In this document: one piece after another, positions 1-64,000 of the stretch
Numbering within the stretch: position 1 is the stretch's first letter
Layout: every line of letters starts with the position of its first letter
NCBI GenBank assembly: GCA_945876185.1
Contig: CAMCMZ010000009.1
Location: 1-64,000 of the forward strand
DNA length: 64,000 nt
Reading direction: 5' to 3'
From: Candidatus Kuenenia stuttgartensis
Lineage (GTDB): Bacteria; Planctomycetota; UBA11346
Notes under the pieces: model-generated
What the model was told of the DNA's origin: nothing
The model's database searches: none
What the model saw: the letters and a program-made list of their open reading frames with translations, nothing else
Translations under genes and position numbers: made by a program

Positions 1-350
1 CTCGAACTGCGCAAAGGCGTCTGCCAGGACTTCAGCCAGGTGCTGATCGGCTGCCTGCGCAGCCGAGGCGTGCCGGCGCGCTACGTCAGCGGCTACCTGG
101 AAACCACTCCACCACCCGGCCGGGCGCGCCTGGTCGGCGCCGACGCCACGCCTGGGCCCAGGTTTGGTGCGGCGACCAGGCCGGCTGGGTCGATCTCGAT
201 CCCACCAACGACTGCATCCCCGAAGACCGCCACATCACCGTCGCGATCGGCCGCGACTTCGCCGACGTCAGCCCGGTGAAGGGCATGGTTCTGGGCGGCG
301 GCCGGGCCGAGGTGTCAGTGTCGGTGGATGTGGAGCGGCTGGGGCCGTAG
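1..350 (+). pseudogene. transglutaminase-like cysteine protease family protein, C-terminal part, frameshifted
   Basis: The window opens inside this gene. Frame 1 reads a transglutaminase-core segment with the catalytic-Cys context GVCQDF and the motif RYVSGYLETTPPPG. It runs to about base 146. From base 147 the homology continues in frame 3, starting with the catalytic-His context HAW, then the Asp context DLDPTN, and GRDFADVSPVKG, ending at the stop at 348-350. Relative to the usual GADASHAW motif about four bases are missing at the junction. The Cys, His and Asp of the triad are all recognisable, but not in one frame. Proteins of this type often sit beside alpha-E and circularly permuted ATP-grasp proteins, whose genes would lie left of the window. 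The lesion may be a real pseudogene or a sequencing/assembly error; the good conservation on both sides of the shift favours a recent or artefactual event. Confidence 0.75.
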
Positions 351-521
351 CAAATGGACCAGGCCATCGAGCCTGGACAGCTATTCCGGGACTGAGGCCA
401 TGGGATCAGCCGGATTCCTGCAGAGGGTATCCGTCGCGCGGAAGACGCTTGGTGGATGGACACCTGTCCAAATTTGGCCTCGAGAAATACCACAACGCAC
501 CAGGACACCGACCCTGGGACC

Positions 522-539
522 GCCAGGCTCCAGCCTGGC
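522..539. repeat. palindrome in the 351-638 spacer
   Basis: GCCAGGCT and AGCCTGGC form an 8-base inverted repeat separated by two bases. The rest of the 288-base spacer between the transglutaminase fragment and the end of the M16 peptidase gene shows no convincing gene. No T-run follows the palindrome, so it is not a clear intrinsic terminator. Function unknown. Confidence 0.35.
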
Positions 540-638
540 TCGGGAACATCGGCTGGCGGAACGGTGGATGATTTCCCCGCCACATTCCTGGCGCCATGAA
601 CCGCCGCAGGCTGCGCAGCGTGAACCGTGCCCTGCCAC

Positions 639-3551
639 TCAGGGATTGGCCGCCGCCTTCCCCTGGCACACCCCGATCACGATCACGGCTTTGCTCGAAT
701 CCACATAGGTCTTGCCGAGTTCGACCAGTTCGCTGACGGTCACCGCGTTGAGGTCGGCCTCCAGGTTTTCTGCCCAGCCGATGCGGAAGGGTTGCCACGC
801 GGCGCGGCCGAGCACGGTGCCCAGCCACCAGCTGTTGTCGCGCCGCATGGTCGGCAGCGATTTCAACAGCGGGGTGCGCACACGGTCGAGGTATTCCGTC
901 GTGACCTTGCCGGCGTGCATCTCTTCCGCGACCGCCATCACAGCGGCGAGGGCATCGTCGGTGCGGTTCGGCGCGACGCTGACGAAGGCGAAAATGCGGC
1001 CTTCGTCACGCCGGGTGTCGCTGGCGCTGCGGCCGGCGTAGGGCGAATAGGCGTCGCCGAGGCGGTTGCGCAGTTCTTCGCGCAGGCGTTCGCCCATCAC
1101 CTGGGCGAGCAGGCCCAGGCGGCGGTTGCGGCCGATGTCGTAGGCATCCGGGATCGGCCAGGCGACCACGATCGCGGCGCGGGCGGTGGTGCCGGGCACG
1201 TCCAGGCGATGGCGGCCGGGCGTCCAGACGGCGGGGCCGGGCAAGGCGGCGGCGACCAAGGCGGGATCGGCGACGGCCACCGGCGGCGTGCGCTGGCGCT
1301 GGGCGAGGTAGCGCGTCGCCAGTCCGGCGGCCAGCGCCGGGTCGAGGTCGCCGACGATGGTCAGCGCGCGCGGCGCGTCGGCCAGGATGGGTGTCAACCA
1401 GGCGCGGGCCTGCTCAAGCGTCACGGCTTTCGCTTCGTCCTCAGCCACGGGTCGCCGGCTGGGGTCGTCGGCGACCAGGAGGGTGGTCAGCTTGCGCCGC
1501 ACCTGGGCGTCGAGGGCGGTCGGCAGGGCCTTGAACTGTTCCAGCCAACTGACGCGCTCGCGTTCGGCCGCATCGGCGCGCCAGCCCGGTTCATCGAGGT
1601 GCGCAGCCAGGCGGCGGAAGGCCTCTTCGACATCGGTCGCCAGGCATGAGGCCGAGAACGTGACCGAGTCCTCGTCGACACTCGGCCCGCCCAAATGGAC
1701 CGACGAGCCGGCGAACAGCGCGTCGAGCTCCTCGGCGCGGTGGCGGGTGGTTCCGCTGGGGAAGAACACCTGCTGCGCGAATTCTTTCACCGCACTGGGG
1801 ATGGTCTGGGAATTGGCCTCCAGGCGCAGACTGATCAGCACCTGGTTCGGCTTGAAATCCGTGCGTTTGATGAGGATCGGCAGGCCGGCCACGCTGGCGC
1901 GGTGGAGACCGTTGGCATCCGTCAGCGCCGGCACGGCCACGGCCGGTGGCAGCGGATGCGCCCAGGCGAGTGCCGCCGTGGCAGTCGGGGCGACGGGGGT
2001 CTTCGCCCAGGCCTCGCGCACCAGGCCGGTCAGTTTTGCCTGGGCGTCAGGTCCGACGGACTCACGGCCGGTGACCGCGACCACCAAGCGTTGCTCCAGC
2101 AACAGGGGGCCAGGGGTGTCGGTCTCGGCCAGGCCGAACGAGGCACGCATGCACGCGCGGATGCGGGCTGCGTCGGCGCGCTGGACGAGCGGCCGGCGCA
2201 AATCCCGGTCCTGGGTCGGCGAAATGGGTACCAGGCCGTCGGCGACCTGGTCGTAGATCCCGGTCGCCAGGGCGGGATTGGTGCGGTTGCCGGCGTTGGC
2301 GACGGCGTTGTCGAAGCCCTTCAGCAACGAGGTGCGTTCGGTCTCCAATTCGGTGGCGGTGGGGCCGAAGGCGAGCATCTGGTGGAACGCGGTGGTCAGC
2401 GCGGCCGTGGCGTCCGTCTCCCGTCCTGGCCGGCTTTCGCCGGTGATCCCGGCATGCCAGACGCCGAGGCTGAGGTAGGAATACGGCTGCGCGGACAACA
2501 GCGGGTAGGTGGGATCCTTCTCGATCACGGTCGCGAGGCGGCGCGCCAGGATGCGTTCGCCCATGTCGGTGAGCAGCACCCGTTCGCGCCACGCGAGGGA
2601 ATCGATTGGCTGCGCCATCGCGCGCACATGGCCGAGCTGGATGCTGGTGCCGCCGAGTTCGGTCTCGACCAGATTGAGCGCAACCAGACCGGTGGCGGCG
2701 AGGACCGGTTCAGGCGGGTCGGCGATTGCGGCCGCGTGGGCTGCGAGGGGGCCGAAGTGGGTGCGGATGGCGGCCTCGGCCGGGATCGGATCGATCGCGC
2801 CGACCAAAACGAGGTGCATGCGCTCGGGGCGGTACCAGCGTTCATAGAAGCGCCGCATGGTGGCGGCGTCGACGGCGGTGATGTCCTCCTTGGTGCCGAT
2901 GGGGAAGCGGTCGGCGAGCAGCGTTCCCGGATAGGTCGCGGCGTAGAGCGCCTTCGCGATGCGCCGACCCGGGCCGTCGCGATCGCGCATCTCGGCGAGG
3001 ATGACGCCGCGTTCGTGGTCGATGTCCTCGGTCTTCAGAGCCATCCCGCCGGCCTGGCCGGCGAGCGCGCGCAGGGCGAGGTCGAGCGACTCCGGCTTGG
3101 CGTCGGGCAGGTCGAGCTTGTAGACGGTTTCATCAAACGAGGTGTGGGCGTTGGTGTGCGAGCCGAAGGCAAGGCCGGCCTTCTGCAGCGTCTCGACCAT
3201 CTTTCCATCCGGAAAGGCGGTGGTCGCCTTGAAGGCGAGGTGCTCCAGGTAGTGGGCGAGGCCACGTTCGCCATCCTTTTCCATCAAGCTGCCGGCATCG
3301 ACGCGCAGGCGCAGGCTGATGCGGTCGCGCGGCTGGTCGTTGCGCATGGTCGACCAACGCAGGCCGTTCGGCAGCACGCCCCAGTGCACCGCCGGATCGG
3401 GGGCGATGGTCGATTGCTGGTGCGGGAACGGCGGTGGCGCTTGGCGTACCACTGGCGTTTGGCGCGCCGCCGGGTCGCCTCCACACGAGACGAGAGCGAG
3501 GAACCCGGCCAGGATCACGCTGGCGGCGATACAGGCGATGGACGTACGCAT
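639..3551 (-). CDS. M16 family zinc metallopeptidase, predicted lipoprotein
   Basis: A 970-residue insulinase-like (M16/pitrilysin) peptidase. The start is set by an ATG with a GGAG ribosome site about 7 bases upstream and by a lipoprotein signal peptide ending in LVSC (Cys23), which predicts membrane anchoring outside the cytoplasm. The inverted zinc motif HxxEH is seen as HYLEH at residues 100-104. The distal glutamate lies in the later ERGVILAEM stretch. The length fits the two-half clam-shell architecture of the full-length family (an active N-terminal half and an inactive C-terminal half). The family degrades peptides. Nothing in the neighbourhood indicates a specific substrate. The gene ends near the frameshifted transglutaminase and is separated by about 100 bases from the histidine kinase upstream on the same strand. 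Confidence 0.9.
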   Translation of the reverse strand: MRTSIACIAASVILAGFLALVSCGGDPAARQTPVVRQAPPPFPHQQSTIAPDPAVHWGVLPNGLRWSTMRNDQPRDRISLRLRVDAGSLMEKDGERGLAHYLEHLAFKATTAFPDGKMVETLQKAGLAFGSHTNAHTSFDETVYKLDLPDAKPESLDLALRALAGQAGGMALKTEDIDHERGVILAEMRDRDGPGRRIAKALYAATYPGTLLADRFPIGTKEDITAVDAATMRRFYERWYRPERMHLVLVGAIDPIPAEAAIRTHFGPLAAHAAAIADPPEPVLAATGLVALNLVETELGGTSIQLGHVRAMAQPIDSLAWRERVLLTDMGERILARRLATVIEKDPTYPLLSAQPYSYLSLGVWHAGITGESRPGRETDATAALTTAFHQMLAFGPTATELETERTSLLKGFDNAVANAGNRTNPALATGIYDQVADGLVPISPTQDRDLRRPLVQRADAARIRACMRASFGLAETDTPGPLLLEQRLVVAVTGRESVGPDAQAKLTGLVREAWAKTPVAPTATAALAWAHPLPPAVAVPALTDANGLHRASVAGLPILIKRTDFKPNQVLISLRLEANSQTIPSAVKEFAQQVFFPSGTTRHRAEELDALFAGSSVHLGGPSVDEDSVTFSASCLATDVEEAFRRLAAHLDEPGWRADAAERERVSWLEQFKALPTALDAQVRRKLTTLLVADDPSRRPVAEDEAKAVTLEQARAWLTPILADAPRALTIVGDLDPALAAGLATRYLAQRQRTPPVAVADPALVAAALPGPAVWTPGRHRLDVPGTTARAAIVVAWPIPDAYDIGRNRRLGLLAQVMGERLREELRNRLGDAYSPYAGRSASDTRRDEGRIFAFVSVAPNRTDDALAAVMAVAEEMHAGKVTTEYLDRVRTPLLKSLPTMRRDNSWWLGTVLGRAAWQPFRIGWAENLEADLNAVTVSELVELGKTYVDSSKAVIVIGVCQGKAAANP

Positions 3552-3652
3552 GGGACGGCTCCAGGGCTAGGCACGGTGGCGACGGTGGTGGTCGGCTCCA
3601 GCCCTAACCGCCAAGGTCGCGACCGGGAATGTGGCGCGCTGTCTGGTACAAT

Positions 3653-6601
3653 TTAGGTGCGCTTGCGGCGCTTGAGCGCATCCGCGAGCGCAGCGGCGAT
3701 CTGTTCGCCCTGATAGGGTTTCTGGACGAAGCCGATCGCCCCGGCGTCGATGAGTTCCTGCGCGGTGCCGTCGAGGCTGTAGCCAGAGGAAACCACCACC
3801 CTGACGCCCGGATCGATCTGGCGCAGGCTGGCGAAGAGCTCGGCCCCGCTGATCCGGGGTAGGATCAGGTCGAGCAGGACGAGGTCGAGGTCGCGCCATT
3901 CCGCCTGGAATCGGGCGATCGCCGTCTCGCCATCGGGGGCGGAAATCACCTGGTAGCCGAGTTCGCCCAGGAGTTCCTCGACCATCGAGCGCACGATCTC
4001 CTCGTCCTCGATCACCAGGATGCGCGCTGTCTTGCGTGGCAGCGGTGTGCGGACGGTGGTTGGCCTGCTGGAAGAAGAGGGGGGCTCCAGCAGTCGGGGC
4101 AGGCGGATGGTGAAGGTGCTGCCGCGTCCAGGTTCGCTCGCGACCGAGATCGAACCACTGTGATTCTGCACGGTTCCGTAGACCGCCGCGAGGCCCAGTC
4201 CGGTGCCCTTGCCCGCCTGCTTGGTGGTGAAGAACGGTTCGAAGAGCCGCTGCCGCACGGCCGCATCCATGCCGACGCCGGTATCGCTGACCATGATCTC
4301 AACCTGGTCCGGGCCGTTGGTGGAGAGGCGGGTGGTGAAGGTCAGCACGCCGCCCTGCGGCATCGCGTCGCGGGCGTTCAGGCCGAGGTTGAGCAGCGCA
4401 TTCTGGAGCTGGGTCGGATCGCCCAGCACCTGGGCTTGGTGCGCTTCCAGGTGCTGGCGGATCTCGATGCGCTTGTCGATGCTGTGCTGGAGCAGGTCGA
4501 CGACCTCCTGCACCAGGCGACCGGGATCGGTGGGCACGCTGAGGTTGCGCCCCTTGCGGGCGAAGGCGAGGAGTTGCCGGGTCAGATCGGAGGCGCGCAG
4601 GGCCGAACGGATGATGCCATCAGCGTAGCGCCGCAGGACGTCATCGTGCAGGCGTTTCGCCAGCAGTTCGGCGTAACCCAGGATGCCGGCGAGCTGGTTG
4701 TTGAAGTCGTGCGCGACCCCGCCCGCGAGCTGGCCGATCGCGGTCAGCTTTTCCGCCTGGCGCAGCTGCTCGCTCAGGCGCTGGCGTTCGCGGATGTCGC
4801 GCACCACGCCCAGGAGCAGCTTGCGGCCATCGGGCAGACTGATGCCCCGGCTGCTGATCTCGACCGGGATGCGGGTGCCGTCGCGGTGCTGGACCTCGGT
4901 TTCGATCAACACGCTGGCACCGGACACCCGGCTGCGGAAGGCGGCTGTGTCGTGTTCTTGCTCAGAGGTCGGATGGATGGCGGCCAGGGGTAGGTTGACC
5001 AGTTCGGAGCGCGGGCGGCCCAGCAGCGTTTCGGCCTCGCGATTGACCTCGACCAGCAGTCCCGTGCCCGGGTCGCTGACCAGGATCGCATCGCGTGCCC
5101 CTTGGAAGAAGGCCTCGCGCCGCAGGTTGGCCTCCAGCACGGCGGCTTCGGCCTGTTTGCGGGCGGTGATGTCGCCGTAGATCGACTGGTAACCGCCGTC
5201 GGGCATGCGGCGCGAATGCATCTCGACCGGCAATCGGCTGCCGTCCGGGCGCAGCACCAGGCGCTCGCTGATCACCGTCTGGCCCTGGTCGAGCAGATCG
5301 AAGCGCAGCGGTTTCTCTCCCAGCACAGAGGGATCGAAGATCCTGCTGACGTTGAGTCCGATCAGGTATGGCAGGGAAAGGCCGGTGATCTCGGCCATGC
5401 GCGGATTGGCCCCGGTGATCGTGCCGTGCAGATCGCCGCTGAGGATGCCGTCGACCGCCGAGTCGACCAGTTCACGGTAGCGGTGCTCGCTTCGGCGCAG
5501 GGCCAGTTCGGCGCGCAGGCGCAGGCGGATGTTCCACGTGAGCATGACGATGATGGCGAGCATCACGGAACCGATCGCCAGGGTCGTCCAGATGATCACC
5601 CGGTAACGGTAATAGGGCGAATCGGGCTCGCCGATGATCAGGCTTTCTGCCGGCAGATCGCCACGCCGGAGGCCGAAACGTTCGAGCGCGGCATATTCGA
5701 AGACCCAGCGATTTGGGCTGACCATCTGCACCGGCAGGGTGGCGGCCGGATTGCCAGCCAGGATGCGCCGGGCCAGGTCGCCGGCCGAGCGTCCCTGGCA
5801 ATAGCCGCTGGTCAGCTTGCCGCCGACCATGCCAAATCCCTGGTTGAAGTCCCAGGTGGTGTAAACCGGCACCTGAGCCTGGGCCGCCACCAGCCGGGCG
5901 CTTTCCTCGGCATCGAAGGTGCGTCCGGTGCGGTCCTGGAAGAAGAAGGTGAAAAGGATCAGCGTGCCGGAGCGGGCCTGGCCGATCAGATCGGCCAATT
6001 CCGCCTGGGTGACATCATTGACCAGTTCGAGTTTCACCTCAGGCGGGCAGCCGGGTCGCCAGCGTTCGACCTCGCGGGTCACGCCCTGGCCGGTCTCGGT
6101 GCGGTCGGTGACCACCAGCAGCCGGCTGGTGCCGGGATGCAGGCGCAGCATGCAGGCAAGCGTCTCACCAATGTCAGCCGCCTCGTTCACGCCGGTGACT
6201 GCGGCAAGGCCGCGCAATCGTTCCGGCTGGAGGTCGTTGACGCCGCAGAATACCACCGGCACGCCGGGAAAGAGACGATCGCGTTCGCGCAGGGTGAACC
6301 AGGTCGCGTTGTCGTCGCAGGTGATGAGGACATCGAAGCGCGTGCCGTCGTACTTGGCGCGCATGAAGTCCAGCAGGGCGGGATCGCGCATCACCAGTGG
6401 GTGGCGTTTGCTGTCGAGGCATTCGATGTGGAGCTTGACCGGCCGACCGTCCTGGCGCAGCGCCGCCTCGATGCCGCGCACGATGTCGTCGCTCCAGCGG
6501 TAGCCCTGGTGGTAGCTGTTGACGACCAGCACCTCGGCGGTCGTTTCCATCGAGACCAGACCGCAACCGCACAGCGACAGCAGCAGGCAGAGCAGGCGCA
6601 T
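3653..6601 (-). CDS. hybrid sensor histidine kinase with periplasmic ABC-substrate-binding-like sensor
   Basis: About 982 residues from the ATG at 6601; a start at 6646 is possible but would put 15 residues before the signal peptide. Order of parts: hydrophobic signal (1-20); periplasmic ABC-substrate-binding-like domain (about 24-325, beginning LVVNSYHQGYRW); one transmembrane helix (about 335-358); two PAS domains (about 371-490 and 495-610); HisKA with the phospho-His in GGVAHDFNN (H631); HATPase with NLGLNARDA, DTGVGMD and GKGTGLGLAA; and a C-terminal receiver with phospho-acceptor D911 in LVLLDLILP. It should autophosphorylate on a ligand signal bound outside the membrane and pass phosphate to its own receiver. 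No separate response regulator gene is adjacent, so the output partner is unknown. The binding domain resembles the family of small-molecule-binding proteins of ABC systems. The ligand cannot be inferred. Confidence 0.88.
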   Translation of the reverse strand: MRLLCLLLSLCGCGLVSMETTAEVLVVNSYHQGYRWSDDIVRGIEAALRQDGRPVKLHIECLDSKRHPLVMRDPALLDFMRAKYDGTRFDVLITCDDNATWFTLRERDRLFPGVPVVFCGVNDLQPERLRGLAAVTGVNEAADIGETLACMLRLHPGTSRLLVVTDRTETGQGVTREVERWRPGCPPEVKLELVNDVTQAELADLIGQARSGTLILFTFFFQDRTGRTFDAEESARLVAAQAQVPVYTTWDFNQGFGMVGGKLTSGYCQGRSAGDLARRILAGNPAATLPVQMVSPNRWVFEYAALERFGLRRGDLPAESLIIGEPDSPYYRYRVIIWTTLAIGSVMLAIIVMLTWNIRLRLRAELALRRSEHRYRELVDSAVDGILSGDLHGTITGANPRMAEITGLSLPYLIGLNVSRIFDPSVLGEKPLRFDLLDQGQTVISERLVLRPDGSRLPVEMHSRRMPDGGYQSIYGDITARKQAEAAVLEANLRREAFFQGARDAILVSDPGTGLLVEVNREAETLLGRPRSELVNLPLAAIHPTSEQEHDTAAFRSRVSGASVLIETEVQHRDGTRIPVEISSRGISLPDGRKLLLGVVRDIRERQRLSEQLRQAEKLTAIGQLAGGVAHDFNNQLAGILGYAELLAKRLHDDVLRRYADGIIRSALRASDLTRQLLAFARKGRNLSVPTDPGRLVQEVVDLLQHSIDKRIEIRQHLEAHQAQVLGDPTQLQNALLNLGLNARDAMPQGGVLTFTTRLSTNGPDQVEIMVSDTGVGMDAAVRQRLFEPFFTTKQAGKGTGLGLAAVYGTVQNHSGSISVASEPGRGSTFTIRLPRLLEPPSSSSRPTTVRTPLPRKTARILVIEDEEIVRSMVEELLGELGYQVISAPDGETAIARFQAEWRDLDLVLLDLILPRISGAELFASLRQIDPGVRVVVSSGYSLDGTAQELIDAGAIGFVQKPYQGEQIAAALADALKRRKRT

Positions 6602-6740
6602 TGAGGCCACTCTAGGACGCCACCCGATCGGGCAAACCCCAATCATTCCCTCCGAAATCCACTGTTCTGGCCAGATTCTGCGCTGCGTTGACGTGCTGCT
6701 GAAGTCGAGCCTGCCAGGGAATCCTGACCTGGTTCACCCG

Positions 6741-7847
6741 CTAAACCTGATGTGTCGGCAGCCCCAAGCGTCGCATCCAGCAGGCGTGCGCCCACAAACC
6801 GGAGAAGAAATTCGCATGCTGGCGATAGGCGATGCCGTGCTCTTCGCAGGTGGCTTTGACGATTGGGGCGAGCGCCGGGTAATGGACGTGGCAGATATTC
6901 GGGAACAAGTGGTGTTCGATCTGATAATCCAGGCCACCCAGGAACCAGGTCGTCATCCAGCCACGACCTGGAAAATTGGCCGTGGTGCGCAATTGATGTT
7001 CGGCCCAGCCGTGGTCGAGCACGCCCCCGTGCGGCACCGGAAACTCGACCCGTCCGGTGCAATGCGCGAGTTGGAAGACCACGCTGAGGAGCAGGCCGAG
7101 GGTGAACGCCGCGACCACATAGAACAGCAGAACCGTCCAGACCGGGTGGAAGCACAACGGCACAACGAAGGCGATGGTGAGGAATCCGAGCTTGCCGAGG
7201 AAGAACCAGAGTACCTCCCAGGTTTGCGGGCGTGGGAACGGGTGTCCTCCGATGCGTCCGTCAGCCAGTTCGCGGAAATCGGAATAGAGTTGCCAGCGGA
7301 TGGCCATCAATCCATACAAAGGCCAGATATAGATGTGCTGCCAGCGGTGGAGCCGGCTGCGGGGCTGGGTGGGTGCGAGCCTGGGCACGATCCCGACGTC
7401 GATGTCGGAATCCATTCCGCTGATATTGGTGTAGGTATGGTGCATCACGCCATGCTTATGGCGCCAGAGGAACGAGCTTCCCCCGATGAGGTCCAGGCTC
7501 ATCGCCGCCAACCGATTTCCCCAGGCTGAGGAGGAGTAGGATCGATGGCCGCCATCGTGCTGGATATTAAAGCCGATGCCTGCGGTGATCGCTCCAAGCA
7601 GGACCGCCAGGGGGAGTGCCTGCCACCAGGCGAGGGTGAAGAATACCAGAGCCAGATAGGTGCAGATGAAAGCGAGCATCACCACAACCGTCTTGAGGTG
7701 CATGGCCAGACCGCCACGCCGGGAACACCCCGTCCGCTCGAAGTAGGCGGCCACCCGCTGCTGTAATTGGACGTAGAATCCAGAGTCGCGGGCAAAACGG
7801 GTTCGCGCGGCGTCCAGATCGACCGGGGTATGCGTAGAGACAGGCAT
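6741..7847 (-). CDS. membrane fatty acid desaturase (acyl-lipid / linoleoyl-CoA desaturase-like)
   Basis: A 368-residue integral membrane di-iron desaturase. Three histidine boxes are visible: HDGGH at residues 97-101, HKHGVMHH near 127, and the QxxHH type box QIEHH near 305. The glutamine in the last box is typical of front-end or acyl-lipid desaturases rather than delta-9 acyl-CoA enzymes. No cytochrome b5 domain is fused. Hydrophobic segments flank the first box. An ATG at 7847 follows AAGGG by 7 bases; a TTG codon just before it (7850) is less likely to be the start. It introduces a double bond in membrane lipid acyl chains using O2 and reductant. The product position is not predictable. 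It stands alone, divergent from the nif regulatory region. Confidence 0.88.
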   Translation of the reverse strand: MPVSTHTPVDLDAARTRFARDSGFYVQLQQRVAAYFERTGCSRRGGLAMHLKTVVVMLAFICTYLALVFFTLAWWQALPLAVLLGAITAGIGFNIQHDGGHRSYSSSAWGNRLAAMSLDLIGGSSFLWRHKHGVMHHTYTNISGMDSDIDVGIVPRLAPTQPRSRLHRWQHIYIWPLYGLMAIRWQLYSDFRELADGRIGGHPFPRPQTWEVLWFFLGKLGFLTIAFVVPLCFHPVWTVLLFYVVAAFTLGLLLSVVFQLAHCTGRVEFPVPHGGVLDHGWAEHQLRTTANFPGRGWMTTWFLGGLDYQIEHHLFPNICHVHYPALAPIVKATCEEHGIAYRQHANFFSGLWAHACWMRRLGLPTHQV

Positions 7848-8178
7848 CAATGCCCTTCGTTAACCGAGCCAGCGTGGTCCGGATCTGGGTGGAAAAAACG
7901 GCGACATGGAAGACCCAACCGCTTGGGCAATCGAGGACGATCGCCCATCAATTCGGGAAAGGTGATAATCGGAGCAAAAAATGGCCAGGCAACTCGACTC
8001 AGGCAGACCCTGGGCGAGACACATGACCTGTGATTTCGTCAATGATTCCGACAGATCGCGGATCAAGGACGGCTGGTGCGGCCGTCGCCCAGGTTGTTCC
8101 GAAATGAGCGCGGGTCCTTGAGTGAAGGTAGTTTGACGCAGGAAATCAAACTTTCGCGCCGGTTGGGTCCGTGCGGGT

Positions 8179-8389
8179 CCAGGGACGAGAGTCCCTGGCG
8201 GGCGTAGCGGGCAGAGCCCGCGAGGAGCAATCACCCGATCGAGCGCAAGCGAGTGAGCGGGGACGGGCTTGGTCCCGCGTAGCGGGAAGGTGGCGCAGCC
8301 ACCGTCGCCGCAGTCCGATCCCCGCGCAGGGGGGACATGCAAAGCATGCAAGCCGCGTAGCGGCGCAGTCGGGCTGGGGCGCAAGCCCC
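8179..8389. repeat. string of short perfect hairpins between the desaturase and nifA
   Basis: The 652-base stretch 7848-8499 has no believable gene; open frames here are artefacts of GC-rich sequence. Inside it at least seven short inverted repeats follow each other: 8179-8198 (8-bp stem, GAGA loop), 8207-8221 (6 bp, AGA loop), 8273-8287 (6 bp, GTA loop), 8289-8303 (6 bp, GCA loop), 8336-8348 (5 bp, AAA loop), 8352-8364 (5 bp, GTA loop) and 8376-8389 (5 bp, GCAA loop), with a C4/G4 hairpin near 8320-8332. Stem sequences differ but stem and loop sizes are similar. Two tetraloops fit the GNRA pattern. 7848-8178 and 8390-8499 show no such structure; they should contain the divergent promoters, which I could not place. 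Confidence 0.7.
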
Positions 8390-8499
8390 GCTAGAGATGG
8401 GTTTCTAGCAACGTTTCCTGAGCGCCACGAGCGTTTGATCTGTCGCTTCGTGCAGCAGGGCGTCGGCGTTCCCAAATACTAGACTGCTGCGGATCAGTC

Positions 8500-10068
8500 A
8501 TGGCAGATGACCGCACCACGCTGTTTCCGCCTTGCCCCGGCCTCAGCGGCCCTGGCTTGGCGACCTCGTGCGTGCGGCTCGACCTGCTGGTGCGCTTGGC
8601 GCGGTTCCTGTCGGATGAGTCCGACGCGGCGCGGGCGCTCGGTCAGGTGCTGCGCTGGCTGCATCGCGATCAGGGGTTTGCGCGCGGAGTCTTCACCCTG
8701 CTCAATGAGAACGAGGACGAGGCGGTCGCCGACATCACCGCCGAGGGCGTGCCGCACGCCGCCGGCGAGCGCATGCGTTACCGCCCGGGCGAGGGCATCA
8801 CCGGCAAGGTGATCGCCAGCAACGCGCCGATCTTCCTCGCCGGGATAAAGCCGGACGACGGCTTTCTTGACCGCTCCGGCCTGCGCCAGGGCATCGATCT
8901 CAGCCGCCTGGCCTTTTACTGCGTGCCGATTCCGTATCGGGGCCGGCCGGTGGGAACCTTGTCCGCCGACCGCCACCTGAGCGAGGTCAGCGATCCGCAC
9001 GGCGATCTGCGCCTGCTGAGCGAGATCGCGCATCTGGTCGGACCCTTCATCCAGCGGCGGAGGTTGGAAGACCGATTGGAGGCCTACGAGCGGGTGCAGA
9101 CGGCGGCGCACGACCGTTTCATCGGCCGTTCGCCGGCGGTCGAGGCGGTGAAGCGTCTGGCGGCCAAGGTTGCCGGGGTGGACACCTCGGTGCTGGTGAC
9201 CGGTGAGACCGGCACCGGCAAGGGCGTGGTCGCGACTCTCATCCACGAACTGTCGCCCCGGCGCGGGCGGCCGTGCATCGAGGTCAACTGCGGGGCGATT
9301 CCGGATACGCTGATCGAAAGCGAGTTATTTGGCCATGAGAAAGGCGCATTCACCGGCGCCACCGCGCGCCGGGCCGGGGTCTTCGAGCGCGCCGAGGGCG
9401 GCACGGTGTTTCTCGACGAGGTCGGCGAACTGCCCTCCGGCGCCCAGACCCGGCTGCTGCGGGTGCTGCAAACCCGGCGCTTCGAGCGCGTCGGAGGCTC
9501 CGACACCATCAACGCCGACGTGCGCATCGTCGCCGCGACCAACCGCGATCTGGAAAAGGACATCGGCGCGAATCGCTTCCGCGCCGACCTGTTCTACCGC
9601 CTGAACGTCTTCCCGATCCTGATGCCGCCGCTGCGCGAACGCGGCAAGGCCGACATCATGCTGCTCGCGGACGCGTTCGCCGACCGCTTCGGCAAGAGTA
9701 TGCGCAAGCCGATCGTGCGCATCGACACCCCGGCGATCGACATGCTCACCGCCTACCACTGGCCCGGCAACGTGCGCGAACTGGAAAACGTCATCGAACG
9801 CGCGGTGGTCATGGCCGAGGGCGACGTGATCCACGGTCATCACCTGCCGCCATCCTTGCAGATGAATCGCTACACCGCGCATCCGCCCGAGACCGACGAC
9901 AGCGGCTTCCTGACCCGGGTCGCCAACTTCGAGATCACCCTGATCACCGATGCGCTGAAGGACACCGGCGGCAACCAGACCCAGGCGGCGAAGCGCCTGG
10001 GCATGACCAAGCGCATGATCCAGTACAAGATCAAGCTTTATGGCATCGACGCCGATCTCCATCGTTGA
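8500..10068 (+). CDS. nifA: NifA, sigma-54-dependent transcriptional activator of nif genes
   Basis: 522 residues in the NifA arrangement: N-terminal GAF domain (about 25-185), central AAA+ sigma-54 interaction domain with Walker A GETGTGKG (235-242) and the sigma-54 contact loop GAFTGA (282-287), Walker B region VFLDEVGE, and a C-terminal Fis-type helix-turn-helix with NQTQAAKRLGMTKRMIQ. It is expected to bind upstream of sigma-54 promoters and drive open-complex formation at nif operons. The interdomain cysteine cluster of oxygen-sensitive rhizobial NifA is not seen, so sensing probably runs through the GAF domain or partners. It is the first gene of the island, and draT begins inside its 3' end. 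Family alternatives (other GAF-type enhancer-binding proteins) cannot be excluded by sequence alone, but the context makes NifA strongly preferred. Confidence 0.87.
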   Translation: MADDRTTLFPPCPGLSGPGLATSCVRLDLLVRLARFLSDESDAARALGQVLRWLHRDQGFARGVFTLLNENEDEAVADITAEGVPHAAGERMRYRPGEGITGKVIASNAPIFLAGIKPDDGFLDRSGLRQGIDLSRLAFYCVPIPYRGRPVGTLSADRHLSEVSDPHGDLRLLSEIAHLVGPFIQRRRLEDRLEAYERVQTAAHDRFIGRSPAVEAVKRLAAKVAGVDTSVLVTGETGTGKGVVATLIHELSPRRGRPCIEVNCGAIPDTLIESELFGHEKGAFTGATARRAGVFERAEGGTVFLDEVGELPSGAQTRLLRVLQTRRFERVGGSDTINADVRIVAATNRDLEKDIGANRFRADLFYRLNVFPILMPPLRERGKADIMLLADAFADRFGKSMRKPIVRIDTPAIDMLTAYHWPGNVRELENVIERAVVMAEGDVIHGHHLPPSLQMNRYTAHPPETDDSGFLTRVANFEITLITDALKDTGGNQTQAAKRLGMTKRMIQYKIKLYGIDADLHR

Positions 10069-10885
10069 CGCAGGCGCCCCCGCCGAGGCGGACGGTGGCT
10101 GGTACCTGGAGCACTCCGCGCTCTTCAACCGCTGCAATTTGAGTCCCTGGGCTATCGCGTCGCAGACCTTCCAGGAAAATCCCAAGCCATTGGAGATCGC
10201 CTGGGTACGGCAAGAGAACCAGGCGTTCTTCGATCTGCTGGGAACGCTCGCCAGTCCGGCCGAGCGCGCCGCGTGTTTCCACGACTACGTGCTGTCACGG
10301 TTCTGGCTGCATGAAGACCGCGCCCACTGGCCGTCGGAGGCCGAACGTTTGCGCGCCAGCTACGTCGCTGTGTTGCGCGGTTGGGGCCTCGACAGCAACG
10401 GGGCTTCGGGCGCGGTGCTGAAAGGTTGGGCCGAGCACCGCTTCGGCCTGCGCGCGATCTGGCACCGCACCGCTTTGTCGCGCGACGACGCAGCGAGCGA
10501 ACGGTACGCTGCTGAACGTATGCGCGGGGCGCTTGCCGGTATCGGCATGCAGCTCGATCTGCTGTACACCTTCTGCCAGGACGAACTGCGCCGCCGCCAT
10601 CCGGGTGAACGCTGGCTGCGGCTCTACCGCGGCACGCACGATGCCGAATCGTACACCGTGAAGCGCCTCGTCGGCCGCGACGAGTTGGTCGAGTTCAACA
10701 CCGTGAGTTCCTTCACCGACGACGCCGAACTCGCCTGGGCCTTCGGCTCGCGCGTCTGGTCGGTACGCGTTCCACTGGAAAAGATCGTCTATTTCACCGG
10801 ACTCATCCCGAACGGGTTGCTCACGGGCGAGCAGGAACGCATCGTCCTCGGCGGCGACTACGTGGTGCGGGCGCTGACCTGCTGA
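10040..10885 (+). CDS. draT: NAD+-dinitrogen-reductase ADP-D-ribosyltransferase (DraT)
   Basis: 281 residues matching the DRAT family, with the conserved stretch FNRCNLSPWAIAS near the N-terminus and PKPLEIAWVR after it. Signature positions of arginine-specific ADP-ribosyltransferases are visible: R197 in LYRG, SS at 223-224 in TVSSFTDD, and the ExE motif E264-Q265-E266 in TGEQERIV. The enzyme transfers ADP-ribose from NAD+ to one NifH arginine when fixed nitrogen or energy status changes, switching nitrogenase off. The start at 10040 overlaps nifA by 29 bases, which suggests translational coupling; a slightly later start is possible. The target arginine is present in the NifH encoded 1.2 kb downstream. 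Confidence 0.92.
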   Translation: MASTPISIVDAGAPAEADGGWYLEHSALFNRCNLSPWAIASQTFQENPKPLEIAWVRQENQAFFDLLGTLASPAERAACFHDYVLSRFWLHEDRAHWPSEAERLRASYVAVLRGWGLDSNGASGAVLKGWAEHRFGLRAIWHRTALSRDDAASERYAAERMRGALAGIGMQLDLLYTFCQDELRRRHPGERWLRLYRGTHDAESYTVKRLVGRDELVEFNTVSSFTDDAELAWAFGSRVWSVRVPLEKIVYFTGLIPNGLLTGEQERIVLGGDYVVRALTC

Positions 10886-10892
10886 GCTTCCT

Positions 10893-11855
10893 ATGAGCGC
10901 AGCGACCCCCATCCCGCCGCGCGATCGGCTGATCGGCGGCCTGGTCGGCCTGGTGGTCGGCGATGCGCTGGGCGTGCCGGTCGAGTTCAGTGCCCGGCAG
11001 GAGCGCGACCGCGATCCGGTGCGCGGCATGCGCGGTTTCGGCACGCACCATCAGCCGGTCGGGGCGTGGAGCGACGACGGCGCCTTGGCGATGGCGCACG
11101 CCGCCGCCTTCATCGCGCACGGCTGGGATCCGCAGCGGCATCTGGAATTCTTCCTCGCGTGGCGCGAGACCGGCGCATGGACGGCGCATGGCAATGTGTT
11201 CGACCTCGGCAACGCCACCCGCGCTGCGCTCGATCGCTTCAAGCATGGGCGACCGCTGGCCGAGATCGGTGGTCGGCGCGACCAGGACAACGGCAACGGG
11301 TCGCTGATGCGCATCCTGCCGGCGTCGTGCTGGTGGGCCGGAGCGCCGTTCACCGCGATGGCCGAGGCCATCAGCGCGGCGAGCGCGCTCACCCACGCCC
11401 ATGTGCGTTCGCGTCTGTGCTGCATCTGGCATGCGGTCATCGCGGATGGCTTGCTGTCGCGCCGGGGCATCGCGGAAATCCTCATCGATGCTGGAAAATT
11501 GCTGGAAGAACAGACTCCGGCCAAGGAGCGCCCGCACTTTGCCGCCCTGGCCGACGCGACGTGCCTGGATCTGCCACGGTCCCAGGTGCCCAGCGACGGC
11601 CATGTCGTCTCGACCCTGATCGCCGCCTGTTGGTGCCTGCACCGTCACGCCGACTACGCCGACGCCGTGTTGGAAGCGGTGAACCTGGGCGACGACACCG
11701 ACACCACCGCAGCCGTCACCGGCGGCCTCGCCGGATTGCGCTGCGGTCTCAGTGGTCTGCCGCGCGCCTGGATCACCTGCCTGCCGCGCCGGGTCGCGGT
11801 GCTCGCTCTGGCAGAGCGTTTCGCGGACGCGTGCCTGGCCCGCGAACGGCGCTGA
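10893..11855 (+). CDS. draG: ADP-ribosyl-[dinitrogen reductase] hydrolase (DraG)
   Basis: 320 residues of the ADP-ribosylglycohydrolase fold. Metal-binding motifs of the dinuclear Mn/Mg centre are seen as GAWSDDGALA (D61, D62) and NLGDDTDTTA (D267, D268, D270). It removes ADP-ribose from NifH and restores nitrogenase activity, acting opposite to DraT. The gene starts 7 bases after draT and is certainly cotranscribed with it. The pair sits immediately before nifH rather than elsewhere in the genome, so regulation and target are linked. General ADP-ribosylglycohydrolases share the fold, but adjacency to draT and nifH supports DraG. Confidence 0.92.
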   Translation: MSAATPIPPRDRLIGGLVGLVVGDALGVPVEFSARQERDRDPVRGMRGFGTHHQPVGAWSDDGALAMAHAAAFIAHGWDPQRHLEFFLAWRETGAWTAHGNVFDLGNATRAALDRFKHGRPLAEIGGRRDQDNGNGSLMRILPASCWWAGAPFTAMAEAISAASALTHAHVRSRLCCIWHAVIADGLLSRRGIAEILIDAGKLLEEQTPAKERPHFAALADATCLDLPRSQVPSDGHVVSTLIAACWCLHRHADYADAVLEAVNLGDDTDTTAAVTGGLAGLRCGLSGLPRAWITCLPRRVAVLALAERFADACLARERR

Positions 11856-12893
<1,038 letters not shown>

Positions 12894-12901
12894 TCGGTGA
12901 T

Positions 12902-13068
12902 GCCCCCGGCCCATGGCCGGGGGCCGCCGGGACCGCGCGCGGCCCGCGCGCCACAGGCAAATATGGATCCTTTCCCAATCAAGCGCGCCAGCGGCGCGCG
13001 GTCCCAGGCTTGGCTTCACCGCATTGGTCCCCGCCCCGCTACACCCCGCCAGGGGCTGCCGCCCCTGG
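12902..13068. repeat. structured nifH-nifD spacer with perfect hairpins
   Basis: The 206-base spacer holds a 10-bp stem with a CAT loop (12902-12924), a 7-bp stem with an AGC loop (12983-12999), an 8-bp stem with a TGCC loop (13049-13068), and a 12-base long-range inverted repeat (12929-12940 with 12994-13005). None has a T-run, so full termination is unlikely. Structures between nifH and nifD are known in other diazotrophs to help produce excess NifH message; that role here is inference. Confidence 0.7.
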
Positions 13069-13099
13069 ACCCCTCCCACGTCTTTTCCCAGGAAATCCC

Positions 13100-14725
13100 A
13101 TGACCGAATCCGCCACCATCACCCCCGACGCCGCCAGCCCGGATGCGGTGCCTAGTGCCGAAAAGGTCCGCGAGGAGCTGATCGCCGCCTATCCGTCAAA
13201 GGTGGGCAAAAAACGCGCGAAGCACATCCTGGTCAACGACCCCGCGAACCCGCCCGAGATCGAGGCCAACGTCCGCACCATCCCGGGCATCATCACCCAA
13301 CGCGGCTGCTGCTACGCCGGCTGCAAAGGTGTGGTCATGGGACCGATCAAGGACATGGTCCACATCGTCCACGGCCCGGTGGGCTGCAGCTACTACGCCT
13401 GGATGTCGCGGCGCAACCAGGCCGCCACCGGCGATGGGGTGCAGAACTACCTCAACTACGCCTTCACCACCGACATGCAGGACGAGGACATCGTCTTCGG
13501 CGGCGAGAAGAAGCTCGCCCAGGCGATCCGCGAGGCCTACGCCACCTTCAAGCCCAAGGCCATCGACGTCTTCAGCACCTGCCCGGTCGGCCTGATCGGC
13601 GACGACGTGCACGCGGTGGCACGGCAGATGAAAGAGGAACTCGGCATCAACGTCTTCGGCTTTTCCTGCGAAGGCTACAAAGGTGTCTCGCAGTCGGCCG
13701 GGCACCACATCGCCAACAACGGCTTGTTCAAGAACGTGGTCGGTGAGACCGACGTGGCGATCGACCATCCCTTCACCATCAACATCCTGGGCGAATACAA
13801 CATCGGCGGCGACGCCTTCGAGATCGAGCGCATTCTGGAAAAATGCGGGATCAAGCTCGTCGCGACCTTCAGCGGCAACGTGAAGTACGACGACCTCGCC
13901 ACCAGCCACAACGCCAAGCTGAACGTGGTGATGTGCCATCGCTCGATCAACTACATGGCCGAGATGATGGAGAAGAAGTTCGGCATCCCGTGGTTCAAGG
14001 TCAACTTCATCGGTGCGGATTCGACCGCCAAGAGCCTGCGCAAGATCGCTCAGTTCTACGGCGATGCGGCCCTGATCGCCAAGGTCGAGGCGGTGATCAC
14101 CGAGGAGATGGCCGCCATCGCCGCCGTGCGCACCGAGGTCTCTGGCAGATTGACCGGCAAGAAGGCGATGCTGTTCGTCGGCGGTTCGCGCGCGCACCAC
14201 TACCAGGACCTCTTCAACGACGTCGGTATGGTCAGCGTCACCGCCGGCTACGAGTTCGCCCACCGCGACGACTACGAGAGCCGACGGGTCATCCCCGCGA
14301 TCAAGGTCGACGCCGACAGTCGCAACATCGAAGAGATCCAGGTCGGTCCCGACCCGAAGCGTTACGCTCCGACCAAGACCGCTGAAGAGCGGGCCGCGAT
14401 GGAGAAGTCCGGCTTCGCCTTCAGCGACTACGACGGGATGATGTCCCAGATGCGCAAGGGCACCTTGGTGATCGACGACATCAGCCACTTTGAAATGGAG
14501 CGCCTGATCCAGATCTACAAGCCCGACATCTTCTGCAGCGGCATCAAGGACAAGTACGTGGTCGAGAAGATGGGCGTGCCCTGCAAGCAGCTGCACAGCT
14601 ACGACTACGGCGGCCCCTACGCCGGCTTCAAGGGCGCGGAGAACTTCTATCGCGAGATCGACCGCATGATCAGCAAGCGGATCTGGAAGATGATCGTGCC
14701 GCCGTGGAAGAAGACGGCGGCTTGA
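13100..14725 (+). CDS. nifD: nitrogenase molybdenum-iron protein alpha chain NifD (Group II type)
   Basis: 541 residues from the ATG at 13100, preceded by CAGGAAA. P-cluster ligands are C70 (in QRGCCYAGC), C96 (in HGPVGCSYY) and C151 (in STCPVGLIGDD). FeMo-cofactor ligands are C269 (in NVVMCHRS) and H489 (in KQLHSYDYGGP). Between about residues 386 and 440 it has the extra segment (VDADSRNIEEIQVGP, RYAPTKTAEE, YDGMMSQMRKGT) characteristic of Clostridium pasteurianum-like Group II NifD, and it ends in the clostridial-like MIVPPWKK. It forms the alpha2beta2 MoFe protein with NifK and reduces N2 to ammonia at FeMo-co. The Cys and His pattern supports the molybdenum form, not VnfD or AnfD, which agrees with modABC downstream. 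Confidence 0.98.
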   Translation: MTESATITPDAASPDAVPSAEKVREELIAAYPSKVGKKRAKHILVNDPANPPEIEANVRTIPGIITQRGCCYAGCKGVVMGPIKDMVHIVHGPVGCSYYAWMSRRNQAATGDGVQNYLNYAFTTDMQDEDIVFGGEKKLAQAIREAYATFKPKAIDVFSTCPVGLIGDDVHAVARQMKEELGINVFGFSCEGYKGVSQSAGHHIANNGLFKNVVGETDVAIDHPFTINILGEYNIGGDAFEIERILEKCGIKLVATFSGNVKYDDLATSHNAKLNVVMCHRSINYMAEMMEKKFGIPWFKVNFIGADSTAKSLRKIAQFYGDAALIAKVEAVITEEMAAIAAVRTEVSGRLTGKKAMLFVGGSRAHHYQDLFNDVGMVSVTAGYEFAHRDDYESRRVIPAIKVDADSRNIEEIQVGPDPKRYAPTKTAEERAAMEKSGFAFSDYDGMMSQMRKGTLVIDDISHFEMERLIQIYKPDIFCSGIKDKYVVEKMGVPCKQLHSYDYGGPYAGFKGAENFYREIDRMISKRIWKMIVPPWKKTAA

Positions 14726-14748
14726 ATGCTCGAATGCTCGAATGCTTG
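14724..14748 (+). repeat. octamer tandem repeat GAATGCTC x3 in the nifD-nifK spacer
   Basis: Three tandem copies of GAATGCTC (the last ending in TT) start inside the nifD stop codon. The block 14725-14748 is the exact reverse complement of 21126-21149 upstream of nifV, 24 bases without a mismatch. The remainder of the spacer (14749-14777) has only the GGGG of the nifK ribosome site. Confidence 0.85.
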
Positions 14749-14777
14749 CCTTATAAACACCATTCCAGGGGAATCCC

Positions 14778-16151
14778 ATGCTCGACCAGACAACCGCCAC
14801 CATCACCGAGCGCACCGCGCTCAAGATCAACCCTGCTAAGACCTGCCAGCCGGTCGGGGCGCTCTACGCCGCGCTGGGCGTGCATGGCTGCCTGCCGCAC
14901 AGCCACGGCAGTCAGGGTTGTTGCGCCTACCACCGCAGCCAGCTGACCCGCCACTTCAAAGAGCCGGTCATGGCGTCGACCAGCTCGTTCACCGAAGGTT
15001 CGTCGGTGTTCGGCGGCATGGCCAATCTGCAGCAGGCGATCTCGACCATCTTCGAGATGTACGATCCCGAGATCATCGCGGTGCACACCACCTGCCTGTC
15101 CGAGACCATCGGCGACGACATCCCGACGATCATCGGCAAAAGCCAGATCGAAGGTCGCATCCCCGAGGGCAAGGTGGTGGTCCACTGCAACACGCCCAGC
15201 TATGTCGGCTCGCATGTCACCGGTTTTTCCAACATGGTGAAGGGCTTCGTCAAATACCTTGCTGCCAGCACGGGCCGGCGCAGTGAGGCGGTGAACCTGA
15301 TCCCCGGCTGGGTCGAGCCTTCGGACATGGCGGAACTGCGGCGGTACACGGACAGCTTCAAGCTGCCGTCGATCATGCTGCCCGACACCAGCAGCGTCCT
15401 GGACGCCCCGGCCACCGGCGAGCACAGCTTCTATCCCAAGGGCGGCACCACGATCGCGCAGATCCGCGCCATGGGCGACGCCCGCCACACCCTCGCGCTC
15501 GGCCGTTGGGCTTCGCAGGATGCGGCCGATTTGCTGACCAAGCAGTGCGAGGTGCCGCATGAGGTGCTCGACCTGCCGATTGGTCTTGGTGCGACCGACC
15601 GCTTCGTCTCTGCGCTCGCCCGCCTGAGTGGGACCGCCGTGCCGCAGCCGATCGAGGATGAACGCGGCCGGCTGGTCGACGTGATCAGCGACATGCACCA
15701 GTACCTCGGTGGCAAGACGGTGGCGATCTGGGGCGATCCCGACCAGGTCATCGCGCTGACTGAATTCTGCCGCGACATGGACATGAAACCGCTGCACGTG
15801 CTCACCGGCAGTCACGGCAAGGAATTCGAAGCCAGGATCAAGGAAACGCTGGCTGGCAGCGTGCCCGATGCGAACGTGAAAGAGCACGGCGATCTCTTCC
15901 TGATGCACCAATGGATCAAGAACCGTCCGGTCGACCTGATGATCGGCACCACCTACGGCAAGTTCATCAGCCGCGCCGAGGACATCCCGCTGGTTCGTTT
16001 CGGCTGGCCCATCCTCGACCGTGTCGGCCACAGCTACTTCGCCAGCGTCGGCTACACCGGCGGTTTGCGCCTGGCGACCCAGATCATCAGCGCGATCCAG
16101 GAACGGCAGGACCGCGACGCGCCTGATCACGCTTTCGAGTTGGTGATGTGA
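14778..16151 (+). CDS. nifK: nitrogenase molybdenum-iron protein beta chain NifK (short, Group II type)
   Basis: 457 residues, close to the about 458 of Clostridium pasteurianum NifK and shorter than the roughly 520 of Group I enzymes, because the N-terminal extension is missing. This agrees with the insertion in NifD. P-cluster ligands are visible: C23 (in KTCQP), C48 (in GSQGCCAY) and C106 (in TTCLSE). The segment SYVGSH holds the usual serine region. It pairs with NifD to form the MoFe protein and bridges the P-cluster. The gene follows nifD by 52 bases and ends 8 bases before the convergent DUF5615 gene, which separates it from nifE. Confidence 0.97.
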   Translation: MLDQTTATITERTALKINPAKTCQPVGALYAALGVHGCLPHSHGSQGCCAYHRSQLTRHFKEPVMASTSSFTEGSSVFGGMANLQQAISTIFEMYDPEIIAVHTTCLSETIGDDIPTIIGKSQIEGRIPEGKVVVHCNTPSYVGSHVTGFSNMVKGFVKYLAASTGRRSEAVNLIPGWVEPSDMAELRRYTDSFKLPSIMLPDTSSVLDAPATGEHSFYPKGGTTIAQIRAMGDARHTLALGRWASQDAADLLTKQCEVPHEVLDLPIGLGATDRFVSALARLSGTAVPQPIEDERGRLVDVISDMHQYLGGKTVAIWGDPDQVIALTEFCRDMDMKPLHVLTGSHGKEFEARIKETLAGSVPDANVKEHGDLFLMHQWIKNRPVDLMIGTTYGKFISRAEDIPLVRFGWPILDRVGHSYFASVGYTGGLRLATQIISAIQERQDRDAPDHAFELVM

Positions 16152-16159
16152 TGTGCGGC

Positions 16160-16531
16160 TCAGCCCTCGCTGAAATCCAGCAGGCGGACCCGCTGACGGA
16201 GCGGATCGACCACCACGATCGCGCCCTGACGCAGCGCCTCGGCATGGGCGGCCAGGGCGCGAATGATGCCAGGCATCAGGTCGTCGATCAGGCTCCATTT
16301 CACCTGGATGAGGACGATGCTGGGCAGGTTCAGGCGGCCGGTGATGACCAGATCAGTGAAATCGTGGTCCAGGGTCATCACCACGGCTTCGTGGTTCACG
16401 GCCCAGGCGAGGATCTCGGTGTCAGGCGCGTCGGGGCGACCGATCGTACTCCAATGGATCGCCTCATGGCCGGCTTCGAGCAGCACCGGAACCACGTCCG
16501 GCGAGAGGTTCATATCGACGATCAGCTTCAT
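16160..16531 (-). CDS. DUF5615 PIN-like protein, putative toxin
   Basis: 123 residues, beginning MKLIVDMNLSPDVV. The acidic positions typical of PIN-like nucleases are seen in VDMNLSP, PDTEIL and MTLDHDFTD. In this family DUF5615 proteins are usually paired with a DUF433 gene and treated as a toxin-antitoxin-like module; nuclease activity has not been shown for this one. Its ATG overlaps the stop of the DUF433 gene by four bases (ATGA), so the two are translationally coupled. It lies antisense inside the nif operon, with its stop 8 bases from the nifK stop. Longer upstream reading in the same frame is an artefact. Confidence 0.85.
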   Translation of the reverse strand: MKLIVDMNLSPDVVPVLLEAGHEAIHWSTIGRPDAPDTEILAWAVNHEAVVMTLDHDFTDLVITGRLNLPSIVLIQVKWSLIDDLMPGIIRALAAHAEALRQGAIVVVDPLRQRVRLLDFSEG

Positions 16532-16758
16532 GCCGCCGGGATCGGGACTTCCCGTACATTGCACAAACGAGCGGCGTACCGCAGCGCCTGGCGGATGTCC
16601 TCGCGTTCCAGGTATGGATACGAGGTCAGAATCTTTTCCTCGCTGATGCCGCCGGCGATGTTGTTGACGATCATGCCCACGGTCACCCGCATCCCCCGGA
16701 TACAGGGGCGGCCGCCCATGACGGCGGGGTTCACGGTGATGCGATCCAGCGAATCCAT
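16528..16758 (-). CDS. DUF433 protein, putative antitoxin
   Basis: 76 residues with the DUF433 signature ITVNPAVMGGRPCIRG followed by TVGMIVNNIAGG, a small winged-helix-type domain that is normally the partner of DUF5615/PIN-like proteins. It is the first gene of the two-gene minus-strand module. Its start is only 12 bases from the nifE ATG on the opposite strand, so its promoter must lie within the first part of nifE. This position makes read-through from nif transcription antisense to the module. Function as an antitoxin is inferred from family association. Confidence 0.85.
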   Translation of the reverse strand: MDSLDRITVNPAVMGGRPCIRGMRVTVGMIVNNIAGGISEEKILTSYPYLEREDIRQALRYAARLCNVREVPIPAA

Positions 16759-16770
16759 GGGGAGAGGCTA

Positions 16771-18174
16771 ATGTCGCTCGCCCCCGATTCCATGCTCGGT
16801 GCGCGCCTGCCCCAGGTCGCCGTGGTCGGCGACGGGACGGTGGTCGCCTGCGACCGCCCCAGCGTCGCCGGTTCGGTGACCCAGCGCGCCTGCACCTTCT
16901 GCGGTTCGCGGGTGGTGCTGTATCCGATCGGCGATGCGCTGCATCTCGTGCACGGGCCGGTCGGCTGCGCGGCCTATACCTGGGACATCCGGGGCGCGCT
17001 GTCGTCGGGGCCGTCACTGCATCGGCTCTCGTTCAACACCGACATCCGCGAGAACGAAGTGATCTTCGGTGGCGAGAAGAAGCTCCTGCGCGCGCTGCGC
17101 GAACTCATCACCCAGCACCAGCCCAAGGCCGCCTTCGTCTACGCGACCTGTCTGACCGGGGTGATCGGCGACGATGTCGAGGCGGTCTGCCGCACCGCGA
17201 CGGCCGAATTCGGCATCCCGGTCATCCCGGTGCAAAGCGAAGGCTTCCGGGGCACGAAGAAGCAGGGGTATTCCGCCGCCTGCGCCGCGCTGGCGCAGCT
17301 TATCGGCACCGGCGACACGACGGGGATCGGCAAGGTCTCGGTCAACATCCTCGGCGACTTCAACATCGCGGGCGAAATCTGGACAATCAAAAGCTACCTC
17401 GAACGCATGGGCGTCGAGGTGGTCGCGACCATGACCGGCGATGGCCGGGTCGACGCGATCCGGCGCTCGCACGGGGCGACGCTCAACGTCGTCCAATGCG
17501 CCGGTTCGATGACCGCGCTCGCCAAGATGATGCAGGAGAAATACGGCATCCCCTACATCCAGGTGTCGTTCTTCGGCCTCGAAGACTGCGCCGACGCGCT
17601 GTACCAGATCGCCCGCCACTTCGCGGATCCCGCCCTGCTCGCGCGCACGCGCCAGGTGGTGCGCGAGGAGACCGCCGCCGTGCTGCCCGAACTGGCGCGG
17701 TTGCGAACGGATCTCAACGGCAAGGTCGCCGCGCTCTACGTCGGCGGCGCGTTCAAGGCGTTTTCGCTGGTGAAGGCGCTGCGCCAGCTCGGAATGCGGG
17801 TGGCGATGGCGGGCACCCAGACCGGGGCGCAGCAGGATTACGAACACCTCAAAGGCCTGTGCGATGCCGGCACCATCCTGGCAGACGACACCAACCCGCT
17901 TGAACTCGCGGGCTGGCTGGCGAGTTGCGACGTCGATCTGTTCATCGGCGGGGTGAAGGAACGCCCGGTCGCCTACAAGCTCGGCATCGGCTTCTGCGAC
18001 CACAACCATGAGCGCAAGATCGGTCTTGCCGGATTCGCCGGCATGGCCGCGTTCGCGCGCGAAGTCCACGCCACCGTGATGAGCCCGGTGTGGAAGCTGG
18101 TGCCGCGCCGGGCGCGGCATGCGGCTCGCGCTGAACTGCCGGTTGCACCCGTGGCGATCGAGGTGGCACCATGA
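16771..18174 (+). CDS. nifE: nitrogenase FeMo-cofactor scaffold protein NifE
   Basis: 467 residues, NifD-like. Cysteines at equivalent cluster-binding positions appear in RACTFCGSRV, HGPVGCAAYT (C66) and YATCLTGVIGDD (C127). It lacks the histidine-containing FeMo-co site of NifD: the late segment reads VKERPVAYKLGIGFCDHNHE. NifE and NifN form an alpha2beta2 scaffold on which the NifB cluster is matured with Mo and homocitrate before transfer to NifDK. The ribosome site GGGGAGAGG lies between the DUF433 start and this ATG. Whether it is transcribed from the nifH promoter through the toxin-antitoxin-like module or from a separate promoter is not clear. The last four bases overlap nifN. Confidence 0.95.
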   Translation: MSLAPDSMLGARLPQVAVVGDGTVVACDRPSVAGSVTQRACTFCGSRVVLYPIGDALHLVHGPVGCAAYTWDIRGALSSGPSLHRLSFNTDIRENEVIFGGEKKLLRALRELITQHQPKAAFVYATCLTGVIGDDVEAVCRTATAEFGIPVIPVQSEGFRGTKKQGYSAACAALAQLIGTGDTTGIGKVSVNILGDFNIAGEIWTIKSYLERMGVEVVATMTGDGRVDAIRRSHGATLNVVQCAGSMTALAKMMQEKYGIPYIQVSFFGLEDCADALYQIARHFADPALLARTRQVVREETAAVLPELARLRTDLNGKVAALYVGGAFKAFSLVKALRQLGMRVAMAGTQTGAQQDYEHLKGLCDAGTILADDTNPLELAGWLASCDVDLFIGGVKERPVAYKLGIGFCDHNHERKIGLAGFAGMAAFAREVHATVMSPVWKLVPRRARHAARAELPVAPVAIEVAP

Positions 18175-19529
18175 TCGCGCTGTCTGCCACCGAAGCCCCC
18201 GCTGCCAAGCCGCAGCGCCCGGCCGCGACCAACACCTGCCGGGTGTGCGCCCCGCTCGGCGCGGTGCTCGCCTTCCGTGGCATCCGTGGCTGCGTGCCGC
18301 TGGTGCATGGGTCGCAGGGCTGCGCCACCTACATCCGGCGCTACCTGATCTCGCACTTCCGCGAACCGATGGACGTCGCGTCGACCTCGTTCAGCGAGAG
18401 CACCACGGTGTTCGGCGGCAAGAGCAACCTCACCGAGGCGATCGCCAATCTGGCGAGCCAGTACCGGCCCGAGGTCATCGGCGTCTGCACCACCTGCCTC
18501 GCTGAAACGATCGGTGAAGACACGCCAGGCATGCTGCGCGACATCGCCCGGGATGCGTCGGCGCCGAAGACGCTGTTCGTCGCCACGCCCAGCTTCAAGG
18601 GCTGCCAGCATCGCGGCTTCCACGACACGGTGGCGGCGGTGCTGGCTCAGACTGCGCAAGGCGGCGATCGTCTGCGCCAGATCAACCTGCTCGCTGGTCC
18701 CGTATCGCCTGCCGATCTGCGCCACCTGCGCGAGGTCGTCGATCAGCTCGGCCTGCCGACGATCCTCTTCCCCGATTACAGCGACACGCTCGACGGCCCG
18801 AGTCTGGCCGAATACACGCCGATCCCGGCTGGTGGCGTCGGCCTGGAGCAGCTCGCCCGCGCGGGCAGGTCCGCCTGCACCATCCAGCTCGGCGCGGTGC
18901 TCGATCCCGGGCCCGGCCAGGTCCTGCTCGACCGCTGCCAGGTGCCGCTGAAGCGCCTTGGCCTGCCGATCGGCATCGGCGCCACCGATGCGGTCTTCGA
19001 TGCTCTTGCCGAGGAGGCCGGAACACCGTTGCCCGATCGCCTGCTCGCCGAACGCGGACGTTTAATTGACGCCTACGTCGACGGTCACAAGTATTTTGCG
19101 CAGAAACGCGTGGCGGTGGTCGGCGATCCTGATCTTGCCGCTGCGCTGTGCGGCTTCTGCGCTGAGATCGGCCTCGCGCCCGCGCTGGTCGCCACCGGGG
19201 CTGCCACCGGCGGACGGCTGTCCGCCGCGCTGACCGGATTGGGAATCAAGGGTGCTGAGGTGCTCGACGACACCGACCACGACCTCATCGCCGGGCGCCT
19301 CGCCGCGCTCAAGCCCGACCTGATCCTCGGCCCGAGCAAGAGCTACCCGTCGGCGCGCGCGCTCGGCATCCCGCTGGTGCGCGTCGGCTTCCCCATCCAC
19401 GACCGCATCGGGGCCGGGCGTGTGCTGCACCTTGGCTATCGCGGCACCCAGCGTCTTTTCGATGAGATCGCCAACACCCTCCTGGCGCACAACCAGGACA
19501 CTTCGGAGATCGGCTATGCCTACCAATAA
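18171..19529 (+). CDS. nifN: nitrogenase FeMo-cofactor scaffold protein NifN
   Basis: 452 residues, NifK-like. Recognisable positions are NTCRVCAPLGA, HGSQGCATYIRR, TTCLAETIGED and FKGCQHRGF. It partners NifE in the NifEN maturation complex. It is distinguished from NifK by the reduced ligand set and by position directly behind nifE, with a 4-base ATGA overlap. Its end overlaps the nifB start by 14 bases. No NifX domain is fused to its C-terminus, unlike some clostridial NifN-B arrangements, because nifB is a separate gene here. Confidence 0.95.
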   Translation: MIALSATEAPAAKPQRPAATNTCRVCAPLGAVLAFRGIRGCVPLVHGSQGCATYIRRYLISHFREPMDVASTSFSESTTVFGGKSNLTEAIANLASQYRPEVIGVCTTCLAETIGEDTPGMLRDIARDASAPKTLFVATPSFKGCQHRGFHDTVAAVLAQTAQGGDRLRQINLLAGPVSPADLRHLREVVDQLGLPTILFPDYSDTLDGPSLAEYTPIPAGGVGLEQLARAGRSACTIQLGAVLDPGPGQVLLDRCQVPLKRLGLPIGIGATDAVFDALAEEAGTPLPDRLLAERGRLIDAYVDGHKYFAQKRVAVVGDPDLAAALCGFCAEIGLAPALVATGAATGGRLSAALTGLGIKGAEVLDDTDHDLIAGRLAALKPDLILGPSKSYPSARALGIPLVRVGFPIHDRIGAGRVLHLGYRGTQRLFDEIANTLLAHNQDTSEIGYAYQ

Positions 19530-20769
19530 CGCCGCGCATCCGTGCTTCTCCGCCGAGGCGAAGCACACCAACAGCCGCATGCATGTGCCGGTGGCACCCA
19601 AGTGCAATGTGCAGTGCCATTACTGCAACCGCGCCTACGACTGCGTTTCGGAAAGCCGGCCCGGGGTCACCAGCACGGTGCTCGAACCCTGGCAGGCCGA
19701 ACGCTATGCCGATGAGATCATCGCCGCCGATCCGAGCACCACCGTGGTCGGTATCGCCGGGCCGGGTGACGCCCTCGCCAACGCCGACGCGACCCTCGAG
19801 ACCATGCGCCTGGTGCACGCGGCCCATCCCGACGTGGCACTGTGCGTCGCCACCAACGGTCTCGCCCTGCCCGCGCACGCTGACGCCCTCGCCGACGCTG
19901 GGGTCAGCCACGTCACGGTGACGGTGAACGCAGTCGACCCCGAGATCGGCAAGTGGCTCTACGCCTGGATCCGCGATGGAAAGAACGTGTTTCGCGGGCG
20001 TGCCGCCGCCGAACTCTTGTGGGCGCGTCAACGCGATGGCATCGCGCGTCTGGTCGCGCGTGGCGTCGCGGTGAAGATCAACACCATCGTCGTCCCCGGC
20101 ATCAACGATCAGCACACCGGCGCGATTGCCGAAACGTGCAAGCAACTCGGCGCGACCATCCACAACTGCATGGCGCTGGTGCCGGTCGCGGGGTCGGAGT
20201 TCTCGGACGTGCCCGAGCCGTCCGAGGCCGAGATGACCGCCGCCCGCGCCGCCGCCGCCGCGCACCTGCCGCAGATGGAGCACTGCGCCCGCTGCCGTGC
20301 TGACGCGGTCGGCCGCATCGGCGCGCCCATGGGGCCGGCCCAGTTCACCATCCTCGAACGCCACGCGAGCGCCGCCCGGCCCGGACGTGATCGCGTCGCC
20401 GTCGCCTCGCAGGAAGGCATGTTCGTCAACCAGCATCTGGGTGAGGCCACCGAACTGCTCATCTTCGCCCAAAACGAGAGCGGTGACTTCGTCCAGGTCG
20501 GCGTGCGCCAAGCACCGGAGGCCGGCACCGGCGCCGCGCGCTGGCACGATCTTGGGGATCTGCTGGAGGACTGCCGGGCGCTCCTCGTCGGCGGCATCGG
20601 TCCCTCCCCCACCGAGATCCTGCGCGCCAGCGGCCTGCGCGTCTTCGAAACCGAGGGCCTGGTCGAGGACCTCGTGCCCAAGGCCTTCGCCGGCGGCGAG
20701 ATCCGCAAGCTCGCCAAGGCCTTCCGCTGCGGCGATGGCTGCGGCGGGAATGCGAAGGGATGTGCTTGA
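19516..20769 (+). CDS. nifB: NifB, radical SAM FeMo-cofactor core synthase
   Basis: 417 residues from the ATG at 19516, which overlaps the nifN end. The radical SAM motif CX3CX2C is C30, C34 and C37 (KCNVQCHYC). Residues about 300-400 (RVAVASQEGMFVNQHLGEA onward) form the C-terminal NifX/NafY-like Nitro_FeMo-Co domain, so this is the two-domain NifB. The extreme C-terminus is cysteine rich (CGDGCGGNAKGC). NifB fuses two 4Fe-4S clusters with a SAM-derived carbide into the 8Fe NifB-co precursor used by NifEN. An in-frame upstream ATG at 19420 lies within nifN and is not the likely start. Confidence 0.96.
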   Translation: MPTNNAAHPCFSAEAKHTNSRMHVPVAPKCNVQCHYCNRAYDCVSESRPGVTSTVLEPWQAERYADEIIAADPSTTVVGIAGPGDALANADATLETMRLVHAAHPDVALCVATNGLALPAHADALADAGVSHVTVTVNAVDPEIGKWLYAWIRDGKNVFRGRAAAELLWARQRDGIARLVARGVAVKINTIVVPGINDQHTGAIAETCKQLGATIHNCMALVPVAGSEFSDVPEPSEAEMTAARAAAAAHLPQMEHCARCRADAVGRIGAPMGPAQFTILERHASAARPGRDRVAVASQEGMFVNQHLGEATELLIFAQNESGDFVQVGVRQAPEAGTGAARWHDLGDLLEDCRALLVGGIGPSPTEILRASGLRVFETEGLVEDLVPKAFAGGEIRKLAKAFRCGDGCGGNAKGCA

Positions 20770-20784
20770 GATCGAACCTAATCA

Positions 20785-20798
20785 CCTTCAGTGAAGGA
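20785..20798 (+). promoter_or_regulatory. hairpin covering the fdx ribosome-binding site
   Basis: CCTTC, AGT and GAAGG form a 5-bp stem with a 3-base loop. The ribosome site GAAGGA (20793-20798) of the ferredoxin gene is inside the 3' arm, 7 bases before the ATG. The hairpin could lower translation of fdx relative to nifB. It is short and could be chance. Confidence 0.4.
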
Positions 20799-20805
20799 AT
20801 AACCC

Positions 20806-21111
20806 ATGCCCAAACCCAAGCACCACCTCCTGCTCTGCTCCAGCTCGCGCGTCGTCGGCGAGCCGAACGGCACCTGCACCCGGCGCGATGCGCCGTCGCT
20901 CATCCAATACCTGCAAGAAGGCGTTGAAGAACGCGGCATCGACAACGTGCTCGTCTCCAACACCGGCTGCCTGAAGATGTGCGACCAGGGCCCGGTCCTG
21001 GTCGTCTACCCCGAAGGCTGGTGGTACCGCAAAGTCACCGAAGACACCGCCGACGAGATCCTCGACGCTCTCGCCGAAGGCCGCCCCGCCGAAGCCCACC
21101 TCGTCCCCTGA
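20806..21111 (+). CDS. thioredoxin-like [2Fe-2S] ferredoxin (Shethna / clostridial type)
   Basis: 101 residues with the four cysteines of the thioredoxin-fold [2Fe-2S] ferredoxins: C11 (LLLCSSS), C24 (NGTC), and C55/C59 (TGCLKMC), close to the spacing in the Aquifex and Clostridium pasteurianum proteins. Members of this family are nif-linked; the C. pasteurianum protein interacts with the MoFe protein and the Azotobacter FeSII protein protects nitrogenase from oxygen. Either role is possible here. It sits between nifB and nifV and belongs to the same transcription unit. Confidence 0.92.
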   Translation: MPKPKHHLLLCSSSRVVGEPNGTCTRRDAPSLIQYLQEGVEERGIDNVLVSNTGCLKMCDQGPVLVVYPEGWWYRKVTEDTADEILDALAEGRPAEAHLVP

Positions 21112-21113
21112 CC

Positions 21114-21150
21114 CATTCGAGCATTCAAGCATTCGAGCATTCGAGCATTG
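21114..21150 (+). repeat. octamer tandem repeat CATTCGAG x4 upstream of nifV
   Basis: Units CATTCGAG, CATTCAAG, CATTCGAG, CATTCGAG and a partial CATTG fill nearly the whole fdx-nifV spacer. The unit is the reverse complement of a rotated GAATGCTC, the repeat after nifD. Bases 21126-21149 match the reverse complement of 14725-14748 perfectly, including the variant CAAG unit. Confidence 0.85.
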
Positions 21151-21158
21151 AAAGAACC

Positions 21159-22205
21159 ATGTTCCTCCTCGACGCCACCCTGCGCGAAGGCGCCCAATCG
21201 CCCGCCGCCCGCCTGACCCGGCGCCGGCAGCTCGCCATCCTGCGCGGTCTGGCTGAGGTCGGCATTGAGGAGGCCGAGATCGGCTGCGCCGCACGCGACC
21301 GTGACCTCGCCGGGCTGGTGCGGGCCGCGCGTCGGGTCGCGCCAGGCCTGCGCCTGTCAGTATGGTGCCGCGGCCTGCCGGCGGATCTCACCCTGGGCGC
21401 TGCTTGTGGTGCGGATGTCGTGCATGCCTCGTTGCCGGTGAGTCGGCTCCACCTCGAACGCCGGCTGGGCAAGGACAGCGCGTGGCTGATGGAGCAGATC
21501 CCGCGTGCGGCTGAATCAGCGCGGAGTGCCGGTGCGCGCGCGATCGCCCTCGGTCTGGAGGACGCCACCCGCGCCGATCCCGCGGTGCTCGCCGCCGCCT
21601 GTTCGCGGGCGCGCGAGGCCGGCTTCGATCGACTACGGATCGCCGACACCGTGTCGGCCGCCTCACCAGGAAAACTCGCCATCCTGGTGAAACTCGCGCG
21701 CCAGGCCTTCGGCGGACCGGTCGGGGTGCACTGCCACGACGACTTCGGTCTCGCCGGTGGCAATGCGGTCGCCGCGCTTGAGGCAGGAGCCGATTGGGCC
21801 GACGGCTGCCTGCTCGGCGGCGGCGAACGCGCTGGCACGGCGCGCACGGAAACGCTCTGCGCCTGGCTCGCGCTGCATGCGGGCGGCACGTATCGTCTCG
21901 ACGCCTTGCCCGCGTTGTGCCGTCGCGCAGCCCATGCCCTTGGCCGGACCATTCCCGCCCATGCACCGGTGGTGGGTGAGGCGATCTGGCGCGTCGCCAG
22001 CGGCCTGCACGTCGATGGACTGGGCAAGGATCCGCGCACCTATGAACCCTTCGATCCCTGCCTGGTCGGGGCCGGGCGCGAACTGCTGCTTGGTGCCCAG
22101 AGCGGTCGCGGCGCGGTGCGGCAGGTGCTGCGTGCGCGCGGCGAGGATTGCCGGCCTGCGGCGGTGGCGCGGGTGCTGGCCGGCCTGCGGAATCGGAGCG
22201 CGTGA
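21159..22205 (+). CDS. nifV: homocitrate synthase NifV
   Basis: 348 residues of the HMGL/DRE-TIM acyltransferase family. The N-terminal metal and substrate motif reads DATLREGAQ; the LREG form is like lysine-pathway homocitrate synthases, whereas many NifV have LRDGEQ. The metal-binding HxH is in GVHCHDDFGLAGGN, and GGGERAGT supplies the usual glycine-rich turn. It condenses acetyl-CoA and 2-oxoglutarate to homocitrate, the organic ligand of FeMo-co. Position at the end of the nif cluster supports NifV over leucine or lysine biosynthesis. The upstream in-frame start at 20979 lies inside fdx; the ATG at 21159 is chosen by homology. A second, separate homocitrate synthase elsewhere cannot be excluded. 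Confidence 0.88.
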   Translation: MFLLDATLREGAQSPAARLTRRRQLAILRGLAEVGIEEAEIGCAARDRDLAGLVRAARRVAPGLRLSVWCRGLPADLTLGAACGADVVHASLPVSRLHLERRLGKDSAWLMEQIPRAAESARSAGARAIALGLEDATRADPAVLAAACSRAREAGFDRLRIADTVSAASPGKLAILVKLARQAFGGPVGVHCHDDFGLAGGNAVAALEAGADWADGCLLGGGERAGTARTETLCAWLALHAGGTYRLDALPALCRRAAHALGRTIPAHAPVVGEAIWRVASGLHVDGLGKDPRTYEPFDPCLVGAGRELLLGAQSGRGAVRQVLRARGEDCRPAAVARVLAGLRNRSA

Positions 22206-22213
22206 GTCCGGCT

Positions 22214-22227
22214 GGCGCCAGCGTCGC
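22214..22227 (+). promoter_or_regulatory. possible sigma-54-like promoter before modA
   Basis: TGGCGC-N5-TCGC has the GG-N10-GC spacing (22214-22215 and 22226-22227) with two departures from the consensus. It would start transcription about 35 bases before modA. In GC-rich DNA such matches arise by chance, and modABC could instead be read through from nifV. Confidence 0.3.
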
Positions 22228-22273
22228 TGGTTGCCTGCATCCACCTCACCTTGACGCTGCCTTTTGATATCCC

Positions 22274-23080
22274 ATGCCCATCCACCATCTGGTCCGCTCG
22301 TTGCTCGTGGTCCTGATGGGCCTCACCAGTTCGGTGCTGTTCGCCGGCGAATCGCCCAAGGTCTTCGCCGCCGCCAGTCTGGCCGGGGCGATCACCGAAC
22401 TCGCCAAGGTCTATGAGGCCAAGTCCGGGGTGAAGATCGCGCCCTCATTCGCCTCATCGTCGACGCTGGCGAAGCAGATCGAACACGGCGCGCCCGCCGA
22501 CATCTTCATCTCGGCTGACGTGCGTTGGATGGACTACCTGGTCGAGTGCAAATGGATCGACACCGCCAGCCGGATCGACCTGCTTGGCAACGCCCTGGTG
22601 CTGATCGCTCCGGTGGGCAAGGGCTTCCCATTCAAGGTCGAGAAGGACTTCACCGCCGAAAAAGCCTTCACCGGCCGTCTAGCGGTGGGCGATCCGACCA
22701 ACGTGCCGGTGGGCATCTATGCCAAAGAGGCGTTCACCAAGCTCGGCTGGTGGCCGTGGCTGGAAAAGCGTCTGGCTCCCGCCGCCGATGTCCGTGCCGC
22801 GCTGCGCCTGGTCGAAACCGGCGAGGTCGATGCCGGTGTGGTCTACGCCACGGATGCCAAGTCCTCTGCCAAGGTCGAGGTCATCGCGACAATTCCCGCC
22901 GATCTGCATAAGCCGGTGCGCTATCCTTTTGCTGCGACCACGCATGCGGGCCCAGAGGCGCGCGCGTTCCTCGCCTTCCTGCTCGGGCCCGACGCCAAGC
23001 CGGTCTATGAACGTCTGGGCTTCACCGTGCTGGCCCCGGCAGCGGCAGTCACGCCTGCACCGGCCAAACCGTCCCCGTGA
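22274..23080 (+). CDS. modA: molybdate ABC transporter, periplasmic substrate-binding protein ModA
   Basis: 268 residues with a signal peptide (hydrophobic 8-24, cleavage around LFAGES). ModA features: FAAASLAGAITELA, the serine-rich oxyanion site SFASSSTLAKQI, GAPADIFISAD, and the later VDAGVVYATDA. It binds molybdate or tungstate outside the membrane and delivers it to ModBC. Placement directly after nifV links molybdenum uptake to FeMo-co synthesis. The stop overlaps the modB start. Confidence 0.95.
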   Translation: MPIHHLVRSLLVVLMGLTSSVLFAGESPKVFAAASLAGAITELAKVYEAKSGVKIAPSFASSSTLAKQIEHGAPADIFISADVRWMDYLVECKWIDTASRIDLLGNALVLIAPVGKGFPFKVEKDFTAEKAFTGRLAVGDPTNVPVGIYAKEAFTKLGWWPWLEKRLAPAADVRAALRLVETGEVDAGVVYATDAKSSAKVEVIATIPADLHKPVRYPFAATTHAGPEARAFLAFLLGPDAKPVYERLGFTVLAPAAAVTPAPAKPSP

Positions 23081-23769
23081 TGCTGACCGCCGAGGAATGG
23101 CAGATCGTCGGGCTCAGCCTGCGCGTCGCCGGCTGCGCCCTGCTGGCGATGGCGATACCGGGCATCATTCTGGGCTGGATCCTCGCGCGCTCCCGATTCC
23201 CTGGCAAATCCCTGCTCGACGCGCTGGTGCATCTACCGCTGGTACTGCCGCCGGTGGTGACCGGCTGGCTGCTGTTGATCGCCCTCGGTCGGCATTCGCC
23301 GCTCGGGCGCATCCTCAATGACTGGTTCGGCTGGCGCTTCGTCTTCGACTGGAAGGGCGCGGTGGTTGCGGCGGCGGTGATGGCGCTGCCGCTCCTGGTG
23401 CGGGCAGTGCGACTGGCGATCGAACTCCAGGATCGGGATCTCGAACGCGCCGCAGCCACCTGCGGCGCGGCGCCGTGGCGCGTGGCCGCGACGGTAACCT
23501 TGCCGCTCGCCGCGCCCGGCATCCTCGCCGGACTGGTGCTCGCCTTCGCCCGCTGCCTGGGCGAGTTTGGCGCGACCATCACCCTTGCTGGTAACATCCC
23601 GGGCGAGAGCCGCACCCTGCCGGTGGCGATTTATTCGTTCACCCAGATGCCGGACGGCGACGCGGCGGTGTGGCGCCTGGTCGGATTGTCGCTGGCGGTG
23701 TCGGTGCTCGCCCTGGTCGGCAGCGAATGGCTGGCGCGAAAACTTGGGAATCGTGTGGGTTCCCTATGA
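23080..23769 (+). CDS. modB: molybdate ABC transporter permease ModB
   Basis: 229 residues with about five to six hydrophobic helices and the EAA-type coupling loop seen as AAATCGAAPWRVAATVTLPLAAPG. The motif GEFGATITLAGNIPGESRTLPVAIY is typical of ModB/CysT permeases. It forms the membrane channel with ModC. The ATG at 23080 shares one base with the modA stop (TGATG); a GTG at 23077 would also be in frame. Its end overlaps modC by four bases. Confidence 0.94.
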   Translation: MLTAEEWQIVGLSLRVAGCALLAMAIPGIILGWILARSRFPGKSLLDALVHLPLVLPPVVTGWLLLIALGRHSPLGRILNDWFGWRFVFDWKGAVVAAAVMALPLLVRAVRLAIELQDRDLERAAATCGAAPWRVAATVTLPLAAPGILAGLVLAFARCLGEFGATITLAGNIPGESRTLPVAIYSFTQMPDGDAAVWRLVGLSLAVSVLALVGSEWLARKLGNRVGSL

Positions 23770-24875
23770 TTTTGGAAATCGACGCGAGCGTGCAGCGCGA
23801 GGCGTTCGCCCTCGCGGTGAAGGTGCGGTTGGACCAGCCGGCCACCGGCGTCTTTGGCCCGTCTGGCGCGGGCAAGTCCACCCTGCTGCATCTCATTTGC
23901 GGGCTGGTGCGGCCGGAACGCGGTCGCGTGGTGTTGGACGGGATCGTGCTCGACGATGTCGCCGCTGGCATCCACGTGCCGACCCATCGCCGCCGGATCG
24001 GCGTCGTTTTCCAGCATGGGCATCTGCTGCCGCACCTGTCCGTCAGCGGAAATCTGCGTTATGGCGAACGGCTCCTGCCGATTGCCGACCACCGCTTCGC
24101 GTTCGAGGACGTGGTGCGACTGCTCGATATCAGCCACCTGCTCGACCGCCGGCCGCGCACCCTTTCAGGTGGCGAGCGCCAGCGCGTCGCGCTCGGCCGG
24201 GCGCTGCTATGCTCGCCGCGCCTGCTTCTGCTCGACGAACCGCTCGCCGCCCTCGATCAAGCGCTCAAACGGCAGATCCTGCCCTACCTGCGGCGGGTGC
24301 GCGAGCACTTCGCCATCCCGATCTTGTACGTCAGTCACGACCTGGGCGAGTTGCTTCAGGTCTGCGACCACTTGCTGCTCATCGACCGCGGTGCCGTCGC
24401 CGGCCAAGGCACCCTGGTCGACCTGGCAAAGGATGCGCGCCTGCTGCCGCGCCTGCATGAGGCCGGCCTGGTCAACGTCCTGCGCGGCCGGGTGCTGCGT
24501 CACGATCCCGGCGAAGGCCTGACTCAGGTGGAACTCGTCGGCGGCCCACAGGTCGCCTGCGCCCTGCGCCGCGAGGCGCCCGGCACCGCCATCGATCTGC
24601 TGCTGCGGCCCGAGGACATCGCCCTGGCGCTGGCTGTGGTGCCGGGGATCTCGCTCCAGAACCAGTTGCCCGGCCGCATCACCGCCATGGTCGACGCGGG
24701 CGATCGCGTCCTGGTGACCATCGACGTCGGCCAGCCCCTGCTGACCGAGGTCAGCGCGCGGGCCGTGGCGCAACTCGGGTTGGCGGTCGGCCGCCCGGTG
24801 GTTGGACTGTTCAAGGCGGTGGCACTGGCGAGTCGGAGCGGTGGATCCGCCCGGTTCGGGGCGGAGGATTCCTGA
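23766..24875 (+). CDS. modC: molybdate ABC transporter ATP-binding protein ModC
   Basis: 369 residues. Walker A is GPSGAGKST (31-39), the ABC signature is TLSGGERQRVALGRAL, Walker B is LLLLDEPLAALD, and the switch His is in YVSHDLGEL. A C-terminal mop/TOBE domain (about 290-360, ending near GRPVVGLFKAVALA) senses or binds molybdate, which separates ModC from general transport ATPases. It powers ModAB. The ATGA overlap with modB sets the start; in-frame upstream residues from 23670 lie inside modB and are not used. Confidence 0.95.
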   Translation: MILEIDASVQREAFALAVKVRLDQPATGVFGPSGAGKSTLLHLICGLVRPERGRVVLDGIVLDDVAAGIHVPTHRRRIGVVFQHGHLLPHLSVSGNLRYGERLLPIADHRFAFEDVVRLLDISHLLDRRPRTLSGGERQRVALGRALLCSPRLLLLDEPLAALDQALKRQILPYLRRVREHFAIPILYVSHDLGELLQVCDHLLLIDRGAVAGQGTLVDLAKDARLLPRLHEAGLVNVLRGRVLRHDPGEGLTQVELVGGPQVACALRREAPGTAIDLLLRPEDIALALAVVPGISLQNQLPGRITAMVDAGDRVLVTIDVGQPLLTEVSARAVAQLGLAVGRPVVGLFKAVALASRSGGSARFGAEDS

Positions 24876-24935
24876 GCGGACTCGGGATTGCTCTTGCGAG
24901 TTTGTTTCGCAGCATCCGCGCCTCCGCAGGAAGCT

Positions 24936-26147
24936 ATGCTCAATCCCGGCACCCTCATCGTCGGCCAGTCCGGTGGCCCCACCGCCGTCATCAACCAGAC
25001 CCTGGTCGGGGTGGTGAATGCGGCGCTGCGCGAGCGGCGCACCTTTCCTCGGGTGCTTGGCGCCGTGCGCGGCATCCAGGGCATTATCGACAACGATTTT
25101 CTTGATTTCGGCAAGGAATCCGCTGAGAATTTGGAACTGGTCGCGCAGACGCCGTCCTCGGCGCTCAGATCCGTGCGGCGAAAGGCCTCGGCCGACGATT
25201 GCAAACGCATTCTCGCGCGGTTCCAGGAACTCGGCGTAAGCGCGTTCTTCTACATCGGTGGCAACGACACCGCCGAGACCACCCACATCGTCCACGAGAT
25301 GGCGGTCGCGGCCGGCTATCCGCTCGCGTGCTTCCACTGCCCCAAGACGATCGACAACGACTTGCGCGTAACCGACCACTGCCCCGGTTATGGATCTGCC
25401 GCGCGCTTCGTCGCCCAGGCGTTCATCGGCGACAACCTCGACAACCGCTCGCTTGGTGGGATCAAGATCAACGTGGTCATGGGCCGCAATGCCGGCTGGC
25501 TGACCGCCGCCAGCGCGCTCGCCCGCATCTTCCCCGACGATGGTCCGCACCTGATCTACTGTCCCGAAGCGGATTTCTCGCTCGACGGGTTCTGCCGCGA
25601 TGTCGAGGCCGTCTACCGCCGCCTTGGCCGTTGCGTCATCGCTGTGTCGGAGGGCATTCACGGCCCTGGCGGCACGCCGATCATTGACTTGGGCGAGGTC
25701 GACAGCCATGGCAACGTGCAGTTGTCGGGCTCGGGAGCGCTTGGCGATGCTCTTGCTGAAAAGCTGAAGAAACACTTGGCTGTCGCCATGCCCGAGCGCA
25801 AGCACCGGGTGCGCGCTGACACCTTCGGCTACCTCCAGCGTTGCTTCCCCGGCGTGGTCAGCCCCGCCGACGCCGCCGAAGCGCGCTTGGCCGGCGAAGC
25901 CGCCGTCGCTGCTGCGCTGGCGGGTACGGTCAGCGGCTCGGTCGCCTTCCGGCGCCTGCCTGGCGCGGACTACCGCATCGAAACCTTCATTACCCCGCTG
26001 GCCAGCGTCGCCAAGGACACCCGGCCGATGCCACGCGACTGGCTGTCGCCGTCTGGCAACGACGTGGTCGGCGGATCGCTCCTGCCCTACCTACGTCCGC
26101 TCGTCGGCGCGTTGCCACCGATCGGCCGTTTGGCAGGCCTGCCATGA
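24936..26147 (+). CDS. phosphofructokinase, PPi-dependent type
   Basis: 403 residues of the PFK family. The start follows AGGAAG by a few bases. The phosphoryl donor site reads GGNDTAET and the catalytic loop KTIDND. An Asp in the first and a Lys before TIDND are the residues associated with pyrophosphate use; ATP-dependent bacterial enzymes carry Gly at both. FPDDGPHLIYCPE and PSGNDVVGG are further family blocks. It interconverts fructose-6-phosphate and fructose-1,6-bisphosphate, reversibly if PPi-dependent. It lies 60 bases after modC and before the tRNA cluster, so it may end the nif/mod transcription unit or have its own promoter. ATP use is not fully excluded. Confidence 0.85.
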   Translation: MLNPGTLIVGQSGGPTAVINQTLVGVVNAALRERRTFPRVLGAVRGIQGIIDNDFLDFGKESAENLELVAQTPSSALRSVRRKASADDCKRILARFQELGVSAFFYIGGNDTAETTHIVHEMAVAAGYPLACFHCPKTIDNDLRVTDHCPGYGSAARFVAQAFIGDNLDNRSLGGIKINVVMGRNAGWLTAASALARIFPDDGPHLIYCPEADFSLDGFCRDVEAVYRRLGRCVIAVSEGIHGPGGTPIIDLGEVDSHGNVQLSGSGALGDALAEKLKKHLAVAMPERKHRVRADTFGYLQRCFPGVVSPADAAEARLAGEAAVAAALAGTVSGSVAFRRLPGADYRIETFITPLASVAKDTRPMPRDWLSPSGNDVVGGSLLPYLRPLVGALPPIGRLAGLP

Positions 26148-26182
26148 GCGCCGATTTTCGCTTTCTCACCGTGGTCCCAGGC

Positions 26183-26210
26183 TTGACACCCTTGGGACGC
26201 TTTCTAGCCT
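26183..26210 (+). promoter_or_regulatory. candidate sigma-70 promoter of the tRNA-tuf cluster
   Basis: A perfect TTGACA (26183-26188), 16 bases and a weak TAGCCT (26205-26210) lie 34 bases before the first tRNA. No other promoter candidate is visible between the phosphofructokinase stop and the tRNAs. Confidence 0.5.
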
Positions 26211-26243
26211 GTCCGTCCTTTCTCCGGGAAGGCCGGGGTTTCC

Positions 26244-26319
26244 GCCACCTTAGCTCAGCTGGTAGAGCTACGGTTTTGTAAACCGTGGGTCGCCGGTTCG
26301 AGTCCGGCAGGTGGCTCCA
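26244..26319 (+). tRNA. tRNA-Thr(UGU), CCA encoded
   Basis: Acceptor GCCACCT pairs with AGGTGGC, the anticodon stem is ACGGT/ACCGT around a TTTGTAA loop (anticodon TGT), and the T arm carries GGTTCGAGTCC. The 3' CCA is in the DNA. First of four tRNAs before tuf. Confidence 0.97.
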
Positions 26320-26411
26320 CCCTGTGGTACCGCCGCTTGCGCTTGCTGCTTCGTCGTCCTGCCGCTGTCGTCGTTCTTTAACAATCTCCTTTTCCTGGAT
26401 CGGACCCGCCT

Positions 26412-26494
26412 GGGTAGGTACCGAAGTGGCCAAACGGGGCAGACTGTAAATCTGCTGGCTCACGCCTTCGAAGGTTCGAATCCGTCCCTGCCCA
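26412..26494 (+). tRNA. tRNA-Tyr(GUA)
   Basis: A class II tRNA of 83 nt with a long variable arm. Acceptor GGGTAGG pairs with CCTGCCC, anticodon stem GCAGA/TCTGC, loop CTGTAAA (anticodon GTA), T loop TTCGAAT. CCA is not encoded. The T stem has one mismatch. Confidence 0.95.
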
Positions 26495-26501
26495 ATCGCA
26501 C

Positions 26502-26575
26502 GCGGGTGTAGCTCAATGGTAGAGCAGCAGCCTTCCAAGCTGAATACGTGGGTTCGATTCCCATCACCCGCTCCA
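26502..26575 (+). tRNA. tRNA-Gly(UCC), CCA encoded
   Basis: Acceptor GCGGGTG pairs with CACCCGC, D stem GCTC/GAGC, anticodon loop CTTCCAA (anticodon TCC), T arm TGGGTTCGATTCCCA. It follows tRNA-Tyr by 7 bases. Confidence 0.97.
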
Positions 26576-26589
26576 GGATCATCTCAGGT

Positions 26590-26665
<76 letters not shown>

Positions 26666-26679
26666 CTCACCCACCCCCC

Positions 26680-26716
26680 CGGGGTTAAATCCCCGCACCC
26701 GGTCGGTCCACGACCG
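26680..26716 (+). repeat. two small hairpins in the tRNA-Thr to tuf spacer
   Basis: CGGGG-TTAAAT-CCCCG (26680-26695) and CGGTCG-GTCCA-CGACCG (26700-26716) follow each other directly before the tuf ribosome site TAGAGGA. They may help separate the tRNA part from the tuf message. Confidence 0.5.
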
Positions 26717-26737
26717 ATCATGCCTAGAGGAACCAAC

Positions 26738-27946
<1,209 letters not shown>

Positions 27947-27953
27947 TGACCGG

Positions 27954-27997
27954 GGCCGGATCGGATCTGGGGTCGCCCAGAACGATCCGGCCTTTTT
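27954..27997 (+). terminator. intrinsic terminator after tuf
   Basis: GGCCGGATCG (27954-27963) and CGATCCGGCC (27983-27992) make a perfect 10-bp stem followed at once by TTTTT. It is the clearest intrinsic terminator in the window and separates tuf from rpmG. Confidence 0.9.
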
Positions 27998-28033
27998 CTC
28001 GGCTTATTCCGATAACTACGAAAGAACATTTCC

Positions 28034-28195
28034 ATGGCCAAAGACAAACGTGAACATTTGATGCTGGTCTGCGCCGATTGCGGCAGCGTGAACTACCACA
28101 CCAGCCGGTCGAAGACCACCCAGAAGCTCGACCTCAAGAAGTTCTGCATCAAGGAGCGCAAGCACACCGCGCACAAGGAAAAGAAGCGCAAGTAG
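28034..28195 (+). CDS. rpmG: 50S ribosomal protein L33
   Basis: 53 residues: MAKDKREHLMLVCADCGS at the start, then a KKFCIKERKHTAHKE block. The CxxC of the zinc-binding form is present (C13, C16) but only one Cys remains in the second half, so the ribbon is incomplete. The gene is too short to be found by a long-ORF filter. Position between tuf and tRNA-Trp/secE/nusG is the standard one. The ribosome site is GAAAGAAC, weak. Confidence 0.93.
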   Translation: MAKDKREHLMLVCADCGSVNYHTSRSKTTQKLDLKKFCIKERKHTAHKEKKRK

Positions 28196-28210
28196 GCGTT
28201 TCCTGCGTCG

Positions 28211-28258
28211 ATCCCCAGCGCCAGCCGGGGATGGGCGCGGCGATGCGCAGGCATCGCC
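28211..28258 (+). repeat. hairpins between rpmG and tRNA-Trp
   Basis: ATCCCC/GGGGAT (28211-28232) is followed by GGCGATGC-GCAG-GCATCGCC (28239-28258), a perfect 8-bp stem with a 4-base loop. They sit 6 bases before the tRNA and may mark processing of a shared transcript. Confidence 0.55.
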
Positions 28259-28264
28259 AGGCAT

Positions 28265-28340
28265 ACGGGGGTAGCTCAGCTGGTAGAGCAGTGGATTCCA
28301 AATCCACCGGTCGGGGGTTCAAATCCCTCCTCCCGTGCCA
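28265..28340 (+). tRNA. tRNA-Trp(CCA), CCA end encoded
   Basis: Acceptor ACGGGGG pairs with CTCCCGT (one G-T pair), anticodon stem GTGGA/TCCAC, loop TTCCAAA (anticodon CCA), discriminator G as expected for tryptophan. Confidence 0.97.
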
Positions 28341-28395
28341 TGATTCCTTCGCTGGCTTCTTCGCCATTCCCAACTTCAAACGAACGGGTTCCACG

Positions 28396-28800
28396 ATGTA
28401 CAAATGGCCAGAGGGACGGGTCATCCGGATCGTCTGCTTCATCGTCGCGGCGGTGATCGCGACCGACATCGGTTGGGGCGCGGCCTATCCGGACATCCAT
28501 ACTTACCTTGGCGACCCCAAGCTGAACATCCTGTTGCGTGGCATCTTCTATTCGTTGGCGACCCTGGCCGTGATCGTGTTCGCTTTGGTCGCGGTCGGTT
28601 TCAAGCCGGCCTCGGTCGACTTCCTGATCGAGGTCGAGCAGGAGATGATCAAGGTCGAGTGGCCGACCAAGAACCTGGTTCGCAACACCTTCATCATCGC
28701 TATCGTCATCGTCGTGGTTGCCGGTCTCATTTTCCTGGTGAATTCCGCCTTGTTCGCCCTTCTGGTCGATGGGGTCAAGACGATGGGAGGTTGGCTCTGA
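28396..28800 (+). CDS. secE: preprotein translocase subunit SecE
   Basis: 134 residues with three predicted membrane helices (about 8-25, 47-70 and 100-125). The conserved SecE block is EVEQEMIKVEWPTKNLVRNT before the last helix. The two extra N-terminal helices make it the long form, as in enterobacteria. It stabilises SecY in the translocon. Its stop overlaps the nusG start by one base (TGATG), giving tight coupling. Confidence 0.95.
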   Translation: MYKWPEGRVIRIVCFIVAAVIATDIGWGAAYPDIHTYLGDPKLNILLRGIFYSLATLAVIVFALVAVGFKPASVDFLIEVEQEMIKVEWPTKNLVRNTFIIAIVIVVVAGLIFLVNSALFALLVDGVKTMGGWL

Positions 28801-29342
28801 TGCGCTGGTACGTCCTCAAAGCGGTGTCGGGGCGTGAAAACGCCTGCCGCGATCTGATCCTGATCGAGCTCAAGGCGCGCAAGCTGGAATCGAAAGTCGG
28901 CCAGATGCTGATCCCGGCCGAGCGGGTGACAGAGGTCAAGCGCGGCAAAAAGATTTCCACCGAGCGCAAGCTCTACCCCGGTTACATCTACGTCGAGATG
29001 GACATCGACAACAACGTCATCGAAGCGATCAACGACATCGATGGCGTGACCGGCTTCCTCGGCGCGGATCCGCGCAATCCGGATTCGCTGACCAAGGATG
29101 AGGCCGAGCGGATCATCCGCATCGCCACCGCGCCTTCGGCCGACGAACAGCGCCGCGAGCTCGTCCAGATGCCCTACAAGGTCGACGATCGGGTCAAGGT
29201 CAAGGAGGGCACCTTCGCCGGCATGGAAGGCGTCGTCACCGAGGTCAATGCGCTCAAGGGCGAAATCAAGGTCTCGATCACCGTCTTCGGCCGCCAGACC
29301 CCGGTCTGGCTCGAAGTCTGGCAAGTTGAAAACGCGGTTTAA
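28800..29342 (+). CDS. nusG: transcription termination/antitermination factor NusG
   Basis: 180 residues. The NGN domain starts MRWYVLKAVSGREN and includes LYPGYIYVEM; the C-terminal KOW domain contains VKEGTFAGMEGVV. It binds RNA polymerase and links it to Rho or the ribosome. The ATG at 28800 was chosen because the domain starts there; an open frame extends further upstream through secE in another frame. It is followed by a structured leader and rplK. Confidence 0.96.
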   Translation: MRWYVLKAVSGRENACRDLILIELKARKLESKVGQMLIPAERVTEVKRGKKISTERKLYPGYIYVEMDIDNNVIEAINDIDGVTGFLGADPRNPDSLTKDEAERIIRIATAPSADEQRRELVQMPYKVDDRVKVKEGTFAGMEGVVTEVNALKGEIKVSITVFGRQTPVWLEVWQVENAV

Positions 29343-29395
29343 CCGGGAAATGCCTGCGATTTCCGCATAAAGCCCGGTCGGGTGAAAAACCCTTT
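29342..29395 (+). promoter_or_regulatory. structured leader upstream of rplK
   Basis: ACCGGG (29342-29347) can pair with CCCGGT (29373-29378), while overlapping GGAAAT (29346-29351) can pair with ATTTCC (29359-29364), so the two helices exclude each other. GGGT-GAAAA-ACCC (29380-29392) with a short T-run follows. Ribosomal protein L1 regulates this operon from its leader in other bacteria; a link here is a guess. Confidence 0.3.
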
Positions 29396-29465
29396 GCATT
29401 TCTGTGCGTCGCCTACACTCCGTCCCCCCTGTTGAAGCCACCAGCCCACCTGCGCGAGTTTGATC

Positions 29466-29900
29466 ATGGCCAAGGCCAAGGAAGTCGTCGGTACCATCAA
29501 TCTGGTCATCCCTGGCGGCGGCGCCACGCCGGCACCGCCGGTTGGCCCAGCGCTCGGCGCCAAAGGCGTCAACATCGGCGCCTTCGTCAAGCAGTTCAAT
29601 GATGCGACCGCGAAGCTGAAGGGTGAGATCATCCCGGTCGTGATCTCGGTCTACAAAGACAAGACCTTCACCTTCATCCTCAAGCAACCGCCGGTCAGCG
29701 CCCAGTTGCGCAAGGCCGCCGGGATTGAGAAGGGCGCCGGCAATGCCGGGCCGCTCACCGAGGTCGGCAAGATCACCAAGGCCCAGGTCAAGGCGATCGC
29801 CGAGAAGAAGATCTCCGAGATGACCGCAGCCTCGCTCGAGGCGGCATCCCGCTCGGTCACCGGCACCGCGCGCTCGATGGGCATCAAGATCGTCGACTGA
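29466..29900 (+). CDS. rplK: 50S ribosomal protein L11
   Basis: 144 residues: MAKAKEVVGTINLVIPGG with the proline-rich APPVGPALGAKGVNI typical of L11 and a C-terminal RNA-binding domain ending in GTARSMGI. The ATG at 29466 gives the standard N-terminus; a TTG at 29460 is in frame but unlikely. It forms the GTPase-associated stalk base on 23S rRNA. First gene of the rplKAJL-rpoBC operon, with a 120-base leader. Confidence 0.97.
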   Translation: MAKAKEVVGTINLVIPGGGATPAPPVGPALGAKGVNIGAFVKQFNDATAKLKGEIIPVVISVYKDKTFTFILKQPPVSAQLRKAAGIEKGAGNAGPLTEVGKITKAQVKAIAEKKISEMTAASLEAASRSVTGTARSMGIKIVD

Positions 29901-29962
29901 CGTAACCAACCACCCAGTGGGAGACCGTGCTTTCGCCGGTCGCTCGAACCACGGAGGAGTTT

Positions 29963-30682
29963 ATGACACAACGCAGCAAGCGCTATCGCGCGCTGTCCGA
30001 GGAGGCCGCCAAGGTCGGCGACCTCTCGGCCCCCAAGCCGATTCCCGAGGCCGTCGCCCTGGTCGTCAACTTGGCCGGGCTCAAGCCCACCAAGTTCACC
30101 GAGAGCGTCGATCTCTCGGTGCACCTCAATCTCGACACCAAGAAGGCCGACCAGCAGTTCCGCGGGTCGATCTCGCTGCCGCACGGCACCGGGCGCAACG
30201 TCCGCGTGATCGTGTTCGTCGATGATGGCGACAAGGTCCAGGCCGCCCTCGCGGCCGGCGCCGTCAAGGCCGGCGGCGAAGACGTGGTGAAGGAAGTCGA
30301 AGGCGGCTTCATCGACTTCGACGTGGCGATCGCCACCCCGAAGATGATGCGCCTGGTCGGTCGCCTCGGCAAGGTGCTCGGCCCCAGAGGTCTGATGCCC
30401 TCGCCCAAGGCCGGCAGCGTCACCGACGATGTCGCGACCGCGGTCAAGGAATTCAAGACCGGCAAGGTCGAATACCGCACCGACGCCGCCGGCAACGTGC
30501 ACCTGCGCATCGGCACGGTGAAGTTCGACCAGAAGGCGCTGGTCGATAACGCCTCCGCCTTTCTTACTCACATCGCCGAACATCGCCCGTCCTCGGTCAA
30601 GGGCGAGTTCGTCAAGAATGTGACCATCTCCAGCACCATGGGCCCCGGCGTGAAGATCGCATTCACCGCCGAGAAGGCCTGA
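29963..30682 (+). CDS. rplA: 50S ribosomal protein L1
   Basis: 239 residues with the L1 features KFTESVDLSVHL, GRNVRVIVF and the signature LGPRGLMPSPKAGSV. The start at 29963 follows a strong GGAGGAG ribosome site; an earlier in-frame TTG-type start is not needed. It binds the mobile L1 stalk and commonly represses its own operon by binding the rplK leader. Confidence 0.97.
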   Translation: MTQRSKRYRALSEEAAKVGDLSAPKPIPEAVALVVNLAGLKPTKFTESVDLSVHLNLDTKKADQQFRGSISLPHGTGRNVRVIVFVDDGDKVQAALAAGAVKAGGEDVVKEVEGGFIDFDVAIATPKMMRLVGRLGKVLGPRGLMPSPKAGSVTDDVATAVKEFKTGKVEYRTDAAGNVHLRIGTVKFDQKALVDNASAFLTHIAEHRPSSVKGEFVKNVTISSTMGPGVKIAFTAEKA

Positions 30683-30698
30683 GGAAGGGGAGCCACAC

Positions 30699-31208
30699 AT
30701 GCCAAGCTTCATCAACACGCTGATGCTAGGTGAGGTCAGGAAACTGGTCGAGAAGGCCAACTCGCTGATCCTCATCGATGCGTCGAAACTCAAGAGTGCC
30801 GATGCACTCGCGCTGCGCACCGCGCTGCGCAAACTCGGGGCCAGGCTCAAGGTCGCGAAGGCCTCGGTGCTCTACCGGGTCCTGCCCGATGGCACCAGCA
30901 AGGTCATCCCCGCTCGTGGGCCGATCGGCGTCATCACCACCGGTGAGGACATCGCCACGGTGGCCAAACTGGTCAACGACCTGGTCAAAGAGGAAAAAAT
31001 CACGCTCAAGGGCGCGATCCTCGAAGGCCGGGCGATCAACGCCAAGCAGGCGGTCAGCCTCGTCGACCTGCCCACCCGGGCCCAGGCAAGCGCCATGGTC
31101 GTCCGCACCCTCCAGGCGCCGCTGGCCCAGCTGGTGCGCATGGTGTCGGCCAAGCCGCAGGAACTCCTGCGCATTCTCAAGGTCAAGTCCGAGGAAAAGC
31201 CGGCCTAG
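30699..31208 (+). CDS. rplJ: 50S ribosomal protein L10
   Basis: 169 residues with the L10 pattern: N-terminal rRNA-binding part (LILIDASKLKSADALALR) and a C-terminal helix (about 140-165) that carries L7/L12 dimers. The ribosome site is GGAAGGGGAG. It forms the stalk with rplL, the next gene. Confidence 0.95.
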   Translation: MPSFINTLMLGEVRKLVEKANSLILIDASKLKSADALALRTALRKLGARLKVAKASVLYRVLPDGTSKVIPARGPIGVITTGEDIATVAKLVNDLVKEEKITLKGAILEGRAINAKQAVSLVDLPTRAQASAMVVRTLQAPLAQLVRMVSAKPQELLRILKVKSEEKPA

Positions 31209-31292
31209 CCGCGCTGCTTCCATCATCCGCCTTATCCCCATCCAACCGGCACAGCGGACCGTCCGCCACGCCAATTCACCAGGAATCCCACC

Positions 31293-31691
31293 ATGAGCGA
31301 CAACGCCAAAATCAATTCCATCGTCGATGCCGTGAAGGCACTGTCGGTGGTCGAGCTCGTCGAGCTCGTCACCGCCCTCAAGGGCGCCCTCAACGTCTCC
31401 GATGCAGCGCTCGCCGGCCCCGCCGTCGCCGCTGCCGGCCCCGCCGCTGCGCCCGCCGCCGCCGAGGAGGCTCCGACCTCGTTCCGCGTCATCCTCGTCG
31501 ATGGCTCGGCCAACAAGATGGGCGCAATCAAGGCCGTCCGCGAGGCCACCGGCCTCGGCCTGGGCGAGTCCAAGGCGCTGGTCGAAGGCGCTCCGAAGCC
31601 GGTCAAGGAGAACCTCGACAAGGCCGCCGCCGACGAACTCGGCAAGAAGCTCGAAGCCGCCGGCGCCAAGTTCAAGATCGAGGGCATGTGA
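31293..31691 (+). CDS. rplL: 50S ribosomal protein L7/L12
   Basis: 132 residues: N-terminal dimerisation part ([17 protein letters not shown]), an alanine- and proline-rich hinge (about 40-60), and the C-terminal factor-binding domain with [27 protein letters not shown]. It recruits translation factors at the stalk. Confidence 0.98.
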
Positions 31692-31696
31692 TTTCT

Positions 31697-31797
31697 CGCG
31701 GCCGTCCTGGCCGCGATCAGATCATGTCCGCATCCGTCCAGTCCCCTCTGGCTCTCTCCCACCCAGCCCCCCGGGCTGGACAGGGGGTACAGGGGAC
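31697..31797 (+). promoter_or_regulatory. nested hairpins in the rplL-rpoB spacer (possible attenuator)
   Basis: CGCGGCC-GTCCT-GGCCGCG (31697-31715) begins 5 bases after the rplL stop. Then GTCCCCT (31741-31747) pairs with AGGGGAC (31791-31797) around an inner CCAGCCC-CCC-GGGCTGG (31763-31779). A partial terminator between rplL and rpoB is known in E. coli; these structures could play the same part, but no T-run follows. The 230-base spacer otherwise shows no gene. Confidence 0.45.
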
Positions 31798-31921
31798 CGG
31801 ACGTATGTGCTTGTCAGTCCGTTTCAGCCTTCTAACCTTCCGTCCCCTTTCGACCTAGCTGCCCTTTCCCGCCCTGGAGTCCCGTGTTCCGGGGCGGTGG
31901 ATTGTCAGCCGTGGAGTCCAC

Positions 31922-34900
31922 ATGCAGATCGTGCACTTCGGCAAGACCAAGGAAGTCATCCCGGTCCCCAGCCTGGTGAACCTCCAGTCGAAGAGTTATG
32001 ATGAATTCCTCGACTCGGATGCTGCGCCGGAGCAGCGCCCGGCCCACAAGGGGCTTGAGGCGATCCTGCGCGAGTACTTCCCGATCACCGGGTATGACGA
32101 CCAGGTCGTGGTCACCTACCACGGCTATTCCTTCTCGAATCCGCAGCACACGCTCGATGAATGCCGCGACCTCGGTCTGACCTACCAGCGCGGGATCAAG
32201 CTGAAGATCCGCGTTGAAGGCCGCAACCATCCCACGTTCAAGGATGTTCTCGAAGAGGATGTCCACATCGGCTACTTCCCGATCCGCATCGGCGGAGGTG
32301 AATTTATCGTCAACGGCGCCGAACGCACGATCGTCACCCAGATCCAGCGCTCGCCCGGTGTCGACTTCTCGTCCGAGACCGGCACCACCGGCCGGCGCAA
32401 CTATTCCTGCCGCATCATCCCCGAGCGCGGCTCTTGGATCCAGCTCGAGCAGACCTCCAAAGACCTGCTCCAGATCAAGATCGACAAGAGCGCCAAGGTC
32501 GTCGCGACCTGCTTCCTGCGCGCCATGTCGGAAGATCACGGCACCACCGCCGCCATCATCAAGACCTTCTTCACCACCGAAGAGATCCCGCTGTCGTCCA
32601 AGTCAGCCAAGGACAAGGCGATCAACGGCATCCTCGCCGACGATGTGATCAACAAGGCCGACGGCGAAATTCTTGCCAAGGCCTGCGAACAGCTCACCGA
32701 AGGCCAATTTAACAACCTGAAAGACCTCGGTGTCGAGAAGCTTTCGGTCATCACCGGATACGTGGGCAGCGACCTGCCGGTCAAGCCGGACGATATCCTG
32801 TTGAACACCCTGCGCGAGGACGAGGCGCAGAGCCACAAGGAAGCGTTGCTGCGCATCTACCGCCGTCTGCGTCCGGGCAACCCGACCGACGAGGCCAAGG
32901 TCCGCGAGTTCTTCACCGACCGCTTCCTCAACGAACAGCGCTACAATCTCGGTTCCGTCGGCCGCTTCCGCATCAATCGGAAGCTCAAGACCGAGGGCGA
33001 CAGCCGGGTGATGACGATTGAGGACTACCGCTCGGCGCTCCAGTACCTGCTCACCCTGATCCGCTCCAACGCCGCCGCCGGTGAAGTCGACGACATCGAT
33101 CACCTCGGCAACCGTCGCGTGCGTCCGATTGCCGATCTGCTCAGCGATGAACTGCGCGCCGCGATGCTGAAGCTCCGCCGCGCGGTGAAGGAAAAACTTT
33201 CGCGCGACCTGCAGCAGGAAGACGTGGCGGCCGCCCTGGCCCCGCGCAACCTCTTCAACAACCAAGCCGTCGACAGCGCGATCCAGAACTTCTTCCAGCG
33301 CGGCGAACTGTCGCAGGTCGTCGACCAGTCGAACCTGCTGTCGCAGCTTACGCACGAGCGTCGCCTATCGGCCCTTGGACCCGGCGGGTTGAACCGCAAG
33401 CGGGCAGGCTTCGAAGTGCGCGACGTCCACACCAGCCACTATGGCCGCATCTGTCCGATCGAGACCCCAGAAGGCGCGAACATCGGCCTCATCGTCTCGC
33501 TTGCCATCTATTCGGCGGTGAACGAATACGGCTTCCTGGTCACTCCTTACCGCAAGGTTGCCAACGCCAAGGTCAGCGACGAGATCATCTACCTCATGGC
33601 CGATGAAGAGGCCGATGCGAAGATCGCCCAGGCCACCCTCGAACTCGACAAGAACGGCAAGATCGTCTCCGAGATCGCTCAGGTCCGGCACCAGGGCCAG
33701 TTCACCGAGGTTCCTGCCAGCGAGGTCGATTTCGCCGACGTGTCACCAAAGCAGATGATCGGCGTCTCTGCCGCGCTCATCCCCTTCCTTGAACACGACG
33801 ACGCCAACCGCGCCCTGATGGGTGCGAACATGATGCGTCAGGCCGTGCCGCTGCTGATCACCGATCCCGCGATCATCGCCACCGGCATGGAACGCGAGGT
33901 TCCGAAGTCGAGTTCAATGGTCGTGATGAGCGACCACGCCGGCATCGTGACCGAGGTCGATGCCAAGCGCATCACCATCACTGACGCCGACGGCAAGGGC
34001 CATCTCTACGAGATGCGCAAGTACCACGGCCTCAATGAGCGCACCTGCCTGAACCAGGCGCCGATCGTCAAGCTGGGCGACACCGTCGCCCAGGGCCAGA
34101 TCATCGCCGATGGCGGCGGCACCAAGGAGGGCGAGCTCGCCCTTGGTCGCAACATCATGGTCGCGTTCATGCCGTTTGACGGTTACAACTTCGAAGACGC
34201 CATCGTCGTCAATGAACGCTTGCTTGCTGAAGACCGCTTCACCTCGATCCACATCGAAGAATTCAAGGTCGAGATCCGCGAGACTAAGCTCGGCAAGGAA
34301 GAATTCACCCGCGAGATCCCTGGCCGCAGCGAAGAAGCCCTGCGCAACCTGGATGAGCGCGGCATCGTCCGCGTCGGCACCCTGGTCAAGCCGGGCGACG
34401 TGCTGGTCGGCAAGGTCACGCCCAAGAACAAGTCCGAATTGTCGCCGGAAGAGAAGCTGCTGCACGCCATCTTCGGCCGCGCCGGTGAAGACGTGCGCGA
34501 CGATTCGCTGGTGATGAAGCCTGGCATCCGCGGCGTCGTGGTCGGGGTCAAGCGCTTCCAGCGCCGTGCCGCCCTCACGGAAAAAGACAAGAAGGAAGAA
34601 CAATCGCGCATCAAGGCGATCGAGGACCGCTTTGCCGGCCAGATCGCCCTGGTCGTGCGCGAGAAGTTCAACCAGATCTGGGAAGTCGCCGGCGCCAACG
34701 TGGTCAACATCGAGACCGGTGAGGTCGTCGACTACAACCCGGCGATGAGCGACGAAGAAATTCTCAAGCTCAATAAAGAACTGCCGGTCACTGCGCTCAA
34801 CTTCGTTGGTTCAAAGCGCCGCCGCGCGCGCGCGATCTACGACGACTTCGATCCCAAGATCGACATCCTCAAGTCCGACTGCGAGAAGGAGATCGTCAAC

Positions 34901-35809
34901 ACCAAGCGTGGCGACGATCTGCCGACCGGCGTGCTCGAGATGGTCAAGGTCTTCGTCGCGCGCAAGTTGACCCTCAAGGTCGGCGACAAGATGGCCGGAC
35001 GGCACGGTAACAAGGGTGTGATCTCGGTCATCGTCCCGGAAGAGGACATGCCCTTCCTGCCCAGCGGCCGCACGGTCGACATCTGTCTGAATCCGCTCGG
35101 CGTGCCCTCGCGCATGAACGTCGGCCAGGTGCTGGAAACCCACTTGGGCTGGGCTGCCCTCACCCTCGGCATCCAGTGCGTGACGCCGGTGTTCGATGGC
35201 GCAACCGAGGCCGAGATCGGCGAAATGCTGAAGAAGGCGGGCCTGCCGGAGACCGGCAAGACCCACCTCTACGACGGCCGTACCGGGCTGCGCCTGGATC
35301 AGAAGACCACCGTCGGCGTGATGTACATGCTCAAGCTTCACCACTTGGTGGAAGACAAGCTGCACGCGCGCGCGACCGGTTCGTACTCGCTCATCACCCA
35401 GCAGCCACTCGGCGGCAAGGCCCGCTTCGGCGGTCAGCGCTTCGGTGAAATGGAAGTGTGGGCGCTCGAGGCCTACGGTGCCTCGCACGTCCTGCAGGAG
35501 ATCCTCACGGTCAAGTCGGACGACGTCGACGGCCGTACCCGGATCTACGAATCCATGGTCAAGGGCGATGGATCGCTGACCTACGGCACACCGATGGCCT
35601 TCGAAGTGCTCATGAACGAGATCCGCGGCCTCGGCCTCGACATCCGCCTGCACCGTCCCGAGGACATGGCCTTCGGCGACTCGCCGGCCACCCTCGACTT
35701 CGGCGCCCCGACCGCCAAGCCGGAAGATCTCGGCATGGACCAGGAGATGGTCGCCGAGAAGGGCGATCTCAGTACCGACGGGGAAACCGACCTGTCGACC
35801 GAGAACTGA
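31922..35809 (+). CDS. rpoB: DNA-directed RNA polymerase subunit beta
   Basis: 1295 residues, full length and without the long insertions of some phyla. Recognisable blocks: [10 protein letters not shown] near the N-terminus, the rifampicin region around 33297-33380 ([24 protein letters not shown]), [10 protein letters not shown]-like [16 protein letters not shown], and the C-terminal [22 protein letters not shown]. It forms one half of the active-site cleft. The spacing to rpoC is 85 bases with no notable feature. Confidence 0.99.
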
Positions 35810-35894
35810 CGGTTCCCGACCGACTGATGCCAGCCGCCGCCTGCAATCTGCATTCTGACCAGTTTTCGCCACGCGTGACCAGAGGGCTTCCCCG

Positions 35895-40083
<4,189 letters not shown>

Positions 40084-40097
<14 letters not shown>

Positions 40098-40461
40098 TCA
40101 GCTCATCCGCAAGGGTCGTGAGAAGCGCGTGAATCGCTCCAAGAGCCCGCAGCTCGAAGACAATCCGTTCAAGCGCGGCGTCTGCCTCCAGGTCAAGACG
40201 ATGACCCCGAAGAAGCCGAACTCCGCCCTGCGCAAGATCGCCCGCGTTCGTCTTTCAAATGGCAAGGAAATCACCGCCTACATCGGTGGTGAAAAGCACA
40301 ACCTCCAGGAACACTCGTTGGTGCTCATCCGTGGCGGTCGCGTGAAGGATCTGCCCGGCGTGCGCTACCACGTGATCCGTGGCAAGCTCGACTGCCAGGC
40401 CGTGCAAGGCCGCAACCAGAGCCGTTCGAAGTACGGCGCCAAGCGCCCGAAGAAAAAGTAG
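40084..40461 (+). CDS. rpsL: 30S ribosomal protein S12
   Basis: 125 residues beginning [15 protein letters not shown]. The conserved [11 protein letters not shown] and [12 protein letters not shown] segments are intact, including the lysines whose change gives streptomycin resistance, so this is the sensitive allele. The start lies inside rpoC (14-base overlap), which gives translational coupling. It acts in decoding at the A site. Confidence 0.98.
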
Positions 40462-40468
40462 TTCTTTC

Positions 40469-40547
40469 ATCCACCGGCCCCCGATGACGGGGGGCCATCC
40501 ACCGACCCCCGTTGATCCGGGGGAGTACCTCCGGGAATTCTTCCCGG
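40469..40547 (+). repeat. tandem hairpins in the rpsL-rpsG spacer
   Basis: Two imperfect tandem units begin with ATCCACCGGCCCCCG and ATCCACCGACCCCCG (near 40469 and 40498); each folds as a C-rich/G-rich hairpin (40476-40496 and 40506-40523). A third hairpin, CCGGGAA-TTC-TTCCCGG (40531-40547), follows. They fill nearly the whole 102-base spacer before the rpsG ribosome site. Confidence 0.65.
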
Positions 40548-40563
40548 GCCTAGGGAAAGCACC

Positions 40564-41166
40564 ATGTCGCCCGCCCCCAAAAACCCTTCCAAAAACGCCC
40601 CGGTTGCCGAGCTTGAAGAAGAAGTCGGCGCCGAAGTCCAGGTCCAGACCAACGAGGACGGCTCGATTACGCTCGCCAATGGCGAGACCCAGATCAAAGG
40701 CCCCGCCCCGATCCGTTGGACCGGCGGTGCGCTCAAGCCCGACGCCCGTTTCGGCAGCCTCGCGGCGGCCAAGTTCATCAACTGCCTCATGTACGACGGC
40801 AAGAAGTCGATCGCCGAATCGATCTTCTACGGCGCCATGGACCAGATCGCCGAGAAGTTGAAGTCCGATCCTTTGACCGTGTTCGAGCAGGCGATCGAGA
40901 ACGCCAAGCCGCTGGTCGAAGTCCGCAGCAAGCGTATCGGTGGCGCCAACTACCAGGTCCCGGTCGAAGTGAACCGCCGCCGCCAACAGACCCTGGCGAT
41001 CCGCTGGATCCTCGAAGCCGTGCGCAGCCGCAAGGGCAAGGCGACCTCGGAAAAGCTCGCGCAGGAACTGATCGACTGCTACAACAAGACCGGCACGACG
41101 ATCCAGAAGCGTGAGAACACGCACCGTATGGCCGAAGCCAACAAAGCCTTCAGCCACTTCGCCTGA
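40564..41166 (+). CDS. rpsG: 30S ribosomal protein S7 with N-terminal extension
   Basis: 200 residues, about 45 more than the usual 155-160. The S7 core starts near residue 55 (LKPDARFGSLAAAKFINCLMYDGKKS) and includes GGANYQVPVEV and RENTHRMAEANKAFSH. The extra N-terminus is acidic and lysine-poor after residue 12 (AELEEEVGAEVQVQ). The ATG at 40564 follows GGGAAAG; no closer start codon with a good ribosome site is seen, so the extension may be real. S7 binds the 3' domain of 16S rRNA. fusA does not follow; instead a repeat element and a low-GC gene do. Confidence 0.95.
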   Translation: MSPAPKNPSKNAPVAELEEEVGAEVQVQTNEDGSITLANGETQIKGPAPIRWTGGALKPDARFGSLAAAKFINCLMYDGKKSIAESIFYGAMDQIAEKLKSDPLTVFEQAIENAKPLVEVRSKRIGGANYQVPVEVNRRRQQTLAIRWILEAVRSRKGKATSEKLAQELIDCYNKTGTTIQKRENTHRMAEANKAFSHFA

Positions 41167-41170
41167 AACG

Positions 41171-41272
41171 GAAAACCGCCATAGCGCCCCAACTGCTGCG
41201 TTGGTCGTCGGTCCTTGGGCGCTGCCCAACTCCCTCCTTCCGCCTTGCATTTGGGGCACTCTGGCGGTTTTC
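41171..41272 (+). repeat. 102-nt structured repeat element, copy A
   Basis: Begins 4 bases after the rpsG stop. Ends GAAAACCGCCA (41171-41181) and TGGCGGTTTTC (41262-41272) are perfectly complementary. Inside are GCCCCAA/TTGGGGC and TTGGGC-GCT-GCCCAA helices. The blocks CTGCTGCGTTGGTCGTC and CCGCCTTGCAT are identical to copies B and C. Copy A has different terminal bases from B and C, but they still pair. Confidence 0.9.
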
Positions 41273-41302
41273 CTGACTCTCAGTTTTGCAAAAGGGTTGT
41301 CC

Positions 41303-41629
41303 ATGAAGACATGTCCCGTTTGCGCGATGAGTAACGGAAATTGGACAGGCCGGTGCATCAAGTGCAATGCTAATTTGCAGTCGGTAGAGTCGAAACCTGA
41401 TGGTGGGGTCACTGGCGCAATTCCAGAAACCAAAGAAATTCTTGAGAAAACGAAGTTTAAGTCAGGGGATAATCACAAGCAAATTCTCAATGGAATAGCC
41501 TGGTCGATTTTCCCAGCGATGGTCGCCTTAAGTATATTAGCGCGCGCTGGGATCGCTGAGGGGATATATACCGGTATCCCCATGATCATCATAGCTTTCA
41601 TGATTGGATATAGACGCGGAAATGACTGA
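41303..41629 (+). CDS. small zinc-ribbon membrane protein, function unknown
   Basis: 108 residues, not recognised as a named family. The N-terminus has a zinc-ribbon-like pair of CxxC motifs (CPVC at 4-7 and CIKC near 18-21). A polar linker follows, then one or two hydrophobic stretches (about 65-82 and 87-101, IPMIIIAFMIGY). It might be a small membrane protein with a cytosolic zinc ribbon. GC content is clearly lower than that of the flanking genes (near 47 percent by eye), suggesting acquisition. It lies just behind repeat copy A and converges with the Nudix gene, with 9 bases between stops. Confidence 0.65.
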   Translation: MKTCPVCAMSNGNWTGRCIKCNANLQSVESKPDGGVTGAIPETKEILEKTKFKSGDNHKQILNGIAWSIFPAMVALSILARAGIAEGIYTGIPMIIIAFMIGYRRGND

Positions 41630-41638
41630 TCGGTGATT

Positions 41639-42223
41639 TTATGAACACTTGTTCCGCCACCGTTCCAGCCGCCCCAAACCCAACGCCAGGAATGCACTGA
41701 CCGGTTCGGTGGTGGATGCGGCGGCGGCCCAGGCTTCGTCGATGGTCATTTGCGCGACCTGGATGTGCTCCATCGCTTCGTGGCTGATGCCGCCGACGTG
41801 GGTGAGGTCGCGGGCGAGGACGAGGTGCAGGCGCATGCGGACGAGGCCTGGGATGGCTTCGATCGGGCCGAGGTCGTCGAGTCGGTTCGGGCGCCAGCCG
41901 GTTTCTTCTTCCAGTTCGCGGGCAGCGGCGTGGAGGGGGGCTTCGCCGGTTTCGATGCCGCCGGCGGGGAACTCCCACATCCAGGCGTGGTAAGGATGGC
42001 GGTAGATCCGTTCGACGATCAGACGGCGGTCGTCCAGGAGCGGGATGACCAGCACGGCGTCCCACAGCGATTCGCAGAAATGGTAGGTGTAGGGCTGGCC
42101 GTGGCGGTCGGGCAGGTCTTCTTCGACGGTGCGGAAGTAGCGGTTTTCGCGTGCGATACGGCGACCGGTGACGGAGGGGACCGGTTGCTCACCGTCCACG
42201 CCAGTGGTGCCGGTAGCGCTCAT
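41639..42223 (-). CDS. Nudix hydrolase (ADP-ribose pyrophosphatase-like)
   Basis: 194 residues. The Nudix box is complete: GGIETGEAPLHAAARELEEETGW, reported here in two parts (GGIETGEAPLHAA and ARELEEETGW). The surrounding WDAVLVIPLLDDRRLIVERIYRHP and WMWEFPAGGIE resemble the ADP-ribose/nucleoside-diphosphate-sugar pyrophosphatase branch. It hydrolyses a nucleoside diphosphate linked to another group; the exact substrate is unclear. The ATG at 42223 is preferred; earlier in-frame codons lie in repeat copy B. Last gene of a minus-strand operon with pyrE. Confidence 0.88.
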   Translation of the reverse strand: MSATGTTGVDGEQPVPSVTGRRIARENRYFRTVEEDLPDRHGQPYTYHFCESLWDAVLVIPLLDDRRLIVERIYRHPYHAWMWEFPAGGIETGEAPLHAAARELEEETGWRPNRLDDLGPIEAIPGLVRMRLHLVLARDLTHVGGISHEAMEHIQVAQMTIDEAWAAAASTTEPVSAFLALGLGRLERWRNKCS

Positions 42224-42246
42224 CGTGGACTCACCTTGAATTCTAG

Positions 42247-42350
42247 TAAAAATCGCAAGAGTGCCCCAGATGCAAGGCGGGAGGAAGGAGTGGGGCAGCG
42301 CCACATGACTGACGACCAACGCAGCAGGTGGGGCGCTATTGCGATTTTTA
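42247..42350 (-). repeat. 104-nt structured repeat element, copy B
   Basis: On the minus strand, starting 3 bases after the stop of the 42354-42755 gene and ending 23 bases before the Nudix ATG. The ends TAAAAATCGCAA and TTGCGATTTTTA are perfectly complementary over 12 bases. GCCCCA/TGGGGC forms the second helix. The third helix (TGTGGC/GCCCCA) has one mismatch here. The two core blocks are identical to copies A and C. Confidence 0.9.
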
Positions 42351-42353
42351 GGC

Positions 42354-42755
42354 TCACGGCAGGGGCAGATACGGCGTCTGGTCGAAGCGCTCGTCCATGT
42401 CCTCGTACACCGCGCTGATCTCTTCGACCGGGATGTAGACGCGGTAGCGGTGCGCCTCGGCGCCGAATTTGTCGATGGCGTCGGCGAGCAGGATCTCGCG
42501 CCGGCCGTTGTCGGTCCAGCCTTCGCCCTTGGCGCTGGCCCAGATCTTGCGCGACATTTCCGCCGACCAGTGCAGGCAGCGGACTTCGCCGACCACGATC
42601 TCCTTGCGGAGTTCCTTGAACTTGAAGATGAAGCGTTCGCCGCGCTTGACGATCACCGTTGCGACCCGCTCGTTTTCGACGAGATATTCCAGCACTTTGG
42701 CGAGGGTGCCGGGGTTGTCGGTGCCGGGTACAATGATTTTTTTGTCGCCGCTCAT
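42354..42755 (-). CDS. conserved hypothetical protein
   Basis: 133 residues from the ATG at 42755 (MSGDKKIIVPGTDNPGTLA); an upstream in-frame ATG at 42821 adds 22 residues with no better ribosome site, so the start is uncertain. I do not recognise the family. It is a soluble, charged protein without signal peptide or membrane segment. It contains LEYLVENERVATVIVKRGERF and a tryptophan-rich middle (LHWSAEMSRKIW). It lies between pyrE and repeat copy B in the same orientation and is probably cotranscribed. Confidence 0.65.
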   Translation of the reverse strand: MSGDKKIIVPGTDNPGTLAKVLEYLVENERVATVIVKRGERFIFKFKELRKEIVVGEVRCLHWSAEMSRKIWASAKGEGWTDNGRREILLADAIDKFGAEAHRYRVYIPVEEISAVYEDMDERFDQTPYLPLP

Positions 42756-42901
42756 GAGGTCAGGAAGTATGGGCCCGATGCGGCTGGTCCACAAGGCGTC
42801 AGCGTGGCTGGCAGTGCTCATTGAAGCTGGAGGCCCATTAGCGCATGCTTTTGGAAAGCGTTGCCCTGACCGAGAGGGCCAGTGAATTCGCCCGCCAGCC
42901 T

Positions 42902-43564
42902 TCAGCCCACCAAGTGTCGGGAGATTCGCTCGCGGTCGGTGGCGGTCAGGTACCTTTTGCCGGCCACGTCGTTGGCGCGCAGATAGTCGGCTGCCTCGGT
43001 GATGGTGATGATCGGGGCGACGGTGACGCCGGAATCGGCTGCCAGTTCTTCGATCGCGGTGCGGTTGCCCTGGCCGCGTTCCTGGCGGTCGACGGCAACC
43101 ACCGCGCCCAGCACCTTGACGCCGGTCGGCTTGAGCTTTTCCAAGGATTCGCGCAGTGCGGTGCCGGCGGTCAGGACATCGTCGACGATCACCACTGGCG
43201 TGCCGGCGGTCAGCGGGAAGCCGACAAACAGGCCGCCGTCGCCGTGGGTCTTGGCTTCCTTACGGTCATAGGTCCAGCCGGTGGGACGGCCGACCAGCTG
43301 CTCGTAGGCCGCCGCCGCCGCGAGGGCGAGCGGGATGCCCTTGTAGGCCGGGCCAAAGACCGTCGCGATCCCGTCGCCGAAGCGGGCCTTGATCGTCGCG
43401 GCATAGGCGGCGCCGAGCAAAGCCAGGTCGCTACCCCGGTTGAAGCAGCCGGTGTTGATGAAATACGGCGACTTCCGCCCCGATTTCAGGGTGAAGTCGC
43501 CGAATTTCAGCGCCTCTCGGGTGACCAGCAATTCGAGGAAATCGCGCTGCGCCGCGGTGATCAT
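42902..43564 (-). CDS. pyrE: orotate phosphoribosyltransferase
   Basis: 220 residues. The PRPP-binding signature is VVIVDDVLTAGTALRE, preceded by FGPAYKGIPLA and YDRKEAKTHGDGG, which hold the catalytic lysine and flexible-loop histidine region of OPRTase. It converts orotate and PRPP to OMP in pyrimidine synthesis. It starts 4 bases after the cyclophilin gene ends, in one operon. Confidence 0.95.
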   Translation of the reverse strand: MITAAQRDFLELLVTREALKFGDFTLKSGRKSPYFINTGCFNRGSDLALLGAAYAATIKARFGDGIATVFGPAYKGIPLALAAAAAYEQLVGRPTGWTYDRKEAKTHGDGGLFVGFPLTAGTPVVIVDDVLTAGTALRESLEKLKPTGVKVLGAVVAVDRQERGQGNRTAIEELAADSGVTVAPIITITEAADYLRANDVAGKRYLTATDRERISRHLVG

Positions 43565-43568
43565 CGGG

Positions 43569-44036
43569 TCACTTCGCAGGAGCGTCTTCGAGGATCTTGA
43601 CGCTGAAGCGGTCGCCCTGCTTCACCGCCAGCACGACCTTGAGATCGGACTGGTCGACGATGCGGCCGAACACGGTGTGCTTGTTGTCGAGGTGCGGTGT
43701 CGCGGCGTGGGTGACGAAGAACTGACTACCGCCGGTGTTGGGGCCGGCGTGGGCCATGCTCAGGGTGCCCGGCGAATGGCGTTCGGTATTCGCCGCGCCG
43801 AGTTCGCAGTTGATCTTGTAACCGGGGCCGCCGGTGCCGGGCGAACCCTTGGCCCCTTCGCGCGTGTTCGGGCAGCCGCCTTGGATCACGAAACCGCCGA
43901 TGACGCGGTGGAAGGCCAGACCATCGTAAAAGCCGGCCTTGGCGAGCTTGACGAAGTTGGCGACCGTGTTGGGCGCGGTTTTGGGGAAGAGCGCGAGGCG
44001 GATGTCGCCGCGCGGGGTGGTGATGATGGCCTGCAT
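43569..44036 (-). CDS. peptidyl-prolyl cis-trans isomerase, cyclophilin type
   Basis: 155 residues starting [17 protein letters not shown]. Cyclophilin active-site blocks are [30 protein letters not shown] and [12 protein letters not shown]. There is no signal peptide, so it is cytoplasmic. It accelerates proline isomerisation during folding. First gene of the minus-strand operon with pyrE; longer in-frame upstream sequence lacks homology. Confidence 0.95.
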
Positions 44037-44201
44037 GCCGGTCTCCGGGCGCGGCAGGCTCGGTGCTGTCTGCGGGTGTGCAAGGCGTCGGGTGCGCAAG
44101 CCGGCGTCGGGGCGGCGGAGGTTCTGGGATTGAGGAAAGTGGAGTCCTTGCACCGACCGTGCCAGTGGCGTCAATGGATCGGGCAACAGGCGCTGACAGA
44201 C

Positions 44202-44250
44202 AAAAAACCCCGGCAGCCAAAGAATCTGGGGTGTCAACCACCCCAGATTC
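44202..44250 (-). terminator. terminator-like hairpin after the DUF5648 gene
   Basis: GAATCTGGGGTG and CACCCCAGATTC form a perfect 12-bp stem with a 5-base loop (44222-44250). Reading the minus strand, TTT follows directly and TTTTTT comes 14 bases later (44207-44202). It would end transcription of the minus-strand gene 44324-45415. The rest of 44037-44323 shows no gene. Confidence 0.6.
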
Positions 44251-44323
44251 ATGGCCCCGGGCTTATTGCCCTGGAAAGATAGTTATCAGAAAAGGTCTAT
44301 GACAGACCGTGTGAACGTTCGGC

Positions 44324-45415
44324 TCAACCTTTCGCCCTAGGCAGATCGGGCGTGCTCAGGCGGAACAGCGGTTTCCCATTGCCGGGAAGGTTGTCGACGG
44401 TCGAGACGGCGAACGCGACCCCCTCATACCGGTATCCGGTGGCGATGAATTGCTTCACCTCGGCAGGATTGACCGTGTAGGTGTGCCTGCCGGTGGAAGG
44501 TTGATAGAGGCGGTGTACCGGCACGGCGAACGGCTGGCTCGGATTGGCTAGTACGAAACCAACCCGGCGAACCAGACGGTATCCCCCCTTCACGGCGTTA
44601 TCAGCCTCGCCACGGTTGGTGGTCAAGAAGGCCGACGACACACCCGGGCGTTCCAACTGGAGCAGTTCCGTCTGGAAGGAGCGACGAATGGAATCCGTGA
44701 CCGGTTGCGTGGCGACGAAGCCAAACAACTGCTGGTTCCAGCCCTGCTCGAAGGGGATGCTGGAAAGAAAGGCCTGCTGGCCGAGTTCCGTGGCATTCCG
44801 GACATTGCCATTGGTAATGGTTTGGGTGGCATAGATGCCCATCTGGGCCTGCCAATTGACATTGTCGGGTAAGAGCCGGAAGGCAGGGCCTTCAAGCACA
44901 TAGCCGTTGCGACGGGCAGCGTCGATGGTGGCAGGGTCGGTCGCGAAGAGGTGACCCTGGATGTTTGCGGCACCTTTGAACAGCCTAAGCACCATGATGG
45001 TGGGGAAGGGGAGCTTGGCCTGGGCGGGATAAGCCAGGCCGACATTGGTGAGAAGCGCCCGCAAGGGCGCCCGAGTTGAAGCGAGGATCCTCTGGATTTC
45101 CGGCTGGCTTACGGTGAGCAGATCAAAGACCACGGCATTTTGCCGCGAGGTGTCGAGAACCTGGACCTTCGTCAATGGGACCGCCTGGGGGGCGCCAATG
45201 CGCAGGGCGAAACCCAGCAGCGGTGCTGCACTGTACTGGCGCGCGGCCGGATCGAATTCACCAGGGAAGGCAAAGACCGTGGAACCGGTCAAAAATGGTG
45301 CGGGTAAAGTCACCCCAGGGATCGACTGACCAGCAACGCTGGCAGAAAGGGTGGAAGGTAGTCCGATGGCAGCGAGTGCCAAAGGGATGGAAAGAAACGC
45401 CTGGATGTGGCGCAT
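44324..45415 (-). CDS. secreted protein with DUF5648-like repeats
   Basis: 363 residues with a signal peptide (MRHIQAFLSIPLALAAIGLP...). The C-terminal part VHRLYQPSTGRHTYTVNPAE followed by GYRYEGVAFAV is typical of DUF5648, a repeat found in exported proteins with a carbohydrate-binding-like beta structure. An earlier copy is suggested by GHLFATDPATIDAARRNGYVLEGPAF. No catalytic domain is recognised. Function unknown; a surface or extracellular binding role is plausible. It stands alone, with the terminator-like hairpin behind it and an AT-richer 269-base promoter region (45416-45684) in which I could not place -35/-10 boxes confidently. Confidence 0.75.
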   Translation of the reverse strand: MRHIQAFLSIPLALAAIGLPSTLSASVAGQSIPGVTLPAPFLTGSTVFAFPGEFDPAARQYSAAPLLGFALRIGAPQAVPLTKVQVLDTSRQNAVVFDLLTVSQPEIQRILASTRAPLRALLTNVGLAYPAQAKLPFPTIMVLRLFKGAANIQGHLFATDPATIDAARRNGYVLEGPAFRLLPDNVNWQAQMGIYATQTITNGNVRNATELGQQAFLSSIPFEQGWNQQLFGFVATQPVTDSIRRSFQTELLQLERPGVSSAFLTTNRGEADNAVKGGYRLVRRVGFVLANPSQPFAVPVHRLYQPSTGRHTYTVNPAEVKQFIATGYRYEGVAFAVSTVDNLPGNGKPLFRLSTPDLPRAKG

Positions 45416-45684
45416 ATGGGCTCCGTGTCTTACTCGGATTGGTTTGTTTCCGAGCTATTTGGAACCCTAGGCGGGAATGTTAATGCGAAACCAAGAATTT
45501 GTTATGATTCAGCGTAGTAAAAAACGACGATACTCGCCCTAGATCACGACATGGGTGACCAATCGGTAGATGGCATCCCAACCCGTGCCGGAAAGCATCC
45601 AACGGTCATCCGACTCAATGATGTGCCACGTCAGGGCCCCGTTGGTGCCTGAATGAGGATGCCCCACGGCTCAATGAATACGGC

Positions 45685-48600
45685 TCAACGGATGCGAAAA
45701 GTTTCGATCGCGAACGCGCCGACGTCGAGATCCAGCGCCCCGCGGTGCGCCTGTGCCGGGCGGTCGGTCCATTCCATGAGATCCGTGGGGACGATGGTCC
45801 GACCGTCCGCGACGATGCGGCCCTTGGCGCGGGCGCCGCGCGTCTCGATGACGCGGGCGATGAGGCCCTGGCCGGGATCCTCGGCGGCTTTGAGGACGGC
45901 GAGTTCCAGACCGTCTCCCTCGACCCGTACGGGCAGCTTCCAGGCGCCGCCGTCGCGGCCAGGCAGGACGAGCACGCCGGCGTTGAGCATCGCCGCCTCG
46001 GCGCGCACCGGGGCGGTGAAGAGGTCACCGTCGTGCGGAAGCAGGCTGTAGGTGAACGCGTGTGTGCCGACATCGGCGACCGGATCGGGTTCAGTCGGAG
46101 CGCGCAGGAGCGACAGCGAGAGCGTGCCGTCCTGGCAGGCGTAGCCGTACTTGCTGTCATTCAGCAGCGCGACGCCGCGCGTGCGTTCGCTCAGATCCGC
46201 CCAGCGGTGGCCGCAGACCTCAAACTGGGCGGCATCCCAACTGGTGTTGCGGTGGGTCGGGCGGCGGACGAAGCCGTACTGCGTCTCGTAGGCGCAGTCA
46301 CGGGCGGCAATCGCGGTGGGGAAGAGGACGCGCAGGACCTTGTGGCGCTCGTTCCATTCCACCGTGGTGACGAAGTCGAGCCGGGCAGAGCCAGGCCGCA
46401 GGCGGAGGCGCTGCGCGAGAGTTGACGATCCGATAGTCCCCCGCAGGACGAGTTCGTCGACGAGGGGGCCGCACCGGCGTTCGCTGGCGTTGACCTGAAA
46501 GGTCCCGAGCGGAGCCAGGCGGTGCTGTTCGTCGATGTCCCAGGCATCCCAGTGGAACGGACGGTCCTCATAGATGGTGAGGGCATTGCCGGGTTCGGTC
46601 ATCAGTTCGCGGCCATCGGACTTGAGCCGGGCCGAGACGATCCGGCCCTGTCCGTCGAGGACGTAGCGCACCACGTCGTTGTCGAGCACGATCTCGGATC
46701 CGGCGGCGCTGGTCGCCGGGGCGGGCGCGAGGCCGGCTGCACGGCGCAGCGTGGTGGCCGCGTGGCCGGGCACCGCGAGGCGGACCAGGATGCGTTCGCC
46801 ATCGCGCTGGGTCGGCAGGGTCTTGCCGTCGCGGCTGGCGCCTTCCCAGGTGGCGGGCAGGGCGACGAGATCGTCGAATGGTGTGGCCGACGGGTTGAGC
46901 ACGGTGGCGGCGTCGGCGTCGGCGGGCAGCACCCGGGCGGCAGCGGCGTCAGTGAGCTGGCGTGCCTCGGCGGCGACGGCCTCGTTCTGCGGCACCGCTT
47001 CGACGTAGACCTGATGGATCGACGAGCCGGGAATGATGTCGTGGAACTGGTTGGTCAGCAGCGTCTTCCACAACCGGTCGAAAGCAGCGCGCGGGTAATG
47101 CGCTTCGCCCGCGACGGCGTTCAGCAGTTCAGCCGCAGCGAGGGCCTCTTCGGCGCGGCGGTTCGAACGCTTGATGCCAGCCTGGGTGGTGTAGGTGCCG
47201 CGGTGCATCTCAAAGTACAGTTCGCCGGACCAGGTCTCCAGCTTGCTGCGGAAGGCATCCATGCGTTCGAGCACCGGCTGGGCGGGGCCGAAGGTGAACG
47301 GCGGGCAACCGTTGAGATCGCGCATGCGCAGGCCGCGTTCGAGGAATTCCTCATTCGGACCGCCGCCGCCATTGCCGATGCCGAACAGGCTGATCGCCTC
47401 GTCGGTGAGGCCGCGTTCCTTCAGCCGTTCCTGGGCCCGGATCAGCGCGCCCGGTTTGCACTTGGCGTTGTAGTCGTTCTCGGGCGGGAAGTGGGCCAGG
47501 ACTTCGCTGCCATCAAGACCGCGCCAGACGAAGGTGTTGTGCGGGAACTCGTTGACCTTGTTCCAGCTCAGCTTCTGGGTCAGGAAGTAGGGCACCCCGC
47601 ATTTGCGCAGGATCTGGGGCAGTTGGCCGGAATAGCCGAACACGTCGGGCAGCCAGAGGTTCTGCACGTCGACGCCGAATTCCGCCTTGAACCAGCGTTT
47701 TCCCAGGACGCACTGGCGCACCAGGGATTCGCCAGAGGGAAGGTTGCAGTCGGCCTCGACCCACATCGCGCCCTGGACTTCCCACCGCCCGGCAGCGACG
47801 GCCTGCTTTACTTTTTCGTAGAGGGCGGGGTAGCGCTCCTTGATGAAGGCGTAGAGCTGCGCCTGCGACGCGCCGAAGACGAAGCCGGGGTAGCGGGCAA
47901 TGAGCCCGATCTGGCTCGCGAAGGTGCGCGCGGTCTTGCGGATGGTTTCGCGCAACGGCCAAAGCCAGGCGGTGTCGATGTGGGCATGACCGACACCGGT
48001 GAAACGGATGTGGCCTGGATCGGCCCCCACCCGGAACAGCGGTGCCAGCGCCGCCCGGCAGGCGGCAGCGCCGGCGCGGTGGAACTCACCCACGGCAGCA
48101 TCGAGACCGAGCAGGATCTTGGCCCGGCGCGGACTGCCCCCGGGCAGGGCCTGCATCAGGTCGGTCAGGACGTCGAGATCGAGGATCAGGTCATAGGCCG
48201 CACGATCGAGGCGGCACAGCCGCAACCGGTTGACCTTGCCCTCATGCACGCCGTGCAGCGGCTTGAATTCATGGTTGTGCTCCGGGTCAGTACGGCTGAT
48301 GCCGAAAAGCTGGTTCGCGGCGCCTTCGATCCACAGCGAAATCGTCTCGCCGCCCTGCACCGGGCCAGGCAGGTGGAGCAGATCCTTGCTGTAGTCGGCC
48401 TCGAAAACCGAACCACGGGTCAGGCCGACGAGCGGACAACCGGCAGCATCGAAGACCAGAGCCTCGCCGGCGAGGTCGATCTGCGCCACGACCAACGCAC
48501 CAGCCCAGGCCGCAGGGATAGTGCCTTCAGCCTGGAGCCACGCACTGTCCCAGGCCTGACCCCAGGTCTGGTCTTCGCTGATGGACTGATAAGTCAGCGC

Positions 48601-48750
48601 CTCGCGGTGTTCCCAGGCCACGGGGTCGCGGCTTGCCGCGAAGCGGACCTGCATCCGCACCTGGTCCTCGGGATGGAGGAAACGTTGCCGTAGGTACGTC
48701 CGCAGGTTGGTGGCTCGGGATTCAATGATCGCGGGAACGAGATGGGCCAT
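45685..48750 (-). CDS. alpha-mannosidase, glycoside hydrolase family 38
   Basis: 1021 residues from the ATG at 48750, which has GAGGA 6 bases upstream. The GH38 zinc and catalytic motifs are seen: HIDTAWLWP (H257, D259) and MWVEADCNLPSGES with the predicted nucleophile D334; DVFGYSGQLPQIL and LVDEL-type C-terminal beta domains follow. No signal peptide is visible, so it probably acts inside the cell on imported oligosaccharides. It releases alpha-linked mannose. It is divergent from an IclR regulator with which it shares a palindrome-rich promoter region, which suggests that the regulator controls it. Confidence 0.93.
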   Translation of the reverse strand: MAHLVPAIIESRATNLRTYLRQRFLHPEDQVRMQVRFAASRDPVAWEHREALTYQSISEDQTWGQAWDSAWLQAEGTIPAAWAGALVVAQIDLAGEALVFDAAGCPLVGLTRGSVFEADYSKDLLHLPGPVQGGETISLWIEGAANQLFGISRTDPEHNHEFKPLHGVHEGKVNRLRLCRLDRAAYDLILDLDVLTDLMQALPGGSPRRAKILLGLDAAVGEFHRAGAAACRAALAPLFRVGADPGHIRFTGVGHAHIDTAWLWPLRETIRKTARTFASQIGLIARYPGFVFGASQAQLYAFIKERYPALYEKVKQAVAAGRWEVQGAMWVEADCNLPSGESLVRQCVLGKRWFKAEFGVDVQNLWLPDVFGYSGQLPQILRKCGVPYFLTQKLSWNKVNEFPHNTFVWRGLDGSEVLAHFPPENDYNAKCKPGALIRAQERLKERGLTDEAISLFGIGNGGGGPNEEFLERGLRMRDLNGCPPFTFGPAQPVLERMDAFRSKLETWSGELYFEMHRGTYTTQAGIKRSNRRAEEALAAAELLNAVAGEAHYPRAAFDRLWKTLLTNQFHDIIPGSSIHQVYVEAVPQNEAVAAEARQLTDAAAARVLPADADAATVLNPSATPFDDLVALPATWEGASRDGKTLPTQRDGERILVRLAVPGHAATTLRRAAGLAPAPATSAAGSEIVLDNDVVRYVLDGQGRIVSARLKSDGRELMTEPGNALTIYEDRPFHWDAWDIDEQHRLAPLGTFQVNASERRCGPLVDELVLRGTIGSSTLAQRLRLRPGSARLDFVTTVEWNERHKVLRVLFPTAIAARDCAYETQYGFVRRPTHRNTSWDAAQFEVCGHRWADLSERTRGVALLNDSKYGYACQDGTLSLSLLRAPTEPDPVADVGTHAFTYSLLPHDGDLFTAPVRAEAAMLNAGVLVLPGRDGGAWKLPVRVEGDGLELAVLKAAEDPGQGLIARVIETRGARAKGRIVADGRTIVPTDLMEWTDRPAQAHRGALDLDVGAFAIETFRIR

Positions 48751-48796
48751 GGGGATCCTCGGGCGGCAGGTGCGCGGAGGTTCATGGGACAGGGGA

Positions 48797-48924
48797 TTTG
48801 TCAAGACAAACGATTGTATACATGAGAAAAATGAAAATTACAGAATGCCTGCTCCGTATCGATCCACCTGGGCCTGGGGATGCCTGGGGATGCTCGCCGG
48901 AAATTGACTTTGCGTATTACGCAA
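48797..48924. promoter_or_regulatory. palindromes in the mannosidase / IclR divergent region
   Basis: Three palindromes occur: TTTGTC-AA-GACAAA (48797-48810), TGTATACA (48815-48822) and TTGCGTATTACGCAA (48910-48924). The region 48797-48860 is AT-rich and should hold the divergent promoters. A 10-base tandem repeat CCTGGGGATG occurs at 48873-48892. The last palindrome would lie in the coding region if IclR starts at 48880. They are candidate operators for the IclR protein. Confidence 0.45.
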
Positions 48925-49668
48925 TATGAATCCGACGTGCTCGCGAACGGTCTGGACATCCTGCGCATCCTGGCCGAGGCCGAGACGCCGTTGACCGCCA
49001 CTGCGATCGCCGAGCGCGTTGGCCTGCACGTCTCCAATGTCTCGCGCACCTTGCGGGTGCTGATGCGCAGCGGCTACGTGCGCAAGCCGACCTACCACAG
49101 CTTCGCGCCGGATGTCGGCGTGCTCGCCCTCGCGGGTTCCGCAGCCGATCGCCTGCCTGCGATCCGCTTGACCCGGACCATGGTGCAGGCGGCGGCCCGA
49201 CGCAGCGGGCTGTCGGCCAGCCTTGCCGCGCTGCACAACGACCAGGTGCTGTACCTGCACCGCAGCCAGCCGGATGGTGCCACGGTGTCCGGCGTGGCCG
49301 GGGGCTTTCCGCTCCACCGTTCGGTGGTCGGTCTGCGCCTGCTGCTCGATCTGCCCAAGACGCGGGCCCTTGCGGCGCTGGCACGGGCGGCACGCCGCTA
49401 TGGCTGGGAACGACCGACGCCCACGACTCCGGCAGATCCGGCGGCTTGTCTGGCGGCAGCCCGGCAACGCCTGCACGGCGGAATCCTGCGCACCGATCAT
49501 TGGGACACGCCAGGGGATTTCGCCCTCGCTCTTGGGGTCAAGGCGGTCGGGCATCCAGCCCTGGCGATCGCCCTCGACGGAGCCAGTCCCCAAGCGGCCG
49601 AGGATTCCCTCGCCGTGCTGAGATCGACAGCGACCGCGCTCACCACCATCCTGGAACAGGATCCATGA
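48880..49668 (+). CDS. IclR family transcriptional regulator
   Basis: About 262 residues. N-terminal winged helix-turn-helix (ANGLDILRILAE...TATAIAERVGLHVSNVSRTLR) and a C-terminal effector-binding domain in which SGLSASLAALHNDQVLYLHR and the ligand-region G-PLHRS block are recognisable. The start is uncertain: 48880 ATG, or TTG/GTG codons at 48904, 48910 or 48937 downstream, the last of which would leave the palindrome at 48910 outside the gene. It is expected to respond to a small metabolite and control the divergent mannosidase and the FAD oxidoreductase that overlaps its end by four bases. Confidence 0.87.
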   Translation: MPGDARRKLTLRITQYESDVLANGLDILRILAEAETPLTATAIAERVGLHVSNVSRTLRVLMRSGYVRKPTYHSFAPDVGVLALAGSAADRLPAIRLTRTMVQAAARRSGLSASLAALHNDQVLYLHRSQPDGATVSGVAGGFPLHRSVVGLRLLLDLPKTRALAALARAARRYGWERPTPTTPADPAACLAAARQRLHGGILRTDHWDTPGDFALALGVKAVGHPALAIALDGASPQAAEDSLAVLRSTATALTTILEQDP

Positions 49669-52031
49669 CCATCACCGTGCGCGAAACCTATGATTTTCTC
49701 GTCGTCGGTGGAGGTCTTGCCGGGGTCTGCGCCGCCGTGGCCGCGGCCCGGCAAGGTCTGAAGACCGGTCTCGTCCACGAACGTCCGGTGCTGGGCGGGG
49801 TCGCCAGTTCTGAAATGCGGGTCACCGTGCACGGTGCGGCCTGCCATCACGCCTACGCCCGCGAGACCGGCATCATCCAGGAGATCCTGGAGGCCGAACG
49901 CGGCACCAACCACGAAGCCATCAACGAGAACGGCTGGACCAACAGCGTCCTCGACCTGGTGCTCTACGACCTCGTGCAGCGCACGCCGGGACTGACCCTG
50001 CACCTGAACACCAGCGTCAATGGCGTGGTGATGGAGGCCGGCAGCAGCAGGGTCAGTCAGGCCGCATCCACCGCCCTTGGCTACTATGAGCGGCCGGCCT
50101 GCCCGGTGTCGCGCCGCATCGCAGCTGTGACGGCGCGGACCCTGTCGGCCGAGACCGAATACCTGTTGTCGGCGCCGCTTTTCATCGATGCGACCGGCGA
50201 CGGGCTGGTCGCCGATCTGGCCGGCTGCGCCTGGCGCATGGGTAGCGAATCCCGGGCTGAGACCGGCGAACTGCATGCACCGGAACGCGCGAGCACCGAC
50301 ACCATGGGGAATTCCATCCACATCCGCGCCAGGGATATGGGCCGGCCGTGCCCGTTCACGCCGCCGGCCTGGGCGGTTCGCCATGAGGATCCCGCCTTCT
50401 TCTATGACCAGGGCCGGGTTCCCCACGATCCGCGCGGCGGATTCTGGTGGATCGAGATCGGTATCCCCTGGCACACCATCCACGACAACGAACGCATCCG
50501 CCACGAACTGACCCGCCATGCCCTGGGGGTGTGGGACTGGATGAAGAACCACGATCCGAAGATGATGGACAAGTGCCGCAACTTCGCGCTCGACTTCATC
50601 GGCCAGGTGCCCGGCAAGCGCGAAAGCCGGCGCGTGGTCGGTCGGCATTGGTTGACCGAAAACGACCTTCAGGCGCGCACCGTCTTTCCCGATGAGATCT
50701 GCCACGGCGGCTGGTTCGTCGACCTGCACACGCCGGGTGGATTGCTCGCCGCGACCAGCGAACCGGCAAGCGCGGAGGGCTATCGCGCCGATTCCGAATA
50801 CGCGGCGAAAAGCTACGTCGGCCCGTACGGCATTCCGCTGCGGAGTTTGATCGCGCGCGATGTCGACAATCTGTTCCTCGCCGGGCGCTGCATCTCGGTG
50901 ACGCACGCGGCGCTGGGCACCGTGCGGGTGATGGGCACCACCGCCCTCATGGGTCAGGCGGTCGGTAGTGCCGCCCCCGAGGCCCTGCGCCACGGCCTGC
51001 CTGCGCTTGCAGACGATGCCGCCGCCGGCGGACCGTTGATCCAGGCGATCCAGCAGCGCTTGCTGCGTGCAGGCGTTTTCCTGCCGAACCGGCGCAACCT
51101 GGATCCCTTCGACCTGGCGCTTTGCGCCACCGTCAGCGCCAGCAGTTGCGCCCAGGTTCATGGCATCGGCCCGGCTGAACCGCGCTGCGAAGCCGGTCTT
51201 GCGGCCTGGGGTGGCCCAGCCCAGGAATTGGACACAGAACCAGTCCAGGTGCTGGCCGTCGCCGAAGGTCGCATCGATCGCGTCGCGCTGTGTCTTGATG
51301 TTGCCGGAGAGGTACCGGTGCGAGTGCCGCTGCGCCTGACCCGGATGGCTGACATCTTCGACTACCGGCGTGATGGCGACGCGGTGCTGGCCGAGACCGT
51401 GGTCGAGGTACTGCCCGGTGCGGGTCGTTGGATCGACTGGCCGGTCGCGCTGACCGGTATCCGCGACGGGTATGTCCGCCTTCAGGCCGGCCCGGTCGCC
51501 GGGGCGGGATGGCGCCGCGCCATCGCCCGACTGCCCGACCATCCATCGCAATGCCGGGTGTCGCCGACGCGGCTGCGCAGCCAGCACTATACCCTGGTCT
51601 TCCGCATCGAACCGGGGCAACCCGCCTATCCCGCGTCGGCGGTCCTCAGCGGTCGGACCCGGCCCGGCGACGGCCCGGAATGCTGGCGCAGCGATCCTGG
51701 ACAGGGATTTCCGCAATGGCTCGAACTCGCCTGGACTGCACCGCAGCGGATCGCCCGCGTCGAACTGACCTTCCCCGGCCAGCTCTGCACCGAGGTCCAC
51801 GCCGAGCCGCCGTTCTTCAGCGCGGCGCAAAACGCCAGCGATTATGCGATCCTGGTCGAAACTGACGCCGGTTGGCGCGAGGTCCTGCGCATCGCCGGCA
51901 ACCGCAACCGCCGCCGCGATCACGACCTGCCCTGCACGGTCACCACCCGCCGACTGCGCATCCGCATCGACGCAACCGGTGGCGATCCTTCGGCCGCGAT
52001 CAGCGAGGTGCGCTGCTATTTACCGCAATGA
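49665..52031 (+). CDS. FAD-dependent oxidoreductase (FAD_oxidored type) with C-terminal beta domain
   Basis: 788 residues. The dinucleotide-binding motif is VVGGGLAGVCAAVAAARQG near the N-terminus, with VHERPVLGGVASSE after it and the second FAD contact block LFLAGRCISVTHAALGTVR near residue 405. The last 250 residues look like a beta-sandwich, discoidin-like domain (QWLELAWTAPQRIARVELTF). Members are common in saccharolytic and planctomycete/lentisphaera-type genomes; substrates are mostly unknown. The ATGA overlap with the IclR gene shows cotranscription. A role in oxidising a sugar or sugar derivative is inference from the neighbours. Confidence 0.85.
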   Translation: MTITVRETYDFLVVGGGLAGVCAAVAAARQGLKTGLVHERPVLGGVASSEMRVTVHGAACHHAYARETGIIQEILEAERGTNHEAINENGWTNSVLDLVLYDLVQRTPGLTLHLNTSVNGVVMEAGSSRVSQAASTALGYYERPACPVSRRIAAVTARTLSAETEYLLSAPLFIDATGDGLVADLAGCAWRMGSESRAETGELHAPERASTDTMGNSIHIRARDMGRPCPFTPPAWAVRHEDPAFFYDQGRVPHDPRGGFWWIEIGIPWHTIHDNERIRHELTRHALGVWDWMKNHDPKMMDKCRNFALDFIGQVPGKRESRRVVGRHWLTENDLQARTVFPDEICHGGWFVDLHTPGGLLAATSEPASAEGYRADSEYAAKSYVGPYGIPLRSLIARDVDNLFLAGRCISVTHAALGTVRVMGTTALMGQAVGSAAPEALRHGLPALADDAAAGGPLIQAIQQRLLRAGVFLPNRRNLDPFDLALCATVSASSCAQVHGIGPAEPRCEAGLAAWGGPAQELDTEPVQVLAVAEGRIDRVALCLDVAGEVPVRVPLRLTRMADIFDYRRDGDAVLAETVVEVLPGAGRWIDWPVALTGIRDGYVRLQAGPVAGAGWRRAIARLPDHPSQCRVSPTRLRSQHYTLVFRIEPGQPAYPASAVLSGRTRPGDGPECWRSDPGQGFPQWLELAWTAPQRIARVELTFPGQLCTEVHAEPPFFSAAQNASDYAILVETDAGWREVLRIAGNRNRRRDHDLPCTVTTRRLRIRIDATGGDPSAAISEVRCYLPQ

Positions 52032-52093
52032 GTAGCCGCAATTTGGCGCAGTGGCCTGGTGCAGCGCTGGATCGAGCCTCCCCAAAACGAGTC

Positions 52094-53146
52094 TCAAAGC
52101 AGGATGGCCGGATCCGGCACTCCGCCGGTCGCCGCCTCGCACAGGGCGATGACGTTCGCGACCGGTACCTCGGGCATGATTTTCTCGTGGCTGGGTGAGA
52201 TCACCCAACGGTCGCCGAAAACGTCGCGCAGGCGGTTGACCTCGTCCTTGATCTGCTGCGGCGTGCCGCGCCAGAGCAGGTCCTGGGTGTCGATGCCACC
52301 GACGAAGACGACGCTTTTGCCGAACTTCGCCGCGAGGGTGTCGGCATCCATGCCAGCCGCCTTGGCCTGGAGCGGATGCAGGCCGTCGATGCCAGCGTCG
52401 ATCAGCCACGGGATGGCCTGGCAGATCGCGCCGCACGAATGGAGCTGCACCGGCTTGCCGTGGCGCTTCGCCTGGTCGATGAGTTGGCGGAAGTACGGCA
52501 GCACGAATTCCTTGAATTTGGCGGCATTCACGAACAGGCGCTGCTGGGTGCCGAAATCGTTGCCGAAGAAGGCGACATCGATGACCTCAGGGCATTCACG
52601 GAAGATGCGCTCGTTCACCGCGAGGTAGAAATCGACAATGTGGCGCGTCACGGCGTGCACCACCTCGGGATGCGAGTACATCTTCATGAAGTACTCCTCG
52701 ATGCCGAAGTAGTCCATGGCGTTGTGGAAGAAGCAGCCCCAGACGCCCCCCATGCGCCAGACGTCTTCACGTCCGCGCATCTGGTTGCGGTAATGGACGA
52801 GGTCGACCCAGGCGGGATCGGGCCAGGGATGGCGATCGACCTCGGCCACGCTGGTGCAGGTGGCGAAGCAGCCCGGTTCGCCATGACCCTTCTTGGCCGG
52901 CATGCCGTGACGGGTGTCGAAGATCGGTTTGGAGTCGTGGCTGCCACAGAACGCTCCTTCCGGCGGCGTCAGCCAACGGCAATCGTCCCGCACCGCCCGG
53001 CGCAGGCCTTCGTCGTCCTTGACGCCCCAGGCCTCATACAGTTGCGGCACTAGTTTCTCATGCGGATCGCCGAGCCAGAAGCCGGCGCGGTCGGGGGTGC
53101 GGCCGGTGTAGATGGCGGCCAGGCGCTCGCGATGGGTCATGCTCAT
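52094..53146 (-). CDS. uroporphyrinogen decarboxylase-family protein, likely corrinoid-dependent methyltransferase
   Basis: 350 residues of the URO-D/MtaA fold. The motif VQLHSCGAICQAI contains the His-x-Cys zinc site of methylcobalamin methyltransferases, which true HemE lacks. FGNDFGTQQ and VFVGGIDTQDLLW are further family blocks. It would move a methyl group to or from a corrinoid protein; no corrinoid-binding partner gene is in view. The start at 53146 (MSMTHRERL) has AGGA 8 bases upstream; 53140 is an alternative. It is divergent from an AraC regulator. Confidence 0.82.
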   Translation of the reverse strand: MSMTHRERLAAIYTGRTPDRAGFWLGDPHEKLVPQLYEAWGVKDDEGLRRAVRDDCRWLTPPEGAFCGSHDSKPIFDTRHGMPAKKGHGEPGCFATCTSVAEVDRHPWPDPAWVDLVHYRNQMRGREDVWRMGGVWGCFFHNAMDYFGIEEYFMKMYSHPEVVHAVTRHIVDFYLAVNERIFRECPEVIDVAFFGNDFGTQQRLFVNAAKFKEFVLPYFRQLIDQAKRHGKPVQLHSCGAICQAIPWLIDAGIDGLHPLQAKAAGMDADTLAAKFGKSVVFVGGIDTQDLLWRGTPQQIKDEVNRLRDVFGDRWVISPSHEKIMPEVPVANVIALCEAATGGVPDPAILL

Positions 53147-53218
53147 GGGGTCGATCCTAGCGGACGCGGAGGTGGCCTGGCAATTGGCTGGTTCCGCCCG
53201 CGTGGTACGGATTCGACC

Positions 53219-54034
53219 ATGATCGTCGCCCCGACCACCCGGCTGCGCCTGCCACTGGGCGTCCTGCCGCACATCCTGCGCGCCGACCGCTTTCCGTTTT
53301 TCGACCGCACCCACGAGACGCGCTACCACCATCCGTCCTTCAACGCCCTGCATCTGCATTTGTACCAGGGCGTCCGCCGCATCGCCGGAGTTGAGGAAAA
53401 GCTTGAACCCGGCGACTACACCCTGTCCCCGGCCCCCACCCCCAGCACCTATTCCCTGCCAAAGCCTGGCTTCCACCTCTGCGTGCATTTCGCCGCGATG
53501 GGGCCGGTGCCAGACGGCCCGGCGCTCGATCTGCCCCTGCACCTGCGCCCCGGCACGGCTGGTACCCACCTTGGCGACCACCTGCATGAGGTCCTGCGTC
53601 GGCACGCCCTGGCCCGGCGGCGTGGTCCGGCTGCGGTCGATCACGCCGCGGCCGCCAGTTCCCTGCTGCTGGCGCTGTTGCACGAACTCGCGGCCTTGGA
53701 TCGGGAAGGGACCGCCCGGCCGTCGCATCCAGGATTTGAGCGCTTGCTCACGGTCATCGACGAGACGCTGGCAGAGGACCTGAGCGCCGCTGCTCTCGCC
53801 CAACGCGCGGGTCTCACCCAGACCGTGGCCAGCCGGCTGCTGCGTCGGCATCTGGGCCTCACCATGGCCAGCCTGCGACTGCACCGCCGGATCGAAGCCG
53901 CCCGCCATCTGCTTGCCGTCAGCGATCTGCCGGTGGCGGCGATTGGCCGCCGCGTGGGTCTGCCCGACCCCCAGCATTTCAATAAGGTTTTCCGACGTTT
54001 TACCGGGTTCAGCCCGGGTGCGGCCCGAGGCTGA
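53219..54034 (+). CDS. AraC family transcriptional regulator
   Basis: 271 residues. An N-terminal cupin-like sensing region (HHPSFNALHLHLYQG, LEPGDYTLSP) is followed by a C-terminal double helix-turn-helix (LSAAALAQRAGLTQTVASRLLRRHLG and AIGRRVGLPDPQHFNKVFRRFTGFSP). The sensor part suggests sugar or sugar-derivative sensing. It is divergent from the URO-D-family gene 72 bases away and probably controls it. Confidence 0.9.
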   Translation: MIVAPTTRLRLPLGVLPHILRADRFPFFDRTHETRYHHPSFNALHLHLYQGVRRIAGVEEKLEPGDYTLSPAPTPSTYSLPKPGFHLCVHFAAMGPVPDGPALDLPLHLRPGTAGTHLGDHLHEVLRRHALARRRGPAAVDHAAAASSLLLALLHELAALDREGTARPSHPGFERLLTVIDETLAEDLSAAALAQRAGLTQTVASRLLRRHLGLTMASLRLHRRIEAARHLLAVSDLPVAAIGRRVGLPDPQHFNKVFRRFTGFSPGAARG

Positions 54035-54152
54035 ACGAGTCCGTCCGCCAGCGTTGTGCGCCGGCGAATCTCCTGGCCGGGCCTCGTCCTGGCAGCGCGC
54101 CGTTCAAGGTTGGCGGGCAAGGATCTGTCGCAGCTCGCCCTGGGCTTAATCT

Positions 54153-54183
54153 GAAAACGTCCAAACAGCCAAACTGGTCAAAC
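54153..54183 (+). promoter_or_regulatory. direct-repeat operator candidate upstream of the CarH-like regulator
   Basis: GAAAAC, CCAAAC, CCAAAC and TCAAAC start at 54153, 54161, 54169 and 54178, a period of 8, 8 and 9 bases. TTAATC just before them could be part of a promoter. The array lies 59-89 bases before the regulator gene. MerR/B12 regulators of the CarH/LitR group bind direct repeats at their own promoters; identity of this site is inferred. Confidence 0.4.
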
Positions 54184-54241
54184 GACCACGGCGAATGACC
54201 ACCCGGCTGCCTGCGCCGTCCTGTCCGCCCCGGAAGCCCCC

Positions 54242-55126
54242 ATGCCCGACCGCCTGCTCAGTCCTCGTGCCGCCGCCCGCGCCCTCGGCGCGTCGGAATC
54301 GTCGCTCAAGCGCTGGGTCGACGCGGGCGACCTGGCGGTGAGCCGGACGCTCGGCGGGCATCGCCGCATCCCCGTGTCCGAGGTCCTGCGCTTCGCCCGC
54401 CGCCAGGGGATCGACCTGCGCGATCCGGCCCTGGTCGGGCGCCCGGCGCGGACAGCGGACCGCAAACTGCACGTCCTGGTCGAACGCCTGCTGTTGGCAG
54501 GCGATGGCGCTGGTCTGGAAAAAGCCCTGCTCCAGGCGCACCTCGCCGGGTTGCCGGTGCATGCGCTCGGGGATGGGCCGCTGCGCGCGGCGCTGGCGGT
54601 CATTGGTGAACGTTGGAAGCACGGCAGCGAGGGCATCGCGGTGGAGCACCAGGCCACGATGCTGGTGGTGCGTTGCCTGGAGGTCCTGCGCGGGGTGCTG
54701 CCGGTGCCGGCAGGGTCGGCACCGGTGGCGATCGGCGGCGGTCCGGCCAATGATCCACACTTGCTGCCGTCGCTACTCGCCTCGCTGGTCGCGCAGGAAT
54801 CCGGCTGGCGCAGCATCGATCTCGGCCCCAATACGCCGGACGATGCGCTCGGTCTCGCGGCCCGCTTGGTCAAGGCGAACTTGGTCTGGCGCTCGTTCAG
54901 CGGTGAACTCGAACCCACCGGAGCAGCTGCCGGATTGCGCCAGCTTTGCCAGGACCTGGCGCCGGTCGCGGTCGTGGCGGGCGGACGCCAGCTCGCAGCG
55001 CTCGGGAATCTGAGCGACATTTCCAATCTCATCCTGGCCCCGACCATGACCGACCTGGTGGCGGTGATGCGGGCGCGGCTGGACCAGGCCAAGGTCGGGC
55101 TGGACCAGGCCAAGGTAGGGGACTGA
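54242..55126 (+). CDS. MerR-type regulator with cobalamin-binding domain (CarH/LitR-like)
   Basis: 294 residues. N-terminal MerR-like helix-turn-helix (SPRAAARALGASESSLKRW, TLGGHRRIPVSEVLRF). The middle holds the Wx9EH motif of adenosylcobalamin photoreceptors (W125, E135, H136). A B12-fold follows with H173 in NDPHLLP at the lower axial ligand position and GWRSIDLGPNTPDD. The usual DxHxxG reads DxHxxP, and the residue after W125 is Lys rather than the His that coordinates cobalt after light in Thermus CarH. It may be a light-sensing repressor with altered chemistry or a B12 sensor, or may have lost B12. It heads the lipid-modification operon, whose next gene starts 1 base after its stop. Confidence 0.85.
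   Translation: MPDRLLSPRAAARALGASESSLKRWVDAGDLAVSRTLGGHRRIPVSEVLRFARRQGIDLRDPALVGRPARTADRKLHVLVERLLLAGDGAGLEKALLQAHLAGLPVHALGDGPLRAALAVIGERWKHGSEGIAVEHQATMLVVRCLEVLRGVLPVPAGSAPVAIGGGPANDPHLLPSLLASLVAQESGWRSIDLGPNTPDDALGLAARLVKANLVWRSFSGELEPTGAAAGLRQLCQDLAPVAVVAGGRQLAALGNLSDISNLILAPTMTDLVAVMRARLDQAKVGLDQAKVGD
55079..55120 (+). repeat. 21-bp tandem duplication at the end of the CarH-like gene
   Basis: Two copies of a 21-base unit (55079-55099 and 55100-55120) differ at one base and encode LDQAKVG twice. It is in frame and lengthens the C-terminus by seven residues. Confidence 0.8.
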
Positions 55127-55127
55127 C

Positions 55128-56360
55128 ATGCGCCTCGCGATCATCGGCAGCGGTATCAGCGGATTGACCTGCGCGCACCTGCTGCACCCGCAGCACGACC
55201 TGACCGTCTACGAGGCGGGCGATTACATCGGCGGCCACACCCACACCGTCACAGTGCCTGACGCGGCGGGTCGCACCTGGCCAGTCGACACCGGATTCAT
55301 CGTCTGCAACCGTCGCACCTATCCCAACTTCACCGCCATGCTCGACCGCCTGGGGGTCGCGCTCCAGCCCACCGACATGTCGCTGGCGGTGTCGTGCCAC
55401 CACACGGGCATGGAATACAACGGCAGCGACTTGAACGGGCTATTTGCCCAGCGGCGCAACCTGCTGTCGCCATCGTTCCATCGCCTGTGGTGGGACATCC
55501 TGCGCTTCAACAAGCTGAGCAAGACCTGGCTCGCGGCCGATCCCGCCCTGACCGTCGGCCAGGCCCTGGCACAGGCGGGCTTCGGCCGCCGGCTGCGCGC
55601 GCACTATCTGGAGCCGATGTGCGCCGCGATCTGGTCCATGCCGTACGGTGGCTTGGATGCCTTCCCGGCGCGATTCCTTTCGCGATTCCTCGATAACCAC
55701 GGCATGAACACGGTGTCCGACCGGCCGCAGTGGTTCACGGTGAAGGGCGGGTCTGCGACCTACGTCACGGCGATCACCAGGCCTTTCGCGGATCGCATCC
55801 GCCTGCGTTCGCCGGTGCGCCGGGTCTCGCGTCGGGCGGGCGGAGTGACCGTCGCCACCGACACCGACACGGCCGACTTCGACCAGGTCATCATCGCCGC
55901 CCACAGCGACCAGGCCCTGGCGATACTCGCGCCGCCGACCGAATGCGAACAGGAATTGCTGGGGGCGTTTCCCTACCAGGGCAACGACGCCGTCCTGCAT
56001 ACCGATGCCCGCGCCATGCCCAAACTGCGCCGGGCGTGGGCGGCGTGGAACGTGCGCACCGGCGGCCCCGGTGCGCCGGCGGCGGTCACCTACTGGTCGA
56101 ACCGGTTGCAGAACCTCGACACGGCGACGCCCTTCCTGGTCAGCCTCAACCAGGAGGTCGATCCGGCGCAGGTGCTCGGTCGCTACCGCTACCACCACCC
56201 GCAGTTCACTGCCGCCGCCCCGGCGGCGCAGGCCCGGCACGACGAACTCATCCAGCACCAGGGCGTCAGCCATTGCGGCGCGTATTGGCGCTTCGGCTTC
56301 CACGAGGACGGCGTCGTCTCGGCTCTCGCGGTGTGCCGGCGCTTCGGGGTGGTGCCATGA
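55128..56360 (+). CDS. FAD-dependent amine-oxidase-like protein (UfaD-like candidate)
   Basis: 410 residues. The FAD motif is IIGSGISGLTCAHLL at the start; EAGDYIGGHTHTV, VDTGFIVCNRRTYPNF and a late RPFADRIRLRSPV follow. Proteins of this kind accompany DUF1365 and cyclopropane-synthase genes in bacterial operons induced by light or singlet oxygen, and one such enzyme (UfaD in Rhodobacter) takes part in furan fatty acid synthesis. The exact reaction here is not shown. Cotranscribed with the CarH-like regulator; repeat copy C starts 3 bases after its stop. Confidence 0.82.
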   Translation: MRLAIIGSGISGLTCAHLLHPQHDLTVYEAGDYIGGHTHTVTVPDAAGRTWPVDTGFIVCNRRTYPNFTAMLDRLGVALQPTDMSLAVSCHHTGMEYNGSDLNGLFAQRRNLLSPSFHRLWWDILRFNKLSKTWLAADPALTVGQALAQAGFGRRLRAHYLEPMCAAIWSMPYGGLDAFPARFLSRFLDNHGMNTVSDRPQWFTVKGGSATYVTAITRPFADRIRLRSPVRRVSRRAGGVTVATDTDTADFDQVIIAAHSDQALAILAPPTECEQELLGAFPYQGNDAVLHTDARAMPKLRRAWAAWNVRTGGPGAPAAVTYWSNRLQNLDTATPFLVSLNQEVDPAQVLGRYRYHHPQFTAAAPAAQARHDELIQHQGVSHCGAYWRFGFHEDGVVSALAVCRRFGVVP

Positions 56361-56363
56361 ATC

Positions 56364-56467
56364 TAAAAATCGCAATTGCACCCCACCTGCTGCGTTGGTC
56401 GTCGGTCATTTGGCGCTGCCAAACTCCCTCCTCCCGCCTTGCATCTGGGGCGCACTTGCGATTTTTA
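56364..56467 (+). repeat. 104-nt structured repeat element, copy C
   Basis: Starts 3 bases after the FAD oxidoreductase stop. Ends TAAAAATCGCAA (56364-56375) and TTGCGATTTTTA (56456-56467) pair perfectly. The inner helix is TTTGGC-GCT-GCCAAA, where copy A has TTGGGC/GCCCAA. The core blocks CTGCTGCGTTGGTCGTC and CCGCCTTGCAT are identical to the other copies. The next 150 bases (56468-56617) are AT-richer and show no gene. Confidence 0.9.
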
Positions 56468-56617
56468 CAAGGAATTGTGGGTAGGATTTTGTTAAGGCGG
56501 GGGCATTTCCGGCAATTGAAAAATGTTTGGCCATTTCGATCCCCTCACCCATTTGGGGCAAAATCTGCAAAACCTCATTCCGAGGCCACTGGGGAACAAA
56601 TTCATGGATCTATTGCG

Positions 56618-57418
56618 ATGTTTAGGGTGAATCCGCCGCTGAAATCAGCGATCTTCACCGGCTGGATCCGGCATCGTCGTCGGGCGGACAAACCACAGGT
56701 TTTCCGCCACCGCATCTTCATGTGCTGGCTCGACCTCGCCGAGATCCCGCACCTGTTCCGGCAGCGTTGGTTCTGGCGGCGCGAAGGCGCGGCGCCGGCC
56801 AGCTTCCGCCGCGCTGATTATCTGGGCGATCCCCGCGTGCCGCTCGACCAGGCGGTGCGCGATCTGGTGGCCGAGCGCACCGGCGTCCGCCCGCAGGGCC
56901 CGATCCGGCTGCTCACCCATCTGCGCTACCTCGGGGCCTGCTTCAATCCGGTGTCGTTCTACTACTGCTACGACGGCTCCGGCACCCGGATCGAGACCAT
57001 CGTCGCCGAGATCACCAACACGCCGTGGCTGGAACGTCACGCTTATGTGCTGCCGGTCGGATCAGCGGACCCGGCCCGGGCCAGTCTGCACTGGTCCTTC
57101 GCCAAGGAATTCCACGTCAGCCCGTTTCAGGGCATGGACCACCAGTACGAATGGTCGTTCACCGCGCCGGGCAAAAACCTGGGCGTCCACATGCTCAACC
57201 GCCGCGACGGTCGCATCGTGTTCGACGCCACTTTGGCACTGGAACGCAGGGAATGGAGCGACGCGACCTTGGCCGGGGTGTGGTTTCGCTATCCCGTCAT
57301 GAGCCTCTTCGCCCTGGTCGCGATCTACGGCCACGCCCTCGTCCTGTGGTGGCGGGGCGCGACTTTCCATCCACATCCGCGTACCATCACGCCTCGGCCA
57401 ATCCCGGAGGTTGCATGA
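56618..57418 (+). CDS. DUF1365 family protein
   Basis: 266 residues. The family blocks are SAIFTGWIRHRR, IFMCWLDLAEIP, LRYLGACFNPVSFYYCYD and FHVSPFQGMDHQYEW. DUF1365 proteins always sit with FAD oxidoreductases and cyclopropane-fatty-acid synthases, but their reaction is unclear. The start at 56618 has no obvious ribosome site; a GTG at 56627 is possible. It overlaps the next gene by four bases (ATGA). Confidence 0.87.
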   Translation: MFRVNPPLKSAIFTGWIRHRRRADKPQVFRHRIFMCWLDLAEIPHLFRQRWFWRREGAAPASFRRADYLGDPRVPLDQAVRDLVAERTGVRPQGPIRLLTHLRYLGACFNPVSFYYCYDGSGTRIETIVAEITNTPWLERHAYVLPVGSADPARASLHWSFAKEFHVSPFQGMDHQYEWSFTAPGKNLGVHMLNRRDGRIVFDATLALERREWSDATLAGVWFRYPVMSLFALVAIYGHALVLWWRGATFHPHPRTITPRPIPEVA

Positions 57419-58710
57419 ACCGTCCCATCCTCGTTCCTGATCTCGGTGCTGGCGGCACGGCAGGCCGCCCGGCAGCTCCGGCTCGCACCGCCAATCTGCT
57501 GGAGCGTTGGTGCCGACGGGCCCTGCTGGGTCTGCTGGCCGGTCTGCGCGACGGCGGCCTGCGCCTGGTCGAGTCCGGCCGCGAGACCGCCCGTCTGGGA
57601 GATCGCGATCCGGCGCTGACGTTGACCGTACACGATCCCGCCTTCTGGCCGGCAGCGGTGCTGGGCGGCAGCGTCAGCGTGGGCGAGAGTTACACTGAAG
57701 GCCTGTGGGACAGCGACGACCTGCCGGGCCTGATCGCCCTCTTCGCGCGCAACCGCGACCTTGGTGATCGTCTGGACAGCGGCTGGGCCAGGGTTTCCGC
57801 CCCGCTGCGCCACCTCATCCATGCCTGGCACCGCAACTCGCGGCGCGGGGCGCGCGAGAACATCGCGGCGCATTACGATCTCGGCAACGATCTTTTTGCC
57901 GAGTTCCTCGATCCCACCCTCAGCTATTCCGCCTGCTGGTACGACCGCGCCGACACGACGCTCGATCAGGCGGCGGTGGCCAAGCTGGAGCGCGTCTGCC
58001 GCCGGCTCGACCTGAAACCCGGCCAGCACCTGGTCGAGATCGGCACCGGCTGGGGCGGCCTCGCCATCCACGCCGCCCGCCACCACGGCGTGCGCGTCAC
58101 GACCACCACCATCAGCGAATCCCAGCGCACGCTCGCGCTCGAACGCGTGCGCGCGGCGGGACTCTCCGATCGCATCACCGTGCTCGGAGCCGACTACCGC
58201 GACCTGCCGCGTTTGCTCGCCGCTGACCCGGCCGATCGGCTGGTCTCGATCGAGATGGTCGAGGCGATCGGCCAGCGCCAGTATCCGACCTTTTTTCGCA
58301 CCATCCGCGACCTGCTGAAAAACGACGGCCTGGCCGTGATCCAGGCGATCACCATCCCGGACGCGCGTTTCGCCCAGGCGGCGGGCGAGGTCGACTTCAT
58401 CAAGCGCTGGATCTTCCCCGGTTCCTGCATCCCGTCGCAGGCCGCGCTGCTCGCGGCCAACGCCCGCGCCGGCGGGATGGATCTGGTGCACCAAGAGGAC
58501 TTCGGCCTGCACTACGCCCGCACCCTGGCGGATTGGCGGCGACGCCTGCTCGCGCACCGCGAGCGCATTCTCGCCATGGGATACGGCCCGACGTTCATCC
58601 GCCAGTTTGAATTCTACTTCGCCTACTGCGAAGGCGGTTTCGCCGAGCGCACCATCGGCGTCGCGCACCTCAGCTTCGCCCGGCCCCGTTGGCGCCCGGC
58701 GCAGGTCTGA
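57415..58710 (+). CDS. cyclopropane-fatty-acyl-phospholipid synthase family methyltransferase
   Basis: 431 residues. The SAM-binding block is LVEIGTGWGGLAIHAARHHG, with the family signature AAHYDLGNDLFAEFLDPTLSYSACW and VSIEMVEAIGQRQYP. An N-terminal domain (about 30-130) is typical of the family. It transfers a methyl(ene) group from SAM to an unsaturated acyl chain of membrane lipid. The ribosome site GGAGG is strong. It is the first of two such methyltransferases in this operon. Confidence 0.93.
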   Translation: MNRPILVPDLGAGGTAGRPAAPARTANLLERWCRRALLGLLAGLRDGGLRLVESGRETARLGDRDPALTLTVHDPAFWPAAVLGGSVSVGESYTEGLWDSDDLPGLIALFARNRDLGDRLDSGWARVSAPLRHLIHAWHRNSRRGARENIAAHYDLGNDLFAEFLDPTLSYSACWYDRADTTLDQAAVAKLERVCRRLDLKPGQHLVEIGTGWGGLAIHAARHHGVRVTTTTISESQRTLALERVRAAGLSDRITVLGADYRDLPRLLAADPADRLVSIEMVEAIGQRQYPTFFRTIRDLLKNDGLAVIQAITIPDARFAQAAGEVDFIKRWIFPGSCIPSQAALLAANARAGGMDLVHQEDFGLHYARTLADWRRRLLAHRERILAMGYGPTFIRQFEFYFAYCEGGFAERTIGVAHLSFARPRWRPAQV

Positions 58711-58719
58711 ACCGCCCCC

Positions 58720-59253
58720 ATGCCACCACTCGCCTACAACCTGATCCATGCCGTGCTTTGGCAGGCCGCCTGGTTCGCCGCCGTGCTCGGGGCGGCGCAT
58801 GGTCTGCCGTGGCTCGGCCCGGCCGCGACGGTGCCGGTGCTGGCCCTGCATTTGTGGCAGCATCGCTGTGATCGTGACCGGGGTTGGGCGATGCCGCTGA
58901 TCGCCCTCGGCCTGGGACTGGCGATCGACAGCTTGCTTGGGCAGGTCGCCGGCCTGCGGATGGCGCGCGGCGACGGAACCTGGGCCGCCTGGGCGACACC
59001 GTGGATGGGATCGCTGTGGATCCTGTTTGCGACCGCGCTGGGCGCTTCGTTGTCCTGGCTCCGGCAGCGCCAGGCGCTGGCGGCCGGGTTGGGCGCGATC
59101 GCCGGGCCGCTGGCGTATTACGGCGGAGCCCGCCTGGGGGCGCTGACGATTGACGGTTGGCCGACCCTCGTCGCGATCGGCGTCGCCTGGGCCGTGGCGC
59201 TGCCGATCCTGCTGGCATTTTCCCGGTATTCCTCGCGGAGGACTCATGCCTGA
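58720..59253 (+). CDS. DUF2878 family membrane protein
   Basis: 177 residues, mostly hydrophobic with about five helices. Start PPLAYNLIHAVLWQAAWFAAV is typical of DUF2878. The family is found beside DUF1295 and cyclopropane-synthase genes in the same type of operon. Function unknown. It overlaps the next gene by 8 bases. Confidence 0.83.
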   Translation: MPPLAYNLIHAVLWQAAWFAAVLGAAHGLPWLGPAATVPVLALHLWQHRCDRDRGWAMPLIALGLGLAIDSLLGQVAGLRMARGDGTWAAWATPWMGSLWILFATALGASLSWLRQRQALAAGLGAIAGPLAYYGGARLGALTIDGWPTLVAIGVAWAVALPILLAFSRYSSRRTHA

Positions 59254-60052
59254 ACTGACCCTCTCATGTCAGCTGTGCTGGATCGCGATCGGCGCCAGCG
59301 CATTGATGCTCAGCCTGTGGCTCTGGCAGCAGCACCACCGCGATGCCGGCATCGTCGATGCCGGCTGGGCTTTCGGCATCGGCACCGCCGCCGTCTTCGC
59401 CGGCCTGACCGGCGGCGGCGATCCCGTGGTGCGGGCGGTGGTGGCGGTGCTGGGCGCGGCCTGGGGCTGGCGCCTGGCCGTCTACCTGCTGCGCGACCGT
59501 GTGCTGGGCAAACCCGAGGACGGCCGCTATGCCCGCATGCGCAAGGCGCTGGGTCGCCATGCATCAGCGGGGTTTCTTGCGTTCTTTCTCTTCCAGGCCG
59601 GACTGGTCCTGCTCTTCGCCCTGCCCTTCGTGCTCATCGCCGCCCAGACACGCCCGGCGGGATGGCTGACCTGGGCCGGCGTCGCGGTGTGGATCCTGGC
59701 GATGGCGATCGAGATCACCGCCGACCGCCAGTTGGCGCGTTGGCGGGCCGACCCCGGCAACAAGGGTCGCACCTGCCGCGCCGGGCTGTGGCGCTGGTCG
59801 CGCCATCCCAACTACTTCGGCGAATGGCTGCACTGGTGGGCCTATGCGATCATCGGCCTGGGCGCGGCGCACGGCACCTGGTTGCTGATCTGGCCGGCGC
59901 TGATGTTCGCCTTTCTGTGGTGGGTGACCGGCATTCCCCACACCGAGCGCCGCTGCCTGGAGACGCGCGGCGACGACTACCGTGACTACCAGCGCACGAC
60001 CTCGATGTTCTTTCCCTGGTTTCCCCGTCCTTCCCCGGAGTCCCGCCCATGA
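59246..60052 (+). CDS. DUF1295 family membrane protein (steroid 5-alpha-reductase-like)
   Basis: 268 residues with about six helices. The isoprenylcysteine-methyltransferase/steroid reductase-like C-terminal motif reads GLWRWSRHPNYFGEWLHWW, followed by PHTERRCLETRGDDYRDYQ. Related enzymes reduce a double bond or methylate a lipid substrate in the membrane. In this operon it may complete a lipid modification begun by the methyltransferases. The ATG at 59246 follows GGAGGA. Confidence 0.87.
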   Translation: MPELTLSCQLCWIAIGASALMLSLWLWQQHHRDAGIVDAGWAFGIGTAAVFAGLTGGGDPVVRAVVAVLGAAWGWRLAVYLLRDRVLGKPEDGRYARMRKALGRHASAGFLAFFLFQAGLVLLFALPFVLIAAQTRPAGWLTWAGVAVWILAMAIEITADRQLARWRADPGNKGRTCRAGLWRWSRHPNYFGEWLHWWAYAIIGLGAAHGTWLLIWPALMFAFLWWVTGIPHTERRCLETRGDDYRDYQRTTSMFFPWFPRPSPESRP

Positions 60053-61167
60053 CTGCCTTCGCCTCTACTTCCGCCACCGCCACCGCCGCCACCGGTCCCG
60101 TTGCCACGCTGGCAGCGAGCACCCCGGATTTCCGCGAACCTCTCGGCATCCGCCTCGCCGAATCCGGCACGCTGCCTGATTTCGCGATCCGTCTCGGCAT
60201 CCGTCGTCTGCTCCATCGACGCGCGGCCACGGTTGCGGGTCTGGGCGTTGAAGAACAGCAGCAGCGCGAGCAGGCGTTCGTCGCCATGCTGCGCTCGTCG
60301 CCGCTCGCGGTGCATCAGCAGGCCGCCAACAGCCAGCACTACGAGGTTCCGCCGGAGTTTTTCGCACTCACCCTCGGCCCCCAGCGCAAGTATTCGTCGT
60401 GCTGGTACCCGCCCGGGGCCACCACCCTGGCCGAGGCGGAAGAGGCCGCGCTCGCCACCACCGCCGAACGGGCGCAATTGGCCGACGGCCAGCGCATCCT
60501 CGAACTCGGCTGCGGTTGGGGGTCGTTGTCGCTGTGGATGGCGCGCGCCTTCCCCAAGGCGCGCATCACGGCGGTGTCCAACAGCGCGCCGCAACGCCAG
60601 CACATCACCGCCGAGGCGGCGCGGCGTGGGCTTACCAACCTGGAGGTCCTCACCTGCGACCTCACTACCTTCGACCCAGGCCAGCGCTTCGACCGCGTGG
60701 TGTCGGTGGAATGCTTCGAACACCTGCGCAACTGGCCGGAACTCTTCCGCCGCATCAGCACCTGGCTCGAACCCGGCGGGTCGCTGTTCTTCCATGTCTT
60801 CACCCACCGCCATTCCAGCTACCTGTTCGACACCGGGGCGAACGACGACTGGATGGGCCGGCACTTCTTCACCGGCGGCATGATGCCCGCCGACACCCTG
60901 CCCCTGCGTCTGCAAGACGACCTGCGCGTTGCCGGCCACTGGCGCTGGGACGGCACCCACTACGCCCGCACCGCCCGCGCCTGGCTCGCGAACCTCGACC
61001 GCAACCGCGCCGAGGCCACGCGCATCCTCGCCGCCGCCCGCCCCGGCCACGCCCCGGCAGTGCTGGTCCAGCGCTGGCGCATGTTCTTCCTGGCCTGCGA
61101 GGAACTGTGGGCCTTCCGCCGGGGTCAGGAATGGCTGGTCAGCCACTACCGCATGGTCCGGCCCTGA
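60049..61167 (+). CDS. cyclopropane-synthase-like SAM methyltransferase (second copy type)
   Basis: 372 residues. HYEVPPEFFALTLGPQRKYSSCWYPPG and ILELGCGWGSLSLWMARAFPKA hold the acyl-lipid and SAM binding regions; VSVECFEHLRNWPELF follows. It differs from the upstream CFA synthase in lacking the same N-terminal domain and in its HVFTHRHSSYLFD segment. Homologues occur in the light-induced operons named for the previous genes and resemble the enzymes that methylate acyl chains in furan fatty acid synthesis, though this assignment is inference. It overlaps the DUF1295 gene by four bases. Confidence 0.87.
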   Translation: MTAFASTSATATAATGPVATLAASTPDFREPLGIRLAESGTLPDFAIRLGIRRLLHRRAATVAGLGVEEQQQREQAFVAMLRSSPLAVHQQAANSQHYEVPPEFFALTLGPQRKYSSCWYPPGATTLAEAEEAALATTAERAQLADGQRILELGCGWGSLSLWMARAFPKARITAVSNSAPQRQHITAEAARRGLTNLEVLTCDLTTFDPGQRFDRVVSVECFEHLRNWPELFRRISTWLEPGGSLFFHVFTHRHSSYLFDTGANDDWMGRHFFTGGMMPADTLPLRLQDDLRVAGHWRWDGTHYARTARAWLANLDRNRAEATRILAAARPGHAPAVLVQRWRMFFLACEELWAFRRGQEWLVSHYRMVRP

Positions 61168-61218
61168 TTGCTGGTTCTGGCGAGCGCTGGCGAGGGTCGA
61201 GCGTTTGAACCCTTCCGC

Positions 61219-61248
61219 TTGGCGACTCGGACCATCCGCTCGTATACA
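61219..61248 (+). promoter_or_regulatory. candidate sigma-70 promoter of the glutathione peroxidase gene
   Basis: TTGGCG (61219-61224), 18 bases and TATACA (61243-61248) lie 25 bases before the ATG at 61273, with AAAGGA as ribosome site between. It would let the last two genes be expressed apart from the operon upstream. Confidence 0.5.
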
Positions 61249-61272
61249 CTATCCTCCACTGAAAGGACCTCC

Positions 61273-61830
61273 ATGCGCCTCTTCTCCTATTTCATTCCGA
61301 TTCTGGCGGCCACCGGCCTGATCAGCGCCGGCGAAGCTCCGGCTTTGGCTTCGGTGTGGGACGTGACCCTCAACGATCTCGACGGCAAACCGCATCCGTT
61401 GGCGCAGCACAAGGGCAAGGTGCTGCTCATCGTCAACGTCGCCTCGAAGTGCGGCTTCACCAAGCAGTACGCCGGGTTGGAAAAGCTGCACCAAAGCCAC
61501 CAGGCCAAGGGCCTGGTGCTGATCGGGGTGCCCTCGAACGACTTTGGCGGCCAGGAACCCGGCACCGCTGAAGAGATCAAGACGTTCTGCACCCGCACCT
61601 ACGGCGTGACCTTCCCGATCCTGGAGAAGGTCAAGGTCGGCGGGGCCGATGCGACGCTGCTCTACCGCTGGTTGACCACCCGGCCCGGCTGCGGGGTGGT
61701 GAAATGGAACTTCACCAAGTTCCTGGTCGAGCGCGACGGCACCACGGTGCGCCAGTTCGGTTCCTCGACCAAGCCCGACGATGCCGCCCTGCTCAAGGCC
61801 ATCGACGAGGCCCTGGAGAAATCCAAGTGA
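61273..61830 (+). CDS. glutathione peroxidase family protein, exported
   Basis: 185 residues with an N-terminal signal peptide (MRLFSYFIPILAATGLISAG). Catalytic positions are Cys in NVASKCGFTKQY, Gln in FGGQEPG and Trp in VKWNFTKFLV, the Cys (not Sec) form. It reduces hydroperoxides, probably of lipids, with thioredoxin-like or other thiol donors. Placement beside lipid-modifying genes fits a lipid-peroxide role. Its stop overlaps the GTG start of the desaturase (GTGA). Confidence 0.93.
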   Translation: MRLFSYFIPILAATGLISAGEAPALASVWDVTLNDLDGKPHPLAQHKGKVLLIVNVASKCGFTKQYAGLEKLHQSHQAKGLVLIGVPSNDFGGQEPGTAEEIKTFCTRTYGVTFPILEKVKVGGADATLLYRWLTTRPGCGVVKWNFTKFLVERDGTTVRQFGSSTKPDDAALLKAIDEALEKSK

Positions 61831-62744
61831 TCGGCACCAGCCTGCGGCGCTGGCTCGACAGCCACCATCGCGCCGATGAACCGGTCGCCAACCCGCGCCA
61901 CATCGACTACCTGCGCCTCATCCCCTTCGTCACCGTACATCTGGCTTGCCTGCTGGCGCTGGTGGTCGGGGTATCGTGGGTCGCGGCCGGGGTCGCGCTC
62001 GGGCTGTATCTGGTGCGGATGTTCGGCATCACCGCCGGCTACCACCGCTTGTTCGCGCACCGCGCTTACACCGTGCCGCGTTGGGTCGCCTTCGCGCTCG
62101 CCTTCCTGGGCGGCACCTCGGCCCAGCGCGGGGCGCTGTGGTGGGCGGCGCACCACCGCCACCACCATCGTCACAGCGACGAGGCGGAGGACCTGCACTC
62201 GCCGCTCCAGCACGGCTTCTGGTGGTCGCACCTGGGCTGGTTCCTCGCCGACGGGGCGTACCGCTCGCGCCTGGAACTGGTGCCGGATCTCGCCAAGCGC
62301 CCGGAACTGGTCTGGCTCGACCGCTACGACGTGCTGCCGCCCGCCCTGCTCGCCGCCGCCTGCTTCGCCCTTGGCTGGTGGCTGGGGCCGGAATGGAACA
62401 CCTCGGGCCTCCAGATGCTGGTCTGGTTCAGCATCTCGACGGTCGTCCTGGCCCATGCCACCTTCAGCGTGAACTCGGTGATGCACGTCTGGGGCCGGCG
62501 GCCGTTCCCGACCTCTGATACCAGCCGCAACAACCTGCTCATCGCCCTCATCACCCTGGGCGAAGGCTGGCACAACAACCACCACCAGTACCAGGCCAGC
62601 GTGCGCCAGGGTTTCCGCTGGTGGCAGATCGACCTGTCGTTTTACGCCGTGTGGGCGATGTCCCGCGTCGGCCTGGTGCAGCGCATGAATCCGGTGCCGG
62701 TGCGGCTGCGTTCCGGGCGGGTCACCCCGCCAGCAGATCGCTGA
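61827..62744 (+). CDS. acyl-CoA desaturase, delta-9 type
   Basis: 305 residues, membrane bound. The three histidine boxes are HRLFAH, HRHHH and HNNHHQY, the delta-9 stearoyl-CoA pattern (no Gln box). The best start is GTG at 61827, overlapping the peroxidase stop by four bases; an ATG-initiated longer frame lies inside the peroxidase gene. It inserts a cis double bond, giving the unsaturated acyl chains on which the methyltransferases act. Confidence 0.93.
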   Translation: MIGTSLRRWLDSHHRADEPVANPRHIDYLRLIPFVTVHLACLLALVVGVSWVAAGVALGLYLVRMFGITAGYHRLFAHRAYTVPRWVAFALAFLGGTSAQRGALWWAAHHRHHHRHSDEAEDLHSPLQHGFWWSHLGWFLADGAYRSRLELVPDLAKRPELVWLDRYDVLPPALLAAACFALGWWLGPEWNTSGLQMLVWFSISTVVLAHATFSVNSVMHVWGRRPFPTSDTSRNNLLIALITLGEGWHNNHHQYQASVRQGFRWWQIDLSFYAVWAMSRVGLVQRMNPVPVRLRSGRVTPPADR

Positions 62745-62854
62745 CCATCGCCCGCTCGGGCAGGCTCGGGATCGCCCCGGTTTTCCGACACATGGGGCAG
62801 CGAATGCGCAGACGAGCGGCTGGCGACGAGTCCATCGCCGTCGCGCCTGAACCG

Positions 62855-62878
62855 CCGGCGGCCCAGCAAGGCCGCCGG
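62855..62878. terminator. hairpin between convergent genes
   Basis: CCGGCGGCC and GGCCGCCGG make a perfect 9-bp stem with a 6-base loop between the convergent desaturase and DUF350 genes. There is no T-run on either side, so it may be Rho-assisted or merely structural. The rest of 62745-62890 shows no gene. Confidence 0.45.
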
Positions 62879-62890
62879 GGTCGGCTGGGA

Positions 62891-63526
62891 TCAGAACAGT
62901 GCGATGCGCAGGCTTTCGAGGAAGCCGGTGATGGAGGTGCTCAGGCCGCTGACGCCCTTGGCGACCAGGTTGCTGACGCCGATCAGGATGCCGCAGTAGA
63001 TCGCGCCGACGGCGTAGTTGTTGGCCTTCAGCTCGGCGACCTCATCGATGTCCTTGGTCAGCTTGTCCATGACCTTGAAGGTCAGGGTGATCGCGGTCGA
63101 GGCCAGGACGATGGCCAGGATCAGGTTGAATGCGCCGCCCAGGATAGCGGGGATCGCGCTGGCGAAACCTGCGCTTGAGAAGCTGAGCAGACTCAACAGC
63201 CCCTTGGTCAGGCCCTCGACGCCGCTGCCGATGACGCTGGTGTAACTGAGTACCACGCCAATCGCGAGCAGGGCGACGGCGATGTTCTTCTTCTTGATTT
63301 CGCCCCAGATGTCGAGGCCATCAAGCAGCTTGGAAACCAGCGTGAGTCCCTTGGTGATGGCGAAGGCCGCGATGCCCAGGCCGACCACAACCTGGATGAT
63401 GCCCATGATCAGGCCGCCAGCGGCAAGTCCCACGGCACCCCAGTTCCCGGCGCGCTCGGCTGCCGGCAGGGCTGTGGTCGCGGTCGCCAGGACCATGAGG
63501 GAGAAAAGACGGATGCTGGGGTGCAT
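62891..63526 (-). CDS. DUF350 family membrane protein
   Basis: 211 residues with a signal-like first helix and at least five further helices. The DUF350 pattern occurs twice: KKNIAVALLAIGVVLSYTSVI and ANNYAVGAIYCGILIGVSNLV. The start at 63526 is preceded by AAGGA. Function unknown; members are often near stress or glutathionylspermidine synthase-like genes, none of which is in this window. An upstream frame from 63685 lacks a plausible start signal. 63527-63727 shows no gene. Confidence 0.82.
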   Translation of the reverse strand: MHPSIRLFSLMVLATATTALPAAERAGNWGAVGLAAGGLIMGIIQVVVGLGIAAFAITKGLTLVSKLLDGLDIWGEIKKKNIAVALLAIGVVLSYTSVIGSGVEGLTKGLLSLLSFSSAGFASAIPAILGGAFNLILAIVLASTAITLTFKVMDKLTKDIDEVAELKANNYAVGAIYCGILIGVSNLVAKGVSGLSTSITGFLESLRIALF

Positions 63527-63727
63527 GGGGTGTTCCTTGGAGGGAGTGGGGGTGGGTGTCCAGGAAGCCAGGGTTGGATCGTCCCGGCTGGACGGGGGGC
63601 GGAGGCTAGTGCCCGAGTCCGTTTGCCAAGAGGCAAGACGGCGCGGCCAATCATGAGAAGATTTCATGAACCTGGCTTCGACCAACGGCCCATCCGGGGC
63701 GTTGGCGCGTCGGATGACGAGTGCCGT

Positions 63728-64000
63728 TCAGCGCGCCAGCGCTTCCAGCCCCGCCGCGATCTTCAGCAATCGCGCATCCTGGTTGATCGCGGTCTGGAGC
63801 TGCAATCCGACCGGCAGACCTTGTTCGTCGGTGCCGAAGGGCACCGAGATCGCAGGCACGCCAGCGAGGTTGGCGGCGATGGTGAAGATGTCGGATAGGT
63901 ACATCTGGAGGGGGTCCGACAGTTTTTCACCGGCCTTGAAGGCGGTGGTCGGGCTGACCGGGCCGAGGATCACGTCGCAGGCGGCGAACGCCGTGGTGTA
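63728..64000 (-). CDS. gatA: Asp-tRNA(Asn)/Glu-tRNA(Gln) amidotransferase subunit A, C-terminal part
   Basis: The gene enters from beyond 64000. The visible 90 residues include [20 protein letters not shown] and the conserved [24 protein letters not shown], characteristic of GatA. It is the amidase subunit that supplies ammonia for Gln-tRNA and Asn-tRNA formation. The catalytic Ser-Ser-Lys part is outside the window. Confidence 0.92.

Follow-up and report, generated by a model that had tools for sequence, protein, structure and literature searches.

Copies of a new MITE family at stop codons in a Candidatus Kuenenia stuttgartensis genome

Short repeats that carry no gene, lie between genes and are biased to gene 3' ends have been described as MITEs in several bacteria, and the closest to the family presented here are R0 and R2 of Pseudomonas fluorescens SBW25 (PMC2718517), RUP, BOX and SPRITE of pneumococcus (PMC3049150), and Correia and ERIC (PMC2229807). 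In R0/R2 (PMC2718517) and RUP (PMC3049150), inverted ends are common to the MITE and an insertion sequence, as they may be in the present family, and the pneumococcal SPRITE resembles a terminator (PMC3049150). R0/R2 favor convergent (tail-to-tail) sites (PMC2718517), whereas the copies described here lie on the stop codon itself, in the direction of the gene, and also between codirectional genes; moreover, RUP (PMC3049150) and Correia (PMC2229807) use TA or other targets, in contrast to NTNAN here. Among insertion sequences, the transposase of the presumed mobilizer is closest to the IS1380 family (ISEcp1 and relatives), and ISEcp1 makes 5-bp target duplications, for example TATGA (PMC2887853). 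The repeats analyzed here form a new family of an already known kind, in which the concentration at stop codons is unusual and real.

The stretch of DNA that was analyzed (the window, 64,000 nucleotides) contains three copies. Copy A, on the plus strand, consists of the hairpin only (105 bp, best delimited as 41168–41272) and follows rpsG (PF00177), whose TGA stop (41164–41166) lies within the left target duplication CTGAA (41163–41167); four of its five bases are repeated in the right duplication CTGAC (41273–41277, one mismatch). The right end of this copy appears to be its own inner hairpin arm, GGCGGTTTTC, a reading taken from a single copy with an imperfect duplication. Copy B, on the minus strand, is a 118-bp deletion derivative (42235–42352) located between a gene of 155 aa that has no Pfam match and a NUDIX gene, and is flanked by the perfect duplications GTGAG (left, 42353–42357, holding the TGA stop of the 155-aa gene; right, 42230–42234). 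Copy C, on the plus strand, is full-length (265 bp, 56362–56626): its 5' hairpin (56362–56467) is followed by a 3' module, which contains a motif of the TCACC..GGTGA type and has the terminal TTGCGATGTTTAGG (56613–56626), and it lies between ATGAA (56357–56361), which holds the TGA stop of an amine oxidoreductase gene, and GTGAA (56627–56631, one mismatch). The blocks shared by the copies have no other exact match in the window, and none of 100 shuffles equaled their match count. The first-pass annotation of this DNA had described three copies of a structured element of about 103 nt, with complementary ends, placed just after stop codons. All three are present where it had located them, far above chance, with the upstream gene's TGA inside the 5-mer directly preceding the element in three of three cases and with ends whose complementarity is borne out by RNA-fold z scores of –4.1 to –6.1. 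The unit itself was right in part, since the 5' hairpin is real but the 104 nt assigned to copy C are only the 5' part of its 265 bp and copy B measures 118 bp; the count of three gave way to about 110 copies in the genome.

This number derives from the source genome (G000; 3.80 Mb, 123 contigs, 82% complete), in which a scan for the outer arm matched 221 times, as compared with 2 in the reversed control, each hairpin giving at most two and hence about 110 hairpins in all, while the gapped exact core was found in 50 copies (none in the reversed control). The copies were analyzed in the loci around them. When aligned with their flanks, most run past the hairpin into a 3' module, about 160 nt long, with TGCGATGTTTAGG or a variant of it at its end; the full element is typically 263–274 bp, the copies are mostly 105–370 bp, and none has a gene of its own. 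The 5' end, CCTAAAAATCGCA, has its inverted complement in the 3' end TGCGATGTTTAGG, and the terminal inverted repeats by which a MITE is recognized are present (CCTAAAAATCGCAA / TTGCGATGTTTAGG). With 3' ends placed from the sequence only, 17 copies have a perfect 5-bp target duplication, each expected by chance about once in 1024, and guided ends gave further perfect duplications, including those of deletion derivatives of 118, 143 and 153 bp. The duplication has the form NTNAN, which is matched exactly in 66 of 83 copies, with the center TGA in 48, TCA in 9, TAA in 7 and TTA in 2; the right duplication is unrecognizable in 35 of the 83, and these copies may have decayed.

Some variation within the element was also observed. 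Longer variants of about 270–370 bp (L064, L069, L070, L071, L079, L080) have at the hairpin tip an extra inverted repeat, CAGGACGGGTG..CACCCGTCCTG or CAGGACAGGTG..CACCTGTCCTG, perhaps a nested insertion, and at one locus (L045, contig C65 of G000) two copies stand head to tail with an altered tip (GTCTGCTCGTCGGCTCCGCTGG). A small palindrome of the type TCACC-NNNN-GGTGA recurs in the 3' module across genera (G000 copies; L104, L107, L118).

Evidence for an insertion event comes from a genome of the same genus (G001), in which the site of copy B, the one site of this kind, is empty: the upstream gene ends in ...CTGCCCTGA and the NUDIX start follows a few bases on, while the window reads CTGCCGTGAG-element-GTGAGTCC..ATG. 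These junctions are the pair that would be expected before and after insertion. Four further genera of the family (G008, G016, G017 and G018) hold divergent elements that BLAST detected with the full element as query; read by eye, these are built alike and have duplications of the NTNAN type (ATGAT in G016, ATCAG in G018, CTAAT in G017 and CTGAA in G008); the ends of the G008 element differ (CCTGGAAAACGC..GCGTTTTCCAGG), and at two loci of G016 and G017 (L104 and L107) the 3' element end is itself a hairpin (e.g., AAAACGCAGTTGGGG..CCCCAACTGCGTTTTC), unlike in G000. Distant blastn searches of plasmid and phage collections returned no matches, and two near-identical coding-type matches in viral contigs were judged to be chance.

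Extragenic palindromes with conserved unpaired bases that are placed after genes would also be compatible with REP/BIME-type repeats moved by RAYT, a tyrosine transposase, or with integron attC sites. Both are contradicted by the 5-bp duplications, the paired inverted ends and the empty site, and attC also by the dispersal of the copies, which do not form cassette arrays. DDE transposition is diagnosed by 5-bp duplications together with paired inverted ends, which are unexpected for RAYT or integrase sites; we therefore rejected the REP/RAYT and attC identities on the target duplications and regard them as most improbable. That the copies are transposed MITEs is held with high confidence, and the data as a whole are best explained, very probably, by a MITE that inserted at NTNAN sites and whose surviving copies accumulated at stop codons. 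One of the suggestions made from the window alone, a repeat that strongly prefers certain insertion sites, is in this way backed by the target duplications, the inverted ends, the empty site in a relative of the same genus and a related transposase, and what had been proposed as an RNA gene is replaced by a mobile element with a clear anatomy.

The related transposase is encoded at the end of contig C95 of the source genome (locus L081, 8000–10412), where a DDE transposase gene is truncated by the contig end; its C-terminal 217 aa match PF01609 above the cut-off and the IS1380 models weakly. About 120 nt past its stop lies AAGGGTCTATTGAGACGTTTAGG, which is identical in 20 of 23 bases to the MITE end AAGGATCTATTGCGATGTTTAGG (88% over 25 nt by blast), the left end being missing. 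At the right border of the truncated copy stands the NTNAN-like TTTAC, and the gene lies upstream of a probable triosephosphate isomerase gene (an ORF of 267 aa, assigned by reading). An intact relative, 70% identical over the shared part, was found in G012 as an insertion sequence of 1,710 bp with a transposase of 525 aa, in which a palindrome, CTCACCCGCAGGGTGAG, was noted close to where the transposase gene begins. In the IS1380 family the ends start with CC and the duplication is 4–5 bp, and the G012 element has the ends CCTAGACGCCGCGTTAG..CTAACGCGGTGTTTAGG (CCT...AGG) between the duplications ATGAT/ATGAT. The ends of ISEcp1, presumably CCTAGATTCTACGT / ACGTGGAATTTAGG, would resemble CCTAAAAATCG / GGGATTTAGG. 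The G012 transposase scores 84.3 bits with PF13701 (cut-off 34.7), and its best NCBIfam match is NF033539 (IS1380) with 166.3 bits; as this is below the equivalog cut-off of 180, and with an identity of about 21–24% to typical IS1380 members, the protein is called IS1380-like. Unlike the gene-less MITE, which has a 5' hairpin of 104 nt, the G012 insertion sequence lacks the hairpin, and the body of its terminal inverted repeats differs from that of the MITE. The search of the source genome, 82% complete, found no intact autonomous partner. From these sequences, a divergent IS1380-like transposase is the likely mobilizer, which would cut at CCT...AGG and join the element to staggered 5-bp NTNAN targets.

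Placement at stop codons is the most unusual trait of the family. Using gene calls from a codon model trained on the window, the stop of the upstream gene was found inside the left duplication, on the strand of that gene, in 59 of 83 copies, and 71 of the 83 lie within 60 nt of the end of a codirectional gene. Stops represent only 30 of the 336 noncoding TNA sites in the window, a null that may count too much DNA as intergenic, as some genes were possibly missed. Under a stricter, spacer-matched null, in which every TNA of each emptied spacer counts equally, 17.4 of 41 copies are expected at a stop, and 33 were seen, an excess of about twofold; about half of the placement is thus accounted for by the match to the target and the compactness of junctions, and something more is needed. 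A polarity of the target, TGA versus TCA, was considered as the cause of the orientation and discarded: TGA/TAA and TCA are about equally frequent at non-stop sites (11 vs. 9), so the codirectional orientation at stops does not come from target polarity.

That a stop codon can harbor an insertion has a simple reason. TNA includes TGA and TAA, so that an element entering a stop codon duplicates it together with the target, and the stop is regenerated; with TGA or TAA hit in this manner, the upstream gene would end unchanged and the downstream gene would retain its start. Where genes adjoin tightly, the stop codon would often be the sole harmless TNA site, and survivors would accumulate there. 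The codirectional bias would require either additional selection, in which a hairpin at the gene 3' end is tolerated or useful and the reverse is not, or an insertion step linked to transcription. Target choice and selection together likely account for the placement, though incompletely.

The sister genus G008 is informative in this respect, since it has the same NTNAN target (21 of 23 copies) and only 6–8 of the 23 at stops, a lower bound because several contigs end near the element, with no orientation bias (TGA 8, TCA 8). The much weaker placement there indicates that this trait is not inherent in the element family, so that the strict post-stop placement first noticed in the window is real across the source genome but does not extend in that form to its sister genus. 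These data also bear on whether the transposase/target complex actively recognizes gene ends, for example via termination of transcription or translation, as Tn7 recognizes glmS. Such targeting would fit the excess over the spacer-matched null and the near absence of insertions at stops in the opposite orientation; in G008, however, the same target goes with a share at stops of only 6–8 in 23, as a lower bound, and with balanced orientation, and we know of no mechanism for gene-end recognition in this transposase family, which makes active targeting improbable. The data are best read as insertion at NTNAN and subsequent host-dependent selection, in which the hairpin is possibly involved.

A functional RNA element, such as a signal for termination or for 3' processing or stability, was the other possibility named in the first-pass annotation. 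In the corresponding alternative, the repeat is kept because it serves the upstream gene in cis as RNA, by termination, 3'-end processing or stabilization, and mobility is merely its way of spreading. The strongly codirectional placement directly after stops, with an orientation that target polarity does not explain, speaks in its favor, as do the A5/T5 tracts at the hairpin base in the source genome, the terminal T-tract being missing in G008, where orientation is balanced. The hairpin pairs also co-vary (of 29 consensus pairs in the alignment across genera, 15 have compensatory changes on both sides), although the element ends are inverted copies of each other, so that covariation can persist at the DNA level and is no proof of RNA. 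Against a role as RNA, copy A has its more stable fold on the minus strand (–59.6 kcal/mol, vs. –51.4 kcal/mol for the plus strand), and a simple terminator scan detected no terminator-like site in the copies, though its loop range of 3–8 nt would miss this long hairpin and other geometries are possible; these two results do not favor the functional RNA element proposed at first. Neither does selection clearly build up with age: recent copies, with perfect duplications, are at stops in 19 of 30 cases and the others in 40 of 53, and comparison of perfect with decayed duplications and of divergence classes gave no clear trend. A cis-acting RNA element is thus possible but doubtful, and we have little confidence that the hairpin has any role; the preferred reading remains a MITE whose copies were sorted by selection after insertion.

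The core of the hairpin occurs well beyond this family. Of 392 genomes in the phylum, 31 contain the pattern CTGCGTTG-N-CGCCTTGCA, 13 of them more than once, against five single matches in the reversed control, and many of the genomes with a single match probably reflect chance. In GTDB 220, where the exact core had no match outside the source genome, the stricter core TGCTGCGTTG-N-GCGCCTTGCAT was present in more than 118 stretches among the matches listed, which belong to Proteobacteria, Elusimicrobia, Omnitrophota, Acidobacteria, Planctomycetota, Faecalibacterium, Paenibacillus, Lentisphaerae and others. By reading of the loci (L135–L280), TGCTGCGTTG...GCGCCTTGCAT mostly lies in the middle of a palindrome whose outer ends are unrelated to those of this MITE, and these unnamed palindromic repeats of many phyla share the core but have other ends (for example, CTAGTGGTGTGATTCGC in Pla163 of the Planctomycetes and GGAAGCTCTGAACAAGTC in Pusillimonas) and other targets (for example, TTA/TTAA and CTAG). 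In Pla163, about ten palindromes of 167–200 bp share the ends CTAGTGGTGTGATTCGC, and the core is present in some and absent in others, so that core and ends are separable. A preference for stop codons was not detected in the cross-phylum repeats (4 and 3 of 67, control 2%), with boundaries that are rough, and automatic finding of duplications in them was too noisy and was left unused.

Rfam, searched at gathering and relaxed thresholds, has no match at the element and does not contain the core, and the initial statement that no named family fits holds against this database. The open literature searched, with ISfinder and subscription journals outside its scope, gave no name for the core, and matches to its letters were primer coincidences only, as judged by titles. 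An apparently unnamed hairpin core is common to otherwise different small mobile elements of many phyla. We tentatively suggest, as an idea that is more likely wrong than right, that TGCTGCGTTG...GCGCCTTGCAT may be a functional module kept by MITEs of several unrelated transposases, for example a site, in the form of folded DNA or RNA, for a host factor of wide occurrence that assists their persistence or spread, here recruited as a 3'-end element that favors codirectional retention at stops. Should the core do the same thing wherever it occurs, many MITEs would share a host factor or a step that is still to be found.

Two open reading frames of the window overlap the copies. One of 172 aa runs through copy A (41111–41629, plus strand), and another of 226 aa (41639–42319, minus strand) begins inside copy B ahead of the NUDIX gene, so that proteins may be extended into both elements by gene callers. 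Elsewhere in the window, five tRNA genes are clustered at 26244–28337.
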